Of a stretch of 41,378 bases of DNA, positions 1 through 41,378 are shown one piece after another (the first letter of the stretch is position 1; each line of letters opens with the position of its first letter). Below the pieces are notes generated by a model, which saw nothing but the letters and a program-made list of their open reading frames with translations, had not been told where the DNA came from and ran no database searches. The translations under genes and the position numbers were made by a program. Source of the stretch: Verrucomicrobiota bacterium (lineage in GTDB: Bacteria; Verrucomicrobiota; Verrucomicrobiia; Limisphaerales; JACQFS01); NCBI GenBank assembly GCA_016199935.1, contig JACQFS010000031.1, positions 1-41,378 on the forward strand. The letters are read 5' to 3'.

Positions 1-1773
<1,773 letters not shown>

Positions 1774-1797
1774 ACCGCCGCGAATCGAAACTCACCC

Positions 1798-1835
1798 GGC
1801 CCGCCGCCTGCAAAGGCGGCGGGCCCTTTCGTTTT
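1798..1835 (+). terminator. Rho-independent terminator after rpoC
   Basis: A perfect 11-bp GC stem (1798-1808 with 1815-1825) closes a 6-nt TGCAAA loop and is followed by CTTTCGTTTT. It lies 24 nt past the rpoC stop and should separate the rpoBC transcript from the genes downstream. Confidence 0.9.
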
Positions 1836-1837
1836 GC

Positions 1838-1956
1838 CCAAGGTGGGCCGACCCGCCGGGTCGGCCGCGCCCGCGTTCAGCGGGGCGCCACGGGAGCCGT
1901 CGCCTGACGCTTCGCTCGACGACGGTGACGGCGCAGCGCGCCCATCCCTACCTTGG
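1838..1956. repeat. Possible twin-hairpin intergenic element
   Basis: A 119-nt stretch bounded by a 7-bp inverted repeat (CCAAGGT at 1838-1844, ACCTTGG at 1950-1956). Inside are a perfect 9-bp hairpin (1846-1854 with 1858-1866, 3-nt loop) and a perfect 5-bp hairpin (1930-1934 with 1938-1942). The layout, two hairpins within inverted ends, resembles the clearer elements at 5600-5664 and 36883-36982. No gene is supported between 1774 and 2118. Confidence 0.45.
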
Positions 1957-1991
1957 CGCGCCCAGAACGTGCTTGCCCGGCGCGGGCTTTG

Positions 1992-2019
1992 TTGCATGGC
2001 ATACGTTCTGCGCTACTAT
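1992..2019 (+). promoter_or_regulatory. Putative sigma-70-type promoter of the repeat protein gene
   Basis: TTGCAT at 1992-1997 and TACTAT at 2014-2019 with a 16-nt spacer, about 100 nt before the start at 2119. The match is only partial (4/6 in the -10 box). A small GCGTG-AAG-CACGC hairpin lies in the inferred leader. It is the best candidate in an otherwise featureless stretch. Confidence 0.3.
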
Positions 2020-2118
2020 CGAAGGCAGCGAAATTACCCATAAATCGCACCGGAGTTGCGCCGGGGGACGCGCGAAGCGTGAAGCACGCGCAAAGATACC
2101 GCGTATCCAACACACGAT

Positions 2119-5100
2119 ATGACCAGCAGGCTCAATCCGGAAAGGCCGCACGGTGGCGCGGGCCGGTTTGCGACGGCGCATTGGCCGCCCTTCCTCCTCG
2201 CCGTGCTGCTCGCGGTTGGCGCTTCCGCGCAACTCGCGCCCGACGGCGGCACCAACACGCTCGACGGCGTGACGAACACCGTAACCGGCAGCGTGACCGT
2301 GGGCACCAACGGCTCCTTCACGCTGCTGACCCTTACCAACGGCGCGCTGCTGACGAACACGCTGGAGGGCCAGATCGGCCTCAACGCCGGAGCGAACTCG
2401 AATACAATCTTGGTGAGCGGGGTGGGGACGAGTTGGATGCTCGGCACCAACGCGGCGGGTGTGGGGCTGTATGTCGGCAACGGGGGCGCGTTTAATGCGC
2501 TGACCATTTCCGACGGCGGCAACGTCACCAGTCGAGGAGGCCGGGTGGGGAACACCGCCAGTGCCGGCACGAATCTGGTTGTGATCACCGGTGGCGGGTC
2601 TTTGTGGAGCAACTGGGGGGAACTGGTCATTGGCTATGCCGGGGCGGGTAATCGCGTCGTCGTCTCCAACGGCGGCTCGGTGTTAACATTCGAGAACCGC
2701 GTGGGAGTGGCGGCGGCCGCGAACGACAATTCCATCCTGGTAACTGGCAGCGCGTCATCCTTCACGACCGTGAGTTATTTCAACTTGGGTGAAGGCTCGT
2801 CGGGAAACAATCTGCTGGTCAACGACGGCGCCACATTTGGCACCGTCAACAACAGCGTGCTGGGCTCGGCGGTCGGCGCGAATTCCAACTCGGCGGTGGT
2901 TTCGGATGCGTCCTCCTTCTGGAAGACCGGGAACCTTTTTTTGATCGGCAACCTCGGTTCATTCAACAGCGTGATGGTTAGCAACGGCGCCACCGTGTCC
3001 AATGCATCGGTGACCGCGCTCGGATACTTGGCGGGGGCGAACTCGAACCTCGCGATGGTGACCGGCGGCAATTCCCGCTGGATCAGCGCCGATGTGTTCA
3101 CCATCGGCAATCGTGGGTCCGCGAATCTGCTGTCAGTTAACCGAGGCGCCTCGGTAGTCAGCGGTTCCGGGCAGATCGGCGCGGTTGCCGGCGCGAATCA
3201 AAACTCTGCTGTGGTCACCGGCGCGGGTTCGACGTGGAGTAACAGCGGCATCCTGACCATCGGCAACGGCGGCTCGTTCAATCAACTCCTCGTCAGCAAC
3301 GGCGGCGCGGTTGTCGCAGGAGGGGCGATCAATTTGGGAAGCGCTGCGACGGGCACCAACAACAGCGTGGTGGCCGTGGGCGGCTCGCTCTCGAGCGCAG
3401 GCCTCACGTTGGGCGGCTCAGTCTCGCGTAACAACAGCGTCACGCTCATCTCCAACTCAACGTGGAATGTGGGCGGTGGCATCTTCACGTGGGGCAATGC
3501 CGGGGTCAACGACACGCTGAACATTGATGCCGCCTCGGCGCTTACCAACATCGGCGGGTTAACGCTCGACGAAAACGACACCCTGTTCTACATGACCAAC
3601 GACTTGGGTGGATACTCGCTCAACGGATTTACCACTAACCAGTTTCAATTCCGCCCCTCCGGCCTGAGTGTTGTGAACGTCGGCAACGGCGGCACCAACG
3701 TTCAGCTCCTCATCAGCAACTATACACTCTCCGATTCCATGGCTTGGATCGGTAACGGCGCGAGCGCCCGAAGCAATGCCGTGATTGTCACCGGCCCCGG
3801 CTCGGTCTGGAGCAACAGTAGCACCCTGATCATCGGCAACAGTAGTAATGGTGCTTCCGGCAATCAAATGATGGTGAGCGACGGGGCCAAGGTGTTCGAT
3901 ACCACCGGCACGCTTGGCAACCGCGCGAACTGCAGCAACAATTTCGCGCTCGTCACCGGCCCCGGCTCGGTGTGGAACAACGCCAGCGCGGTCACCATCG
4001 GCAGCGCCGGCTCGTTCAACCGGCTCGTCATCAGCAACAGCGGCGTGGTCCTCGGTGGCTCCGCGGGCACGGTGGGCGGCACATCGGCTGGCAACAGCAA
4101 CTCCGTGCTCGTGACAGGCGCCGGCTCGCTCTGGACGAACAACGGCACACTGATCATCGGCAACTCCGGCGCGTTCAACCAACTCGTCATCAGCAATGGC
4201 GGCGTGGTAGCCGCCTTCGGCGCGGCCACCATCGGCAATGCTGCTACCGGCGACACCAATCTCGTGCTCGTAACCGGCCCCGGCTCCGTGTGGAGCAACT
4301 TATCAGCACTGGGCATCGGCGCCGTCAGCGGTGCGTCGGCCAATCAACTGGTTGTGAGCAACGGCGGCACGGTGTTCAACACCACGGGCACGCTTGGCAC
4401 CGGCGCGAACTCCAGCAACAACCTTGCACTCGTTACGGGAACCGGTTCGGTGTGGAGCAATAACGGTCTGCTGACCATCGGCAACAGCGGCCCACGCACA
4501 CAACTTATCGTCAGCGACGGCGGCGCGGTCTTTGCCGCCGCGCTCACCATGGGAGCACTCCCAGGCACCGGCAGCAACCGCGTCACCATTGACGGCGGAA
4601 GCCTCATCGTCACCAATCCGGCAGGCACTGGGATTGCGCTCCTTAACCGCGGCACAAACGTTCTCAACAGCGGCTATTTTGAAACCGACCAGCTGGTTCT
4701 GACCAATAAAGTTAGCGGCGTCGCACACGGCGTTTTCGAGTTCAACGGCGGCACGCTCATCACCCGCGGCACGACGAACGCGAACGGGCTGCCGTTCACC
4801 GTCGGCAACGGCGCGAGTGCGGCCACGTTCCAGTTGCTCGGCGGCACTCACTCGTTCGCCAACGGCCTTGTGCTCGCCAGCAACTCACTACTCAAGGGCA
4901 ACGGCACCATCCTCGGCGCGGTCACCAACTTTGGCACCATCGCTCCCGGCAGTTCGCCTGGTGCGCTCACGATCAACGGCAGTCTCAGCCTGCGGAGCAG
5001 CGCGAACCTTTCCTTCGAGCTCGGCGGGCTGCTGGCCACCAACCAATACGACGTGCTCAGCGTCACCAACTTTGTCGAGCTGGCCGGCACGTTGAGCCTG

Positions 5101-5598
5101 TCGCTGCTCAACGGCTTCTACCCGGCGGCGGGCGACAGCTTCACGGTGTTCAACTACGGCTCGGCCACGGGCGCGTTCGGCAACGTGAGCGGGGGCGGGC
5201 GGTTGAACACGGTGGACAACCTCGGCTCGTTCCTCGTCACGCTCAGCGCGACGAACGTGGTGGTGGGCGGCTACGTCTCGCCGGACAGCGACGGCGACGG
5301 GCAGAGCGATTACGCCGAGACCCTCGCCGGCACGAACCCGAACGACCCCGCGAGCGCGCTGACACTCACGCCGATCTCCGTGGGCGCCGGCGGCGCGGTG
5401 ACGTTGCGGTTCCCGTTCGTGGCCGGCAAGAGCTACCGCCTCCTCTACAGCGACAACCTTGCCTCCGGTGTGTGGAACGTGATCGCCGCGCCCGTCTTCA
5501 CGCAACCTTCCGCCGGCATCAACCAATGGGTGGATGACGGCACGCTCACCGGTGGACTGGCCGCGACCACGCGCGCCTATCGCGTGGGCTTGCAGTGA
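2119..5598 (+). CDS. Secreted T5SS/PEP-CTERM-type repeat surface protein
   Basis: A 1159-residue exported protein. Residues 1-38 form a long signal peptide with a hydrophobic core near 24-36 and a likely cut after ASA. Residues ~45-840 hold about 11-12 degenerate ~55-60-residue repeats with the pattern VTGxGSxWSN..LxIGNxGxFNxLxxSNGGxV, the style of the T5SS/PEP-CTERM-associated repeat (TIGR04393). A passenger-like part follows (GNGTILG.VTN.GTIAPGSSPGALTI, then FYPAAGDSFTVFNYGS), then a DSDGDGQSDYAE calcium-binding-type motif and a ~90-residue C-terminal domain ending YRVGLQ. Neither a beta-barrel nor a PEP-CTERM anchor is visible, so the mode of attachment is unknown. The fold is expected to be a beta-helix. 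No SD motif precedes the ATG. Function inferred: cell-surface or adhesive protein. Confidence 0.88.
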   Translation: MTSRLNPERPHGGAGRFATAHWPPFLLAVLLAVGASAQLAPDGGTNTLDGVTNTVTGSVTVGTNGSFTLLTLTNGALLTNTLEGQIGLNAGANSNTILVSGVGTSWMLGTNAAGVGLYVGNGGAFNALTISDGGNVTSRGGRVGNTASAGTNLVVITGGGSLWSNWGELVIGYAGAGNRVVVSNGGSVLTFENRVGVAAAANDNSILVTGSASSFTTVSYFNLGEGSSGNNLLVNDGATFGTVNNSVLGSAVGANSNSAVVSDASSFWKTGNLFLIGNLGSFNSVMVSNGATVSNASVTALGYLAGANSNLAMVTGGNSRWISADVFTIGNRGSANLLSVNRGASVVSGSGQIGAVAGANQNSAVVTGAGSTWSNSGILTIGNGGSFNQLLVSNGGAVVAGGAINLGSAATGTNNSVVAVGGSLSSAGLTLGGSVSRNNSVTLISNSTWNVGGGIFTWGNAGVNDTLNIDAASALTNIGGLTLDENDTLFYMTNDLGGYSLNGFTTNQFQFRPSGLSVVNVGNGGTNVQLLISNYTLSDSMAWIGNGASARSNAVIVTGPGSVWSNSSTLIIGNSSNGASGNQMMVSDGAKVFDTTGTLGNRANCSNNFALVTGPGSVWNNASAVTIGSAGSFNRLVISNSGVVLGGSAGTVGGTSAGNSNSVLVTGAGSLWTNNGTLIIGNSGAFNQLVISNGGVVAAFGAATIGNAATGDTNLVLVTGPGSVWSNLSALGIGAVSGASANQLVVSNGGTVFNTTGTLGTGANSSNNLALVTGTGSVWSNNGLLTIGNSGPRTQLIVSDGGAVFAAALTMGALPGTGSNRVTIDGGSLIVTNPAGTGIALLNRGTNVLNSGYFETDQLVLTNKVSGVAHGVFEFNGGTLITRGTTNANGLPFTVGNGASAATFQLLGGTHSFANGLVLASNSLLKGNGTILGAVTNFGTIAPGSSPGALTINGSLSLRSSANLSFELGGLLATNQYDVLSVTNFVELAGTLSLSLLNGFYPAAGDSFTVFNYGSATGAFGNVSGGGRLNTVDNLGSFLVTLSATNVVVGGYVSPDSDGDGQSDYAETLAGTNPNDPASALTLTPISVGAGGAVTLRFPFVAGKSYRLLYSDNLASGVWNVIAAPVFTQPSAGINQWVDDGTLTGGLAATTRAYRVGLQ

Positions 5599-5683
5599 GA
5601 TGGTGGAGGCCGTCGCGCTGCGACGGCCTCGAACACGTCGCAGCGCGACGTGTTCCACCTCTCCCGCGTGGGCTTGCAGTGAG
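5581..5683. repeat. 19-bp direct repeats flanking a twin-hairpin palindrome
   Basis: CGCGTGGGCTTGCAGTGAG occurs at 5581-5599 (last codons and stop of the preceding gene) and again at 5665-5683. The 65 nt between them contain two perfect 11-bp hairpins (5606-5616 with 5620-5630; 5631-5641 with 5645-5655), enclosed by GGTGGA/TCCACC (5602-5607 with 5654-5659). The hairpin cores are exact reverse complements of each other. The arrangement looks like a mobile palindrome with a long target duplication. Confidence 0.85.
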
Positions 5684-5689
5684 GGATTG

Positions 5690-5850
5690 GCCACGGAGGC
5701 GCGGAGACACGGAGCCCGGACAGGAAAACTTCCATTGAGCCACGGATTGAACACGGAAGAAACACGGATGGAGAAGCTCTTTTTTCCGTGTTTGATCCGT
5801 GTTCAATCCGTGGCTAAGAACCCGGCTCCGTGCCTCCGTGTCTCCGTGGC
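5690..5850. repeat. Nested palindromic intergenic repeat (161 bp)
   Basis: The outer arms 5690-5715 and 5825-5850 match over 26 bp with 3 mismatches. The inner arms 5738-5757 and 5796-5815 are perfect over 20 bp. The element is built from short CACGGA/TCCGTG words. No coding potential is supported. Similar CACGGA-word palindromes are, from memory, frequent in PVC-group genomes; no search was run. Confidence 0.85.
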
Positions 5851-6058
5851 TGAATTTCACCGTCCAGAAAAAATTCCGCTTGCGTCCTTCGGAAGAAATC
5901 TATTTCCTACGCGTCCCCGGAATCCGGACGGGCACTGCCGCTGATAAACCAGACGCGGCGGGGCGCGGACAACACGGGGACTTTTTGCAACGCACGTTTT
6001 TTGCCGAAGAATTTTCGGAAAACATGTTGCAGGGCAAAAGTCGTTTGTTAATCTGTCC

Positions 6059-6089
6059 GCCCTTTCTCCGGGATGACTGGAGGAAGGGC
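6059..6089 (+). promoter_or_regulatory. Hairpin in the rpsL leader
   Basis: Arms 6059-6069 and 6079-6089 pair over 11 bp (one T-G wobble) around a 9-nt loop, ending 26 nt before the rpsL start. There is no T-tract, so it is not a standard terminator. It could be a translational control structure for the str genes. A weak promoter candidate, TTGCAG (6027-6032) and TAATCT (6049-6054), lies just upstream; 5851-6026 shows nothing else recognisable. Confidence 0.35.
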
Positions 6090-6115
6090 CGTTTAATCGT
6101 CAGGAATAATTCGCG

Positions 6116-6523
6116 ATGCCGACCATCAACCAACTCGTCCGTTTCGGACGCAATAAGGTGAAATACAAGAGCAAGTCGCCGGCTCTTGAGGGAGCGCCGT
6201 TCCGCCGGGGCGTGTGCCTCCAGGTGATGACGCGCACGCCCAAGAAGCCGAACTCGGCGATGCGCAAGGTCGCGAAGATCCGGCTCACGAATGGCTTCGA
6301 GGTGATCGCCTACATCCCGGACGAGGGACACAATTTGCAGGAGCACTCGATCGTGCTCATCCGCGGCGGCCGTGTGAAGGATCTCCCCGGTGTGCGTTAT
6401 CACATCGTGCGCGGCACGCTCGACGCGGCCGGCGTCGAGAAGCGGCGCGTGAGCCGTTCGAAGTATGGCGTCAAGCGCCCGAAGGAAGCGAAGGCCGGCG
6501 CCGCCGCTCCCGCTGCGAAGTAA
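6116..6523 (+). CDS. rpsL: 30S ribosomal protein S12
   Basis: S12 of the decoding centre, 135 residues (E. coli 124), with a short Lys/Ala-rich C-terminal tail. The signature TPKKPNSA is at 41-48 and [13 protein letters not shown] at 84-96. K43 and K88, the usual streptomycin-determining positions, are both lysine (the sensitive-type residues), and D89, the methylthiolation site, is present. An AGGA about 11 nt before the ATG is a plausible SD. This is the first gene of the ribosomal superoperon. Confidence 0.98.
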
Positions 6524-6547
6524 CCGTTTAACTTTTTTCACCTCGTC

Positions 6548-7021
6548 ATGTCACGTCGTCGTCAAGCCAGTAAGCGCGGAATGCGCGAAGATTCCAGGTT
6601 TGGCAGTGTGCTCGTCACGCGCCTGGTCAACACCGTCATGTATGGCGGCAAGAAGAACACCGCCGAGGGCATCGTGTATCGCGCGTTCAACGAGATCGCG
6701 GAAAAGAACCCGGCGTTGAACCCGGTCGAGGCGCTCCAGCGCGCGGTCGAAAACGCCAAGCCGCGCATCGAGACGAAGGCCCGCCGCGTCGGTGGCGCCA
6801 CGTATCAGGTGCCGCTCGAGGTGCCGGCGGACCGGCAGGCGTCGCTGGCGATCCGGTGGATCGTGGATTTCGCGGACGCGCGCAAGGGCCAGCCGATGGC
6901 GGTGGCGCTCGCGGCGGAGATCATGGAAGCCTATCAGGGGCAGGGGAACGCGATCCGCAAACGGGACGACGTTCACAAGATGGCGCAGGCGAACAAGGCC
7001 TTTGCGCATTTCCGCTGGTAG
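6548..7021 (+). CDS. rpsG: 30S ribosomal protein S7
   Basis: S7, the primary 16S 3'-domain binder, 157 residues, normal length. The N-terminal MSRRRQASKR and the LVNTVMYGGKKNTAE segment are typical, and the C-terminus KMAQANKAFAHFRW matches the family. It begins 24 nt after rpsL in a T-rich spacer without an SD. A hairpin with a T-run follows before fusA. Confidence 0.98.
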   Translation: MSRRRQASKRGMREDSRFGSVLVTRLVNTVMYGGKKNTAEGIVYRAFNEIAEKNPALNPVEALQRAVENAKPRIETKARRVGGATYQVPLEVPADRQASLAIRWIVDFADARKGQPMAVALAAEIMEAYQGQGNAIRKRDDVHKMAQANKAFAHFRW

Positions 7022-7035
7022 AAAATTTTTAATGG

Positions 7036-7063
7036 CCCCGGCCGACCGTGCGCCGGGGTTTTT
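7036..7063 (+). terminator. Intra-operon terminator or attenuator between rpsG and fusA
   Basis: A 7-bp stem CCCCGGC/GCCGGGG (7036-7042 with 7052-7058) with a 9-nt loop is followed directly by TTTTTATT. It lies 14 nt past rpsG and ends 19 nt before fusA. It would partly terminate transcription and lower expression of fusA and the genes beyond, unless a promoter lies within fusA. Confidence 0.6.
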
Positions 7064-7081
7064 ATTCTCTAAACGAAAGTC

Positions 7082-9307
7082 ATGTCAGCCGTAATGGAAG
7101 AGAACAAGTCAGTCAACGCGCCGGGCCGGCAATACACGCTGGAACGGACGCGCAACATCGGCATCGCCGCCCACATTGATGCGGGTAAGACGACGACGAC
7201 CGAGCGCATTCTCTTTTACACCGGCCTGATCCACAAGATCGGCGACGTGGATGACGGCAACACGGTGACCGACTGGATGGAGCAGGAGCGTGAGCGCGGC
7301 ATCACCATCACCTCGGCGGCGGTGACGTGCTTCTGGACGCAGAAGAGCGTGAAGTCGGGCGAGGACAAACTTTACAAGGCGTTCAACAACATTCCGCACC
7401 GGGTCAACATCATTGACACGCCGGGCCACGTGGATTTTACGGCGGAAGTCGAGCGCTCGATGCGCGTGCTGGACGGCGCGGTCGCGGTGTTCTGCGGCGT
7501 CGCGGGCGTGCAGCCGCAGTCCGAGACGGTGTGGCGGCAGGCGACGAAATACAAAGTGCCGCGCATCGCGTTCGTCAACAAGATGGACCGGATCGGCGCG
7601 AATTTTGAAAACGCGCTGAACGACATGCGCACCAAGCTGCGCGCCTATGCGTTCCCGATTTTCCTGCCCCTCGGGGCCGGCCCGAACGAGGCCGAGGGCA
7701 AGATCATCACGGGCGGCTTTGAAGGCGTGATCGACGTGGTCAACCAGAAGGCCATCAACTGGGGACCGACCGAGGCCAACGAAGGTTTGAATTACGATGT
7801 CACGGAAATCCCCGCTGAGCATCAGGAACGCGCCAAGGCCGCGCTCGCGGAATTGATTGACGCCGTCTCGAACAAGGACGACGAGATTGCGAACCTCGTG
7901 CTCGAAGAAAAGCCGATCTCGGCGCCGGTGCTCAAGGCCGCGATCCGCCGGCTCACGTGCAAGATCGAACTCGTGCCGGTGCTCTGCGGCTCCGCATTCA
8001 AGAAAAAGGGCGTGCAAGTCCTGGTCGACGCCGTGGTGGATTATCTTCCGTCGCCGCTGGACATTCCCCCCGCGCAAGGCCACGAGCCGGGCACGGAGAC
8101 CAAGGTGGACGTGCCGACGGACGACAACCACAAGTTCTGCTCGCTGGCGTTCAAGCTGTGGACCGATCCCTACGCGGGCAAGCTGGTGTTTTTCCGCGTT
8201 TACTCCGGCCAGCTCAAGAAGGGCGACAACATTTACAATCCGCGCACCCGCAAGCGCGAGCGCGTCAGCCGCCTGATGGTCATCCAGGGCAGCGAGCGCA
8301 AGGACATCAACGAGGTCTATGCCGGCGACATCGCCGCGCTGGTCGGCCTGCGCAACATCACCACGGGCGACACGCTGTGCGACGAGGACTTCGACGTGAC
8401 GCTCGAACCGCCGACGTTTCCCGAGCCGGTGATCAGCATGGCCGTGGAGCCGAAGACCAAGCAGGACCAGGAGAAGATGTCGGAAGGATTGCAGCGACTC
8501 GCGGAAGAGGATCCGACTTTCCGTTGCTTTACCGACGAGGAGACGAGCCAGCTCATCATCGCGGGCATGGGCGAGTTGCACCTCGAAATCATCATCGACC
8601 GGCTCAAGCGCGAGTTCAAAGTGGATGCGAACACGGGCGCGCCGCAGATCGCCTATCGCGAGACGATCACGAAGGAAGCGGACGGCGTCGGCAAGTTCAT
8701 CCGTCAGTCCGGCGGCCGCGGCCAATATGGCCACGCGGAAGTGAAAGTTTATCCGAACGAAAAGGGCAAGGGCATCGAGGTCACCAACAAGATCGTCGGC
8801 GGCCTCATCCCCAAGGAATACGTCCCGGCGGTCATCGCCGGCATCGAGGAGGCGATCAAGGCCGGCGTGTATGCCGGCTATCAGGTCATCGATGTCCGGG
8901 TGGAAATTGTTTACGGCTCGTTCCACGAGGTGGACTCGAACGAACTGGCCTTCCGCATGGCGGGAATTTTTGCCCTCAAGGACGCGTTCAAGAGCGCCGG
9001 GCCGATCCTGCTCGAGCCGATCATGAAGGTCGAGCTCACCACGCCCGACGAATATCAGGGCGACCTCATCGGCGACGTCACCCGCCGGCGCGGCAACATC
9101 ATCAACATCGAGGCCAAGTCCGGCCAGACGATCATCAACGCCAACGTGCCGCTGGCGGAAATGTTCGGCTACGCGACGGCGATCCGCTCGCTGTCCAAGG
9201 GCCGCGCGAGCTACTCGATGGAGCCGTTCTCCTTCGAGCAGGTGCCCAACAGCGTGCTCGAAAAAATTCTCGATCAGGCGGCCAAGAAGCCGGCGGCGCG
9301 CACCTAA
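7082..9307 (+). CDS. fusA: Translation elongation factor G
   Basis: The GTPase that drives ribosomal translocation, 741 residues (E. coli 704). The P-loop AHIDAGKT is at 30-37, the switch I region [14 protein letters not shown] follows, DTPGH is at 112-116 and NKMD at 166-169. Domain IV/V motifs include [13 protein letters not shown] and LLEPIMKVE. An extra ~15 residues sit between FW and [11 protein letters not shown] in the G domain, and the N-terminus is ~15 residues longer than usual. No SD precedes the ATG. tuf does not follow; rpsJ is next. Confidence 0.98.
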
Positions 9308-9327
9308 ACCCAAACCTGTTCTTTGTT

Positions 9328-9636
9328 ATGGCCACCCAACGCATACGCATCCGACTCAAAGCTTACGATCACCGGGTCATCGACCAGTCGGCCTCGGAGA
9401 TCGTCGAGACCGTCAAGCGCACCGGTGCCCGCGTGGCCGGCCCGATCCCGCTGCCGACCCGCATCGAGCGGTTCACCGTGCTGCGCTCGCCGCACGCCGA
9501 CAAGAAATCCCAGGAGACCTTCGAGCAGCGCACGCACAAGCGGTTGCTCGACATTCTCGACCCCACCGCCAAGACCGTGGACGAGCTGAAGAAGCTCAAC
9601 CTCCCGGCGGGCGTGGACATCACCATCAAAATTTAG
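9328..9636 (+). CDS. rpsJ: 30S ribosomal protein S10
   Basis: S10, 102 residues, first gene of the S10 operon portion and also a transcription antitermination partner of NusB in E. coli. It begins [19 protein letters not shown], and the motif [19 protein letters not shown] is typical. The ATG at 9328 is chosen because it aligns with the family N-terminus; the frame stays open far upstream only as a shadow inside fusA. The gap from fusA is 20 nt, with no SD. Confidence 0.97.
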
Positions 9637-9641
9637 CGCGT

Positions 9642-10406
9642 ATGCCCATCGGACTTCTTGGAAAAAAACTTGGCTCCACGCGCGTCTATGACGAGCGCGG
9701 CAACGCCATCCCCGTCACCGTCGTGCTCGCCGGCCCCAACCGCGTGCTCCAGTGCAAAACGGTCGAGACCGACGGCTACAAATCCGTCCAGCTCGGCTTC
9801 GGCGAGCAGAAGGAGCACCGCCTGACCAAGCCGCTGCTCGGCCACATCAAGAAATTCAACGGGGCCGCCGTCAAGCGCATCCGCGAGTTCCGTGACTTCA
9901 CCCTCGATGTGAAGCCCGGCGACATCGTGGGCCCGGCGATTTTCGCCAAGGGCGATTTCATTGACGCCATCGGCCTGACCAAGGGCCGCGGCTTCGAGGG
10001 CGTGGTGAAGCGCCACGGTTTCCGCGGCGGCGACAGCACGCACGGCGCGAAGGGCTGGCATCGCCGCAGCGGCGCGATCGGCCAGCGCCTGTTCCCCGGC
10101 ACCGTCATGCGCGGCATGAAGATGCCCGGTCACATGGGCCAGGTCCGCCGCACGACGCAGAACCTGGAGATCATCCAGGTGCGCGAAGCCGACAACGTCC
10201 TGCTGATCAAGGGCGCCATTCCCGGATCGCCGGGCGACTACGTCATCATCCGCGAGGCGAAGAAAATCGCCAAGGGCTCCGCGCGCTACCAGCAGATCCA
10301 CGACGCGCGCAAGAAGGCCGCCGCCGTGGCCGCCGGTGGTGGTGAGGACAAGAAGAAAGGTGGCGACAAGGCCGCCGCCAAACCCGCAGCCGCAGCCAAA
10401 AAGTAA
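9642..10406 (+). CDS. rplC: 50S ribosomal protein L3
   Basis: L3, an early assembly protein reaching the peptidyl transferase centre. At 254 residues it is longer than E. coli L3 (209), the excess being a C-terminal Ala/Lys/Gly tail of about 35 residues. Diagnostic segments are GLLGKKLGSTRVYDE, KGRGFEGVVKRHGF and GHMGQVRRTTQNLE. A 5-nt gap (GCGT) separates it from rpsJ, with no SD. Confidence 0.97.
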   Translation: MPIGLLGKKLGSTRVYDERGNAIPVTVVLAGPNRVLQCKTVETDGYKSVQLGFGEQKEHRLTKPLLGHIKKFNGAAVKRIREFRDFTLDVKPGDIVGPAIFAKGDFIDAIGLTKGRGFEGVVKRHGFRGGDSTHGAKGWHRRSGAIGQRLFPGTVMRGMKMPGHMGQVRRTTQNLEIIQVREADNVLLIKGAIPGSPGDYVIIREAKKIAKGSARYQQIHDARKKAAAVAAGGGEDKKKGGDKAAAKPAAAAKK

Positions 10407-10412
10407 CGGCGT

Positions 10413-11048
10413 ATGAAACTCCCAGTCAAAGACTCCTCCGGAAACAGCGCCGGTGAACTCGACGTGAAGTTCGAGATGATCATGAACGGCCGCGCGACGC
10501 AGGCCGTGCATGATTACGTCGTGGCCTACAACGCCAACCAGCGCATGGGCACCGCCTGCACGAAAAACGTGGGCGATGTCAACGGCACCAACAAGAAGCC
10601 GTGGCGCCAGAAGGGCACCGGCCGCGCGCGCGCCGGCTCCTTTGCCAGTCCGTTGTGGCGCGGCGGCGGCGTCGTGTTCGGGCCCAAGCCCCGCGACTTC
10701 AGCAAGAAGGTCAACCGCAAGACCAAGCAGCTCGCGTTGCGCAAGGCGCTCAGCGAACGGCTCAAGGCGGGCGAAGTCAGCATCGTCAGCGACCTGAACC
10801 TCGCGGTGCCCAAGACGAAGGAATTTCTCAAGGTGATCGCCGCGCTCAAGCTCGCGGGCACCACGGTCATCGTGACCAGCGGCAAGGATGCGACGAACCT
10901 TTACCTGGCCTCGCGCAACGTCCGCGGCATCAGCATCACCACCGGTGAGTTGCTCAACACCTACGACGTGTTGCTGGCCAAGAACCTGGTCTTTACCCGC
11001 GAGGGTTTCGCCCAGGTCGAACAACGCCTTGAATCCGACCAGCCATGA
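10413..11048 (+). CDS. rplD: 50S ribosomal protein L4
   Basis: L4, 211 residues; part of the exit tunnel constriction and, in E. coli, an autogenous repressor of the S10 operon. Family motifs KPWRQKGTGRARAGS and LWRGGGVVFGPKPRDF form the tunnel loop. Its stop overlaps the next start by 4 nt (ATGA), consistent with translational coupling to rplW. Confidence 0.97.
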   Translation: MKLPVKDSSGNSAGELDVKFEMIMNGRATQAVHDYVVAYNANQRMGTACTKNVGDVNGTNKKPWRQKGTGRARAGSFASPLWRGGGVVFGPKPRDFSKKVNRKTKQLALRKALSERLKAGEVSIVSDLNLAVPKTKEFLKVIAALKLAGTTVIVTSGKDATNLYLASRNVRGISITTGELLNTYDVLLAKNLVFTREGFAQVEQRLESDQP

Positions 11049-11326
11049 ACGCTTTTGAAATCATCAAGACCGTGCGCCTGACCGAAAAGGGCAGCCTCCA
11101 GGCGGCCAAGTCCAACCAATACACGTTGGTCGCTGACCGGCGCGCCAACAAGCAGGAGATCCGCAAGGCGGTGGAGCAGCTTTTCAAGGTCAAGGTGCTC
11201 GCGGTCAACACGCTCAACGTCCGCGGCAAGCTGCGTCGCAAGCGCACCCTCCAGGAAGGCCGCACGCCGAGCTGGAAGAAGACCATCGTCACCCTGAAAG
11301 CCGGCGACAAGATCTCGCTCACCTAA
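11045..11326 (+). CDS. rplW: 50S ribosomal protein L23
   Basis: L23, 93 residues, at the exit of the peptide tunnel where trigger factor and SRP dock. The pattern [15 protein letters not shown] ... [24 protein letters not shown] is typical. It overlaps the rplD stop by 4 nt (ATGA), the tightest coupling in the block. Confidence 0.97.
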
Positions 11327-11333
11327 TCGCGTT

Positions 11334-12188
11334 ATGCCTGTAAAAACTTTCCGACCACTGACGCCGTCCCAACGCTACATGACGGTGGCGGATTTCAGCG
11401 ACATCACCAAGACCACGCCGGAGAAGAGCCTCGTCTTCACCAAGAAGCGGTCCGGCGGGCGCAACAATTACGGCCGCGTCACCGTGCGCGGCATCGGCGG
11501 CGGCCACAAGCGCAAGATCCGCATCGTGGATTTCAAGCGCAAGAAGCACGGCATCGTCGCCGAGGTCACGGCCATCGAGTATGATCCGGGCCGCTCCGCG
11601 CGCATCGCGCTGCTGCTCTACGCGGATGGTGAGAAGTGCTACATCGTCGCGCCCGTGGGCCTCAAGGTCGGCATGAAGGTGATGAGCGGACCGACCGCGC
11701 CGCCCGAAGTGGGCAATTCACTCCCGCTGAAAAACATTCCCGTGGGCATCACCATCCACAACATCGAACTCGAGCCCGGCCGGGGCGCCCAGATGGTTCG
11801 CGCCGCCGGCGGCGGGGCCACGCTGATGTCGCGCGACGCGGGCTATGCGCAGTTGCGCCTGCCCTCCGGCGAGATCCGCAAGGTGCATGAGAACTGCATC
11901 GCCACCATCGGCCAGGTCGGCAATCCCGAGCACGAGAACGTCATCCTCGGCAAGGCGGGCCGTTCCCGCTGGCTGGGCATCCGCCCGATCAGCCGTGGCG
12001 TGGCGCGCAACCCGGTGGACCATCCCAACGGCGGCGGCCAGGGCAAGAGCAAGTCCGGCGGCGGCTGGCAGCAGTTGACTTCGCCGTGGGGTCTCCTCGC
12101 CAAGGGCGGCCGGACGCGCAACAAGAGAAAATATTCCAACAAATTCATCGTCGTCCGCCGCGACGGCCTGCTCATGAAGAACAAGTAA
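11334..12188 (+). CDS. rplB: 50S ribosomal protein L2
   Basis: L2, 284 residues (E. coli 273), needed for subunit association and 50S peptidyl transferase assembly. Recognised by [36 protein letters not shown] and the KFIVVRR end. The first histidine of the conserved HPHGGGEG loop (E. coli H229) is kept, but the second is Asn and the following Glu is Gln. A short [10 protein letters not shown] segment replaces the usual loop. The gap to rplW is 7 nt, with no SD. Confidence 0.98.
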
Positions 12189-12194
12189 CCGATT

Positions 12195-12476
12195 ATGGGA
12201 CGCTCGATAAAAAAAGGTCCGTTCATTGACGGACACCTGATGGAAAAAATTGTGAAGGCGAAGGCCGCCAACTCGAAGCAGCCGATCAAGACGTGGTCGC
12301 GCCGCTCGATGATCACGCCCGAGTTCGTGGGGCTGACCTTCAGCGTCCACAACGGCAAGGTTTTCAACCCGGTGTTCGTCACCGAGAACATGGTCGGCCA
12401 CAAGCTGGGCGAGTTCTCCCTCACGCGCACGTTCAAGAAACACGGCGCCCACACGGCCAAGGCGGAGGCGAAATAG
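12195..12476 (+). CDS. rpsS: 30S ribosomal protein S19
   Basis: S19, 93 residues, in the 30S head with S13. Motifs: [31 protein letters not shown] and [18 protein letters not shown]. The gap is 6 nt after rplB. The start is preceded by GATT with no SD. Confidence 0.97.
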
Positions 12477-12481
12477 ATTTT

Positions 12482-12817
12482 ATGGAAGTCCGAGCCATCA
12501 CCAAAAACCTGCCGATGTCCGCGCAGAAGATGCGCGAAGTCGTGCGCCAGATTCAGGGCAAGAACGCCCTGCACGCACAGGCCATCCTCGACTTCGTGCC
12601 GCGCAAGGGCGCGCGCTTCGTCGCCGAGACGCTCAAGTCCGCCATCGCCAACGCCACCAACAATCACGGGCTCAAGGCCGAGACGCTGCGCATCAAGGAA
12701 TGCGTCGCCGGCGCGGCCACCACCCTCAAGCGCATGCAGCCCAAGGCACGCGGTTCGGCCGGCCCGATCCTCAAGCGCCGCTGCCACATCCGCATCGTGC
12801 TTTCCGACGAGCAATAA
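12482..12817 (+). CDS. rplV: 50S ribosomal protein L22
   Basis: L22, 111 residues, lines the exit tunnel opposite L4. Start chosen at 12482 ([18 protein letters not shown]), which fits the family; the frame is open upstream only through rpsS. The C-terminal hairpin [22 protein letters not shown] is the tunnel-reaching loop. The gap is 5 nt (ATTTT), no SD. Confidence 0.96.
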
Positions 12818-12821
12818 TCCT

Positions 12822-13499
12822 ATGGGACAAAAAACCAACCCAATCGGTTTCCGCATCGCCGTCACCAAGGACTGGCGCTCGAAGTGGTTCGCCAACAAGA
12901 AGGAATTCGGCACGCTGCTCGCCGAGGACCGGAAGATCCGCGAGATCCTCAAGAAGAAGCTCGAGTCCGCCGCCGTGCCGCGCATCCAGATCGAGCGCGC
13001 CGCCAGCCGCTGCCGCATCACCATTTACACCGCCCGCCCCGGCGTCGTCATCGGCCGCAAGGGGGCGGAGATCGACAAGATCAAGGAAGAGCTGAGCAAG
13101 CTCACCGGCAAGGAAATTTACGTGGACATCCAGGAGATCAAGAATGCGGAGACGGATGCGCAGCTCGTGGCCGAGAACGTCGCGCTCCAGCTCGAGCGCC
13201 GCATTTCCTTCCGTCGCGCGATGAAGAAGTCAGTGCAGACGGCCATGGATTTCGGGGCTAAGGGCATCAAGATCCGCTGCGCCGGGCGCCTCGGTGGCGC
13301 GGAACTCGCGCGCGTGGAGCAATACATGGAGGGCAGCGTGCCGCTGCACACCCTGCGCGCGGAGATTGACTACGGTTTCGCCGAGGCCAAGACGGTTTAC
13401 GGCAAGCTCGGGGTCAAGTGCTGGATCTGCAAAGGCGAAATCAAGAAGGACAAGGCGCCCCGTCCGGCCGTGAGTGCGGTGGCAACCGCCCAGGCTTGA
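12822..13499 (+). CDS. rpsC: 30S ribosomal protein S3
   Basis: S3, 225 residues, at the mRNA entry site with a KH domain. Motifs: [38 protein letters not shown] (KH loop) and [11 protein letters not shown]. The gap is 4 nt after rplV, with CCT before the ATG. Confidence 0.98.
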
Positions 13500-13522
13500 A
13501 GCAATTTTTTACGAACTGACCT

Positions 13523-13942
13523 ATGGCATTGATACCGGCGAGAGTTAAATATCGCAAAATGCACCGCGGCAGCCGCAAGGGCATGGCGACGCGCTGCAAC
13601 ACCGTGGCGTTCGGTGAATTCGGCCTGCAGGCGCTGGAGCGTTGCTGGCTGGACACGAAGCAGATCGAGGCGGCGCGCGTGGCCATCAACCGCCACATGA
13701 AGCGCCGCGGCAAGATGTGGATCCGCGTGTTCCCGCAGAAGAGTTATTCCAAGAAGCCGCTCGAGACGCGCATGGGCACCGGCAAGGGGCCGGTCGAGTC
13801 ATGGGTCGCGGTCATCAAGCCGGCCACGGTGATCTTTGAGGTGGACGGCATTCCCGAGGCGCTTGCCCGCGAGAGTCTGCGGCTGGCGGCGACCAAGCTG
13901 CCGATCTCCACGAAGTTCATCTCGCGCCACGCCCACGCCTGA
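13523..13942 (+). CDS. rplP: 50S ribosomal protein L16
   Basis: L16, 139 residues, near the A-site tRNA elbow. It has the typical [32 protein letters not shown] and [15 protein letters not shown] segments. The gap is 23 nt after rpsC with no clear SD. Confidence 0.97.
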
Positions 13943-13955
13943 ACGACTTGCGACC

Positions 13956-14159
13956 ATGAAGACGACCGAACTCAAAGACATGACCGCCCCGGAGCTGACG
14001 GCCAAGAGCCGTGATCTCCGGCAGGAACTGTTCAACCTGCGCCTGCAACAGGCCAGCAGCCAGCTCGAGAAACCCAACCGCCTGCGCCTCCTGCGCCGCG
14101 ACATCGCGCGCGTCGAAACCCAGATCTCCGCCCTGCGGAACCAGCCCAAGCAAGGATAA
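13956..14159 (+). CDS. rpmC: 50S ribosomal protein L29
   Basis: L29, 67 residues, two antiparallel helices at the tunnel exit. MKTTELKDMTAPELTAKSRD opens it, and the core LFNLRLQQASSQLEKPNRLR is the family signature. Start chosen at 13956 because the upstream open frame runs through rplP. The gap is 13 nt. Confidence 0.96.
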   Translation: MKTTELKDMTAPELTAKSRDLRQELFNLRLQQASSQLEKPNRLRLLRRDIARVETQISALRNQPKQG

Positions 14160-14162
14160 GCC

Positions 14163-14468
14163 ATGCCTGACCCCATCATTGAAACCCCGGCCCTCGAACG
14201 CGGCCACCGCAAGGAACGCACCGGCGAGGTCGTGTCCACCAAGATGGCCAAGACCATCGTCGTCCGGGTCCAACGCCGGTTCCAACACCCGAAGTTCAAG
14301 AAGGTGGTGACCAGCTTCAACAAATTCTACGCGCACGACGAGACGGGCGAGGCCAAGCTCGGCGACCTGGTCCGCATCCAGGAGACCCGGCGCATGTCCA
14401 AGACCAAGTGCTGGCGCCTCGTCGAGGTCGTCACGCGCAACACCGAACCCGCCGCCGTCACCGCTTAA
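14163..14468 (+). CDS. rpsQ: 30S ribosomal protein S17
   Basis: S17, 101 residues (E. coli 84), a 16S 5'-domain binder with an OB fold. It has a ~15-residue N-terminal extension before RKERTGEVVSTKMAKTIVV; RFQHPKFKKVV and KLGDLVRIQETRRMSKTK are typical. It starts 3 nt after rpmC. Confidence 0.97.
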   Translation: MPDPIIETPALERGHRKERTGEVVSTKMAKTIVVRVQRRFQHPKFKKVVTSFNKFYAHDETGEAKLGDLVRIQETRRMSKTKCWRLVEVVTRNTEPAAVTA

Positions 14469-14480
14469 CGCACCCGACCT

Positions 14481-14846
14481 ATGCTCCAGATCCGTTCCAT
14501 CATGGACGTGGCCGATAACACCGGCGCGAAACGCGCCGCGAACATCGGCGTCCTCGGTCGCAACCAGCGCTACGCCCGCGTGGGCGACGTCATCAAGTGC
14601 CACATCAAGGAAGCCGCGCCCGACGGCACGGTGAAAAAGGGCGAGGTGGTGGACGCCGTGGTCGTGCGCACGCGCGAGACCATCCGCCGCGCCGACGGCT
14701 CGTGCCTGCGTTTTGATTCCAACGCGATCGTGATCATCGACAAGGAGCGCAACCCGCGGGGCACGCGCATCTTTGGACCCGTGGCGCGCGAGCTGCGCGA
14801 CCTGAAGTTCATGAAAATCATTTCCCTCGCGCCGGAGGTCGTCTGA
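14481..14846 (+). CDS. rplN: 50S ribosomal protein L14
   Basis: L14, 121 residues, at the subunit interface. Signatures: [33 protein letters not shown] and [17 protein letters not shown]. The gap of 12 nt ends in GACCT and carries no SD. Confidence 0.98.
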
Positions 14847-14848
14847 TT

Positions 14849-15148
14849 ATGGCTTTTCACCCCATCAACCGTTTCGCCACGCGCCACGTCAAGAAGGGCG
14901 ACGAGGTCGTCATCATCGCCGGCTCGCAGAATGGCAAGCGCGGCAAGATCATCGAGGTCGTGACCGAGAAGGACCGCGTGATCGTCGAGGGCGTGGCCAT
15001 GATCAAGAAGCACCTGCGGCGCAGCCAGGCGAATCCGCAGGGGGCCATCGTGGAGCGCGAGGGCACCGTGCACATTTCCAACGTGATGAAGGCCGAGGAG
15101 TATGACCGCCGCCGGGCGAAGCACGGCGCGGCCCCCGCGACCGCCTGA
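14849..15148 (+). CDS. rplX: 50S ribosomal protein L24
   Basis: L24, 99 residues, assembly initiator protein with a KOW motif (HVKKGDEVVIIAGSQNGKRG) and GVAMIKKHLRRSQANPQGAI. It starts 2 nt after the rplN stop. Confidence 0.97.
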   Translation: MAFHPINRFATRHVKKGDEVVIIAGSQNGKRGKIIEVVTEKDRVIVEGVAMIKKHLRRSQANPQGAIVEREGTVHISNVMKAEEYDRRRAKHGAAPATA

Positions 15149-15187
15149 TGAAATTTGCGTCACGGCCCAACCCGTGACCGATCGAAA

Positions 15188-15730
15188 ATGAAACCGAGAC
15201 TCTATACGAAATACACCGAGGAAGTTCGGCCGGCCCTGATCAAGGGCGGGAAATACGCGAACGTCCACCAGGTTCCGAGCCTGGAGAAGATCGTGATCCA
15301 CATGGGCGTGAGCGCGAAGCTGGAGAAGACGGCGCTGGACGACGCGATGAAGGAAATGACCCAGATCACCGGGCGCAAGGGCGTGATCGATCTGTCCCGC
15401 AAGGCGATCGCGAACTTCAAGCTGCGCGTGGGCCAGCCCATCGGCTGCCACGTCACGCTGCGCCGCGACGTGATGTATGAGTTCCTCGACCGGCTCGTGG
15501 CGTCCGCGCTGCCGCGCATCCGCGACTTCCGCGGCATCAGCCCGCGCAAGTTCGACGGCCGCGGCAACTACTCGCTCGGCATCGCCGACCAGACCATTTT
15601 TCCCGAGATCGAACTGGAAAAAATCAAGCGCACGCAGGGCATGGACATCACGTTTGTGACCTCGGCGGAGAACGATGCGGACGCACTGGAGTTGCTGAAG
15701 CTGCTCGGCATGCCGTTCGCGGAGAAATAA
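15188..15730 (+). CDS. rplE: 50S ribosomal protein L5
   Basis: L5, 180 residues, binds 5S rRNA. I start it at ATG 15188 (MKPRLYTKYTEEVRPAL), which gives the family length. An in-frame TTG at 15155 would add 11 residues with no family match. Motifs: SLEKIVIHMGVSA, GQPIGCHVTLRRDVMYEFLD and RDFRGISPRKFDGRGNYSLG. The gap of 39 nt after rplX is among the longer ones in the block. Confidence 0.96.
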   Translation: MKPRLYTKYTEEVRPALIKGGKYANVHQVPSLEKIVIHMGVSAKLEKTALDDAMKEMTQITGRKGVIDLSRKAIANFKLRVGQPIGCHVTLRRDVMYEFLDRLVASALPRIRDFRGISPRKFDGRGNYSLGIADQTIFPEIELEKIKRTQGMDITFVTSAENDADALELLKLLGMPFAEK

Positions 15731-15734
15731 CTTT

Positions 15735-16004
15735 ATGGCCAAAATATCCTGGTTGGCGCGCAACAAGCGCAAGGCGGACACGGTGAAGAAATACGCCGCG
15801 ATCCGCGCCGAACTCAAGGCGAAGAAAGATTACGCCGGGCTTTCCAAGCTGCCGAAGAACGCCAGCCCCGTGCGCGTGGTCAACCGTTGCGAGATGTCCG
15901 GCCGCCGCCACGGCTACATGCGCAAGTTCCGCGCGTCCCGCCTCACCTTCCGCGAAGCCGCCATCAACGGCCTCATTCCCGGAGTCACCAAAGCCAGTTG
16001 GTAA
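15735..16004 (+). CDS. rpsN: 30S ribosomal protein S14 (zinc-free form)
   Basis: S14, 89 residues, the long zinc-independent type: there is no pair of CxxC motifs, and VVNRCEMSGRRHGYMRKF with the IPGVTKASW end matches the E. coli form. It starts 4 nt after rplE. Confidence 0.97.
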   Translation: MAKISWLARNKRKADTVKKYAAIRAELKAKKDYAGLSKLPKNASPVRVVNRCEMSGRRHGYMRKFRASRLTFREAAINGLIPGVTKASW

Positions 16005-16008
16005 GCCT

Positions 16009-16392
16009 ATGGATCCCATCGCTGACATGTTGAGTTCGATCTGCAACGCCGGCCGCGCCTTGAAGCCCGGCCTGGAGCTGCCCTATTCCAAGGTCAAGGA
16101 AAGCATTGCCCGCATCCTCGTGAAGGAAGGCTACATCGCCGGTTGCGAGGCCGAGGGCGCGCCCATCCGGAGGCTCAAGCTCAAGCTGAAGTATGTCGGC
16201 AAGAAACCGGTCATCACCGGCCTGCGCCGCATCAGCACGCCCGGCCTGCGCCGCTACAGCGGCTCCACCACCATCCCGCGCGTGCTTGGCGGCCTCGGCG
16301 TCGCGATTGTCTCCACCTCGAGCGGAGTCATGACGGCCCGCGACGCCAAGAAACAGAACGTGGGCGGCGAAGTGCTTTGTTACGTTTGGTGA
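16009..16392 (+). CDS. rpsH: 30S ribosomal protein S8
   Basis: S8, 127 residues, central-domain 16S binder and, in E. coli, the translational repressor of the spc operon. It opens MDPIADMLSSICNAGRA and contains RRISTPGLRRYSG and GVAIVSTSSGVMTARDAKK. The gap is 4 nt after rpsN. Confidence 0.97.
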   Translation: MDPIADMLSSICNAGRALKPGLELPYSKVKESIARILVKEGYIAGCEAEGAPIRRLKLKLKYVGKKPVITGLRRISTPGLRRYSGSTTIPRVLGGLGVAIVSTSSGVMTARDAKKQNVGGEVLCYVW

Positions 16393-16411
16393 GTTAACCG
16401 GAGAAATTTTT

Positions 16412-16948
16412 ATGTCACGCATCGGCAAACAGCCCATCACCATCCCGCCCAAGGTCAAGGTGGAGATCAAGGGGCAGAAGGTTTTGGTCGAGGGGCCCAA
16501 GGGCAAGCTCGACTTCGAACTGCCCCAGCGCACCGCCGCGAAGGTGGACGGCGGCAGCGTCCTCGTCTCCCGCGCCGGCGATGACTCGGCCGCCAAGGCC
16601 CTGCACGGACTCAGCCGCGCCCTCATCAACAACATGGTCAAGGGTGTGAGCGAAGGCTTCGTCAAGAAACTCGAGATTAACGGCGTCGGCTTCAAGGCCG
16701 CCGTCACCGGCAAGAACGTCACGCTCAACCTCGGCTACTCGCACCCGATCGTTTATCCCATCCCCGACCAGATCAAGGTGACCGTCGAGGAAAACACCAA
16801 GGTCACGATCGAAGGCCCGAGCAAACAGGTCGTCGGCCAGGTCGCCGCGGAGATCCGCAGCTATTATCCCCCCGAGCCCTACAAGGGCAAGGGCGTCAAG
16901 TATCACGACGAACAGATCGTGCGCAAGGAAGGCAAGACCGTCCAATAA
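16412..16948 (+). CDS. rplF: 50S ribosomal protein L6
   Basis: L6, 178 residues, near the sarcin-ricin loop. Motifs: [39 protein letters not shown] and the C-terminal [15 protein letters not shown]. The spacer contains CCGGAG about 9 nt before the ATG, one of the few SD-like sites in this block. Confidence 0.98.
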
Positions 16949-16957
16949 TCCTCACGC

Positions 16958-16977
16958 GCCACGGCCAGGACCGTGGC
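16958..16977 (+). other. Hairpin between rplF and rplR
   Basis: Perfect 7-bp stem (16958-16964 with 16971-16977) with a CCAGGA loop, ending 9 nt before the rplR start. No T-tract follows. Position and stability suggest an influence on rplR initiation or mRNA processing; no known motif is recognised. Confidence 0.4.
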
Positions 16978-16986
16978 CACCTGAAC

Positions 16987-17361
16987 ATGAGAGTCGAAAA
17001 AAAGCACCGCCTGAAGCAACTCCGCCGCTACCGCATTCGCAAGAAAGTGATCGGCACCGCGGCCCGTCCGCGCATGAGCGTCTGCTTCAGCAACCAGCAC
17101 ATCTACGTGCAGTTCGTGGACGACGCCGCCGGCGTGACCGTCGCGTCCGCCTCCACGCGCGGCAAGCTCGTGCCCAAGGCCGACAAGCCCGCGGCCAACG
17201 CCGCGAATGTCGCGAACGCCAAGCGCATCGGCACGCTCGCCGCGGAAGCCGCCAAGGCCAAGGGCATCAGCACGATCGTCTTTGACCGCGGCGGCCTGAA
17301 ATATCACGGCAAGGTCAAGGCCCTCGCCGACGCGGCCCGCGAAGGCGGACTCAAATTTTAA
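16987..17361 (+). CDS. rplR: 50S ribosomal protein L18
   Basis: L18, 124 residues, 5S rRNA-binding partner of L5. Typical segments: [25 protein letters not shown] (split across 23-48 of the family), [13 protein letters not shown] and [20 protein letters not shown]. An Ala/Lys-rich insert [18 protein letters not shown] replaces the usual short loop. Confidence 0.97.
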
Positions 17362-17381
17362 TCCCAACCGGAGCAAACACT

Positions 17382-18026
17382 GTGGCAGACGAACCCAACA
17401 TTCCCGAAACGCCGGCGGCCGAAGCCGCGGCTCACGCGCCCGAGGCGCGCCCCGAACGCAGCTTTGGTGGCGGCCGTGGCCGCGGCGGCCCGCGCCGTCC
17501 GCGCAACAACGAACCGCAGGCCCCGAAGGGTGATGAACTCTCCGAGAAGGTCGTGTTCATCAACCGCTCCTCCAAGGTCGTCAAGGGCGGCCGCCGTTTC
17601 AGCTTCAGCGCGCTCATCGTCACCGGCGATCGCAAGGGCCGCGTCGGCATCGGCATGGGCAAGGCCGGCGAAGTCGCCGACGCCATCCGCAAGGGCGGCG
17701 AAAACGCCCGCCGTTGCATGCTCAAGGTCGCCGTCAAGGCCCACACCATCCCGCACGAGGTCTATTCGCACTTCGGCGGCGCGAAAGTTTTGCTGCGTCC
17801 GGCCTCGCCCGGCACCGGCATCAAGGCCGGCCGCACCGTGCGCGCCGTGCTCGAGAGCGCCGGCGTGAAGGACATCCTGAGCAAGTCGCTCGGCTCCAAG
17901 AACGCCGCCAACGTGGCCAAGGCCACGCTCAACGCGCTGCTCCAGCTCCGCTTGCGCGAGGACATTTACGCCAGCCGCGGCATCGCGCTGCGCCAACCCG
18001 AGCCGCCCCCCGTGGCGGCGAACTGA
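17382..18026 (+). CDS. rpsE: 30S ribosomal protein S5
   Basis: S5, 214 residues (E. coli 167), at the mRNA entry tunnel, involved in fidelity. GTG start at 17382 with CCGGAG 9 nt upstream as a plausible SD. An N-terminal Ala/Pro/Arg/Gly-rich extension of ~45 residues precedes the core (LSEKVVFINRSSKVVKGGRR, FSALIVTGDRKGRVGIGMGKA). rpmD (L30) should follow but is absent; rplO begins 10 nt later. Confidence 0.96.
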   Translation: MADEPNIPETPAAEAAAHAPEARPERSFGGGRGRGGPRRPRNNEPQAPKGDELSEKVVFINRSSKVVKGGRRFSFSALIVTGDRKGRVGIGMGKAGEVADAIRKGGENARRCMLKVAVKAHTIPHEVYSHFGGAKVLLRPASPGTGIKAGRTVRAVLESAGVKDILSKSLGSKNAANVAKATLNALLQLRLREDIYASRGIALRQPEPPPVAAN

Positions 18027-18036
18027 GACCTGAATC

Positions 18037-18594
18037 ATGAGCATGCGTCTGCACAATCTCAAACCGCGTCCCGGGGCCAAGCACCGCCGCAAACTTCTCG
18101 GCCACGGCCGCGCGAGCGGTCACGGCAAGACCTCCGGCCGCGGCGGCAAGGGCCAGTCGGCCCGCTCCGGTTCCTCCACGCGCATCGGTTTCGAGGGCGG
18201 CCAGATGCCGCTCATCCGCCGCGTGCCCAAGCGCGGGTTCAACAACAAGCGCTTCAAGACGGTTTACGTGCCCGTGAATGTCGAGTCGCTCAACGAATTC
18301 GCCGACGGCGCGCGCGTGGACGTGGAAATGTTCAAGGCCGCGGGCCTGGCGAACGGCACGTGGGACGGGATCAAGGTGCTCGGCGACGGCGAGCTGACGA
18401 AGAAACTCACGATCGTGGCGCACGCGTTCAGCGCGAGCGCGAAGCAGAAGATCGAGGCGATCGGCGGCGTGTGCGAAGTGATCGTCAAGCTGCCCCCGGC
18501 GCACATGCGGGCGTCCATCGCCGCGAAGGCGCTGGTGCAGGCGGAGAAGGACAAGGTTCGGGCCGAGAAAAAAGCCGCCGCGGCGAAAGCCTGA
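18037..18594 (+). CDS. rplO: 50S ribosomal protein L15
   Basis: L15, 185 residues (E. coli 144), late assembly protein. MRLHNLKPRPGAKHRRKLLG, then GHGKTSGRGGKGQSARSG and FEGGQMPLIRRVPKRGFNN are diagnostic. The C-terminus is extended by a Lys/Ala-rich tail. It directly precedes secY, as in most bacteria. Confidence 0.97.
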   Translation: MSMRLHNLKPRPGAKHRRKLLGHGRASGHGKTSGRGGKGQSARSGSSTRIGFEGGQMPLIRRVPKRGFNNKRFKTVYVPVNVESLNEFADGARVDVEMFKAAGLANGTWDGIKVLGDGELTKKLTIVAHAFSASAKQKIEAIGGVCEVIVKLPPAHMRASIAAKALVQAEKDKVRAEKKAAAAKA

Positions 18595-18623
18595 GCGGGC
18601 GCTGAGTCCTTTCTTTTTTCCGA

Positions 18624-20000
18624 ATGATTTCCGGCATCATCAACACCTTCGCGAACTGCTTCAAAATTCCGGAGCTGAAGTCGCGGATCATTTTCACCGT
18701 GCTCGTGCTCGGGGTGTGCCGGTTGGCGGCGATCATTCCGCTGCCCGGCCTGGACGGCGCGGCGCTGGCGGATTATTTCGCCAAGAACGCGGCGAAGTCC
18801 GGCGGCGGGCTGCTCGGGATGTATTCCATGTTCACCGGCGGCGCGCTGGAACGCTGCGCGCTCGGCTCGCTGGGCATCATGCCTTACATCAGCGCGACGA
18901 TCATCATCCAGCTTTTGACGGCGGTGATTCCGCAGTTGAGCAAGCTGGCGCGCGAGGAGGGCGGGCGGACGAAGATCGTGCAGTATGGCCGCTACCTCAC
19001 CGTGATTCTCTGCGTCGGTCAGGGCTTCGTGATGGCGCTGGGCTGGCAGGATCCGCAGAGCATTTTCAAGGATTTCGCGGGCGAGCTGGTGCTGGTGGGG
19101 CCCGCGTGGTGGTATTTGTTGCAGACGACGGTGCTGCTCACGGCGAGCACGATGTTGCTGATGTGGTTGGGCGAACAGATCACCGAGCGCGGCATCGGCA
19201 ACGGGGTGTCGTTGATCATCACGATCGGGATTCTGGCGCGGTTGCCGGTGGCGATGCGGGGGACGTGGTTCATGTTCACGCCGGAGGCCGGCGATCATCA
19301 GAAGAATATTTTTCACGCGATCGCGCTGGTGCTGCTCCTGTGCTCGGTGGTCGCGGGCGTCATCGCCGTGACGCAGGCGCAGCGGAAGATTCCGGTGCAG
19401 TATGCGCAGCGGGCGGTGGGGCGGAAGGTGTATTCGGGCGGGAGTTCGTTCATGCCGTTGCGGGTGAATTATGCGGGCGTGATGCCGATTATTTTTGCGC
19501 AGGCGATCCTGATGTTTCCGCAGAAGATTTTCGAGACGCTCGGCGGGCGGTTGAATTTGCAGTTCCTGCGGGACATCGGCAGCGCGATGCATTACGGCGG
19601 GTTTTTCTACATGGCGTGTGAGGCGCTGATGATTTTGTTCTTCTCGTATTTCTGGGTGGCGACGCAGTTCAACGAACTCCAGATTTCCGACGACCTGAAA
19701 AAATACGGCGGCTACATTCCGGGCATCCGGCCGGGGAAGGAGACGAGCGAGTTTTTGCACAACACGATGAGTCGGATCACGCTGGCGGGGGCGATCTTTC
19801 TGGCGGGGATCGCGGTGGTGCCGATGGTTTTGTATCAGAGCCTGGATGTGCCGCTGGAGGTGGCGTCGTTCTTTGGCGGCACGAGCATTTTGATCACGGT
19901 CGGGGTGGTGCTGGACACGATGCGGCAGATGGAATCGCATTTGTTGATGCGGCACTACGACGGGTTCCTGAAGAAGGGGCGCATCCGCGGGCGGTTTTGA
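18624..20000 (+). CDS. secY: Preprotein translocase subunit SecY
   Basis: Central channel of the Sec translocon, 458 residues with about ten transmembrane helices. Landmarks: IPLPGLDG in TM1, the plug/TM2 region MFTGGALERCALGSLGIMPYISA, EQITERGIGNGVSLII (TM5), RKIPVQYAQRAVG and FMPLRVNYAGVMPIIFAQ (TM7), and ADDLKKYGG-like SDDLKKYGGYIPGIRPG. The spacer CCTTTCTTTTTTCCGA has no SD. adk, the usual follower, is missing; map comes next. Confidence 0.98.
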   Translation: MISGIINTFANCFKIPELKSRIIFTVLVLGVCRLAAIIPLPGLDGAALADYFAKNAAKSGGGLLGMYSMFTGGALERCALGSLGIMPYISATIIIQLLTAVIPQLSKLAREEGGRTKIVQYGRYLTVILCVGQGFVMALGWQDPQSIFKDFAGELVLVGPAWWYLLQTTVLLTASTMLLMWLGEQITERGIGNGVSLIITIGILARLPVAMRGTWFMFTPEAGDHQKNIFHAIALVLLLCSVVAGVIAVTQAQRKIPVQYAQRAVGRKVYSGGSSFMPLRVNYAGVMPIIFAQAILMFPQKIFETLGGRLNLQFLRDIGSAMHYGGFFYMACEALMILFFSYFWVATQFNELQISDDLKKYGGYIPGIRPGKETSEFLHNTMSRITLAGAIFLAGIAVVPMVLYQSLDVPLEVASFFGGTSILITVGVVLDTMRQMESHLLMRHYDGFLKKGRIRGRF

Positions 20001-20013
20001 GCCGCGGCGAGGC

Positions 20014-20793
20014 GTGATGATTTTGCTCAAGAGCGAGCGGGATTTGGCGGCGATGCGGCCGGCGTGCCGGGTCGCGCGGCAGGTGCTGGATGAGGCAAGT
20101 GCGTTCATCGCGCCGGGGGTGACGACGCGGGAGTTGGATGAGTATGTGGCGGCGCGGATCAAGGCGCACGGGGGGCGCAGCGCGTTTCTCGGTTACCGGA
20201 AGTATCCGTGCCACGCGTGCATCTCGGTGAATGAGGAAGTGGTGCATGGGTTGGCCGGGCCGCGGCGGTTGCAGTTCGGGGACATCGTGAGCCTCGACAT
20301 TGGTGTGATTTGCAACGGGTTCATCGGCGACAATGCGCGCACGGTGGCGGTGGGCGGGTGTGATGTTCTTTGCCAGAAGTTGATGGATGTGACGGAGCGG
20401 GCGCTCTACGCGGGGATCGCGCAGGCGCGGCCCGGCAATCGCGTGGTGGACATTTCGCGCGCGATCCAGCAGCTCGTCGAGGGCGAGGGCCTGAGCGTGG
20501 TGCGGGAGTTCGTCGGCCACGGCGTCGGGCGCACGATGCACGAGGAGCCGCAGGTGCCGAACTTCGTCGAGGGGAAAAAATCGGAGAAGCTCCGGCCGGG
20601 CATGACGATCGCGATCGAGCCGATGGTGAACGCGGGCATGCCCGAGGTGAAAATCCTAAAAGATGGCTGGACGGTCATAACGGTGGATGGTAAACCTTCC
20701 GCCCATTTTGAGCACACCATCCTCATCACGGAGGGTGAGCCGGAAATTCTGACGTGCGAAGCGAAGACGCCATCCGAATTGAAGGCCGGGTAG
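20014..20793 (+). CDS. map: Methionine aminopeptidase, type I
   Basis: Removes the N-terminal Met from new proteins; 259 residues. The pita-bread fold metal ligands D95, D106, H169, E202 and E233 are all visible, with H78 (VVHG) as the conserved substrate histidine. Family segments: CISVNEEVVHG, LDIGVICNGFIGDNARTV, FVGHGVGRTMHEEPQVPN and AIEPMVNAG. A GCGAGG just upstream is a weak SD. The 3' end overlaps the infA start by 40 nt in another frame, suggesting coupling of the two. Confidence 0.97.
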   Translation: MMILLKSERDLAAMRPACRVARQVLDEASAFIAPGVTTRELDEYVAARIKAHGGRSAFLGYRKYPCHACISVNEEVVHGLAGPRRLQFGDIVSLDIGVICNGFIGDNARTVAVGGCDVLCQKLMDVTERALYAGIAQARPGNRVVDISRAIQQLVEGEGLSVVREFVGHGVGRTMHEEPQVPNFVEGKKSEKLRPGMTIAIEPMVNAGMPEVKILKDGWTVITVDGKPSAHFEHTILITEGEPEILTCEAKTPSELKAG

Positions 20794-20963
20794 TGGAAAT
20801 TTTGTCCGAACGGCTGGTCCGTTTGGAATTGCGGAACGGGCACCGGTTGGTGGCGTTCCTCACGCGGGCGGACCGCGCGCAGAAGAGCAGTTTTGAAATT
20901 GGTGAAACATTGACCGTCGAGATGTCGCCCGCGGATTTTTCGCAGGGCCGAATCAGAATCTGA
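20754..20963 (+). CDS. infA: Translation initiation factor IF-1
   Basis: IF-1, 69 residues, binds the 30S A site. I start it at GTG 20754, inside the end of map, because [15 protein letters not shown] aligns with E. coli MAKEDNIEMQGTVLE. The OB-fold core [16 protein letters not shown] and the end [12 protein letters not shown] match the family; the residues are more divergent than usual (ALTRAD for HISGKMR). It is followed 13 nt later by rpmJ, the classic order. Confidence 0.9.
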
Positions 20964-20976
20964 GAAATTTGAGCAC

Positions 20977-21090
20977 ATGAAAGTCCGAGCCTCGGTAAAA
21001 AAACTTTGCGAGAACTGCAAGATCATCAAACGCAGGGGCGTCATCCGCGTCATCTGCAAAAACGCCCGTCACAAACAACGTCAAGGTTGA
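20977..21090 (+). CDS. rpmJ: 50S ribosomal protein L36
   Basis: L36, 37 residues, zinc-binding C+ form with C11, C14, C27 and H32 in [16 protein letters not shown] ... [13 protein letters not shown]. Start at ATG 20977, stop TGA 21088-21090. It lies between infA and rpsM, as in most bacteria. Confidence 0.96.
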
Positions 21091-21111
21091 GCCACAAAGG
21101 AACCCCAGACC

Positions 21112-21504
21112 ATGCCCCGCATCATTGGTGTTGATATCCCCGGCGAGAAGCGCATAGACATCGCGCTGCGCTACGTCTACGGCCTCGGCCCGACCAACTC
21201 GGTCGAGATCCTCAAGCGCGCAAACATTGATCCCTCCCTCCGCGCCAAGAACCTCAGTGAGCAGCAGCTCTCGCAGATCGCCCACGCGATTCAGGAGGGC
21301 AAGTATGTCATCGAGGGAGACCTCCGCCGCGAACTCGGCCTCAACCTCAAGCGGCTCCAGGGCATCAAGTGCTACCGTGGCATCCGCCACATGAAGAGCC
21401 TCCCCGTGCGCGGCCAGCGCACCCAGACCAATTCCCGCACCCGCAAGGGTCCGCGCAAGACCGTCGGCGTGCAACGTGCCGCGCCGGCCAAGGCGGGCGC
21501 TTAA
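21112..21504 (+). CDS. rpsM: 30S ribosomal protein S13
   Basis: S13, 130 residues, 30S head, contacts P-site tRNA through its tail. PRIIGVDIPGEKRIDIALRY, CYRGIRHMKSLPVRGQRTQ and NSRTRKGPRKTVG are typical. AAAGGA about 10 nt upstream is a clear SD, unlike most neighbours. Confidence 0.98.
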   Translation: MPRIIGVDIPGEKRIDIALRYVYGLGPTNSVEILKRANIDPSLRAKNLSEQQLSQIAHAIQEGKYVIEGDLRRELGLNLKRLQGIKCYRGIRHMKSLPVRGQRTQTNSRTRKGPRKTVGVQRAAPAKAGA

Positions 21505-21525
21505 TTTCCAAATCTCTGTTGAACT

Positions 21526-22116
21526 ATGGCTGACGAACCGAAGAAAAAATCCGCGCCGGCGAAGGAGCCGAAGCCGGCCGCCGAAACCGCCGAAGCCAAG
21601 CCCAAGGCTTCGAAGAAAGACGCCGCCGCAGCCGCGGCGACCGAAGCGCCGAAGGGCGACGCCGTCGTCGGGGTCGCTCCCGCCGCTCCCATCGTCGCTC
21701 CGACCGCCGCCGAACTGCTCGGCGACGATCCGAACGCGAAGAAGGTCATCAAGGCCAAGGGCTCGAAGAACATCACCGTCGGCGTCGCGAACATCCTCGC
21801 CACTTTCAACAACACCACCGTCAGCATCTGCGACATGCAGGGCAACGTCATCGGTTGGTCCTGCGCCGGCCGCGTCGGCTTCAAGGGCTCGCGCAAGAGC
21901 ACGGCCTTCGCCGCGCAGCAGGTCGCGCAGGATGCCGCCCGCCAGGCGATGGCGCACGGCATGCGCGAGGTGGAAATCCGCGTCAAGGGTCCGGGCTCGG
22001 GCCGCGAGTCCGCGATCCGCGCGTTGCAGGCCATCGGCCTCGAGATCAACTGCATCAAGGACGTGACGCCAATCCCGCACAACGGCTGCCGTCCCCGCAA
22101 GAAGCGCCGCGTCTAA
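21526..22116 (+). CDS. rpsK: 30S ribosomal protein S11 with long N-terminal extension
   Basis: S11, platform protein near the mRNA exit, 196 residues against 129 in E. coli. The core begins near residue 78 ([20 protein letters not shown]) and ends [18 protein letters not shown] as usual. About 68 extra N-terminal residues are rich in Ala, Lys, Pro and Glu, with an AAAAAA run, so are probably disordered. The start at 21526 lacks an SD. Codon use of the extension resembles the rest of the gene, so it is a genuine part rather than an upstream artefact. Confidence 0.96.
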
Positions 22117-22140
22117 TTTACTACTTACTCCCTACGCATC

Positions 22141-22749
22141 ATGGCTCGTTACACCGGTCCCCGCACCCGCATCAGTCGCCGCTTGGGCGTTCCCATTTTC
22201 GGCGCGTCGAAATATCTTGAGCGCCGTCCGTATCCGCCCGGCGTTCACGGCCCCAAGTCGCGCCGCAAGAACACCGACTACGCCGTCGGCCTGATCGAGA
22301 AGCAGAAGCTGCGCTATTACTACGGCCTCATGGAGCGCCAGTTTCGCAACGTCTATGAGCAGGCGCTCAAGACCCGCGGCGTCACCGGCGAGACCATGCT
22401 CAAGATTCTCGAGACGCGCCTGGACAGCATCGTCTATCACCTCGGGTTCGCCTCCACGCGCCCCTCGGCGCGCCAGATGGTCGTCCACGGCCACGTCCGC
22501 GTGAACGGCCGCAAGGTGGACCGCCCGTCCTTTTCGGTGAAGCCCAGCGACATCGTCGAGGTGAAGGACAAGACCGTGTCGCGCCAGATGGCGACCAAGG
22601 GCCTCGAACTTTCCACCAGCCGCGCCGTGCCGGACTGGGTCACGCTCGACCGCGAGGCCTTCAAGGGCACCGTCCTGCGCGTGCCCTCGCGTGAGGACAT
22701 CCAACCCATCGGCAATGAGCAGGCCGTCGTCGAATTTTATTCCCGCTGA
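22141..22749 (+). CDS. rpsD: 30S ribosomal protein S4 (zinc-free form)
   Basis: S4, 202 residues, 16S 5'-domain assembly initiator; in E. coli it represses the alpha operon. MARYTGPRTRISRRLGVP lacks the four-cysteine zinc site. The S4 domain RLDSIVYHLGFASTRPSARQ and VVHGHVRVNGRKVDRPS is clear. The upstream spacer is pyrimidine-rich with no SD. Confidence 0.98.
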   Translation: MARYTGPRTRISRRLGVPIFGASKYLERRPYPPGVHGPKSRRKNTDYAVGLIEKQKLRYYYGLMERQFRNVYEQALKTRGVTGETMLKILETRLDSIVYHLGFASTRPSARQMVVHGHVRVNGRKVDRPSFSVKPSDIVEVKDKTVSRQMATKGLELSTSRAVPDWVTLDREAFKGTVLRVPSREDIQPIGNEQAVVEFYSR

Positions 22750-22851
22750 ACAACCGTCCCCGCGAGGGGGCACAAATCGGCAATTACATGGGCCGCCGCC
22801 GGGCGGGAATGAACCGGTGGAGACCAGATTAAAATTGCCACGAAAGGAAAC

Positions 22852-23874
22852 ATGCCAGTCCGTCTAGGAAGATTCGAAATGCCCCGGCGCCTCCAGAAGG
22901 AGGACGCCACCGCCACCGACACCTACGCCAAGTTCGTCGCCGAGCCCTTTGAGACCGGCTACGGCCACACCATTGGCAACTCGCTCCGCCGCGTGCTGCT
23001 CAGCTCGCTCGAAGGCGCGGCCATCACCTCCGTGAAGATCGCGGGCGCGATGCACGAGTTCACCACCGTCGAGGGCGTCGTCGAGGACGTGACCGACATC
23101 GTGCTGAACCTGAAGAAGGTGAAGTTCAAGTCCGCCACGCGCGACACGCACACGCTGCTCCTGACCGCCAACAAGGAAGGCGAAGTCCTCGCCGAGGACA
23201 TCCAGCTCGTCGCCGGCCTCGAGGTCATCAATCCCAAGCAGCTCATCTGCACGCTCGACAAGAAGAAGAAGCTCGAGATGGAATTTGAGGTCAAGGTCGG
23301 CCGCGGCTTCTGCCCCGGTGACGAAAACAAAAAGCTCGAGCAGACCATCGGCGTCATCGCCATTGACTCGCTCTTCTCGCCCGTCAGCCGCGTCCGCTAC
23401 GCCGTCGAGGCCGCGCGCGTCGGCCAGCGGACGGATTACGACCGCCTGGTCGTCGAGCTCTGGACCGACGGCCGCATCACGCCCGATGACGCGCTGCTCC
23501 AGGCCTCCGGAATTCTCCAGCGTCACCTCGACGTGTTCGTCGGCTACGACAAGAACGCCGTCGAGTTCGAGGAAGCCGAGACCAAGCAGGACGACGAGAA
23601 GGCGCAGTTGAAGAAGCTGCTCAACATGAGCGTGAATGAGATCGAGCTCTCCGTCCGCGCGGCCAACTGCCTCAACAACGCGAACATCACCACCGTCGGC
23701 CAGCTCGCGATGAAGACCGAGCAGGAGATGCTCAAGTATCGCAACTTCGGCAAGAAGTCGCTCAACGAGATCAAGGAAAAGCTCGCCGGCCTCAAGCTCA
23801 CGCTGGGGATGAACATCGACACCACGCTGCTGGAAACCCCGGCCCCCGCCGAGGCGAAGCCGCTCAGCGTGTAA
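22852..23874 (+). CDS. rpoA: RNA polymerase subunit alpha
   Basis: Alpha subunit, 340 residues. The N-terminal assembly domain includes GYGHTIGNSLRRVLLSSLEGAA and AVEAARVGQRTDYDRLVVE. The C-terminal DNA/activator-binding domain lies at ~260-320 (ELSVRAANCLNNANI, KYRNFGKKSLNEIKEKL), with the conserved Arg of SVRAANCL equivalent to E. coli R265. It follows a 102-nt gap, the longest in the operon; the gap has a short CCCC/GGGG hairpin but no promoter I can defend. AAAGGA is a good SD. Confidence 0.98.
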   Translation: MPVRLGRFEMPRRLQKEDATATDTYAKFVAEPFETGYGHTIGNSLRRVLLSSLEGAAITSVKIAGAMHEFTTVEGVVEDVTDIVLNLKKVKFKSATRDTHTLLLTANKEGEVLAEDIQLVAGLEVINPKQLICTLDKKKKLEMEFEVKVGRGFCPGDENKKLEQTIGVIAIDSLFSPVSRVRYAVEAARVGQRTDYDRLVVELWTDGRITPDDALLQASGILQRHLDVFVGYDKNAVEFEEAETKQDDEKAQLKKLLNMSVNEIELSVRAANCLNNANITTVGQLAMKTEQEMLKYRNFGKKSLNEIKEKLAGLKLTLGMNIDTTLLETPAPAEAKPLSV

Positions 23875-23889
23875 CAACTCCGCAACGTT

Positions 23890-24438
23890 ATGCGACACCT
23901 CAAACGCACCGCCAAACTGGGCCGCACCGGCTCGCATCGAAATGCGATGCTGGCGAACATGGCGTGCAGCCTCATCAAGCACAAGCGCATCGAAACCACG
24001 CTCGCCAAGGCCAAGGTCCTTCGCCCCGTGGTCGAGAAGCTCCTCACCCTCGGCAAGCGTGCGCAGAAAGCCATCGCCGCCGCCGCCGCCGCCGGTGACG
24101 ACGTGGCGAAGGCCGCGGCCGTCGCCGAGAACGTCCACTGCCGCCGCCTGCTCGCCGCCCGGCTGCGCCAGCACCCGCGCACCAACTTCAAGGGCACGCC
24201 CACGCGTCCCGGCAAGGTGCTCCGCGAGAAGTGGCGCAAAAACGAAGACGTGGTCCGCATCATCTGCGACGAGATCGCGCCCGTGTTCAAGGAACGCAAC
24301 GGCGGCTACACCCGCATCATCAAGCTCGGCCAGCGCATCGGCGACGCCGCCAAGCTGGCGATCATCGAATGGGTCGAGTTGCCCGTCGAGGCCGCCCCGG
24401 TCGCGACCGGCGACAAGACGGCCGCGGCGGCGAAGTAA
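23890..24438 (+). CDS. rplQ: 50S ribosomal protein L17
   Basis: L17, 182 residues (E. coli 127). RTAKLGRTGSHRNAMLANMA and LIKHKRIETTLAKAKVLRPV are the signature. Extra length comes from an Ala-rich insert in the loop near 65-85, a region around RTNFKGTPTRPGKVLREKW, and a tail. It is the last gene of the superoperon and is followed by a strong terminator. Confidence 0.97.
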   Translation: MRHLKRTAKLGRTGSHRNAMLANMACSLIKHKRIETTLAKAKVLRPVVEKLLTLGKRAQKAIAAAAAAGDDVAKAAAVAENVHCRRLLAARLRQHPRTNFKGTPTRPGKVLREKWRKNEDVVRIICDEIAPVFKERNGGYTRIIKLGQRIGDAAKLAIIEWVELPVEAAPVATGDKTAAAAK

Positions 24439-24461
24439 TTCGCCCTGACAAAAAATTCACG

Positions 24462-24496
24462 ACGGCCCGCTCGCGAGAGCGGGCCGTTTTTGTTTT
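24462..24496 (+). terminator. Rho-independent terminator of the ribosomal superoperon
   Basis: A perfect 11-bp stem (24462-24472 with 24477-24487) around a GCGA tetraloop is followed by TTTTGTTTTC, 24 nt past the rplQ stop. Confidence 0.95.
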
Positions 24497-24504
24497 CAAT
24501 TCCG

Positions 24505-24641
24505 AAATCCGAAGCTCGAAATCCGAAACAAATCCAAATCTCCAAAACCCAAATGTCCAAAACGAGGCGGGCGCACTCACTTGGCATTTGGCATTTGGGT
24601 TTTGGATTTGTTTCGGATTTCGGATTTCGAGCTTCGGATTT
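24505..24641. repeat. 137-bp palindromic intergenic repeat
   Basis: Outer arms 24505-24527 and 24619-24641 are perfect over 23 bp, built from AAATCCGAA words. Inner arms 24542-24555 and 24592-24605 are perfect over 14 bp. The whole folds into one long hairpin. No open frame in it is credible. It belongs to the intergenic space between rplQ and the MFS gene. Confidence 0.9.
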
Positions 24642-24717
24642 CCCGCCCTGAAAAGTCTCGCATCCCTTCGGTCCGCCGTGTAGTCAAAGCCCGACTCAAA
24701 ACGCACACGTATCAATC

Positions 24718-26100
24718 ATGGCCTCCCCGACTTCCCCCTCCGCCCCCTGGTGGCGCACGCTGACCAAGTATCACTGGTTCGTCTTCGCGGTCGCCTGCCT
24801 CGCGTGGCTCTTCGACTGTCTGGACCAGCAGCTTTTCCTCCTCGCGCGAAACGGTGCGATGAAGAAACTGCTCGCCGAGGGCATGGACGTGAAGCTCTAC
24901 GGCGGCTACGCCACCTCGATCTTCGTCGCCGGGTGGGCTACGGGCGGACTCATCTTCGGCGCGGTCGGCGACCGCTTTGGCCGCGCGAAGACGCTCGCGT
25001 TCACCGTGCTGCTCTACTCTGTCTGCACCGGTTTGTCGGCGTTTTCCAAGGGTTGGATTGACTTCGCGATGTATCGTTTCGCCACCGGCCTCGGCGTCGG
25101 CGGCGTCTTTGGCCTTTCCGTCGCGCTCGTCGCGGACAGTTTGCCCGAGCACGCGCGCACCGGTGCGCTCGGCCTGCTTCAGGCGCTCTCGGCTGTCGGC
25201 AACATCACGGCTGGCTGCGTCGCGATCGTGCTGGGCAAACTGGAGGGTTCCTCGATCCAGGCGGGCATGGCGTGGAAATACATGTTCCTCATCGGCTCGC
25301 TCCCGGCCTTCCTGTGTGTGTTCATCATGATCCGCATGAAGGAGCCGGAGAAATGGGTGAAGGCCCGTGCCGATGGGAAACTGACCGGCGCGAAGTTCGG
25401 CTCCTACGCCTCGCTCTTCGGCGAGGCCCGCTGGCGCCGTCCTGCGCTGCTCGGCATGTGCCTCTGCATCGCGGGCGTCGTCGGTTTGTGGGGCATCGGT
25501 TTCTTCAGCCCCGAACTGGTCGGTGACGTCCTCGAGCGCTCGCTGAAAAAGGACGGCGTCGCCGCCGACAAGATCGCGCAGGCCAAGACTGTGTGGACCG
25601 GCGTGAACATGATCGTGCAAAACCTCGGCGCGTTCTGCGGCATGATCGCGTTCACCAAGGCCGCGCAACGCTGGGGCCGCAAGCCCGCGTTCGCTGTCGC
25701 GTTTGTCGCGGCGTTCGTTGCCACCGTCGGCTACTTCCAACTTTTCAACGGCAAGGGCGATATCTGGATGAGCTTCGTAATGGGCGTCTGCCAGCTCTCG
25801 CTCTTCGCCGGCTTCGCGATCTATTTGCCGGAACTTTTCCCCACGCGCCTGCGCAGCACCGGCACGAGCTTCTGCTACAACGTCGGCCGCTTCATCGCCG
25901 CGAGCGGGCCGTTTCTGCAAGGCAAGATGACCGTGTGGTTTGCCGCAGGCGCGACGACACCCGAGGCGAAACTCGCCGCCTTCCGCAACGCCTGCGGCTG
26001 GATGAGCATCGTCTTTCTGCTGGGCTTGGTCGTCGTGCTGTTCCTCCGCGAAACCAGAGGTCAGCCGATGCCCGAGGATATCGCCGTGCCAGCCAGGTAG
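24718..26100 (+). CDS. MFS transporter, metabolite/H+ symporter type
   Basis: A 460-residue inner-membrane transporter with about twelve predicted helices. MFS motif A is present after TM2 (GAVGDRFGRAKTL) and degenerate in the second half (RWGRKPAF). RFATGLGVGGVFGLS and ADSLPEHARTGALG place it in the sugar/aromatic-acid symporter branch, where D in DxLDQ of TM1 (FDCLDQQ) is often important. It has a ~70-residue cytoplasmic loop region with an extra helix (LERSLKKDGVAADKIAQ). The substrate cannot be read from sequence. It stands alone, downstream of a palindrome, convergent with the next gene. Confidence 0.9.
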   Translation: MASPTSPSAPWWRTLTKYHWFVFAVACLAWLFDCLDQQLFLLARNGAMKKLLAEGMDVKLYGGYATSIFVAGWATGGLIFGAVGDRFGRAKTLAFTVLLYSVCTGLSAFSKGWIDFAMYRFATGLGVGGVFGLSVALVADSLPEHARTGALGLLQALSAVGNITAGCVAIVLGKLEGSSIQAGMAWKYMFLIGSLPAFLCVFIMIRMKEPEKWVKARADGKLTGAKFGSYASLFGEARWRRPALLGMCLCIAGVVGLWGIGFFSPELVGDVLERSLKKDGVAADKIAQAKTVWTGVNMIVQNLGAFCGMIAFTKAAQRWGRKPAFAVAFVAAFVATVGYFQLFNGKGDIWMSFVMGVCQLSLFAGFAIYLPELFPTRLRSTGTSFCYNVGRFIAASGPFLQGKMTVWFAAGATTPEAKLAAFRNACGWMSIVFLLGLVVVLFLRETRGQPMPEDIAVPAR

Positions 26101-26119
26101 GACCGGCGTCCCCTCTGCC

Positions 26120-27544
26120 TCACTTCTCAAAGTCCACACACACCAGCCGGTCCTCGCTGCGCAGATAGACTTTCTTGCGCGACAGCGCCGGCGCGGCCCA
26201 GCACGGGTAATGCAGGTCCGGCACCTGCCAGCGCGCGAGTTCCTCCGGCTTCTCCGCGTTCACCTTGAAAATGCCGAGCAGGCCGCCCTCGCCGAGCGCG
26301 ATGAGTTTTCCCTCGGTCATCACCGCCGAGCCGCGGCCGAAGACGGGCGGCTGCGGCGAACTGTGCGGTGCCCAGCGCTCGTCGCGCGACCACTTCACTT
26401 TGGCCGTCTTCATTTCCACGCACTTGAAGAACGCATCCGGTTCGTTGCGCCCGTCGAAGGCGTAAATGACGCCCTCGTGATACACCGGCGTGTTCCAATG
26501 AATGCCGAGCACGGGATCGAGCAGCGCGCCGTTCGTGCCGCGCTCCTGAAATGTTTTTGGCTGACACCAGACCTCCTCAAAACTTTTTCCATCCGGCTTC
26601 ACGCGGAGCAAGAACGAGCCGACGCGGAAATACGCCGCTGAGACGAACACCAGATCATCCACGACCACCGGCGACATCCCGTTCACCGAATCACTGCCGA
26701 CGGATTGAAACCATCGGCTGAAGTTCACCGCGCCATTCGTCGGGTTCAGCGACACCAGCCCCTGCCGCATCACGCAAAACACGTGGCGCTTCCCGTGAAT
26801 CGTCGCGGCCACCGGTGACGAGTAGCTCGCGGATTTCTCCACCGTCGTCCAGCGATAGGTGCGGTCACCCGGCCAGCCGAGCATCGGCACGCCTTCCCAG
26901 TTCGTCTTGCCGACGCTTTGCCAGAGCGTCTTGCCCGTCGCCGCGTCGAAAGCCACCACGCCCGAGTTTGGCTGGCCGCCGACTTCCACGATGAGTTTCC
27001 CGTCCTCGAGCAAAGGCGTGCAGCCGACACCGAAGAACGCCTCCGGCACCTCGAAGTCCTTCGCCGTGTCGCGCACCCACACCGGCTTGCCGGATTTCAA
27101 ATCAAGGCACGTCAGCATGCCCTGCACGCCGAACGTGTAGCAGCGGTCCTCCGTGAGCAGCGGCGTGCAGCGCGGGCCGTTGTTGTAGCCGTAGGGATCG
27201 CGGTAGGCGCAGGGATTCGTGTGCCGCCAGCCCGGTTTGCCCGTCGCCGCGTCGAAACTCTCCACGATCTCCTCATTGCCCAGCCGGTGATGCAGCACCA
27301 GTTGCGAGCCGCGCACCGAGGGCGCGCTGTAGCCCGTGCCGATTTCCTTTTTCCACACGATCCGGGGGCCGTCCTTCGGAAACGAGTCGAGCAGGCCGGT
27401 CTCGCGCGATGTGTTGTCCCCGCGCGGGCCGAGGAAGCGCGGCCAGTCCTCGCCGTCGGATTGCGCGGGGGTGGCGGCTGGCGTGCAGAAGCGTGACAGC
27501 AGGAAAATTGCAATCGCAGCGCGAAGCAAACGTGACATGAACAT
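26120..27544 (-). CDS. Secreted PQQ-like beta-propeller protein
   Basis: About 474 residues, exported: a signal peptide near 1-27 (MSRLLRAAIAIFLLSRF core), then DWPRFLGPRGDN, the usual opening of PVC-group PQQ-binding-like propeller proteins. Repeated blades of the type AATGKxLWQ, DLKSGKPVWV and NPTNGAVNF follow. I start it at ATG 27544; the ATG at 27538 is equally likely, and the frame stays open to 27604. No cytochrome or dehydrogenase domain is present, so it is more like a BamB-type scaffold or sensor than an enzyme. It is paralogous to the protein at 31787-33079. Confidence 0.88.
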   Translation of the reverse strand: MFMSRLLRAAIAIFLLSRFCTPAATPAQSDGEDWPRFLGPRGDNTSRETGLLDSFPKDGPRIVWKKEIGTGYSAPSVRGSQLVLHHRLGNEEIVESFDAATGKPGWRHTNPCAYRDPYGYNNGPRCTPLLTEDRCYTFGVQGMLTCLDLKSGKPVWVRDTAKDFEVPEAFFGVGCTPLLEDGKLIVEVGGQPNSGVVAFDAATGKTLWQSVGKTNWEGVPMLGWPGDRTYRWTTVEKSASYSSPVAATIHGKRHVFCVMRQGLVSLNPTNGAVNFSRWFQSVGSDSVNGMSPVVVDDLVFVSAAYFRVGSFLLRVKPDGKSFEEVWCQPKTFQERGTNGALLDPVLGIHWNTPVYHEGVIYAFDGRNEPDAFFKCVEMKTAKVKWSRDERWAPHSSPQPPVFGRGSAVMTEGKLIALGEGGLLGIFKVNAEKPEELARWQVPDLHYPCWAAPALSRKKVYLRSEDRLVCVDFEK

Positions 27545-27613
27545 TGGGTAATAGTTTGTCGCCTGCGCAGCATCACGCAAGTCGAAGCTGCGCCCGCCCG
27601 CCACGGCACCGAC

Positions 27614-27934
27614 TCAATACGCCAGCCCCTGTGAGACCTCGCCTGTTCGGTCGTCCACCACGAAATGCCGGTAGATCGGAATATGCCGTGGAAATCTCAG
27701 GTTCAACATCACGGTCCAGTTCTGGCGGGCGCGGTTGAACGCGGGATGCGGCTCGTAGTAATCCTCCCAGCGGTAACCCTTTTGCGCCGCCGCTTGCTTT
27801 ACCCGCTCGACGACTTCGGCTTCCGACAAGCGCGGCGACTGGCTTGCGCTACTTGGCCCATGGCATCCGCTCGCGAACAGGACTGCGAGGAACAGCAGCG
27901 AGATCGGCACGAATATTTGGATGAGCGGTTTCAT
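27614..27934 (-). CDS. Small lipoprotein, unknown function
   Basis: 106 residues. MKPLIQIFVPISLLFLAV is a signal peptide ending in a lipobox-like ASGC at 21-24, so it is probably lipid-anchored. The mature part has a helix (LSEAEVVERVKQAAAQKG) and a strand-rich end (WTVMLNLRFPRH ... YRHFVVDDRTGEVSQG). The last phrase resembles PepSY/NTF2-like folds, but I do not assign a family. The ATG at 27934 is chosen for the signal peptide; the frame upstream is a shadow of the divergent gene. Confidence 0.7.
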   Translation of the reverse strand: MKPLIQIFVPISLLFLAVLFASGCHGPSSASQSPRLSEAEVVERVKQAAAQKGYRWEDYYEPHPAFNRARQNWTVMLNLRFPRHIPIYRHFVVDDRTGEVSQGLAY

Positions 27935-28073
27935 GCGGTGGAAATGGTCCACGACTGCGTGAACTTTCGGTTGGACGCCGGTTTTGCGCAAGCCGCGGCC
28001 CGCCATAAAAAACTTAACCTCGCGAGCGATCCACGCTACAACCCCTTCGAGAAACAGCCCGCTGCCACGCAAA

Positions 28074-29462
28074 ATGAAATCAAAATGTTTTTCCGTCGCC
28101 ATCGCGCTCGTGCTCCTCTCCGGTTTTTCCGCACGCGCCGCCGCGCCGGACTTCAAGGCCGCGCTCGACGAAACCGTCCGCAATCTCACCACCTTCATCC
28201 AGACCGACACCGTCAGCCCGCCGGGAAACGAAACGCGCGGGGCCGAACTCCTCAAGTCGCTTCTCGAACGCGAGGGCATCGCCGCAGAAATCCTCGCACT
28301 CGAATCCACGCGCGGCAACGTGGTCGCGCGGCTCAAAGGCTCGGGCAAAAGGAAGCCGCTCCTGCTCATGGGGCACATTGATGTCGTCGGCGTCGAGCGC
28401 GAGAAGTGGACCGTGGACCCGTTCGCGGGCGTGCAGAAGGACGGCTACCTCTACGGCCGCGGGGCGATTGACAACAAGGGCATGACCACCTCGTTGCTCC
28501 AGATTTTCATCCTGCTCAAGCGCCTCGACGTCCCGCTCGACCGCGACGTGATCTTCCTCGCGTGCGCGGGCGAGGAGAGCACCACCTCCGTGGGCATTGA
28601 TTTCATGGTAAAGAACCACTGGGACAAAATCGCCGCCGAGTTCTGCCTCAACGAGGGCGGGCGCATGTTCGAGGAAAAGGGCGCCATCAAATTTGTCGGC
28701 GTCGCGACGGGCGAGAAGGTGCCGCGGCCGTTCCTCCTCTCGGCCAAGGGACCGAGCGGCCACGCGTCGCGGCCCATTCCCGGCAATGCCATCGTCCGCC
28801 TCGCCGCCGCCGTGGCCAAGGTCGGCGTGTGGCGCGCGCCGATGCGGCTCAACGACACGACGCGCGAATATTTCAAGCGCCTCGCCACCATCAGCGAGCC
28901 GGCCGAGGCGCGGCTCTACACGCACCTCGACGACCCGCAGGTGCAGGAGGAATTGTGGCTGCACCATCCCGCCGCCAACGCCGCCCTGCGCACCACGCTC
29001 ACCCCGACCATCATCAAGGGCGGCTTCCGCCTCAACGTCATCCCCGGCGACGCGCTCGCGCAGATTGACGTGCGCGCGCTGCCCGACGAGGACATCGAAT
29101 CGCTCGCCTCGGCGGTGCGGCGGCTCATTGACGATCCGCAGATCGAGGTCGTCCCGCCCGCGTCGGCCGGGCGGCCGGCCACGCCGCCCTCGCGCATGGA
29201 CACCGAGCTGTTCGCGGCGCTGGAGCGGGCGCAGAGGAAAATGTTCCCCCACGCCATCACCATTCCGCAGATGACCGTGGGCGCGACCGATTCCGCGCAA
29301 CTCCGCGCCAAGGGCGTGCAAGCCTACGGCCTGAACGTCCCGACCACCGACGCCGACGGCGGTCGGATGCACGGCAACGACGAGCGCGTGTCGGTGAAAA
29401 ACCTGGGGACGTTTTTGGAATACGTTTGGACGGTGGTGACGGACGTGGCGGGTAGGAAGTGA
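28074..29462 (+). CDS. Secreted M20 family metallopeptidase
   Basis: A 462-residue exported exo-peptidase of the M20/M25/M40 clan. The signal peptide is MKSKCFSVAIALVLLSGFSA with a cut near ARAAA. Di-metal site: H101 and D103 in GHIDVV, bridging D133 in GAIDNKG, catalytic E167 and ligand E168 in AGEEST, E194 in NEGG, and the late His in RMHGND. The lid/dimerisation domain lies around AKGPSGHASRP. Start at 28074 rather than an upstream ATG at 27984 because only this gives a signal peptide. Likely role: cleaving dipeptides or N-acyl amino acids in the periplasm. Divergent from the lipoprotein gene with a 139-nt gap. Confidence 0.92.
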   Translation: MKSKCFSVAIALVLLSGFSARAAAPDFKAALDETVRNLTTFIQTDTVSPPGNETRGAELLKSLLEREGIAAEILALESTRGNVVARLKGSGKRKPLLLMGHIDVVGVEREKWTVDPFAGVQKDGYLYGRGAIDNKGMTTSLLQIFILLKRLDVPLDRDVIFLACAGEESTTSVGIDFMVKNHWDKIAAEFCLNEGGRMFEEKGAIKFVGVATGEKVPRPFLLSAKGPSGHASRPIPGNAIVRLAAAVAKVGVWRAPMRLNDTTREYFKRLATISEPAEARLYTHLDDPQVQEELWLHHPAANAALRTTLTPTIIKGGFRLNVIPGDALAQIDVRALPDEDIESLASAVRRLIDDPQIEVVPPASAGRPATPPSRMDTELFAALERAQRKMFPHAITIPQMTVGATDSAQLRAKGVQAYGLNVPTTDADGGRMHGNDERVSVKNLGTFLEYVWTVVTDVAGRK

Positions 29463-29521
29463 GTGTCAACGTGCTGCTGGCAAAAATCCGGCAGCACGTT
29501 TTCAAGGACTTGGTTTTCGAG

Positions 29522-31453
29522 CTACGGCAGCAACACCGAGCGATAAAACCGTTTGGGTATAACCGGTGACTCCAAATCGATGTAGAGGTAAGGACTGCTC
29601 GGCAGTGTGATGTTCGTCAAAACGAGCCAGTTGTTCGTGTTCACAAGGTCGTTACGGTAATCAATGCGGTAGTTCGCGCCGACCGGACCCGCAATCGTCA
29701 GACCAGCGTATGTGTGAATATCAAAAACAGTCAGCGTCGCACCGGCACTGGTAACGCTGCCGACCGAATTGCTGACGAAGAGCGTGTAAAGACCTGCTTG
29801 CCCCGCGCCGAAGTTGGTCAAGGTCAGTGTGGCGTTTGTCGCCCCAGCGATATTCGTCGCGTTGAGCAACCACTGATACGTGAATGGCGCGCTGCCACTG
29901 ACGCCCGCCGAGAGCGTCACGTTTCCGCCACTCGAAAGCGTCTGGCTTAACGGCTGAACGGTTATGGCTGGCGGCACCGTCACGACATCAACCAATATTT
30001 CCGCATAGTGCCCGACGCCCGGATTGAACACGTCGCCCAAAGGCCCATCGCCAAAGAAGCGCTGGATTCCTTGGAACGCGAAGGTCATGGCCAGGCGGAG
30101 CCGGTAAGTTCCTGGTGTGGTCGGCGCGGTAAAGTTGAAAGTCTTGTTCACCTTCCGAGGCGAGCCTTGCGACCCACCGTTTTCCAAGAGCGCAATTGGG
30201 GAGTTGGTCTGCCATTCGGCCAGCACGGTTTTGTAAACCACCGCATTGGAGTTGGCGTTTGACCGAATCGTGAACGCCAATCCGCTCGTCATTGGCTGTC
30301 CTGCAACCACCGCTCGGGGCAAATTCCAAAACTCCAACCGTTCAATGTCCGAGGCGGTGTCTTCTCCGCCGTCAGGACTGTAGTATGCCCTTGTGCCAGC
30401 CGCTTCAGCGTCGAGGAAATAGTCTTGCACCGGAGGATTCGCCACTCTGATTGTGACCTCGGCGTAATGACCAACGCCCGGATTTGATGCGTCACCAAGC
30501 GGCCCATCGCCGTAAAAATGTTGAATGCCTTGGAAAGCAAATGTCATCGCCAAGCGCAGGCGGTAAAGCCCAGGAGTTGATGGTGCCGTGAAACTGAAAG
30601 TTTGCCGGACTGTGCGCGGCGCACCCTGCGAAGCCCCAGTTTCCAGTAACACAATCGGGGTGTTGGTCTGCCACTCTGCCAGCACGGTTTTGTAAACCAC
30701 CGCATTGGAGTTGGCGTTTGAACGAATCGTGTAGGCCAGTGCTGATTGAACTGTTTGCCCCGGCGTCACCACCTTTGGCAGGTTCCAATAGTCAACGCGC
30801 TCAATGTCCGAGCCCGGGTCTTCACCGCCGCCTGGGCTGTAGTATGCCCTCGTCGCAGCCGCTTCGGCATCGAGGAAGAAATCCTGCACAGGAGAATTCT
30901 CCACCCTGATGGTGAGTTCGGCGTAATGACCCACGCCAGGATTAGATGCGTCACCCAGCGGCCCGTCTCCGAAGAAGCGTTGGATGCCTTGGGAGGCAAA
31001 CGTCATTGCCAGACGGACGCGATAAACCCCCGGCGTGACCGGCGCGGTGAAACTGAATATCTTTCGGACGGTCCGCGGTGAACCCTGTGACTCGCCATTC
31101 TCCAAAAGCGCTATCGGCGAGTTCGTTTGCCACTCGGCCAACACGGTTTTGTAAACGATGGCATTTACGTTCGCGTTGGAACGAATTGTATAGGCGAGCG
31201 AGGATTGAACTAGCTGACCTGGTCTGACCACTTCCGGCAGATTCCAATATTCGACTCGCGCGATGTCGGAGTTGGTGGCTTCTCCTCCACCGGGACTGTA
31301 GTAACCCCGCAAGTCCGGGTTTGCCGGCGTGCCATTCATGAGAGCTTCAAGGAAATAGTCGCGCGGAGACGCGGCGAGCACGGGGAGGTTCAGGAAGAAG
31401 AGTGCGGCGACGACTACCAACACCTTACCGGCAAGTCTGACTGTTTGTTTCAT
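29522..31453 (-). CDS. Secreted protein with three 153-residue repeats and an Ig-like domain
   Basis: 643 residues. Signal peptide 1-28 (VVVAALFFLNLPVLAAS). Three tandem copies of a ~153-residue module start near 37, 190 and 343; the YYSP motif sits at 51, 204 and 357, exactly 153 apart. Shared features: DIERxEYWNLP, LAYTIRSNAN, VYKTVLAEWQTN, TFSFTAPxTPGxYRLR and FxGDGPLGD.xNPGVGHYAE. An Ig-like domain (~495-576, SGSAPFTYQWLLN) and a ~65-residue C-terminal domain ending FYRSVLLP follow; both are usual in Limisphaerales secreted proteins. AAGGAG 9 nt upstream is a strong SD. The repeat family is not one I recognise; a beta-sandwich is likely from its extracellular setting. Confidence 0.85.
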   Translation of the reverse strand: MKQTVRLAGKVLVVVAALFFLNLPVLAASPRDYFLEALMNGTPANPDLRGYYSPGGGEATNSDIARVEYWNLPEVVRPGQLVQSSLAYTIRSNANVNAIVYKTVLAEWQTNSPIALLENGESQGSPRTVRKIFSFTAPVTPGVYRVRLAMTFASQGIQRFFGDGPLGDASNPGVGHYAELTIRVENSPVQDFFLDAEAAATRAYYSPGGGEDPGSDIERVDYWNLPKVVTPGQTVQSALAYTIRSNANSNAVVYKTVLAEWQTNTPIVLLETGASQGAPRTVRQTFSFTAPSTPGLYRLRLAMTFAFQGIQHFYGDGPLGDASNPGVGHYAEVTIRVANPPVQDYFLDAEAAGTRAYYSPDGGEDTASDIERLEFWNLPRAVVAGQPMTSGLAFTIRSNANSNAVVYKTVLAEWQTNSPIALLENGGSQGSPRKVNKTFNFTAPTTPGTYRLRLAMTFAFQGIQRFFGDGPLGDVFNPGVGHYAEILVDVVTVPPAITVQPLSQTLSSGGNVTLSAGVSGSAPFTYQWLLNATNIAGATNATLTLTNFGAGQAGLYTLFVSNSVGSVTSAGATLTVFDIHTYAGLTIAGPVGANYRIDYRNDLVNTNNWLVLTNITLPSSPYLYIDLESPVIPKRFYRSVLLP

Positions 31454-31786
31454 AGGTTTGCTGCTCCTTGCGCAACAAACACTCTACGGAACAGAAGGGG
31501 CGCGAACCCAACGCGCCCCCACTGAGGCACCGCGAAGCGCCTTCACAGAAAACGCGCCAAGCCGCGCCCGAGTGGGCGCGACTTCGGTCGGTTTCTGTGG
31601 GGCCGGGGAAAATTCGCGGTTTTCAGTGGGCCCGTAGCCGAAGCTACGCAAATGGTTTGTGGGTTTATTTACATAGCTGTCCTTCTGGGACGACGGATTG
31701 CTATCAGAGTGCTCCGAATCCGCAAGGCTTGATTTCCGGTCGAGTGCGTCCGAACCTTGAGGAAAGTTCTCGTTGAACTCGCCACC
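31454..31786. other. Hairpin-rich intergenic region, leader of the 29522-31453 gene
   Basis: 333 nt without a gene. Read on the minus strand it contains: a 6-bp stem with a UUCG tetraloop (31633-31648); an imperfect long palindrome (31544-31599) whose outer 8 bp are perfect and whose core is a perfect 7-bp hairpin at 31563-31580; and an 8-bp hairpin (31497-31504 with 31512-31519). The SD AAGGAG follows close to the start. No known riboswitch is recognised. It also holds the 3' flank of the propeller gene at 31787; no T-tract terminator was found. Confidence 0.5.
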
Positions 31787-33079
31787 TCACCGCAAATCCA
31801 CGCACACCAATTGTCCTTTGTCCCGCGCGTAGAACAAGCCGTCCGCCAGCGCGGCGTGGGCGCGGACGCCGCGGCCGAGGATTTGGGCACGGGCGGTTTC
31901 GTGGTAGCCGTCGGGCGAGGCGGCAGCGCGGATGAGTTCGCCGTTTTCCGTGAGCACCAGCAGCGAATCGCCCGCGAGCAGCACGTTCGCGCCGGCGAGG
32001 CCGGGTTTGCCCCAGCGCACTTGTCCGGTCCCCATTTCCACACAGCGCAGTTCCGTCCCGCCGATGTCGTGGCGCCCGTGCAGGCCGTAGAGCAAACCGT
32101 CGCGATGAACGGCCGTGGTGAATTGGAGCGAGAGATCTTCATCGCTCGCCCAGACTTTCGCGGGCCTCCCGTTTGTCATGCGCATCAGCAGTCCACCGAG
32201 GTCGTAGGCTGCGGAGATAAAGATATTGTCGCCCGCCACCGTCGGCAGCGCGCCGGTGACCGAGGCTTGGACGGGCGGGCGAAACGGCTGCTCGAACAGG
32301 ATTTTTCCATCCGCTGGGTCGAGGCCGATGAAATGGCCCCGCGTGAGCGCCAGAATGTGGCGCTTGCCGCCGAGCGTGGCCGCGACGGGCGAGGAGTAGC
32401 TTGGTTCGTCGGAGAAACTGTGCCACAAAATTTTTCCAGTCTCGCGGTCGAACGCCACGAGGCAGGCGGCCCCGCCGTTCGGAGCGCGGAGCTCTGGCTC
32501 CGCACGCGCGGAGCTGGAGCTCCGCGCTCCGCCCACGTCCACGATCACCGCTTTGCCCTCGACGAGTGGCGAGCACGCCAAGCCGAAGAATCCCTGCGGC
32601 GCGGCAAATTCCTTTTTGCAATCCACGCTCCAGATTTTCTTTCCGTCGGCGAGCGCGGTGCAGGTGAGCGCGCCATCCGCGCCGAACGTGAACACCTTGC
32701 CATCCGCCACCGTGGGCGTGCCGCGCGGGCCGGGGTCGAAGCCGAAGTTGTCGCGATACGCGGTGGGATACTCGAACTTCCAGAGCGGCTTCCCGTCTTT
32801 CGCGTCGAGGGCCTCGACGGTCTCCGCATCGCCGACGCGCGTGAAGAGGATGAGTTTGCCCTGCGCGACGACGGGTGCGGCGAAGCCCTGGCCGATTTTT
32901 TTCTGCCATAGCACGCGCGGACCGCCCTTGGGCCAAGCGGCGGCGAGGTCTTTGCCGGAGTAAATGCCGTCGCGATTCGGGCCGAGCAGTTGCGGCCAGT
33001 CGGCGGCGCGCAGGCAGAGGGCAGAGGTCAGAAGACAGAGGGCAGCGAGGAACGGCAGCGGCGCGCGGCGAAATTTCAT
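31787..33079 (-). CDS. Secreted PQQ-like beta-propeller protein with in-frame palindrome
   Basis: 430 residues from ATG 33079 (the frame is open to 33109). A signal peptide ends near LCLRAA, then DWPQLLGPNRDG and propeller blades (DAKDGKPLWKF, ALADGKKIWSV, DRETGKILWHS). It is a paralogue of the protein at 26120. Where the paralogue has VEVGGQPNSGVVAFD, this one has VDVGG, then an insert GARSSSSARAEPELRAP (residues ~184-200), then NGGAACLVAFD. The insert is encoded exactly by a 50-bp palindrome. It is probably the last gene of the minus-strand cluster starting at 35381. Role unknown; no catalytic residues seen. Confidence 0.87.
   Translation of the reverse strand: MKFRRAPLPFLAALCLLTSALCLRAADWPQLLGPNRDGIYSGKDLAAAWPKGGPRVLWQKKIGQGFAAPVVAQGKLILFTRVGDAETVEALDAKDGKPLWKFEYPTAYRDNFGFDPGPRGTPTVADGKVFTFGADGALTCTALADGKKIWSVDCKKEFAAPQGFFGLACSPLVEGKAVIVDVGGARSSSSARAEPELRAPNGGAACLVAFDRETGKILWHSFSDEPSYSSPVAATLGGKRHILALTRGHFIGLDPADGKILFEQPFRPPVQASVTGALPTVAGDNIFISAAYDLGGLLMRMTNGRPAKVWASDEDLSLQFTTAVHRDGLLYGLHGRHDIGGTELRCVEMGTGQVRWGKPGLAGANVLLAGDSLLVLTENGELIRAAASPDGYHETARAQILGRGVRAHAALADGLFYARDKGQLVCVDLR
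32481..32530. repeat. 50-bp palindrome inserted in a coding sequence
   Basis: Arms 32481-32503 and 32508-32530 pair over 23 bp with 2 mismatches around a 4-nt loop. Each half also contains its own hairpin (for example a 10-bp stem with CC loop on the minus strand). It lies inside the propeller gene, in frame, and is homologous to the element at 40178. Confidence 0.9.
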
Positions 33080-33130
33080 GGCGACTTTGTAAATCAGATT
33101 CGCGCGCAACGGAAGCGCGTCGCGCCGCGT

Positions 33131-33742
33131 TCAGTCGCCGCCCCGCACGCCACTCGTCGCCCAGAGCCACGCGCCGATGATCGCCGCGACGAGTCCGACC
33201 ATCACGACGTCGCCGGCGACGGCGACGGGCGTGAGCGCGACGCGCGCCGGGGTGCCGTCGCTCACCTGGTAGCCGGGCAGGGCGTAGGGGCCGGCGGGCC
33301 AGCCGGTGACGCGCATCGTGAAGTGCGCGCGATCCGGCGCGAGCAGGACGTAGCCGCCGGTGGGAAGTGTCGCGGGCGGTTCGGCCAACACGGGCACCGG
33401 CGTCAGGTCGGTGGCGGAGCGTTTCGAAACAAAGTTCGGTTTGCGCCGGGCGGCGAGGCGGTCGGCATTCTCGCGGAGGAAATAACTGCGCGGTTGCACG
33501 CGGGTGGAGCGATCCTTCGCCTCGTCGTATTGCACGAGGAAATCGTCGTGGGCCGGCGAGTGGTGGACGAGCAGCCGGCCGTTGGCGGCGGGAAAACATT
33601 CCGATTCGAGATCGCTCCCGGACCACAGCCGGTGCGTGAGGCTGACGTCGCGGGCGGTTTCGCAGCCGGTGCCCAGCCAGCCGAGCGCGAGGGCCAGCAC
33701 GGCGGCGGTGAATTTTTTTCCGATGGAAATGTTCGTGCGCAT
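33131..33742 (-). CDS. Lipoprotein with C-terminal membrane segment
   Basis: 203 residues. MRTNISIGKKFTAAVLALALG is the signal, with lipobox LGTGC at ~23-27. The centre (LTHRLWSGSDLESECFPA, QYDEAKDRSTRVQPRSYFL) has no family I can name. The C-terminus has a transmembrane helix (VVMVGLVAAIIGAWLWATSG), so it may be anchored at both ends. The start at 33742 is set by the signal peptide. Only 1 nt separates it from the zinc ribbon gene upstream, so the two are almost certainly cotranscribed. Confidence 0.75.
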   Translation of the reverse strand: MRTNISIGKKFTAAVLALALGWLGTGCETARDVSLTHRLWSGSDLESECFPAANGRLLVHHSPAHDDFLVQYDEAKDRSTRVQPRSYFLRENADRLAARRKPNFVSKRSATDLTPVPVLAEPPATLPTGGYVLLAPDRAHFTMRVTGWPAGPYALPGYQVSDGTPARVALTPVAVAGDVVMVGLVAAIIGAWLWATSGVRGGD

Positions 33743-33743
33743 C

Positions 33744-34022
33744 TCAGCGCCAGAGCAGGAGCGTGACGAAACCCGCGACGAGCACGGCGGCGAGCACCCA
33801 CCAATACCACGCCACGCCGCGCGGCCGGGTCCGTTCCCCGCCGCCAAATTCGCCCTCCACGAAATCCGCGTAGTCAAACTTCTCGTCCGGCAGTCCGAGC
33901 TCCTGCGCCTTCGCCTCCTCCGACCAGCCGGTCTGCGCGTCGGAGCCGCACTGGGGGCAGACCTCCGCGTGGAGCGGAATGTCCGCGCCGCAGTGGGGAC
34001 AGTTTTCGGGCGCTTTGGGCAT
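33744..34022 (-). CDS. Zinc-ribbon membrane protein
   Basis: 92 residues. The N-terminal double CxxC zinc ribbon uses C8, C11, C22 and C25 (CPHCGADIPLHAEVCPQCGSD). An acidic linker contains GLPDEKFDYADFVEGEF, and a C-terminal helix (WYWWVLAAVLVAGFVTLLLW) anchors it with the ribbon in the cytoplasm. Proteins of this layout are common in PVC bacteria and of unknown function. Gaps are 9 nt upstream to the GNAT gene and 1 nt downstream. Confidence 0.85.
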   Translation of the reverse strand: MPKAPENCPHCGADIPLHAEVCPQCGSDAQTGWSEEAKAQELGLPDEKFDYADFVEGEFGGGERTRPRGVAWYWWVLAAVLVAGFVTLLLWR

Positions 34023-34031
34023 AGTGCGGCC

Positions 34032-34613
34032 TCAGGCCATGCCGGCGTATTCCTCGTCGGTGACGAGTTCGAGGCCCATGAGAATGTAGTCGTGCGCGAG
34101 CGCCTGCATGTCCTTCACGTAATCCGGCTGACGCATCAGCTCGGTGAAACCCGCGTGCGCGAACAGCTTCATCGCGGCACTCTGCTCGCCGATGAACTCC
34201 GCCTCCAGCCGTTCCAATCCGGCCGAGCGCGCGGTCTCGATGATCTCGGCGAGCAGCGCGCGGGCGAGTCCGCGGCCGCGGTAATCCTTGTGGACGAAGA
34301 CGCTCACGCGGCCGATCTGGCGTTTCCAACCGCCGAGCTGCTGGTGGAGCGTGGCGTCGGCGAGGATGCGTTTGCCGGCGACGGCGAGCAGCGGGAGGTT
34401 GCGGCCGTAATCAATGCTCTGGCACCACTGGCGGATGACCTCCGGCTCGGTGACGCGGTGCTTGAGGAAGAGCCGTTCCCGCTCGGGCACGTCGAGGAAG
34501 AATTCGTGGAAATTTTTCTCGTCGTCCGCGCGCAGCGGGCGGAACTCGCAGTCGGTGCCGTCCTTCAGCCGGACGGTCTTCGGAAATTCTTCGAGCGCGG
34601 ATTCGAGTGACAT
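34032..34613 (-). CDS. GNAT family N-acetyltransferase
   Basis: 193 residues. The acetyl-CoA pyrophosphate loop is in VSVFVHKDYRGRGLARALL (motif A, R/QxxGxG/A type, near 104-122), followed by FAHAGFTELMRQPDYVKD. The N-terminal half (LRADDEKNFHEFFLDVPE ... FLKHRVTEPE) resembles GNATs appended to other enzymes. The substrate is unknown. It sits in the minus-strand cluster 35381-31787, 30 nt after the membrane protein gene. Confidence 0.9.
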   Translation of the reverse strand: MSLESALEEFPKTVRLKDGTDCEFRPLRADDEKNFHEFFLDVPERERLFLKHRVTEPEVIRQWCQSIDYGRNLPLLAVAGKRILADATLHQQLGGWKRQIGRVSVFVHKDYRGRGLARALLAEIIETARSAGLERLEAEFIGEQSAAMKLFAHAGFTELMRQPDYVKDMQALAHDYILMGLELVTDEEYAGMA

Positions 34614-34643
34614 GACGTTTTGTTCCGCGACGGCGCGGAGCGG

Positions 34644-35381
34644 TTAATGCAGTTTCGGATGTTTGAACTCGCCCGCGAGGCCGGGCCGGCGGGCGGCGGT
34701 GCGCGTGTCCATCGCCCGCGGGTCCAGCGCCCAGCGCGCGGCGAGATCGGCGAGGCGCTCGCAGTTCTGCTGCGCGGCGGCGACCGCGCGCGGCGACGGC
34801 CGCCGGCCCGGCTCGCGGTAGGGTTCGCAGACGAGGCGCAGGTCGCGTTCGACCTGCGTGAGCTCGCCCTGGTTCCACAACGCCTGGTCCGCCCACGCGT
34901 AGGCGCGCACCACGTTCCCGTCGTTCGCCTTCACCCACGCGTGGTGGTAGAAAATATTTTCCGCGCTGAAATAAACCACCAGCCCGAGCTCGCGGCTGAG
35001 GTCCAGGAGGAAGCGGAAGAAACGGTCCACGTCCTCCTCCGGCTCGGGCAGGCCCGCGCCGAGCACGAGCACCCAGCCGTCGGCCGGCGGCGAGATGAAC
35101 ACCCGATCGTCCGCGTGCGTGACGGCGTCGCTCCACGCGCACGGCGTGGTGCGCTGGAGATTCAGGGCGGTGGCGACGGCGCGGATGTCCTGGGTCTTGA
35201 TGGCGAGCCACGCGCGCGGGAGGTCGGCGAAGAGCGGTGATTCCGGCGGCCAACCCGAGAGGGAGGAATCATCGAGCCGGTAGGGGATGATCCGCGTGTG
35301 CCGACGCGCGAGCCACCAGAAGAAAAAACCAACCCCCACGGTGAATCCCAGTGAAATCAGGATGGGCAGGATGAAGCTCAT
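34644..35381 (-). CDS. Membrane-anchored protein of unknown family
   Basis: 245 residues from ATG 35381, chosen because it opens with a transmembrane helix (ILPILISLGFTVGVGFFFWWL). The soluble part contains IKTQDIRAVATALNLQ, DRVFISPPADGWVLVLGAGLP, a LSRELGLVVYFSAENIFYHHAWVK segment and a Tyr/Trp/Arg-rich stretch (VVRAYAWADQALWNQGE). No named domain is recognised; the GWVLVLG phrase recalls small SMI1/KNR4-like or DUF-type surveillance domains only weakly. It is the first gene of a five-gene minus-strand cluster. The frame upstream to 35636 runs through a repeat and is not coding. Confidence 0.72.
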   Translation of the reverse strand: MSFILPILISLGFTVGVGFFFWWLARRHTRIIPYRLDDSSLSGWPPESPLFADLPRAWLAIKTQDIRAVATALNLQRTTPCAWSDAVTHADDRVFISPPADGWVLVLGAGLPEPEEDVDRFFRFLLDLSRELGLVVYFSAENIFYHHAWVKANDGNVVRAYAWADQALWNQGELTQVERDLRLVCEPYREPGRRPSPRAVAAAQQNCERLADLAARWALDPRAMDTRTAARRPGLAGEFKHPKLH

Positions 35382-35453
35382 GGGTTGGTGGGCGAAGCAT
35401 AGCGGCGGTCGGCCGTTCTTCAAATGCAATCGGAGGGAGGGGATGTCTAAGCT

Positions 35454-35577
35454 CCAAGCTCCAAGCTCCAAGGACCAGAGAAGCGCCAAGCGCCAAAGCG
35501 TGTGGAGGCACTGTGGCGTAGGTGCCCGTTGTGTTTGCGATTTGAAGATTCCCTGGTGATTGGTTCTTGGTGCTTGG
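35454..35577. repeat. Imperfect inverted repeat with 7-bp tandem AAGCTCC words
   Basis: Arms 35454-35482 and 35549-35577 align over 29 nt with 6 mismatches and no gaps. The left arm begins with three AAGCTCC copies. It lies in the 257-nt space between divergent genes at 35381 and 35639. Nothing else was seen in that space. Confidence 0.65.
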
Positions 35578-35638
35578 ATGTTTTTTAGCTTTGAGCTTCG
35601 CCCCGCCGCCGCTTTAATCCCCGCACTCAATTCCATCC

Positions 35639-36313
35639 ATGAAACTCCTCCGCTCCCTCGCTCTCCTCGCCGCCCTTTCCCTCGCCGCGCTCGCGTCCGC
35701 CGCGGAGTTCCGCACGCAGCCGGCCCAGCGCGGGCCCACGCGCGTTGCGTGCGTGGGCGACAGCATCACCTACGGTGCGAACATTCCCGAGCGCGAGAAG
35801 AACGCCTACCCCGCCTCGCTTTGGCGCATGCTCGGCCCGCTTTACGACGTGAAAAATTTCGGCGCCAACGCCGCCACGCTGCTCAAGAAAGGCGACAAGC
35901 CCTACTGGGACCTCCAGGAGTTCAAGGACGCCGACGCCTACGCGCCCGACATCGTGGTCATCAAGCTCGGCACCAACGATTCCAAGCCGCACAACTGGGC
36001 GCACAAGGACGAGTTCGCCGCCGACGCCCGCGCGCTCGTGCAACACTTCCGCGCGCTGCCGAGCAAGCCGCTCGTTTACGTCTGCCTGCCCGTGCCGGTG
36101 TATCAGGACCGCTGGGGCATCAACGAGAAGACCGTCGCGGGCGAAATCATCCCGGCGCTCCGGCAGGTGGCGAAGGAACTCGGTGCGCCCGTGATTGACC
36201 TTCACGCCGCGATGCGCGAGCGCGGCGAGTATTTCCCCGATGGTGTGCATCCGAACCAGGCCGGCGCGGCGTTCATGGCGCAGGCCGTGCGCTACGAGAT
36301 CGCGCCGCACTGA
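35639..36313 (+). CDS. Secreted SGNH/GDSL hydrolase
   Basis: 224 residues, exported (MKLLRSLALLAALSLAALASAA signal). Catalytic blocks are complete: block I GDSI with S42, block II Gly in NFGANAAT, block III N113 in GTNDS, block V D201 and H204 in DGVHPN. This class includes sialate O-acetylesterases and other carbohydrate esterases; the exact substrate is unknown. It opens a plus-strand pair with the VOC gene 53 nt downstream, separated by a perfect 12-bp palindrome. Confidence 0.92.
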   Translation: MKLLRSLALLAALSLAALASAAEFRTQPAQRGPTRVACVGDSITYGANIPEREKNAYPASLWRMLGPLYDVKNFGANAATLLKKGDKPYWDLQEFKDADAYAPDIVVIKLGTNDSKPHNWAHKDEFAADARALVQHFRALPSKPLVYVCLPVPVYQDRWGINEKTVAGEIIPALRQVAKELGAPVIDLHAAMRERGEYFPDGVHPNQAGAAFMAQAVRYEIAPH

Positions 36314-36341
36314 GACTGGCGAACCGGCTTGAATCGCCGTC

Positions 36342-36353
36342 TTGTCCGGACAA
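36342..36353. promoter_or_regulatory. Perfect 12-bp palindrome upstream of the VOC gene
   Basis: TTGTCCGGACAA, 13 nt before the ATG at 36367. The half-sites TTGTCC/GGACAA recur in the tandem array at 37126-37459, where spaced versions (TTGTCCG-N3-CGGACAA) also occur. A protein-binding operator is possible; no T-tract, so not a terminator. Confidence 0.4.
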
Positions 36354-36366
36354 ACTCCAACCTCCC

Positions 36367-36864
36367 ATGAAAAAATCCGTTGATCCCATCCCCAAGGCGT
36401 TTCACTCCATCACGCCCTACCTCATCGTGCGCGGCGCGGCGGAGGCCATTGCGTTTTATCAGCGGGCCTTCGGCGCGACCGAGCGCTTCCGCATGAGCGC
36501 GCCGGACGGCAAGACCGTCGGTCACGCTGAGATCATGCTCGGCGATTCCATCGTGATGCTCGCCGACGAGATGCCTGCGCACGGTTTCTCCTCGCCGCTG
36601 TCGCTCAAGGGCACGCCCGTCTCGCTCCTGTTTTACGTGCCGGACGTGGACGCGGCGTTCGCGCGCGCAGTCGCGGCGGGCGCGAAGGTGCTCCAGCCGG
36701 TCGAGGACAAGTTCTACGGCGAACGCTCCGGCTGCCTGACCGATCCCTTCGGGCACCAATGGACGCTGATGACGCACATCGAGGATGTCCCGCCCGAGGA
36801 GTTGAACCGCCGCGCCGCCGCGTTCTTCGCGGAGATGGCGGCGGCAGAGAAGGCGAAGGGCTGA
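36367..36864 (+). CDS. VOC family protein (glyoxalase/PhnB-like)
   Basis: 165 residues, cytoplasmic. Two beta-alpha-beta-beta-beta modules of the vicinal oxygen chelate fold: YLIVRGAAEAIAFYQRAFGA ... HAEIMLGDSIVMLADE and LLFYVPDVDAAFARAVAAGA ... GERSGCLTDPFGHQWTLMTH. The pattern and length match the PhnB-like branch, which often binds small metabolites without a known reaction. It has an extra C-terminal helix (EELNRRAAAFFAEMAAAE). Confidence 0.9.
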   Translation: MKKSVDPIPKAFHSITPYLIVRGAAEAIAFYQRAFGATERFRMSAPDGKTVGHAEIMLGDSIVMLADEMPAHGFSSPLSLKGTPVSLLFYVPDVDAAFARAVAAGAKVLQPVEDKFYGERSGCLTDPFGHQWTLMTHIEDVPPEELNRRAAAFFAEMAAAEKAKG

Positions 36865-36882
36865 CGGCGACCCGACTTCCGG

Positions 36883-36982
36883 CGGAGCGCGGCGTTTACG
36901 CCGCTTCATCGTTCGCAAGCGCACCGGCAACCGTTGCCCCCATGCCCTTTGGACATCGAAGCGGCGTAAACGCCGCGCTCCG
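36883..36982. repeat. Twin-hairpin inverted repeat, 25-bp perfect arms
   Basis: Arms 36883-36907 and 36958-36982 are perfect inverted copies of 25 bp around a 50-nt centre. Each arm has an internal 7-bp hairpin with a 2-nt loop (36889-36904 in the left arm). The outward ends read GGAGCGCGG, the same head as the elements at 32481 and (as GGAGCGCC) 40178. Intergenic, downstream of the VOC gene. Confidence 0.92.
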
Positions 36983-37125
36983 TGCCATTGTGCGGACGCA
37001 CCAATGTCATGCGCCGCCCATCAAACCCATTGTCCCGCGCTCCCTGACGAACTGCGCCGTTGCGGGCAAGGCGTCCTGGCTGGAAAGGGGTTGCCGCCGC
37101 TTCGGATTGCGGTTTTGGCATTACC

Positions 37126-37459
37126 GATAAAGCTCTTTTGGCGACGAAAACAGCCTTTTTCACGCTGAAAACGGTCTTTCCGGCGACGGACAAAGGCTTG
37201 TCCGTGGCAAACAAGGTCTTGTCCGTGACGAACAAAGGCTTGTCCGCGACGAACAAAGGCTTGTCCGCGACGAACAAAGGCTTGTCCGCGACGAACAAGG
37301 TCTTGTCCGCGACGGACAAAACCTTGTCCGCGACGAACAAGGCTTGTCCGTGGCGGACAAGGTTTTGTCCGTGGCGGAAAAGGTCTTATCTGCGACGGAG
37401 AAAGCCTTCTCCGTGACGGACAAGATTGCTTCCGGGACGGGCAGAGTCCTGAAATGCGC
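37126..37459. repeat. Tandem array of sixteen 21-bp units with internal dyads
   Basis: Units start at 37126, 37146, 37167, 37188, 37209, 37230, 37251, 37272, 37293, 37314, 37335, 37355, 37376, 37397, 37418 and 37439; most are 21 nt, those at 37126 and 37335 are 20. The three central ones are identical (GAACAAAGGCTTGTCCGCGAC). Each core unit has a GGACAA..TTGTCC dyad. Translation in many frames gives meaningless 7-residue repeats because 21 is divisible by 3, and the 20-nt unit breaks the longest frame. 36983-37125 and 37460-37543 show nothing recognisable. Confidence 0.9.
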
Positions 37460-37543
37460 TCCTTCGGTGGTCGGCCGCCGGTCTGCGCTTGCCGAAAATC
37501 CATTTCCCTTCATGCTCCGCGCTCAACTGATTTCACATTGCCT

Positions 37544-40500
37544 ATGCGTTCCGCCCTCAAGCTTCTCCTTCCGGCTTTCCTGAGTTCCTGCTTCCTCCGC
37601 CCCGCACGCGCGCCGTTTCCCGAAGCTCACCGCCACGACGGCCCTCACCCCAGCCCTCTCCCGGTGGGAGAGGGAGCCTCGTCCTCAGCGCGCCGCCGTC
37701 CGGGTGCGTCCGGTATGGCCGCGCGCTGGATGCGTTTCCCCCTCTCCCACCTGGAGAGGGCAGGGGTGAGGGCCGGCTTCGCGATGGTCCTCCTCCTCGC
37801 GCTGCTCTTGCTGAACACTGAACACTGCCTGCTGAATACTTCCGCCTTCGCCGCGGAGGCGAAGCCCGCGCCCTTCGAGATGAAGGAGGGCGATCGCGTG
37901 GTGTTCCTCGGCGACACGTTCATCGAGCGCGAGCAGCATTACGGGTGGATCGAGCTGATGCTCACCACGCGCTTCCCCGAACGAAACGTCACCTTTCGCA
38001 ATCTGGGTTGGAGTGCCGACACGCCGGCGGGGGATTCGCGCTTCGGCCTGAGCCTGCTGCAAGCGGGGCGCGAGCCGGCGGACGAGGGCTGGAAGCAACT
38101 GGTCAAGCAGCTCGAGGACGCGAAGCCCACGGTGGTGTTTGTCGGCTACGGGATGGCGAGTTCGTTCGACGGCGAGGCGGGCCTGCCCAAGTTCAAGGCC
38201 GACTACAACCGCCTGCTCGACACCATCGAGAAGATTTCGCCGGGGGTGAGGTTTGTGTTGATGGCAACGAGAGGTGCAGAGCCAAACATGGTTTTTTGGA
38301 ACGACTACACCGAGTATAACGAACGTAATCGAATCTCAAAACTTTACGACGGCGCTATCGCCAGCATTTCAGAAAAGAGACAAGTTCGCTTCGTCACCTT
38401 CGTAAACGAAATGATGTCGATTCCATTCAATCCTCGGACCGACAACGGTATTCATCTGAACTCGGAGGGCTACACATGGACGGCGGCAACAATGAGGCGA
38501 GAATTGTTTACCGGCACAACAGTTGTCAGACCGGCGACTCCTGAAGAAGAAGCCCTCCGCGCCGCCATCCTCCGCAAGAACGAATGGTTCTTCCACCGTT
38601 CGCGCCCGGCCAACATGGCTTACATCTTCGGCTTCCGGAAACGCGAGCAGGGCCAGAACGCCGTCGAGATTCCCAAGTTCGACGAGTTCATCGCCGCCGA
38701 GGAGAAACGCATCGCGCTGCTCCGTTCGCTCAAGCCCGGCGTGACCGTGCCGGAGGTGAAGACGCACATCGGCAACCTCACCGCCAAGCACACCGAGCAG
38801 CCGCACCCGGACTTCGAGGTGGCCGACGGTTTCGAGGTCACGCTCTGGGCCGAGAATCCGCTCCTCAACAAACCCATCCAGATGAACTTCGATCCGCAGG
38901 GCCGCCTCTGGGTCGCCAGCTCGGAAGTTTATCCGCAGATCGAACCCGGCCAGGCCGCCACGGACAAAATCATCGTGCTCGAAGACACGAAGGGCGCCGG
39001 CCACGCCGACAAGGCCACGGTGTTCGCGGAAGGGTTGCTCATTCCCACCGGCATCGAGCCGGGCGATGGCGGGTGTTACGTTGCGCAGAGCACGGAGCTG
39101 TTGCATTTCAAGGACACCGACGGCGACGGCAAGGCGGACGTGCGGCGCATCGTGTTGAGCGGTTTCGGCACCGAGGACACGCATCACAATTTGCACACGC
39201 TGCGCTGGGGCTTCGACGGGCGGCTGTATATGAACCAGTCCGTCTATACGCGCACGGACACCGAGACGCCGCATGGCGTGGTGCGGTTGAAGGCGGGCGG
39301 GACGTTCCGCTTCGATCCGCGCGATCAGAAGATGGAAATCCTCTACCGCGGCTGGGTCAACGCGTGGGGGCACCAGTTCGATGATTACGGGCAGTCGTTC
39401 GTGACCGACGGCGCGGGTGGGCAGGGGATCAACTGGGCCGTGCCCGGCGCGACCTACTTCACGCTCGCGCCTGCGCGGCGGATGTTGCAGAGCATCAGCC
39501 CGGGGAACTATCCGAAATTCACGAGCATCGAGATCATCCGCAGCCAGCATTTTCCCGACGACTGGCAGGGCGACATCATCACGTGCGACTTCCGCGCGCA
39601 TCGCGTGGTGCACTTCAAGGTGTCCGATCAGGGCGCCGGTTACGTGACGAAGGAAATGCCCGACCTGTTGCGCACGACGGACGCGACCTTCCGCCCGCTC
39701 GACGTGAAGCTCGGCCCCGACGGCGCGCTGTATCTCGCCGACTGGAGCAACCCGATCATCCAGCACGGCGAAGTGGATTTCCGCGACCCGCGCCGCGACA
39801 AGGAACATGGACGCATCTGGCGCATCAGCGCGAAGGGGCGTCCGCTGGTGAAGAAGGTGGACTTCGCGAAGCTCAACAACACGGAGCTGCTCGACAAGCT
39901 CGTCACGCCAAATAGCTACGAACACGAACGCGCCAAGCGCGTGCTCGTGGAACGCGGCGCGGACAAGGTCGCGAAAGACCTCACCGCGTGGACGAAGAAA
40001 CAGAAGGATGAGAAGGCGCTGCTCAATGCGCTGTGGATGTATGAATCCTTCAACCAGCCGCAGTCCGCGTTGCTGAGTCAGCTCATCGTCGCGAAGGACG
40101 CGCGGATTCGCGCCGCGGCGATTCGGGTGCTGGCGAATCAAGCGGACCAGAAGCCCGCCGGACCGCGCCGCGCCGCCGGAGCGCCGAACTCCAGTTCGGC
40201 GCGTTACGCGGCAGCCATCCAACGCGTCGATCAGGAGTTCGGCGCTTGGAAATCCGCCGTCGCCCTCGCTCAACTCACCAATCTCGTGGACCCGTTCCTC
40301 GACTACGCGCTCTGGCTAACAATCAACGAACTCGCCGAGCCGTGGATTGCAGCGCTGAAATCCGGCGCGTGGAAATTCGAGGGCCGCGAGAACCAGCTCG
40401 AGTTCGGCCTCAAGGCCATCGAGCCTGCGCTCGCGAGCGAAGTCCTCGGCCAACTCGTCGGCAACAAAATCATCCCGCGCGACGGCTCCGGCCCGTGGAT

Positions 40501-41378
40501 CGAACTCATCGGCTCCGCCGGCACGGCGAAGGAACTGCGCCAGATGTTCGACCAGTTGCTCAAGGGCGAGTTCGTCGAGCCCGCCTCGCTCCGTGTTTTC
40601 GCCGCCCTCGGCGATGCCACGCGCCTGCGCGGCGTGAAGCCCGACGGCGAACTCGCGACCTTCGGCCCGATGCTCAAGGCGAACAACGAACGCGTCCGCA
40701 TCGCCGCGCTGCAACTCGCCGGCACGTGGAAACTCGCCCGGTTCACTCCGCAAATGATTCAGGCCGCCGGCGACGCGAAGACCTCGCCCGCCGTGCGCGC
40801 CGCCGCGTTGACCGCGCTCCGCGACATCGGCGGGCCGGGCGTCGTGAAGGATTTGCAGAAGCTCGCGGCCGAAACGCAGTCGCCGGAAATCCGCCGCGAG
40901 ACGGTCACCACGCTCGCCGGCTTGAATTTCCAAGCCGCCCTCCCCGCCGTCATCACAACGCTCAAGGCCACGACGAACGAGGCCGAGGCCGCGACGCTCT
41001 GGCGCGCGTTGCTCGGCATCCGCGGCGCGGGCGCGAAGCTCGCGGCGGAATTACCCAAGTCGGGAATCTCCGCCGACACCGCGAAGGCCGGCCTGCGTCC
41101 CGCGCGCGAGGGCAATCAGAACCAGGCGCTCGTGCAGGTGCTCATGCAGCTCGCCGGGTTGACCGTCTCCGACAAGCAACTCTCGCCCGCCGAACTCCAG
41201 AAGCTCGCCGCCGAAGCCCTCGCGAAGGGCGACGCCGCGCGCGGCGAACGCATTTACCGCCGCGCCGAACTCGCGTGCATGACGTGCCACGCCATCGGCG
41301 GCGCCGGCGGCAAGGTCGGCCCCGACATGACGAGCATCGGCGCGAGCGCGCCGGCGGATTACCTCGTCGAGTCGCTGC
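37544..41378 (+). CDS. PVC-type SGNH-propeller-cytochrome c fusion protein (partial)
   Basis: Open from ATG 37544 to the window end (1278 codons, no stop), so it is truncated. Order: signal-like MRSALKLLLPAFLSSCFL; a repeat-derived stretch (~33-77); a second hydrophobic segment from Met 81 (MVLLLALLLL ... TSAFAAEA); an SGNH-like domain from ~117 in which block I is GDT (123-125) instead of GDS, so the nucleophile is not serine; a beta-propeller of the 'putative membrane-bound dehydrogenase' type (~427-770, e.g. DPQGRLWVASS, DTDGDGKADV, GPDGALYLADW); HEAT-like repeats (~790-1190); and a heme c motif CMTCH at 1245-1249, as in Planctomycete cytochrome domains. Starting at ATG 37784 (codon 81) is a real alternative. 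Role inferred: periplasmic electron-transfer or sugar-oxidation component. Confidence 0.85.
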   Translation, partial: MRSALKLLLPAFLSSCFLRPARAPFPEAHRHDGPHPSPLPVGEGASSSARRRPGASGMAARWMRFPLSHLERAGVRAGFAMVLLLALLLLNTEHCLLNTSAFAAEAKPAPFEMKEGDRVVFLGDTFIEREQHYGWIELMLTTRFPERNVTFRNLGWSADTPAGDSRFGLSLLQAGREPADEGWKQLVKQLEDAKPTVVFVGYGMASSFDGEAGLPKFKADYNRLLDTIEKISPGVRFVLMATRGAEPNMVFWNDYTEYNERNRISKLYDGAIASISEKRQVRFVTFVNEMMSIPFNPRTDNGIHLNSEGYTWTAATMRRELFTGTTVVRPATPEEEALRAAILRKNEWFFHRSRPANMAYIFGFRKREQGQNAVEIPKFDEFIAAEEKRIALLRSLKPGVTVPEVKTHIGNLTAKHTEQPHPDFEVADGFEVTLWAENPLLNKPIQMNFDPQGRLWVASSEVYPQIEPGQAATDKIIVLEDTKGAGHADKATVFAEGLLIPTGIEPGDGGCYVAQSTELLHFKDTDGDGKADVRRIVLSGFGTEDTHHNLHTLRWGFDGRLYMNQSVYTRTDTETPHGVVRLKAGGTFRFDPRDQKMEILYRGWVNAWGHQFDDYGQSFVTDGAGGQGINWAVPGATYFTLAPARRMLQSISPGNYPKFTSIEIIRSQHFPDDWQGDIITCDFRAHRVVHFKVSDQGAGYVTKEMPDLLRTTDATFRPLDVKLGPDGALYLADWSNPIIQHGEVDFRDPRRDKEHGRIWRISAKGRPLVKKVDFAKLNNTELLDKLVTPNSYEHERAKRVLVERGADKVAKDLTAWTKKQKDEKALLNALWMYESFNQPQSALLSQLIVAKDARIRAAAIRVLANQADQKPAGPRRAAGAPNSSSARYAAAIQRVDQEFGAWKSAVALAQLTNLVDPFLDYALWLTINELAEPWIAALKSGAWKFEGRENQLEFGLKAIEPALASEVLGQLVGNKIIPRDGSGPWIELIGSAGTAKELRQMFDQLLKGEFVEPASLRVFAALGDATRLRGVKPDGELATFGPMLKANNERVRIAALQLAGTWKLARFTPQMIQAAGDAKTSPAVRAAALTALRDIGGPGVVKDLQKLAAETQSPEIRRETVTTLAGLNFQAALPAVITTLKATTNEAEAATLWRALLGIRGAGAKLAAELPKSGISADTAKAGLRPAREGNQNQALVQVLMQLAGLTVSDKQLSPAELQKLAAEALAKGDAARGERIYRRAELACMTCHAIGGAGGKVGPDMTSIGASAPADYLVESL
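37640..37774. repeat. Palindromic repeat in the N-terminal coding region
   Basis: Arms 37640-37662 and 37753-37774 pair over 22 bp with 1 mismatch. Each side also has its own hairpin (9-bp stem 37654-37662 with 37666-37674; 8-bp stem 37740-37747 with 37753-37760). It reads in frame as PHPSPLPVGEG-type peptide, a style familiar from repeat-derived peptides. It lies between two candidate signal peptides of the last gene. Confidence 0.88.
40178..40246. repeat. Palindromic element inside the last gene
   Basis: A perfect 10-bp hairpin with CC loop (40181-40190 with 40193-40202), and a 13-bp inverted repeat between 40180-40192 and 40234-40246. In frame, it encodes GAPNSSSAR at codon 879 onward, between two HEAT-like repeats. 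Homologous to the element at 32481-32530. Confidence 0.82.

Follow-up and report, generated by a model that had tools for sequence, protein, structure and literature searches.

A GGAG-tagged, REPIN-like palindrome in a predicted surface loop of a verrucomicrobial beta-propeller protein

Introduction

Previous studies have described REP sequences as short hairpins in many dispersed copies, with a GTAG or GTGG tag at the hairpin foot (PMC3686654, PMC6006769); a further study lists GTAG and CGTC tags, plus GTGG and other degenerate variants (Di Nocera, 2013; PMC3733652). Two inverted REPs close enough to form one hairpin make up a REPIN, for which placement is extragenic: in Pseudomonas fluorescens SBW25, genes are overlapped by only 14 of 1,067 core REP 16-mers (PMC3116915). 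A family mobilised by a REP-associated tyrosine transposase (RAYT, a single-strand HUH/Y1 enzyme) would share a genome with its cognate RAYT gene, flanked by that family's own hairpin. The guide contacts of one such enzyme, Escherichia coli TnpAREP, lie in W94-R104 (PMC6006769), and in a published model the last two bases of the tag (AG) guide cleavage at CT (PMC8266576)—though the biochemistry of REP-RAYT specificity is limited to a few model REPtrons (PMC8266576).

REP doublets within ORFs are a kind of insertion already known. Those of one study, most of them in Opitutus terrae, are GTAG dimers that lie in frame in ORFs including uvrA and add 20–30 residues (Di Nocera, 2013; PMC3733652). 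Rickettsia palindromic elements (RPEs) also sit in frame in protein genes, where they are apparently tolerated; RPE-4 and RPE-6 are CGTC-tagged, and a dedicated transposase was not found for CGTC repeats (PMC3733652).

The element described here resembles the REPINs/BIMEs of the REP-RAYT system (Bertels and Rainey, 2011; PMC3116915) in its tagged hairpins, inverted pairs and tens of dispersed copies, and in that cognate single-strand tyrosine transposases with hairpins of the same kind alongside occur, here in relatives. It differs in its tag (GGAG rather than GT[AG]G), in placing about a third of its copies in conserved genes, and in that no cognate RAYT was found in its own genome. It shares its phylum and its in-frame setting with the O. 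terrae dimers but has another unit and tag, and it comes with an empty site in 29 orthologues and a correlation between tag and RAYT. It has neither the CGTC end of the CGTC-tagged REP superfamily nor the tag or sequence of the RPEs, to which it is unrelated. The GGAG tag was absent from the REP papers searched (PMC3686654, PMC6006769 and PMC3733652 among them), a search outside which most subscription literature lay.

Results

An in-frame palindrome and its empty site

The window (the whole 41,378-nt stretch that was analysed) comes from a Verrucomicrobiota genome of 5.03 Mb, assembled in 260 contigs and 97.7% complete, and holds a palindrome within a gene for a propeller protein that likely carries a signal peptide (Table 1). 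The initial annotation had proposed a 50-bp palindrome with 23-bp arms and two mismatches at 32481–32530, and a repeat search confirmed it, returning arms of 24 nt each (32480–32503 and 32508–32531) that are 92% complementary and stand 4 nt apart. Its core consists of two 25-nt half-sites with a spacer of 0, giving an element length of 50 (50–52 bp with the outer bases). The palindrome is read in frame and codes for GARSSSSARAEPELRAP, 17 residues in a blade loop. The proposed length of 17 residues thus stands, but the boundary, which had been set after VDVGG, does not: the second Gly of that motif is supplied by the element itself and is counted in the 17.

Table 1. Features of the window, with positions counted from its first nucleotide.
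Feature	Position	Strand	Details
Palindromic element, REPIN-like doublet	32480..32531	.	arms 92% complementary; belongs to dispersed family
Half-site 1, GGAGCGCGGAGCTCCAGCTCCGCGC	32506..32530	-	GGAG tag and perfect 10-bp hairpin; 0 mismatches to consensus over 23 nt
Half-site 2, GGAGCGCGGAGCTCTGGCTCCGCAC	32481..32505	+	GGAG tag and hairpin unit like half-site 1; 2 mismatches to consensus over 23 nt
Host gene, PQQ_2 / BamB-type beta-propeller	31787..33079 from ATG	-	430 aa; PF13360 E=5.7e-40
Paralogous PQQ_2 propeller without insert	26120..27544	-	reads VEVGGQPNSGVVAFD; 36% identical to host protein
Second family member, GGAGCGCCGAACTCCAGTTCGGCGC and decayed partner	40178..40248	+	in frame; reads GAPNSSSAR
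Open frame with second copy: GDSL lipase, DUF7133, HEAT_2	37229..41377	+	PF23500 E=2.5e-77; PF13646; PF13472
Intergenic doublet of second GGAG family, GGAGCGCGGCGTTTACGCCGC	36884..36981	.	73 half-sites in genome

The paralogue in the window is empty at the site, as had been noted. The earlier argument from that paralogue alone was weak, and because the two proteins share so little identity, orthologues were sought. Among 58 genomes, the palindrome's own included, the search returned 29 propeller orthologues from 29 other families of the order (38–69% identity), and all 29 have a gap at exactly the palindrome point, of 17 columns (18 in three); the net gap of 17 columns corresponds to 51 bp, for a palindrome of 50 bp. 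An insert common to several genera without a palindrome in its DNA, which would have counted against colonisation, is therefore excluded for the propeller gene. None of the genomes searched was a closer relative than one of the same order, and no target-site signature or target duplication is readable at the propeller site, since identity to the nearest orthologue reaches only 69%. Codon usage is normal on both sides of the insert, in a gene that is itself among those training the codon score.

An AlphaFold2 model of the propeller, built from a 31-row alignment, has a pLDDT of 86.7 and a pTM of 0.87. In this model a blade hairpin carries the insert (residues 183–199) as a disordered loop between the strands at 176–180 and 206–210, with pLDDT below 50 at 189–193 and 195–201, mostly within the insert. 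Empty orthologues and modelled loop together support the original proposal that a palindrome colonised coding DNA at a surface loop.

A dispersed family of paired hairpins

Beyond that proposal, the palindrome belongs to a dispersed family with REP-like anatomy, and comparable insertions have been described in other bacteria. The family is built of GGAGCGCRGAGCTCCAGCTCYGCG hairpins. Its half-site, GGAGCGCGGAGCTCCAGCTCCGC, has 81 matches at ≤3 mismatches in the genome vs. 1 for the reversed control pattern; judged by this recurrence, the palindrome is not a chance occurrence. A census by pattern searches and fetched genome stretches resolved the 81 half-sites into 49 elements, 41 of them paired with their GGAG tags outward (head-out, REPIN-like) when some partner half-sites were accepted with up to seven mismatches. 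Each half-site forms its own hairpin, in which the tag, GGAG in nearly all, is followed by a 10-bp stem around CC. The half-sites are near-identical, and the spacers between them are nearly all different and mostly 0–30 nt long (8–30 nt in the majority of elements, 0 in the propeller element).

Across 39 distinct half-sites, the stem is paired in 92.3% of cells vs. 22–48% when slid by one to three columns, a figure inflated by the choice of half-sites partly for pairing, which does not affect the spread of pair types. Stem cells changed on both sides number 21 vs. 5.7 in shuffles (0/500), and stem pair 8–21 occurs as GC, AT and CG. This spread of pair types, together with the compensatory changes, indicates that each half has kept its own hairpin, and not just its part in the long palindrome. 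The element has no match in Rfam. The genome also holds a GGAG doublet (L025, at 44093–44253 of contig C256) whose 111-nt spacer contains another palindrome, GGACGAGCYACGCGAGTCCC, of a kind that also occurs in the altronate dehydratase gene of a relative, G002.

Copies inside conserved genes

Intragenic copies were called from the open frames over each element, codon usage on both flanks, a Pfam scan and alignment to relatives. By these measures the protein shows homology both before and after the insert for 15 of the 49 elements, and two more, in an SNF2 protein and a helicase-like ORF, are probable with support that is one-sided or from codon usage only; together this is 31–35% of the family, against the extragenic placement of REPINs. 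The 15 lie in genes for a sulfatase, DUF7133 proteins (two copies), NuoM, an MbnP/MauG protein, TrpC, altronate dehydratase (two sites), an acyltransferase/AMP-ligase, CstA, UvrA, the lactate permease LctP, an M28 peptidase, ValS and the propeller. One of the DUF7133 copies is the second family member of the window, whose partner half has decayed; its open frame runs past the contig end and has its true start inside the frame. All three reading frames are used, the GA(Q/R)SSSSAR frame being commonest (10/17), and by comparison with solved homologues the inserts of ValS, UvrA, TrpC and NuoM fall between conserved blocks.

The net insertion, set against element length, is off by a few bases between sites, and at some sites relatives carry other inserts in the same loop. 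The propeller thus has a simple empty site in every relative, which these other genes do not, and a clean insertion is not demonstrated at all sites. We considered whether the spacer might be host sequence kept between two separate insertions; a net insert of ~48–51 bp in trpC and the propeller suits this idea, which the M28 peptidase gene fits poorly. The other inserts are themselves palindromic in several cases. G002 has its own 72-bp GGAG-type doublet at the same place in MbnP, and hairpin-forming inserts at both loops of altronate dehydratase; G014 and G024 have multi-hairpin inserts at the matching loop of ValS; and UvrA and NuoM of G024 each carry a CCCTCACCCC...GGGGAGAGGG palindrome. 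It is as if the same loops had served as repeated landing sites. The altronate dehydratase, ValS, UvrA and NuoM loops at five loci from other families (L237, L228, L234, L226 and L243) hold unrelated hairpin-forming inserts.

The genome contains a second GGAG family (GGAGCGCGGCGTTTACGCCGC / GGAGCGCGGCCTTCAGGCCGC), with ~73 half-sites and doublets of ~98 bp, nearly all extragenic in the sample examined. The consensus half-site of the first family has no stop in any frame, and its doublets leave on average ~4.9 of six frames open (5.1 in coding copies, 4.8 in others), vs. 2.0 of six in the second family. Only one of 20 sampled elements of the second family lies in a convincing gene (L294); its spacer is shortened and four of its frames are open. 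The intragenic shares of the two families differ, which is suggestive and not firm: 17/49 vs. 1/20 gives a Fisher p of 0.014, and 15/49 vs. 2/20 a p of 0.12.

GGAG hairpins beside RAYT genes

One full-length RAYT of the relevant subfamily is present in the genome (contig C16; L193), flanked by GTAGCGCAGA...TCTGC hairpins whose tag is GTAG, not GGAG. No GGAG-type RAYT was found there, which in 260 contigs at 97.7% completeness is no proof of absence. Three other PF01797 matches (L033–L035) had no GGAG or GTAG hairpins alongside, in a scan that also missed the GTAG hairpins beside L036 found by other scans. Related genomes, by comparison, hold ~14 RAYT genes (NF047646) bracketed by GGAG hairpins. 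A RAYT gene of the relative G260 (L172; contig C91, 1901–2656) has GGAGCGCCGAGCTCCAGCTCGGC on both sides, with a core identical to that of the propeller element, and its own coding sequence holds, in frame at ~2395–2466, a doublet made up of a related GGAG REP.

When RAYT loci were scanned, without regard to tag, for hairpins shared by the two flanks of the gene, most of those that gave a hairpin had GTAG/GTGG or GGAG at its foot. With tag labels read by eye, also drawing on a tag-directed scan, a tree of 33 RAYTs requires two changes of tag vs. 7.3 when labels are shuffled (0/500), and a fully supported clade of 20 has only GGAG or unlabelled members. Tag type is also matched within the protein (loci L192–L274). 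All nine GTAG-flanked RAYTs have His at residue 101, and all 14 GGAG-flanked ones have Thr or Arg there, while residue 98 is Ser or Ala with GTAG flanks and Tyr (Cys once) with GGAG flanks; the E. coli TnpAREP numbering is inferred from W and R always lying 10 residues apart. The 14 include two GGAG RAYTs that the tree places with the GTAG group and not in the main GGAG clade, and these have Tyr98/Arg101. Arg101 is present in some GTAG subclasses elsewhere (PMC6006769), so a residue-101 code, if real, would be clade-specific. As GGAG retains the AG of the published tags, the cleavage site need not change with the tag.

Discussion

Placed alongside the described systems, these data raise the question of whether GGAG-tagged REPs form a class of their own. 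We give an even chance to the full proposition: that they are an undescribed tag class with its own RAYT clade; that the second tag base (T or G) is read in a simple code by residue 101 of the guide-contact segment, as His where the tag is GTAG and as Thr or Arg where it is GGAG; and that one stop-free, short-spacer family of the class lies largely inside conserved proteins, at loops also used by unrelated palindromes in other families of the order.

For the propeller itself, it is very probable that a REPIN-like element of paired, tagged hairpins was copied into a surface loop, and we infer that its mover was a RAYT of the GGAG clade working by a single-strand route. Two hairpins, each a 5' GGAG followed by a 10-bp hairpin, would in head-out inverted orientation constitute a mobile miniature unit, on whose folded single strand the predicted GGAG-recognising RAYT would act as in the REP-RAYT model; in the genome studied, that enzyme would now be lost, unassembled or undetected. 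With a unit free of stops and with short spacers, most frames would stay open after insertion, and purifying selection would spare insertions that fall in disordered loops and add a net multiple of three bases. What survives would be peptides rich in Ser, Ala, Arg and Glu (GAQSSSSAR...RAELELRAP and two other frames). Nothing seen points to a function of the peptide, and most probably the element is a passenger that the protein tolerates.

The main rival account has the hairpins spread by host processes, such as template switching or break repair that captures a hairpin, instead of by a RAYT. It would accommodate the failure to find a GGAG-type RAYT in the genome, the near-identical halves beside spacers that differ in nearly every copy, and the lack of any visible target duplication. 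Yet GGAG hairpins flank RAYT genes in relatives, tag type tracks RAYT type, and high-copy hairpins with outward tags are a known RAYT substrate, all of which makes spread by host processes unlikely. We find it improbable that the element is kept for a hairpin function in mRNA or DNA (a terminator, or a binding site for RNase or protein), with its coding location secondary. Compensatory changes do preserve the hairpins, and REPs elsewhere have such roles (PMC3733652), but recent copying and recognition by a transposase would alone keep the hairpins; a strong hairpin midway along valS, uvrA or nuoM is unlikely to serve regulation, and Rfam offers no match. That the insert is instead an old, selected part of the protein, palindromic through codon choice and lost as a loop in other lineages, can hardly be credited despite an open gene with normal flanking codon usage (itself in the codon-score training set). 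The same DNA unit recurs in every reading frame among ~16 proteins unrelated to each other, and outside coding DNA too, which refutes this account for practical purposes; all 29 orthologues, too, are empty.

The genome offers a natural experiment on palindromes entering proteins: its two GGAG families, one of them chiefly extragenic and the other with roughly a third of its copies in genes, differ in stop-codon content and spacer length. Three aspects look new from the sequence comparisons: the GGAG tag, with RAYT genes of related genomes bracketed by GGAG hairpins; the match between tag base T/G and RAYT residue 101; and the intragenic placement of about a third of a nearly stop-free family. 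The inserts further mark loops of core enzymes that tolerate ~8–27 extra residues, and the correlation between tag and residue 101 makes REP-RAYT specificity directly testable by single substitution.

Repeats of other kinds lie near the second copy in the window. A palindrome, GGCCCTCACCCC...GGGGTGAGGGCC, occupies 37641–37779 near the start of the DUF7133 frame, and palindromes of this type code for LTPSLSPSDGERV-like peptides in UvrA and NuoM of relatives; upstream of the DUF7133 gene, 37190–37430 is a run of near-repeats with a unit like GACAAGGCTTGTCCGCGACGAACAAAG. Farther afield, a 23-mer identical to GGAGCGCGGAGCTCCAGCTCCGC occurs at L076–L121, mostly in Microbulbifer, adjoining a different hairpin, TTGCGGGCCGCAGGCCCGC. 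Lateral transfer with Microbulbifer was considered on the strength of these exact matches, but the second hairpin there differs (GCGGGCC-GCA-GGCCCGC) and shared descent is not claimed. The same half-site also occurs in Reyranella, as an inverted pair.

Follow-up and report, generated by a model that had tools for sequence, protein, structure and literature searches.

Two in-frame palindromes in a 41,378-nt stretch of a Verrucomicrobiota genome (contig JACQFS010000031.1, here called the window) very probably belong to copies of a GGAG-tagged REPIN: by analogy with known systems, a non-autonomous single-strand mobile element of two inverted hairpins, which would be mobilised by a RAYT from a GGA-tag branch of its own. 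Because the elements are REPIN-like, yet carry a foot other than GT[AG]G and have no cognate RAYT in the assembly, they are classed as a tag variant of the known REPIN/RAYT systems; relative to the GT[AG]G described for these (PMC3733652, PMC6006769), GGAG is a new tag.

Copy 1 lies on the reverse strand, with its left REP unit at 32504-32530 (GGAGCGCGGAGCTCCAGCTCCGCGCGT, read from 32530 to 32504), and copy 2 on the forward strand, with its left unit at 40178-40204 (GGAGCGCCGAACTCCAGTTCGGCGCGT). Both units combine the tag GGAG with a 10-bp hairpin that follows one pairing rule (i + j = 29, G4 to T13 with A16 to C25) and closes on a CC loop. As the sequence-only reading had it, the two 27-nt units are identical at 23 positions and the four differences form two exact compensatory pairs, G8-C21 to C8-G21 and G11-C18 to A11-T18, so the stem is perfect in both; the codon phase is also the same, giving GARSSSSAR in the ORF at 31787-33109 (-) and GAPNSSSAR in that at 37454-41377 (+), that is, the common G-A-x-x-S-S-S-A-R. 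Both units are left halves of inverted dimers. In copy 1 (whole REPIN 32481-32530, 50 bp) the right arm at 32481-32507 is intact, while in copy 2 (whole REPIN 40178-40246, 69 bp) it is decayed, ending at 40246, though still recognisable against intact 69-bp relatives such as that at 5915-5983 of locus L074. A third GGAG-tagged inverted dimer in the window, at 36884-36981 (no strand assigned; GGAGCGCGGCGTTTACGCCGCTTCA) and bordered on at least one side by sequence not called as coding, has a hairpin of another family; it represents one of at least three other hairpin families with the tag GGAGCGC. Rfam gave no matches to the window.

The two copies are members of one dispersed repeat family. 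The 5′ half of the unit, GGAGCGCN5TCC, is found at 160 sites (82 + 78) in the 5.03-Mb assembly compared with 34 (19 + 15) for a reversed-pattern control, so the resemblance between units is not due to chance, and the proposal of a single element in two genes stands. For the stem test we used own-genome loci only (within 1.35 Mb, partly picked around known matches), with sites picked by the 5′ half alone and the 3′ half examined afterward. A perfect 5-bp variable stem was present in 57 of the 99 units. When the 3′ halves were shuffled 5000 times, such units averaged 11.8 and never exceeded 22. The 99 sites include 11 distinct perfect variable stems. In an alignment of 49 distinct units the covariation score is 0.293, compared with 0.149 after shuffling (0/500 shuffles as high), and sliding the partner by one column reduces pairing from 91% to 26-32%; these pair percentages lean upward, since 8 of the 57 distinct units were omitted, judged by eye not to be family-1-like, and the unselected stem test is that on the 99 sites picked by their 5′ half. 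The structure itself is thus conserved, and the expectation of further genomic copies with stems kept paired is borne out.

The dimer architecture is equally regular: 35 of the 36 unit pairs lying within 150 bp are inverted with their tags outward, with lengths mostly of 58-80 bp. The variable stems of the two arms are unlike in 26 of the 35 inverted dimers, and at the positions where the arms of these 26 differ, an arm keeps its own internal pair in 55 of 74 cases. As the arms differ while each is mostly self-paired, what selection appears to maintain is the individual single-stranded hairpin and not an extended inverted repeat. In 64 of 71 units a C precedes the tag, so no concealed GTAG or GTGG overlaps the GGAG. 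The elements therefore lack the GT[AG]G at the hairpin foot that marks the canonical GTAG REP superfamily, and correspond to REPINs in the broad sense, with many dispersed hairpin copies, inverted pairing, compensatory stem change and, for copy 1, an empty site.

This empty site is in the gene at 31787-33109 (-), coding for a BamB-like PQQ_2 β-propeller protein, in which the insertion encodes ARSSSSARAEPELRAPN. The 17-residue stretch is absent from 19/19 orthologues identified by protein search; cutting 51 bp from the gene leaves an open frame of orthologue length, VDVGNGGAACLVAFD, whereas cutting 50 bp does not. Copy 1 is a clean 51-bp in-frame insertion, a net gain of 51 bp for a 50-bp element, with no target-site duplication at this one site. 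The gene hosting copy 2 (37454-41377 (+), leaving the window) encodes a GDSL lipase, DUF7133, HEAT and cytochrome c-like protein. Here no empty site was found: the orthologues covering the site hold a conserved HEAT helix and are similar in total length, and copy 2 is an insertion with loss or a replacement, not a clean insertion. The predicted empty sites were, in other words, present for copy 1 but not for copy 2. Directly upstream of the copy 2 gene, at 37173-37424, a 21-bp unit (GCGACGAACAAAGGCTTGTCC) is repeated in tandem in 11.5 copies.

Elsewhere in the genome, too, dimers keep the frame inside genes whose Pfam domains are clear, among them those for NAD-dependent DNA ligase, UvrA, indole-glycerol-phosphate synthase, CstA and a subunit of a proton-antiporter-type NADH:quinone oxidoreductase. 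The excess of in-frame copies that had been anticipated is reversed: by a home-made coding score, 15/43 dimers are in frame as against 63% of random segments (p = 0.0004), meaning that coding sequence is avoided. Where same-strand coding sequence lies on both sides, however, the frame is kept in 15 of 17 dimers. Most probably the host genes tolerate the in-frame copies as passengers, and selection purges insertions that break the frame. In family 1 the phase that gives GA-x-x-SSSAR is used by 9/13 copies (p = 0.009; post hoc, with phases read by eye). We also considered that GGAG might be favoured over GTAG for lacking the TAG stop; this was unsupported, with 15/43 GGAG and 3/12 GTAG dimers in frame (p = 0.73). 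The orthologue site of the UvrA copy (L067) varies in length. In the uvrA linkers of relatives (L323-L329), the position of the own-genome REPIN is length-variable, and some relatives carry other repeat-like or low-complexity insertions.

The RAYT genes of the order form two branches, one flanked by GTAG/GTGG hairpins and the other by GGAG (less often GGAC or GGAA) hairpins. The REP/RAYT analogy drawn from the two palindromes alone proved apt: in many genomes GGAG dimers lie beside RAYT genes of this separate branch, often on both sides, and they do so in G002, to which both host genes point as the closest relative. On its contig C33 a RAYT of the GGAG branch is preceded by GGAGCGCCGATTTCCAAATCGGCG and followed by another GGAG hairpin, and the RAYT gene itself holds an in-frame REPIN; G002 is thus a relative whose RAYT is flanked by the same repeat type; the tag class extends across the order and the phylum. 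REPs inserted with the frame kept inside RAYT genes are known from subclass 2.4 (PMC6006769). The RAYT gene on C33 (L303, 88-927) also has an in-frame TGA at 427-429, and its REPIN, at about 659-740, falls between the HuH and W-Q motifs. In the genome under study, the expected Y1_Tnp genes are present, four in number, but none is a partner. The one on contig C16, the only REP-flanked gene among them, is a RAYT whose flanking dimers are of the GTAG type; a GGAG-branch RAYT, and with it a same-genome RAYT flanked by GGAG repeats, is absent from this draft of 260 contigs. For that reason we infer the partner RAYT from relatives; it has presumably been lost from the genome or is missing from the assembly.

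Second-branch members are named in the records, which are mostly MAGs, as Acidobacteriota, Chloroflexota, Planctomycetota, Pseudomonadota, Verrucomicrobiota and others. Among 103 distinct typed RAYTs, the flanks are GGAG in 59, GGAA in 10, GGAC in 8 and GT[AG]G in 26, with a GGAG call reached by 12 of 500 random own-genome segments. On the tree of these 103, nearly half of whose inner branches are weakly supported, the tag changes between GT and GG 3 times, compared with a shuffled mean of 23. GGAG-branch proteins score above the NCBIfam cut-off as REP-associated tyrosine transposase, and the branch profile matches TnpA_REP (4er8) with E = 2.5e-11. Genome-wide excess of the motif is loosely tied to a close GGAG-branch RAYT (12/27 vs. 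27/169 genomes, p = 0.0015, tallied by hand). Several other arrangements were seen. A RAYT in G089:C44 (L184/L195) has GGAC-tagged hairpin flanks, GGACCGCGAACCGTCCCGGTTCGC, which resemble a GGAG hairpin family of the own genome (S=30 class) but have another tag base. The ORF at 985-3306 (-) of L190 (G084:C263:1158-4757) contains, in frame, a RAYT domain with GTAG hairpins on both sides; the ORF scores as a type IIG restriction-methyltransferase/N6_Mtase, and the parts flanking the RAYT match PADLOC REase_MTase_IIG. Many further RAYT matches from the order are parts of open frames some 1000-1500 aa long.

Aligning the branch profile with E. coli TnpA_REP (4er8) places the W-Q-x4-D-x motif at W94, Q95, E100, H101 and R104 (numbered by counting along the printed alignment), which are published guide-contact residues (PMC6006769). 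Two of these vary with the tag. Residue 101 is histidine in 24/26 GT-tagged RAYTs and in 0/77 GG-tagged ones, where it is nearly always arginine or threonine; residue 95 is glutamine in 65/85 RAYTs with G at tag position 4 and in 0/18 without, being histidine mainly with C, and methionine or glutamate with A. Two RAYTs placed apart from their tag class agree: R101 is found in L318, a GGAG-tagged RAYT whose long branch falls outside the GG branch, and H101 in L322, which carries a GTAG tag (two units on one side) but sits within the GG branch. Against a code stand L149 and L273, and the occasional arginine at position 101 in GT[AG]G subclasses (PMC6006769). Independent-pairs contrasts were too few in number: for base 2 and residue 101, two in the same direction, none opposite and one without difference; for base 4 and residue 95, a mean of 3.5 in the same direction and none opposite (median p = 0.125). 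Residues 101 and 95 are therefore a possible recognition code for the tag, a lead that does not yet reach phylogenetic significance. The wider proposal is tentative, and we would put it at somewhat under even confidence: that the GGA[G/C/A] tags mark a large unrecognised REP superfamily spread over many phyla, with its own RAYT branch and with guide-contact residues 101 (H for T2; R or T for G2) and 95 (Q for G4; mainly H for C4; M or E for A4) as specificity code.

The RAYT on C16 might itself move the hairpins in trans, with GGAG merely a degenerate GTAG tag. No other RAYT in the assembly is REP-flanked, the GTAG hairpins around it (GTAGCGCAGATTGCCAATCTGC) are similar to family 1, and tag variants (GYAG/GTRG/GTGG) have been reported by Di Nocera et al. 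(PMC3733652). The GTAG units around it are nevertheless of a different family, and GGAG dimers accompany a RAYT branch of their own in many genomes; we consider mobilisation by the C16 RAYT unlikely. Less likely still, with only a very slight chance, is a MITE moved by a DDE transposase, with hairpins present by chance in its terminal inverted repeats: the inverted-repeat ends would fit, as would the dispersal in multiple copies, but a terminal inverted repeat would not require that usually dissimilar arms each mostly keep their own hairpin, the empty site of copy 1 shows 51 bp for a 50-bp element without target duplication, and Y1 transposases with same-tag flanks exist.

That real genes carry both copies in frame would also fit low-complexity Ser/Ala linkers of ordinary protein sequence that fold by chance. 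This is scarcely credible: the same DNA occurs outside coding sequence as well and in every codon phase, and the copy 1 empty site together with the stem test, in which the stems covary, refutes it. A GGAG-tagged REPIN remains the best explanation. The points against it are the assembly without a GGAG-branch RAYT, the unclean copy 2, the 1.35 Mb in part selected around matches, the loose tie between motif excess and a close GGAG-branch RAYT, and the GT[AG]G carried by published RAYT-associated REPs (PMC3733652, PMC6006769).

By analogy with TnpA_REP, a GGA-tag-branch RAYT, an HuH/Y1 tyrosine transposase, would bind the single-stranded DNA of each hairpin, take the GGAG tag as its guide, cleave next to the tag and join the excised strand into another site, with residues 95 and 101 perhaps setting the tag specificity. 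In GTAG elements, the CT cleavage site is assigned to guide bases 3 and 4 (PMC8266576); as GGAG retains AG at these bases, CT cleavage is predicted for it as well.

The nearest known systems are the GTAG REPs/REPINs with their RAYT (TnpA_REP), including GTAG-20 of the verrucomicrobium Opitutus terrae (PMC3733652, PMC6006769). These share the tetranucleotide at the 5′ foot of a short hairpin, the inverted dimers, the high copy number, the RAYT gene flanked by its own dimers, and the mostly extragenic location with some copies in frame within genes, among them uvrA and DNA ligase; the UvrA and DNA ligase of O. terrae are likewise REP-bearing (PMC3733652). Different here are the tag, GGAG (GGAC/GGAA in relatives) rather than GT[AG]G, the C before it in 90% of units, and the separate RAYT branch. 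Rickettsia palindromic elements and CGTC-tagged REPs (PMC3733652) are also palindromic and sometimes in frame in genes, but the suggested kinship is not supported, as the GGAG elements lack the CGTC tag; they also have an associated RAYT branch, while CGTC repeats were reported without a dedicated transposase (PMC3733652). TnpA_Y1 subclass 2.6 (mostly Bacteroidetes) and class 3 (CnGA foot) of Quentin et al. 2018 (PMC6006769) are RAYT-like genes flanked by non-GT[AG]G structures; going by the published descriptions, those structures are weaker, in contrast with the strong GGA[GCA] hairpins here.

In the literature compared, RAYT-associated REPs with a defined strong hairpin carry GT[AG]G (PMC3733652, PMC6006769), and the published automatic search requires it (PMC6006769), so that a GGAG branch would be missed. 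Natural tag variants beside their own transposases make the guide reading of TnpA_REP directly testable, because sequences show which changes of residue and tag go together. For the study of how proteins accommodate mobile DNA, the copies that keep the frame in uvrA, ligA, trpC, cstA and other genes provide a set of cases.
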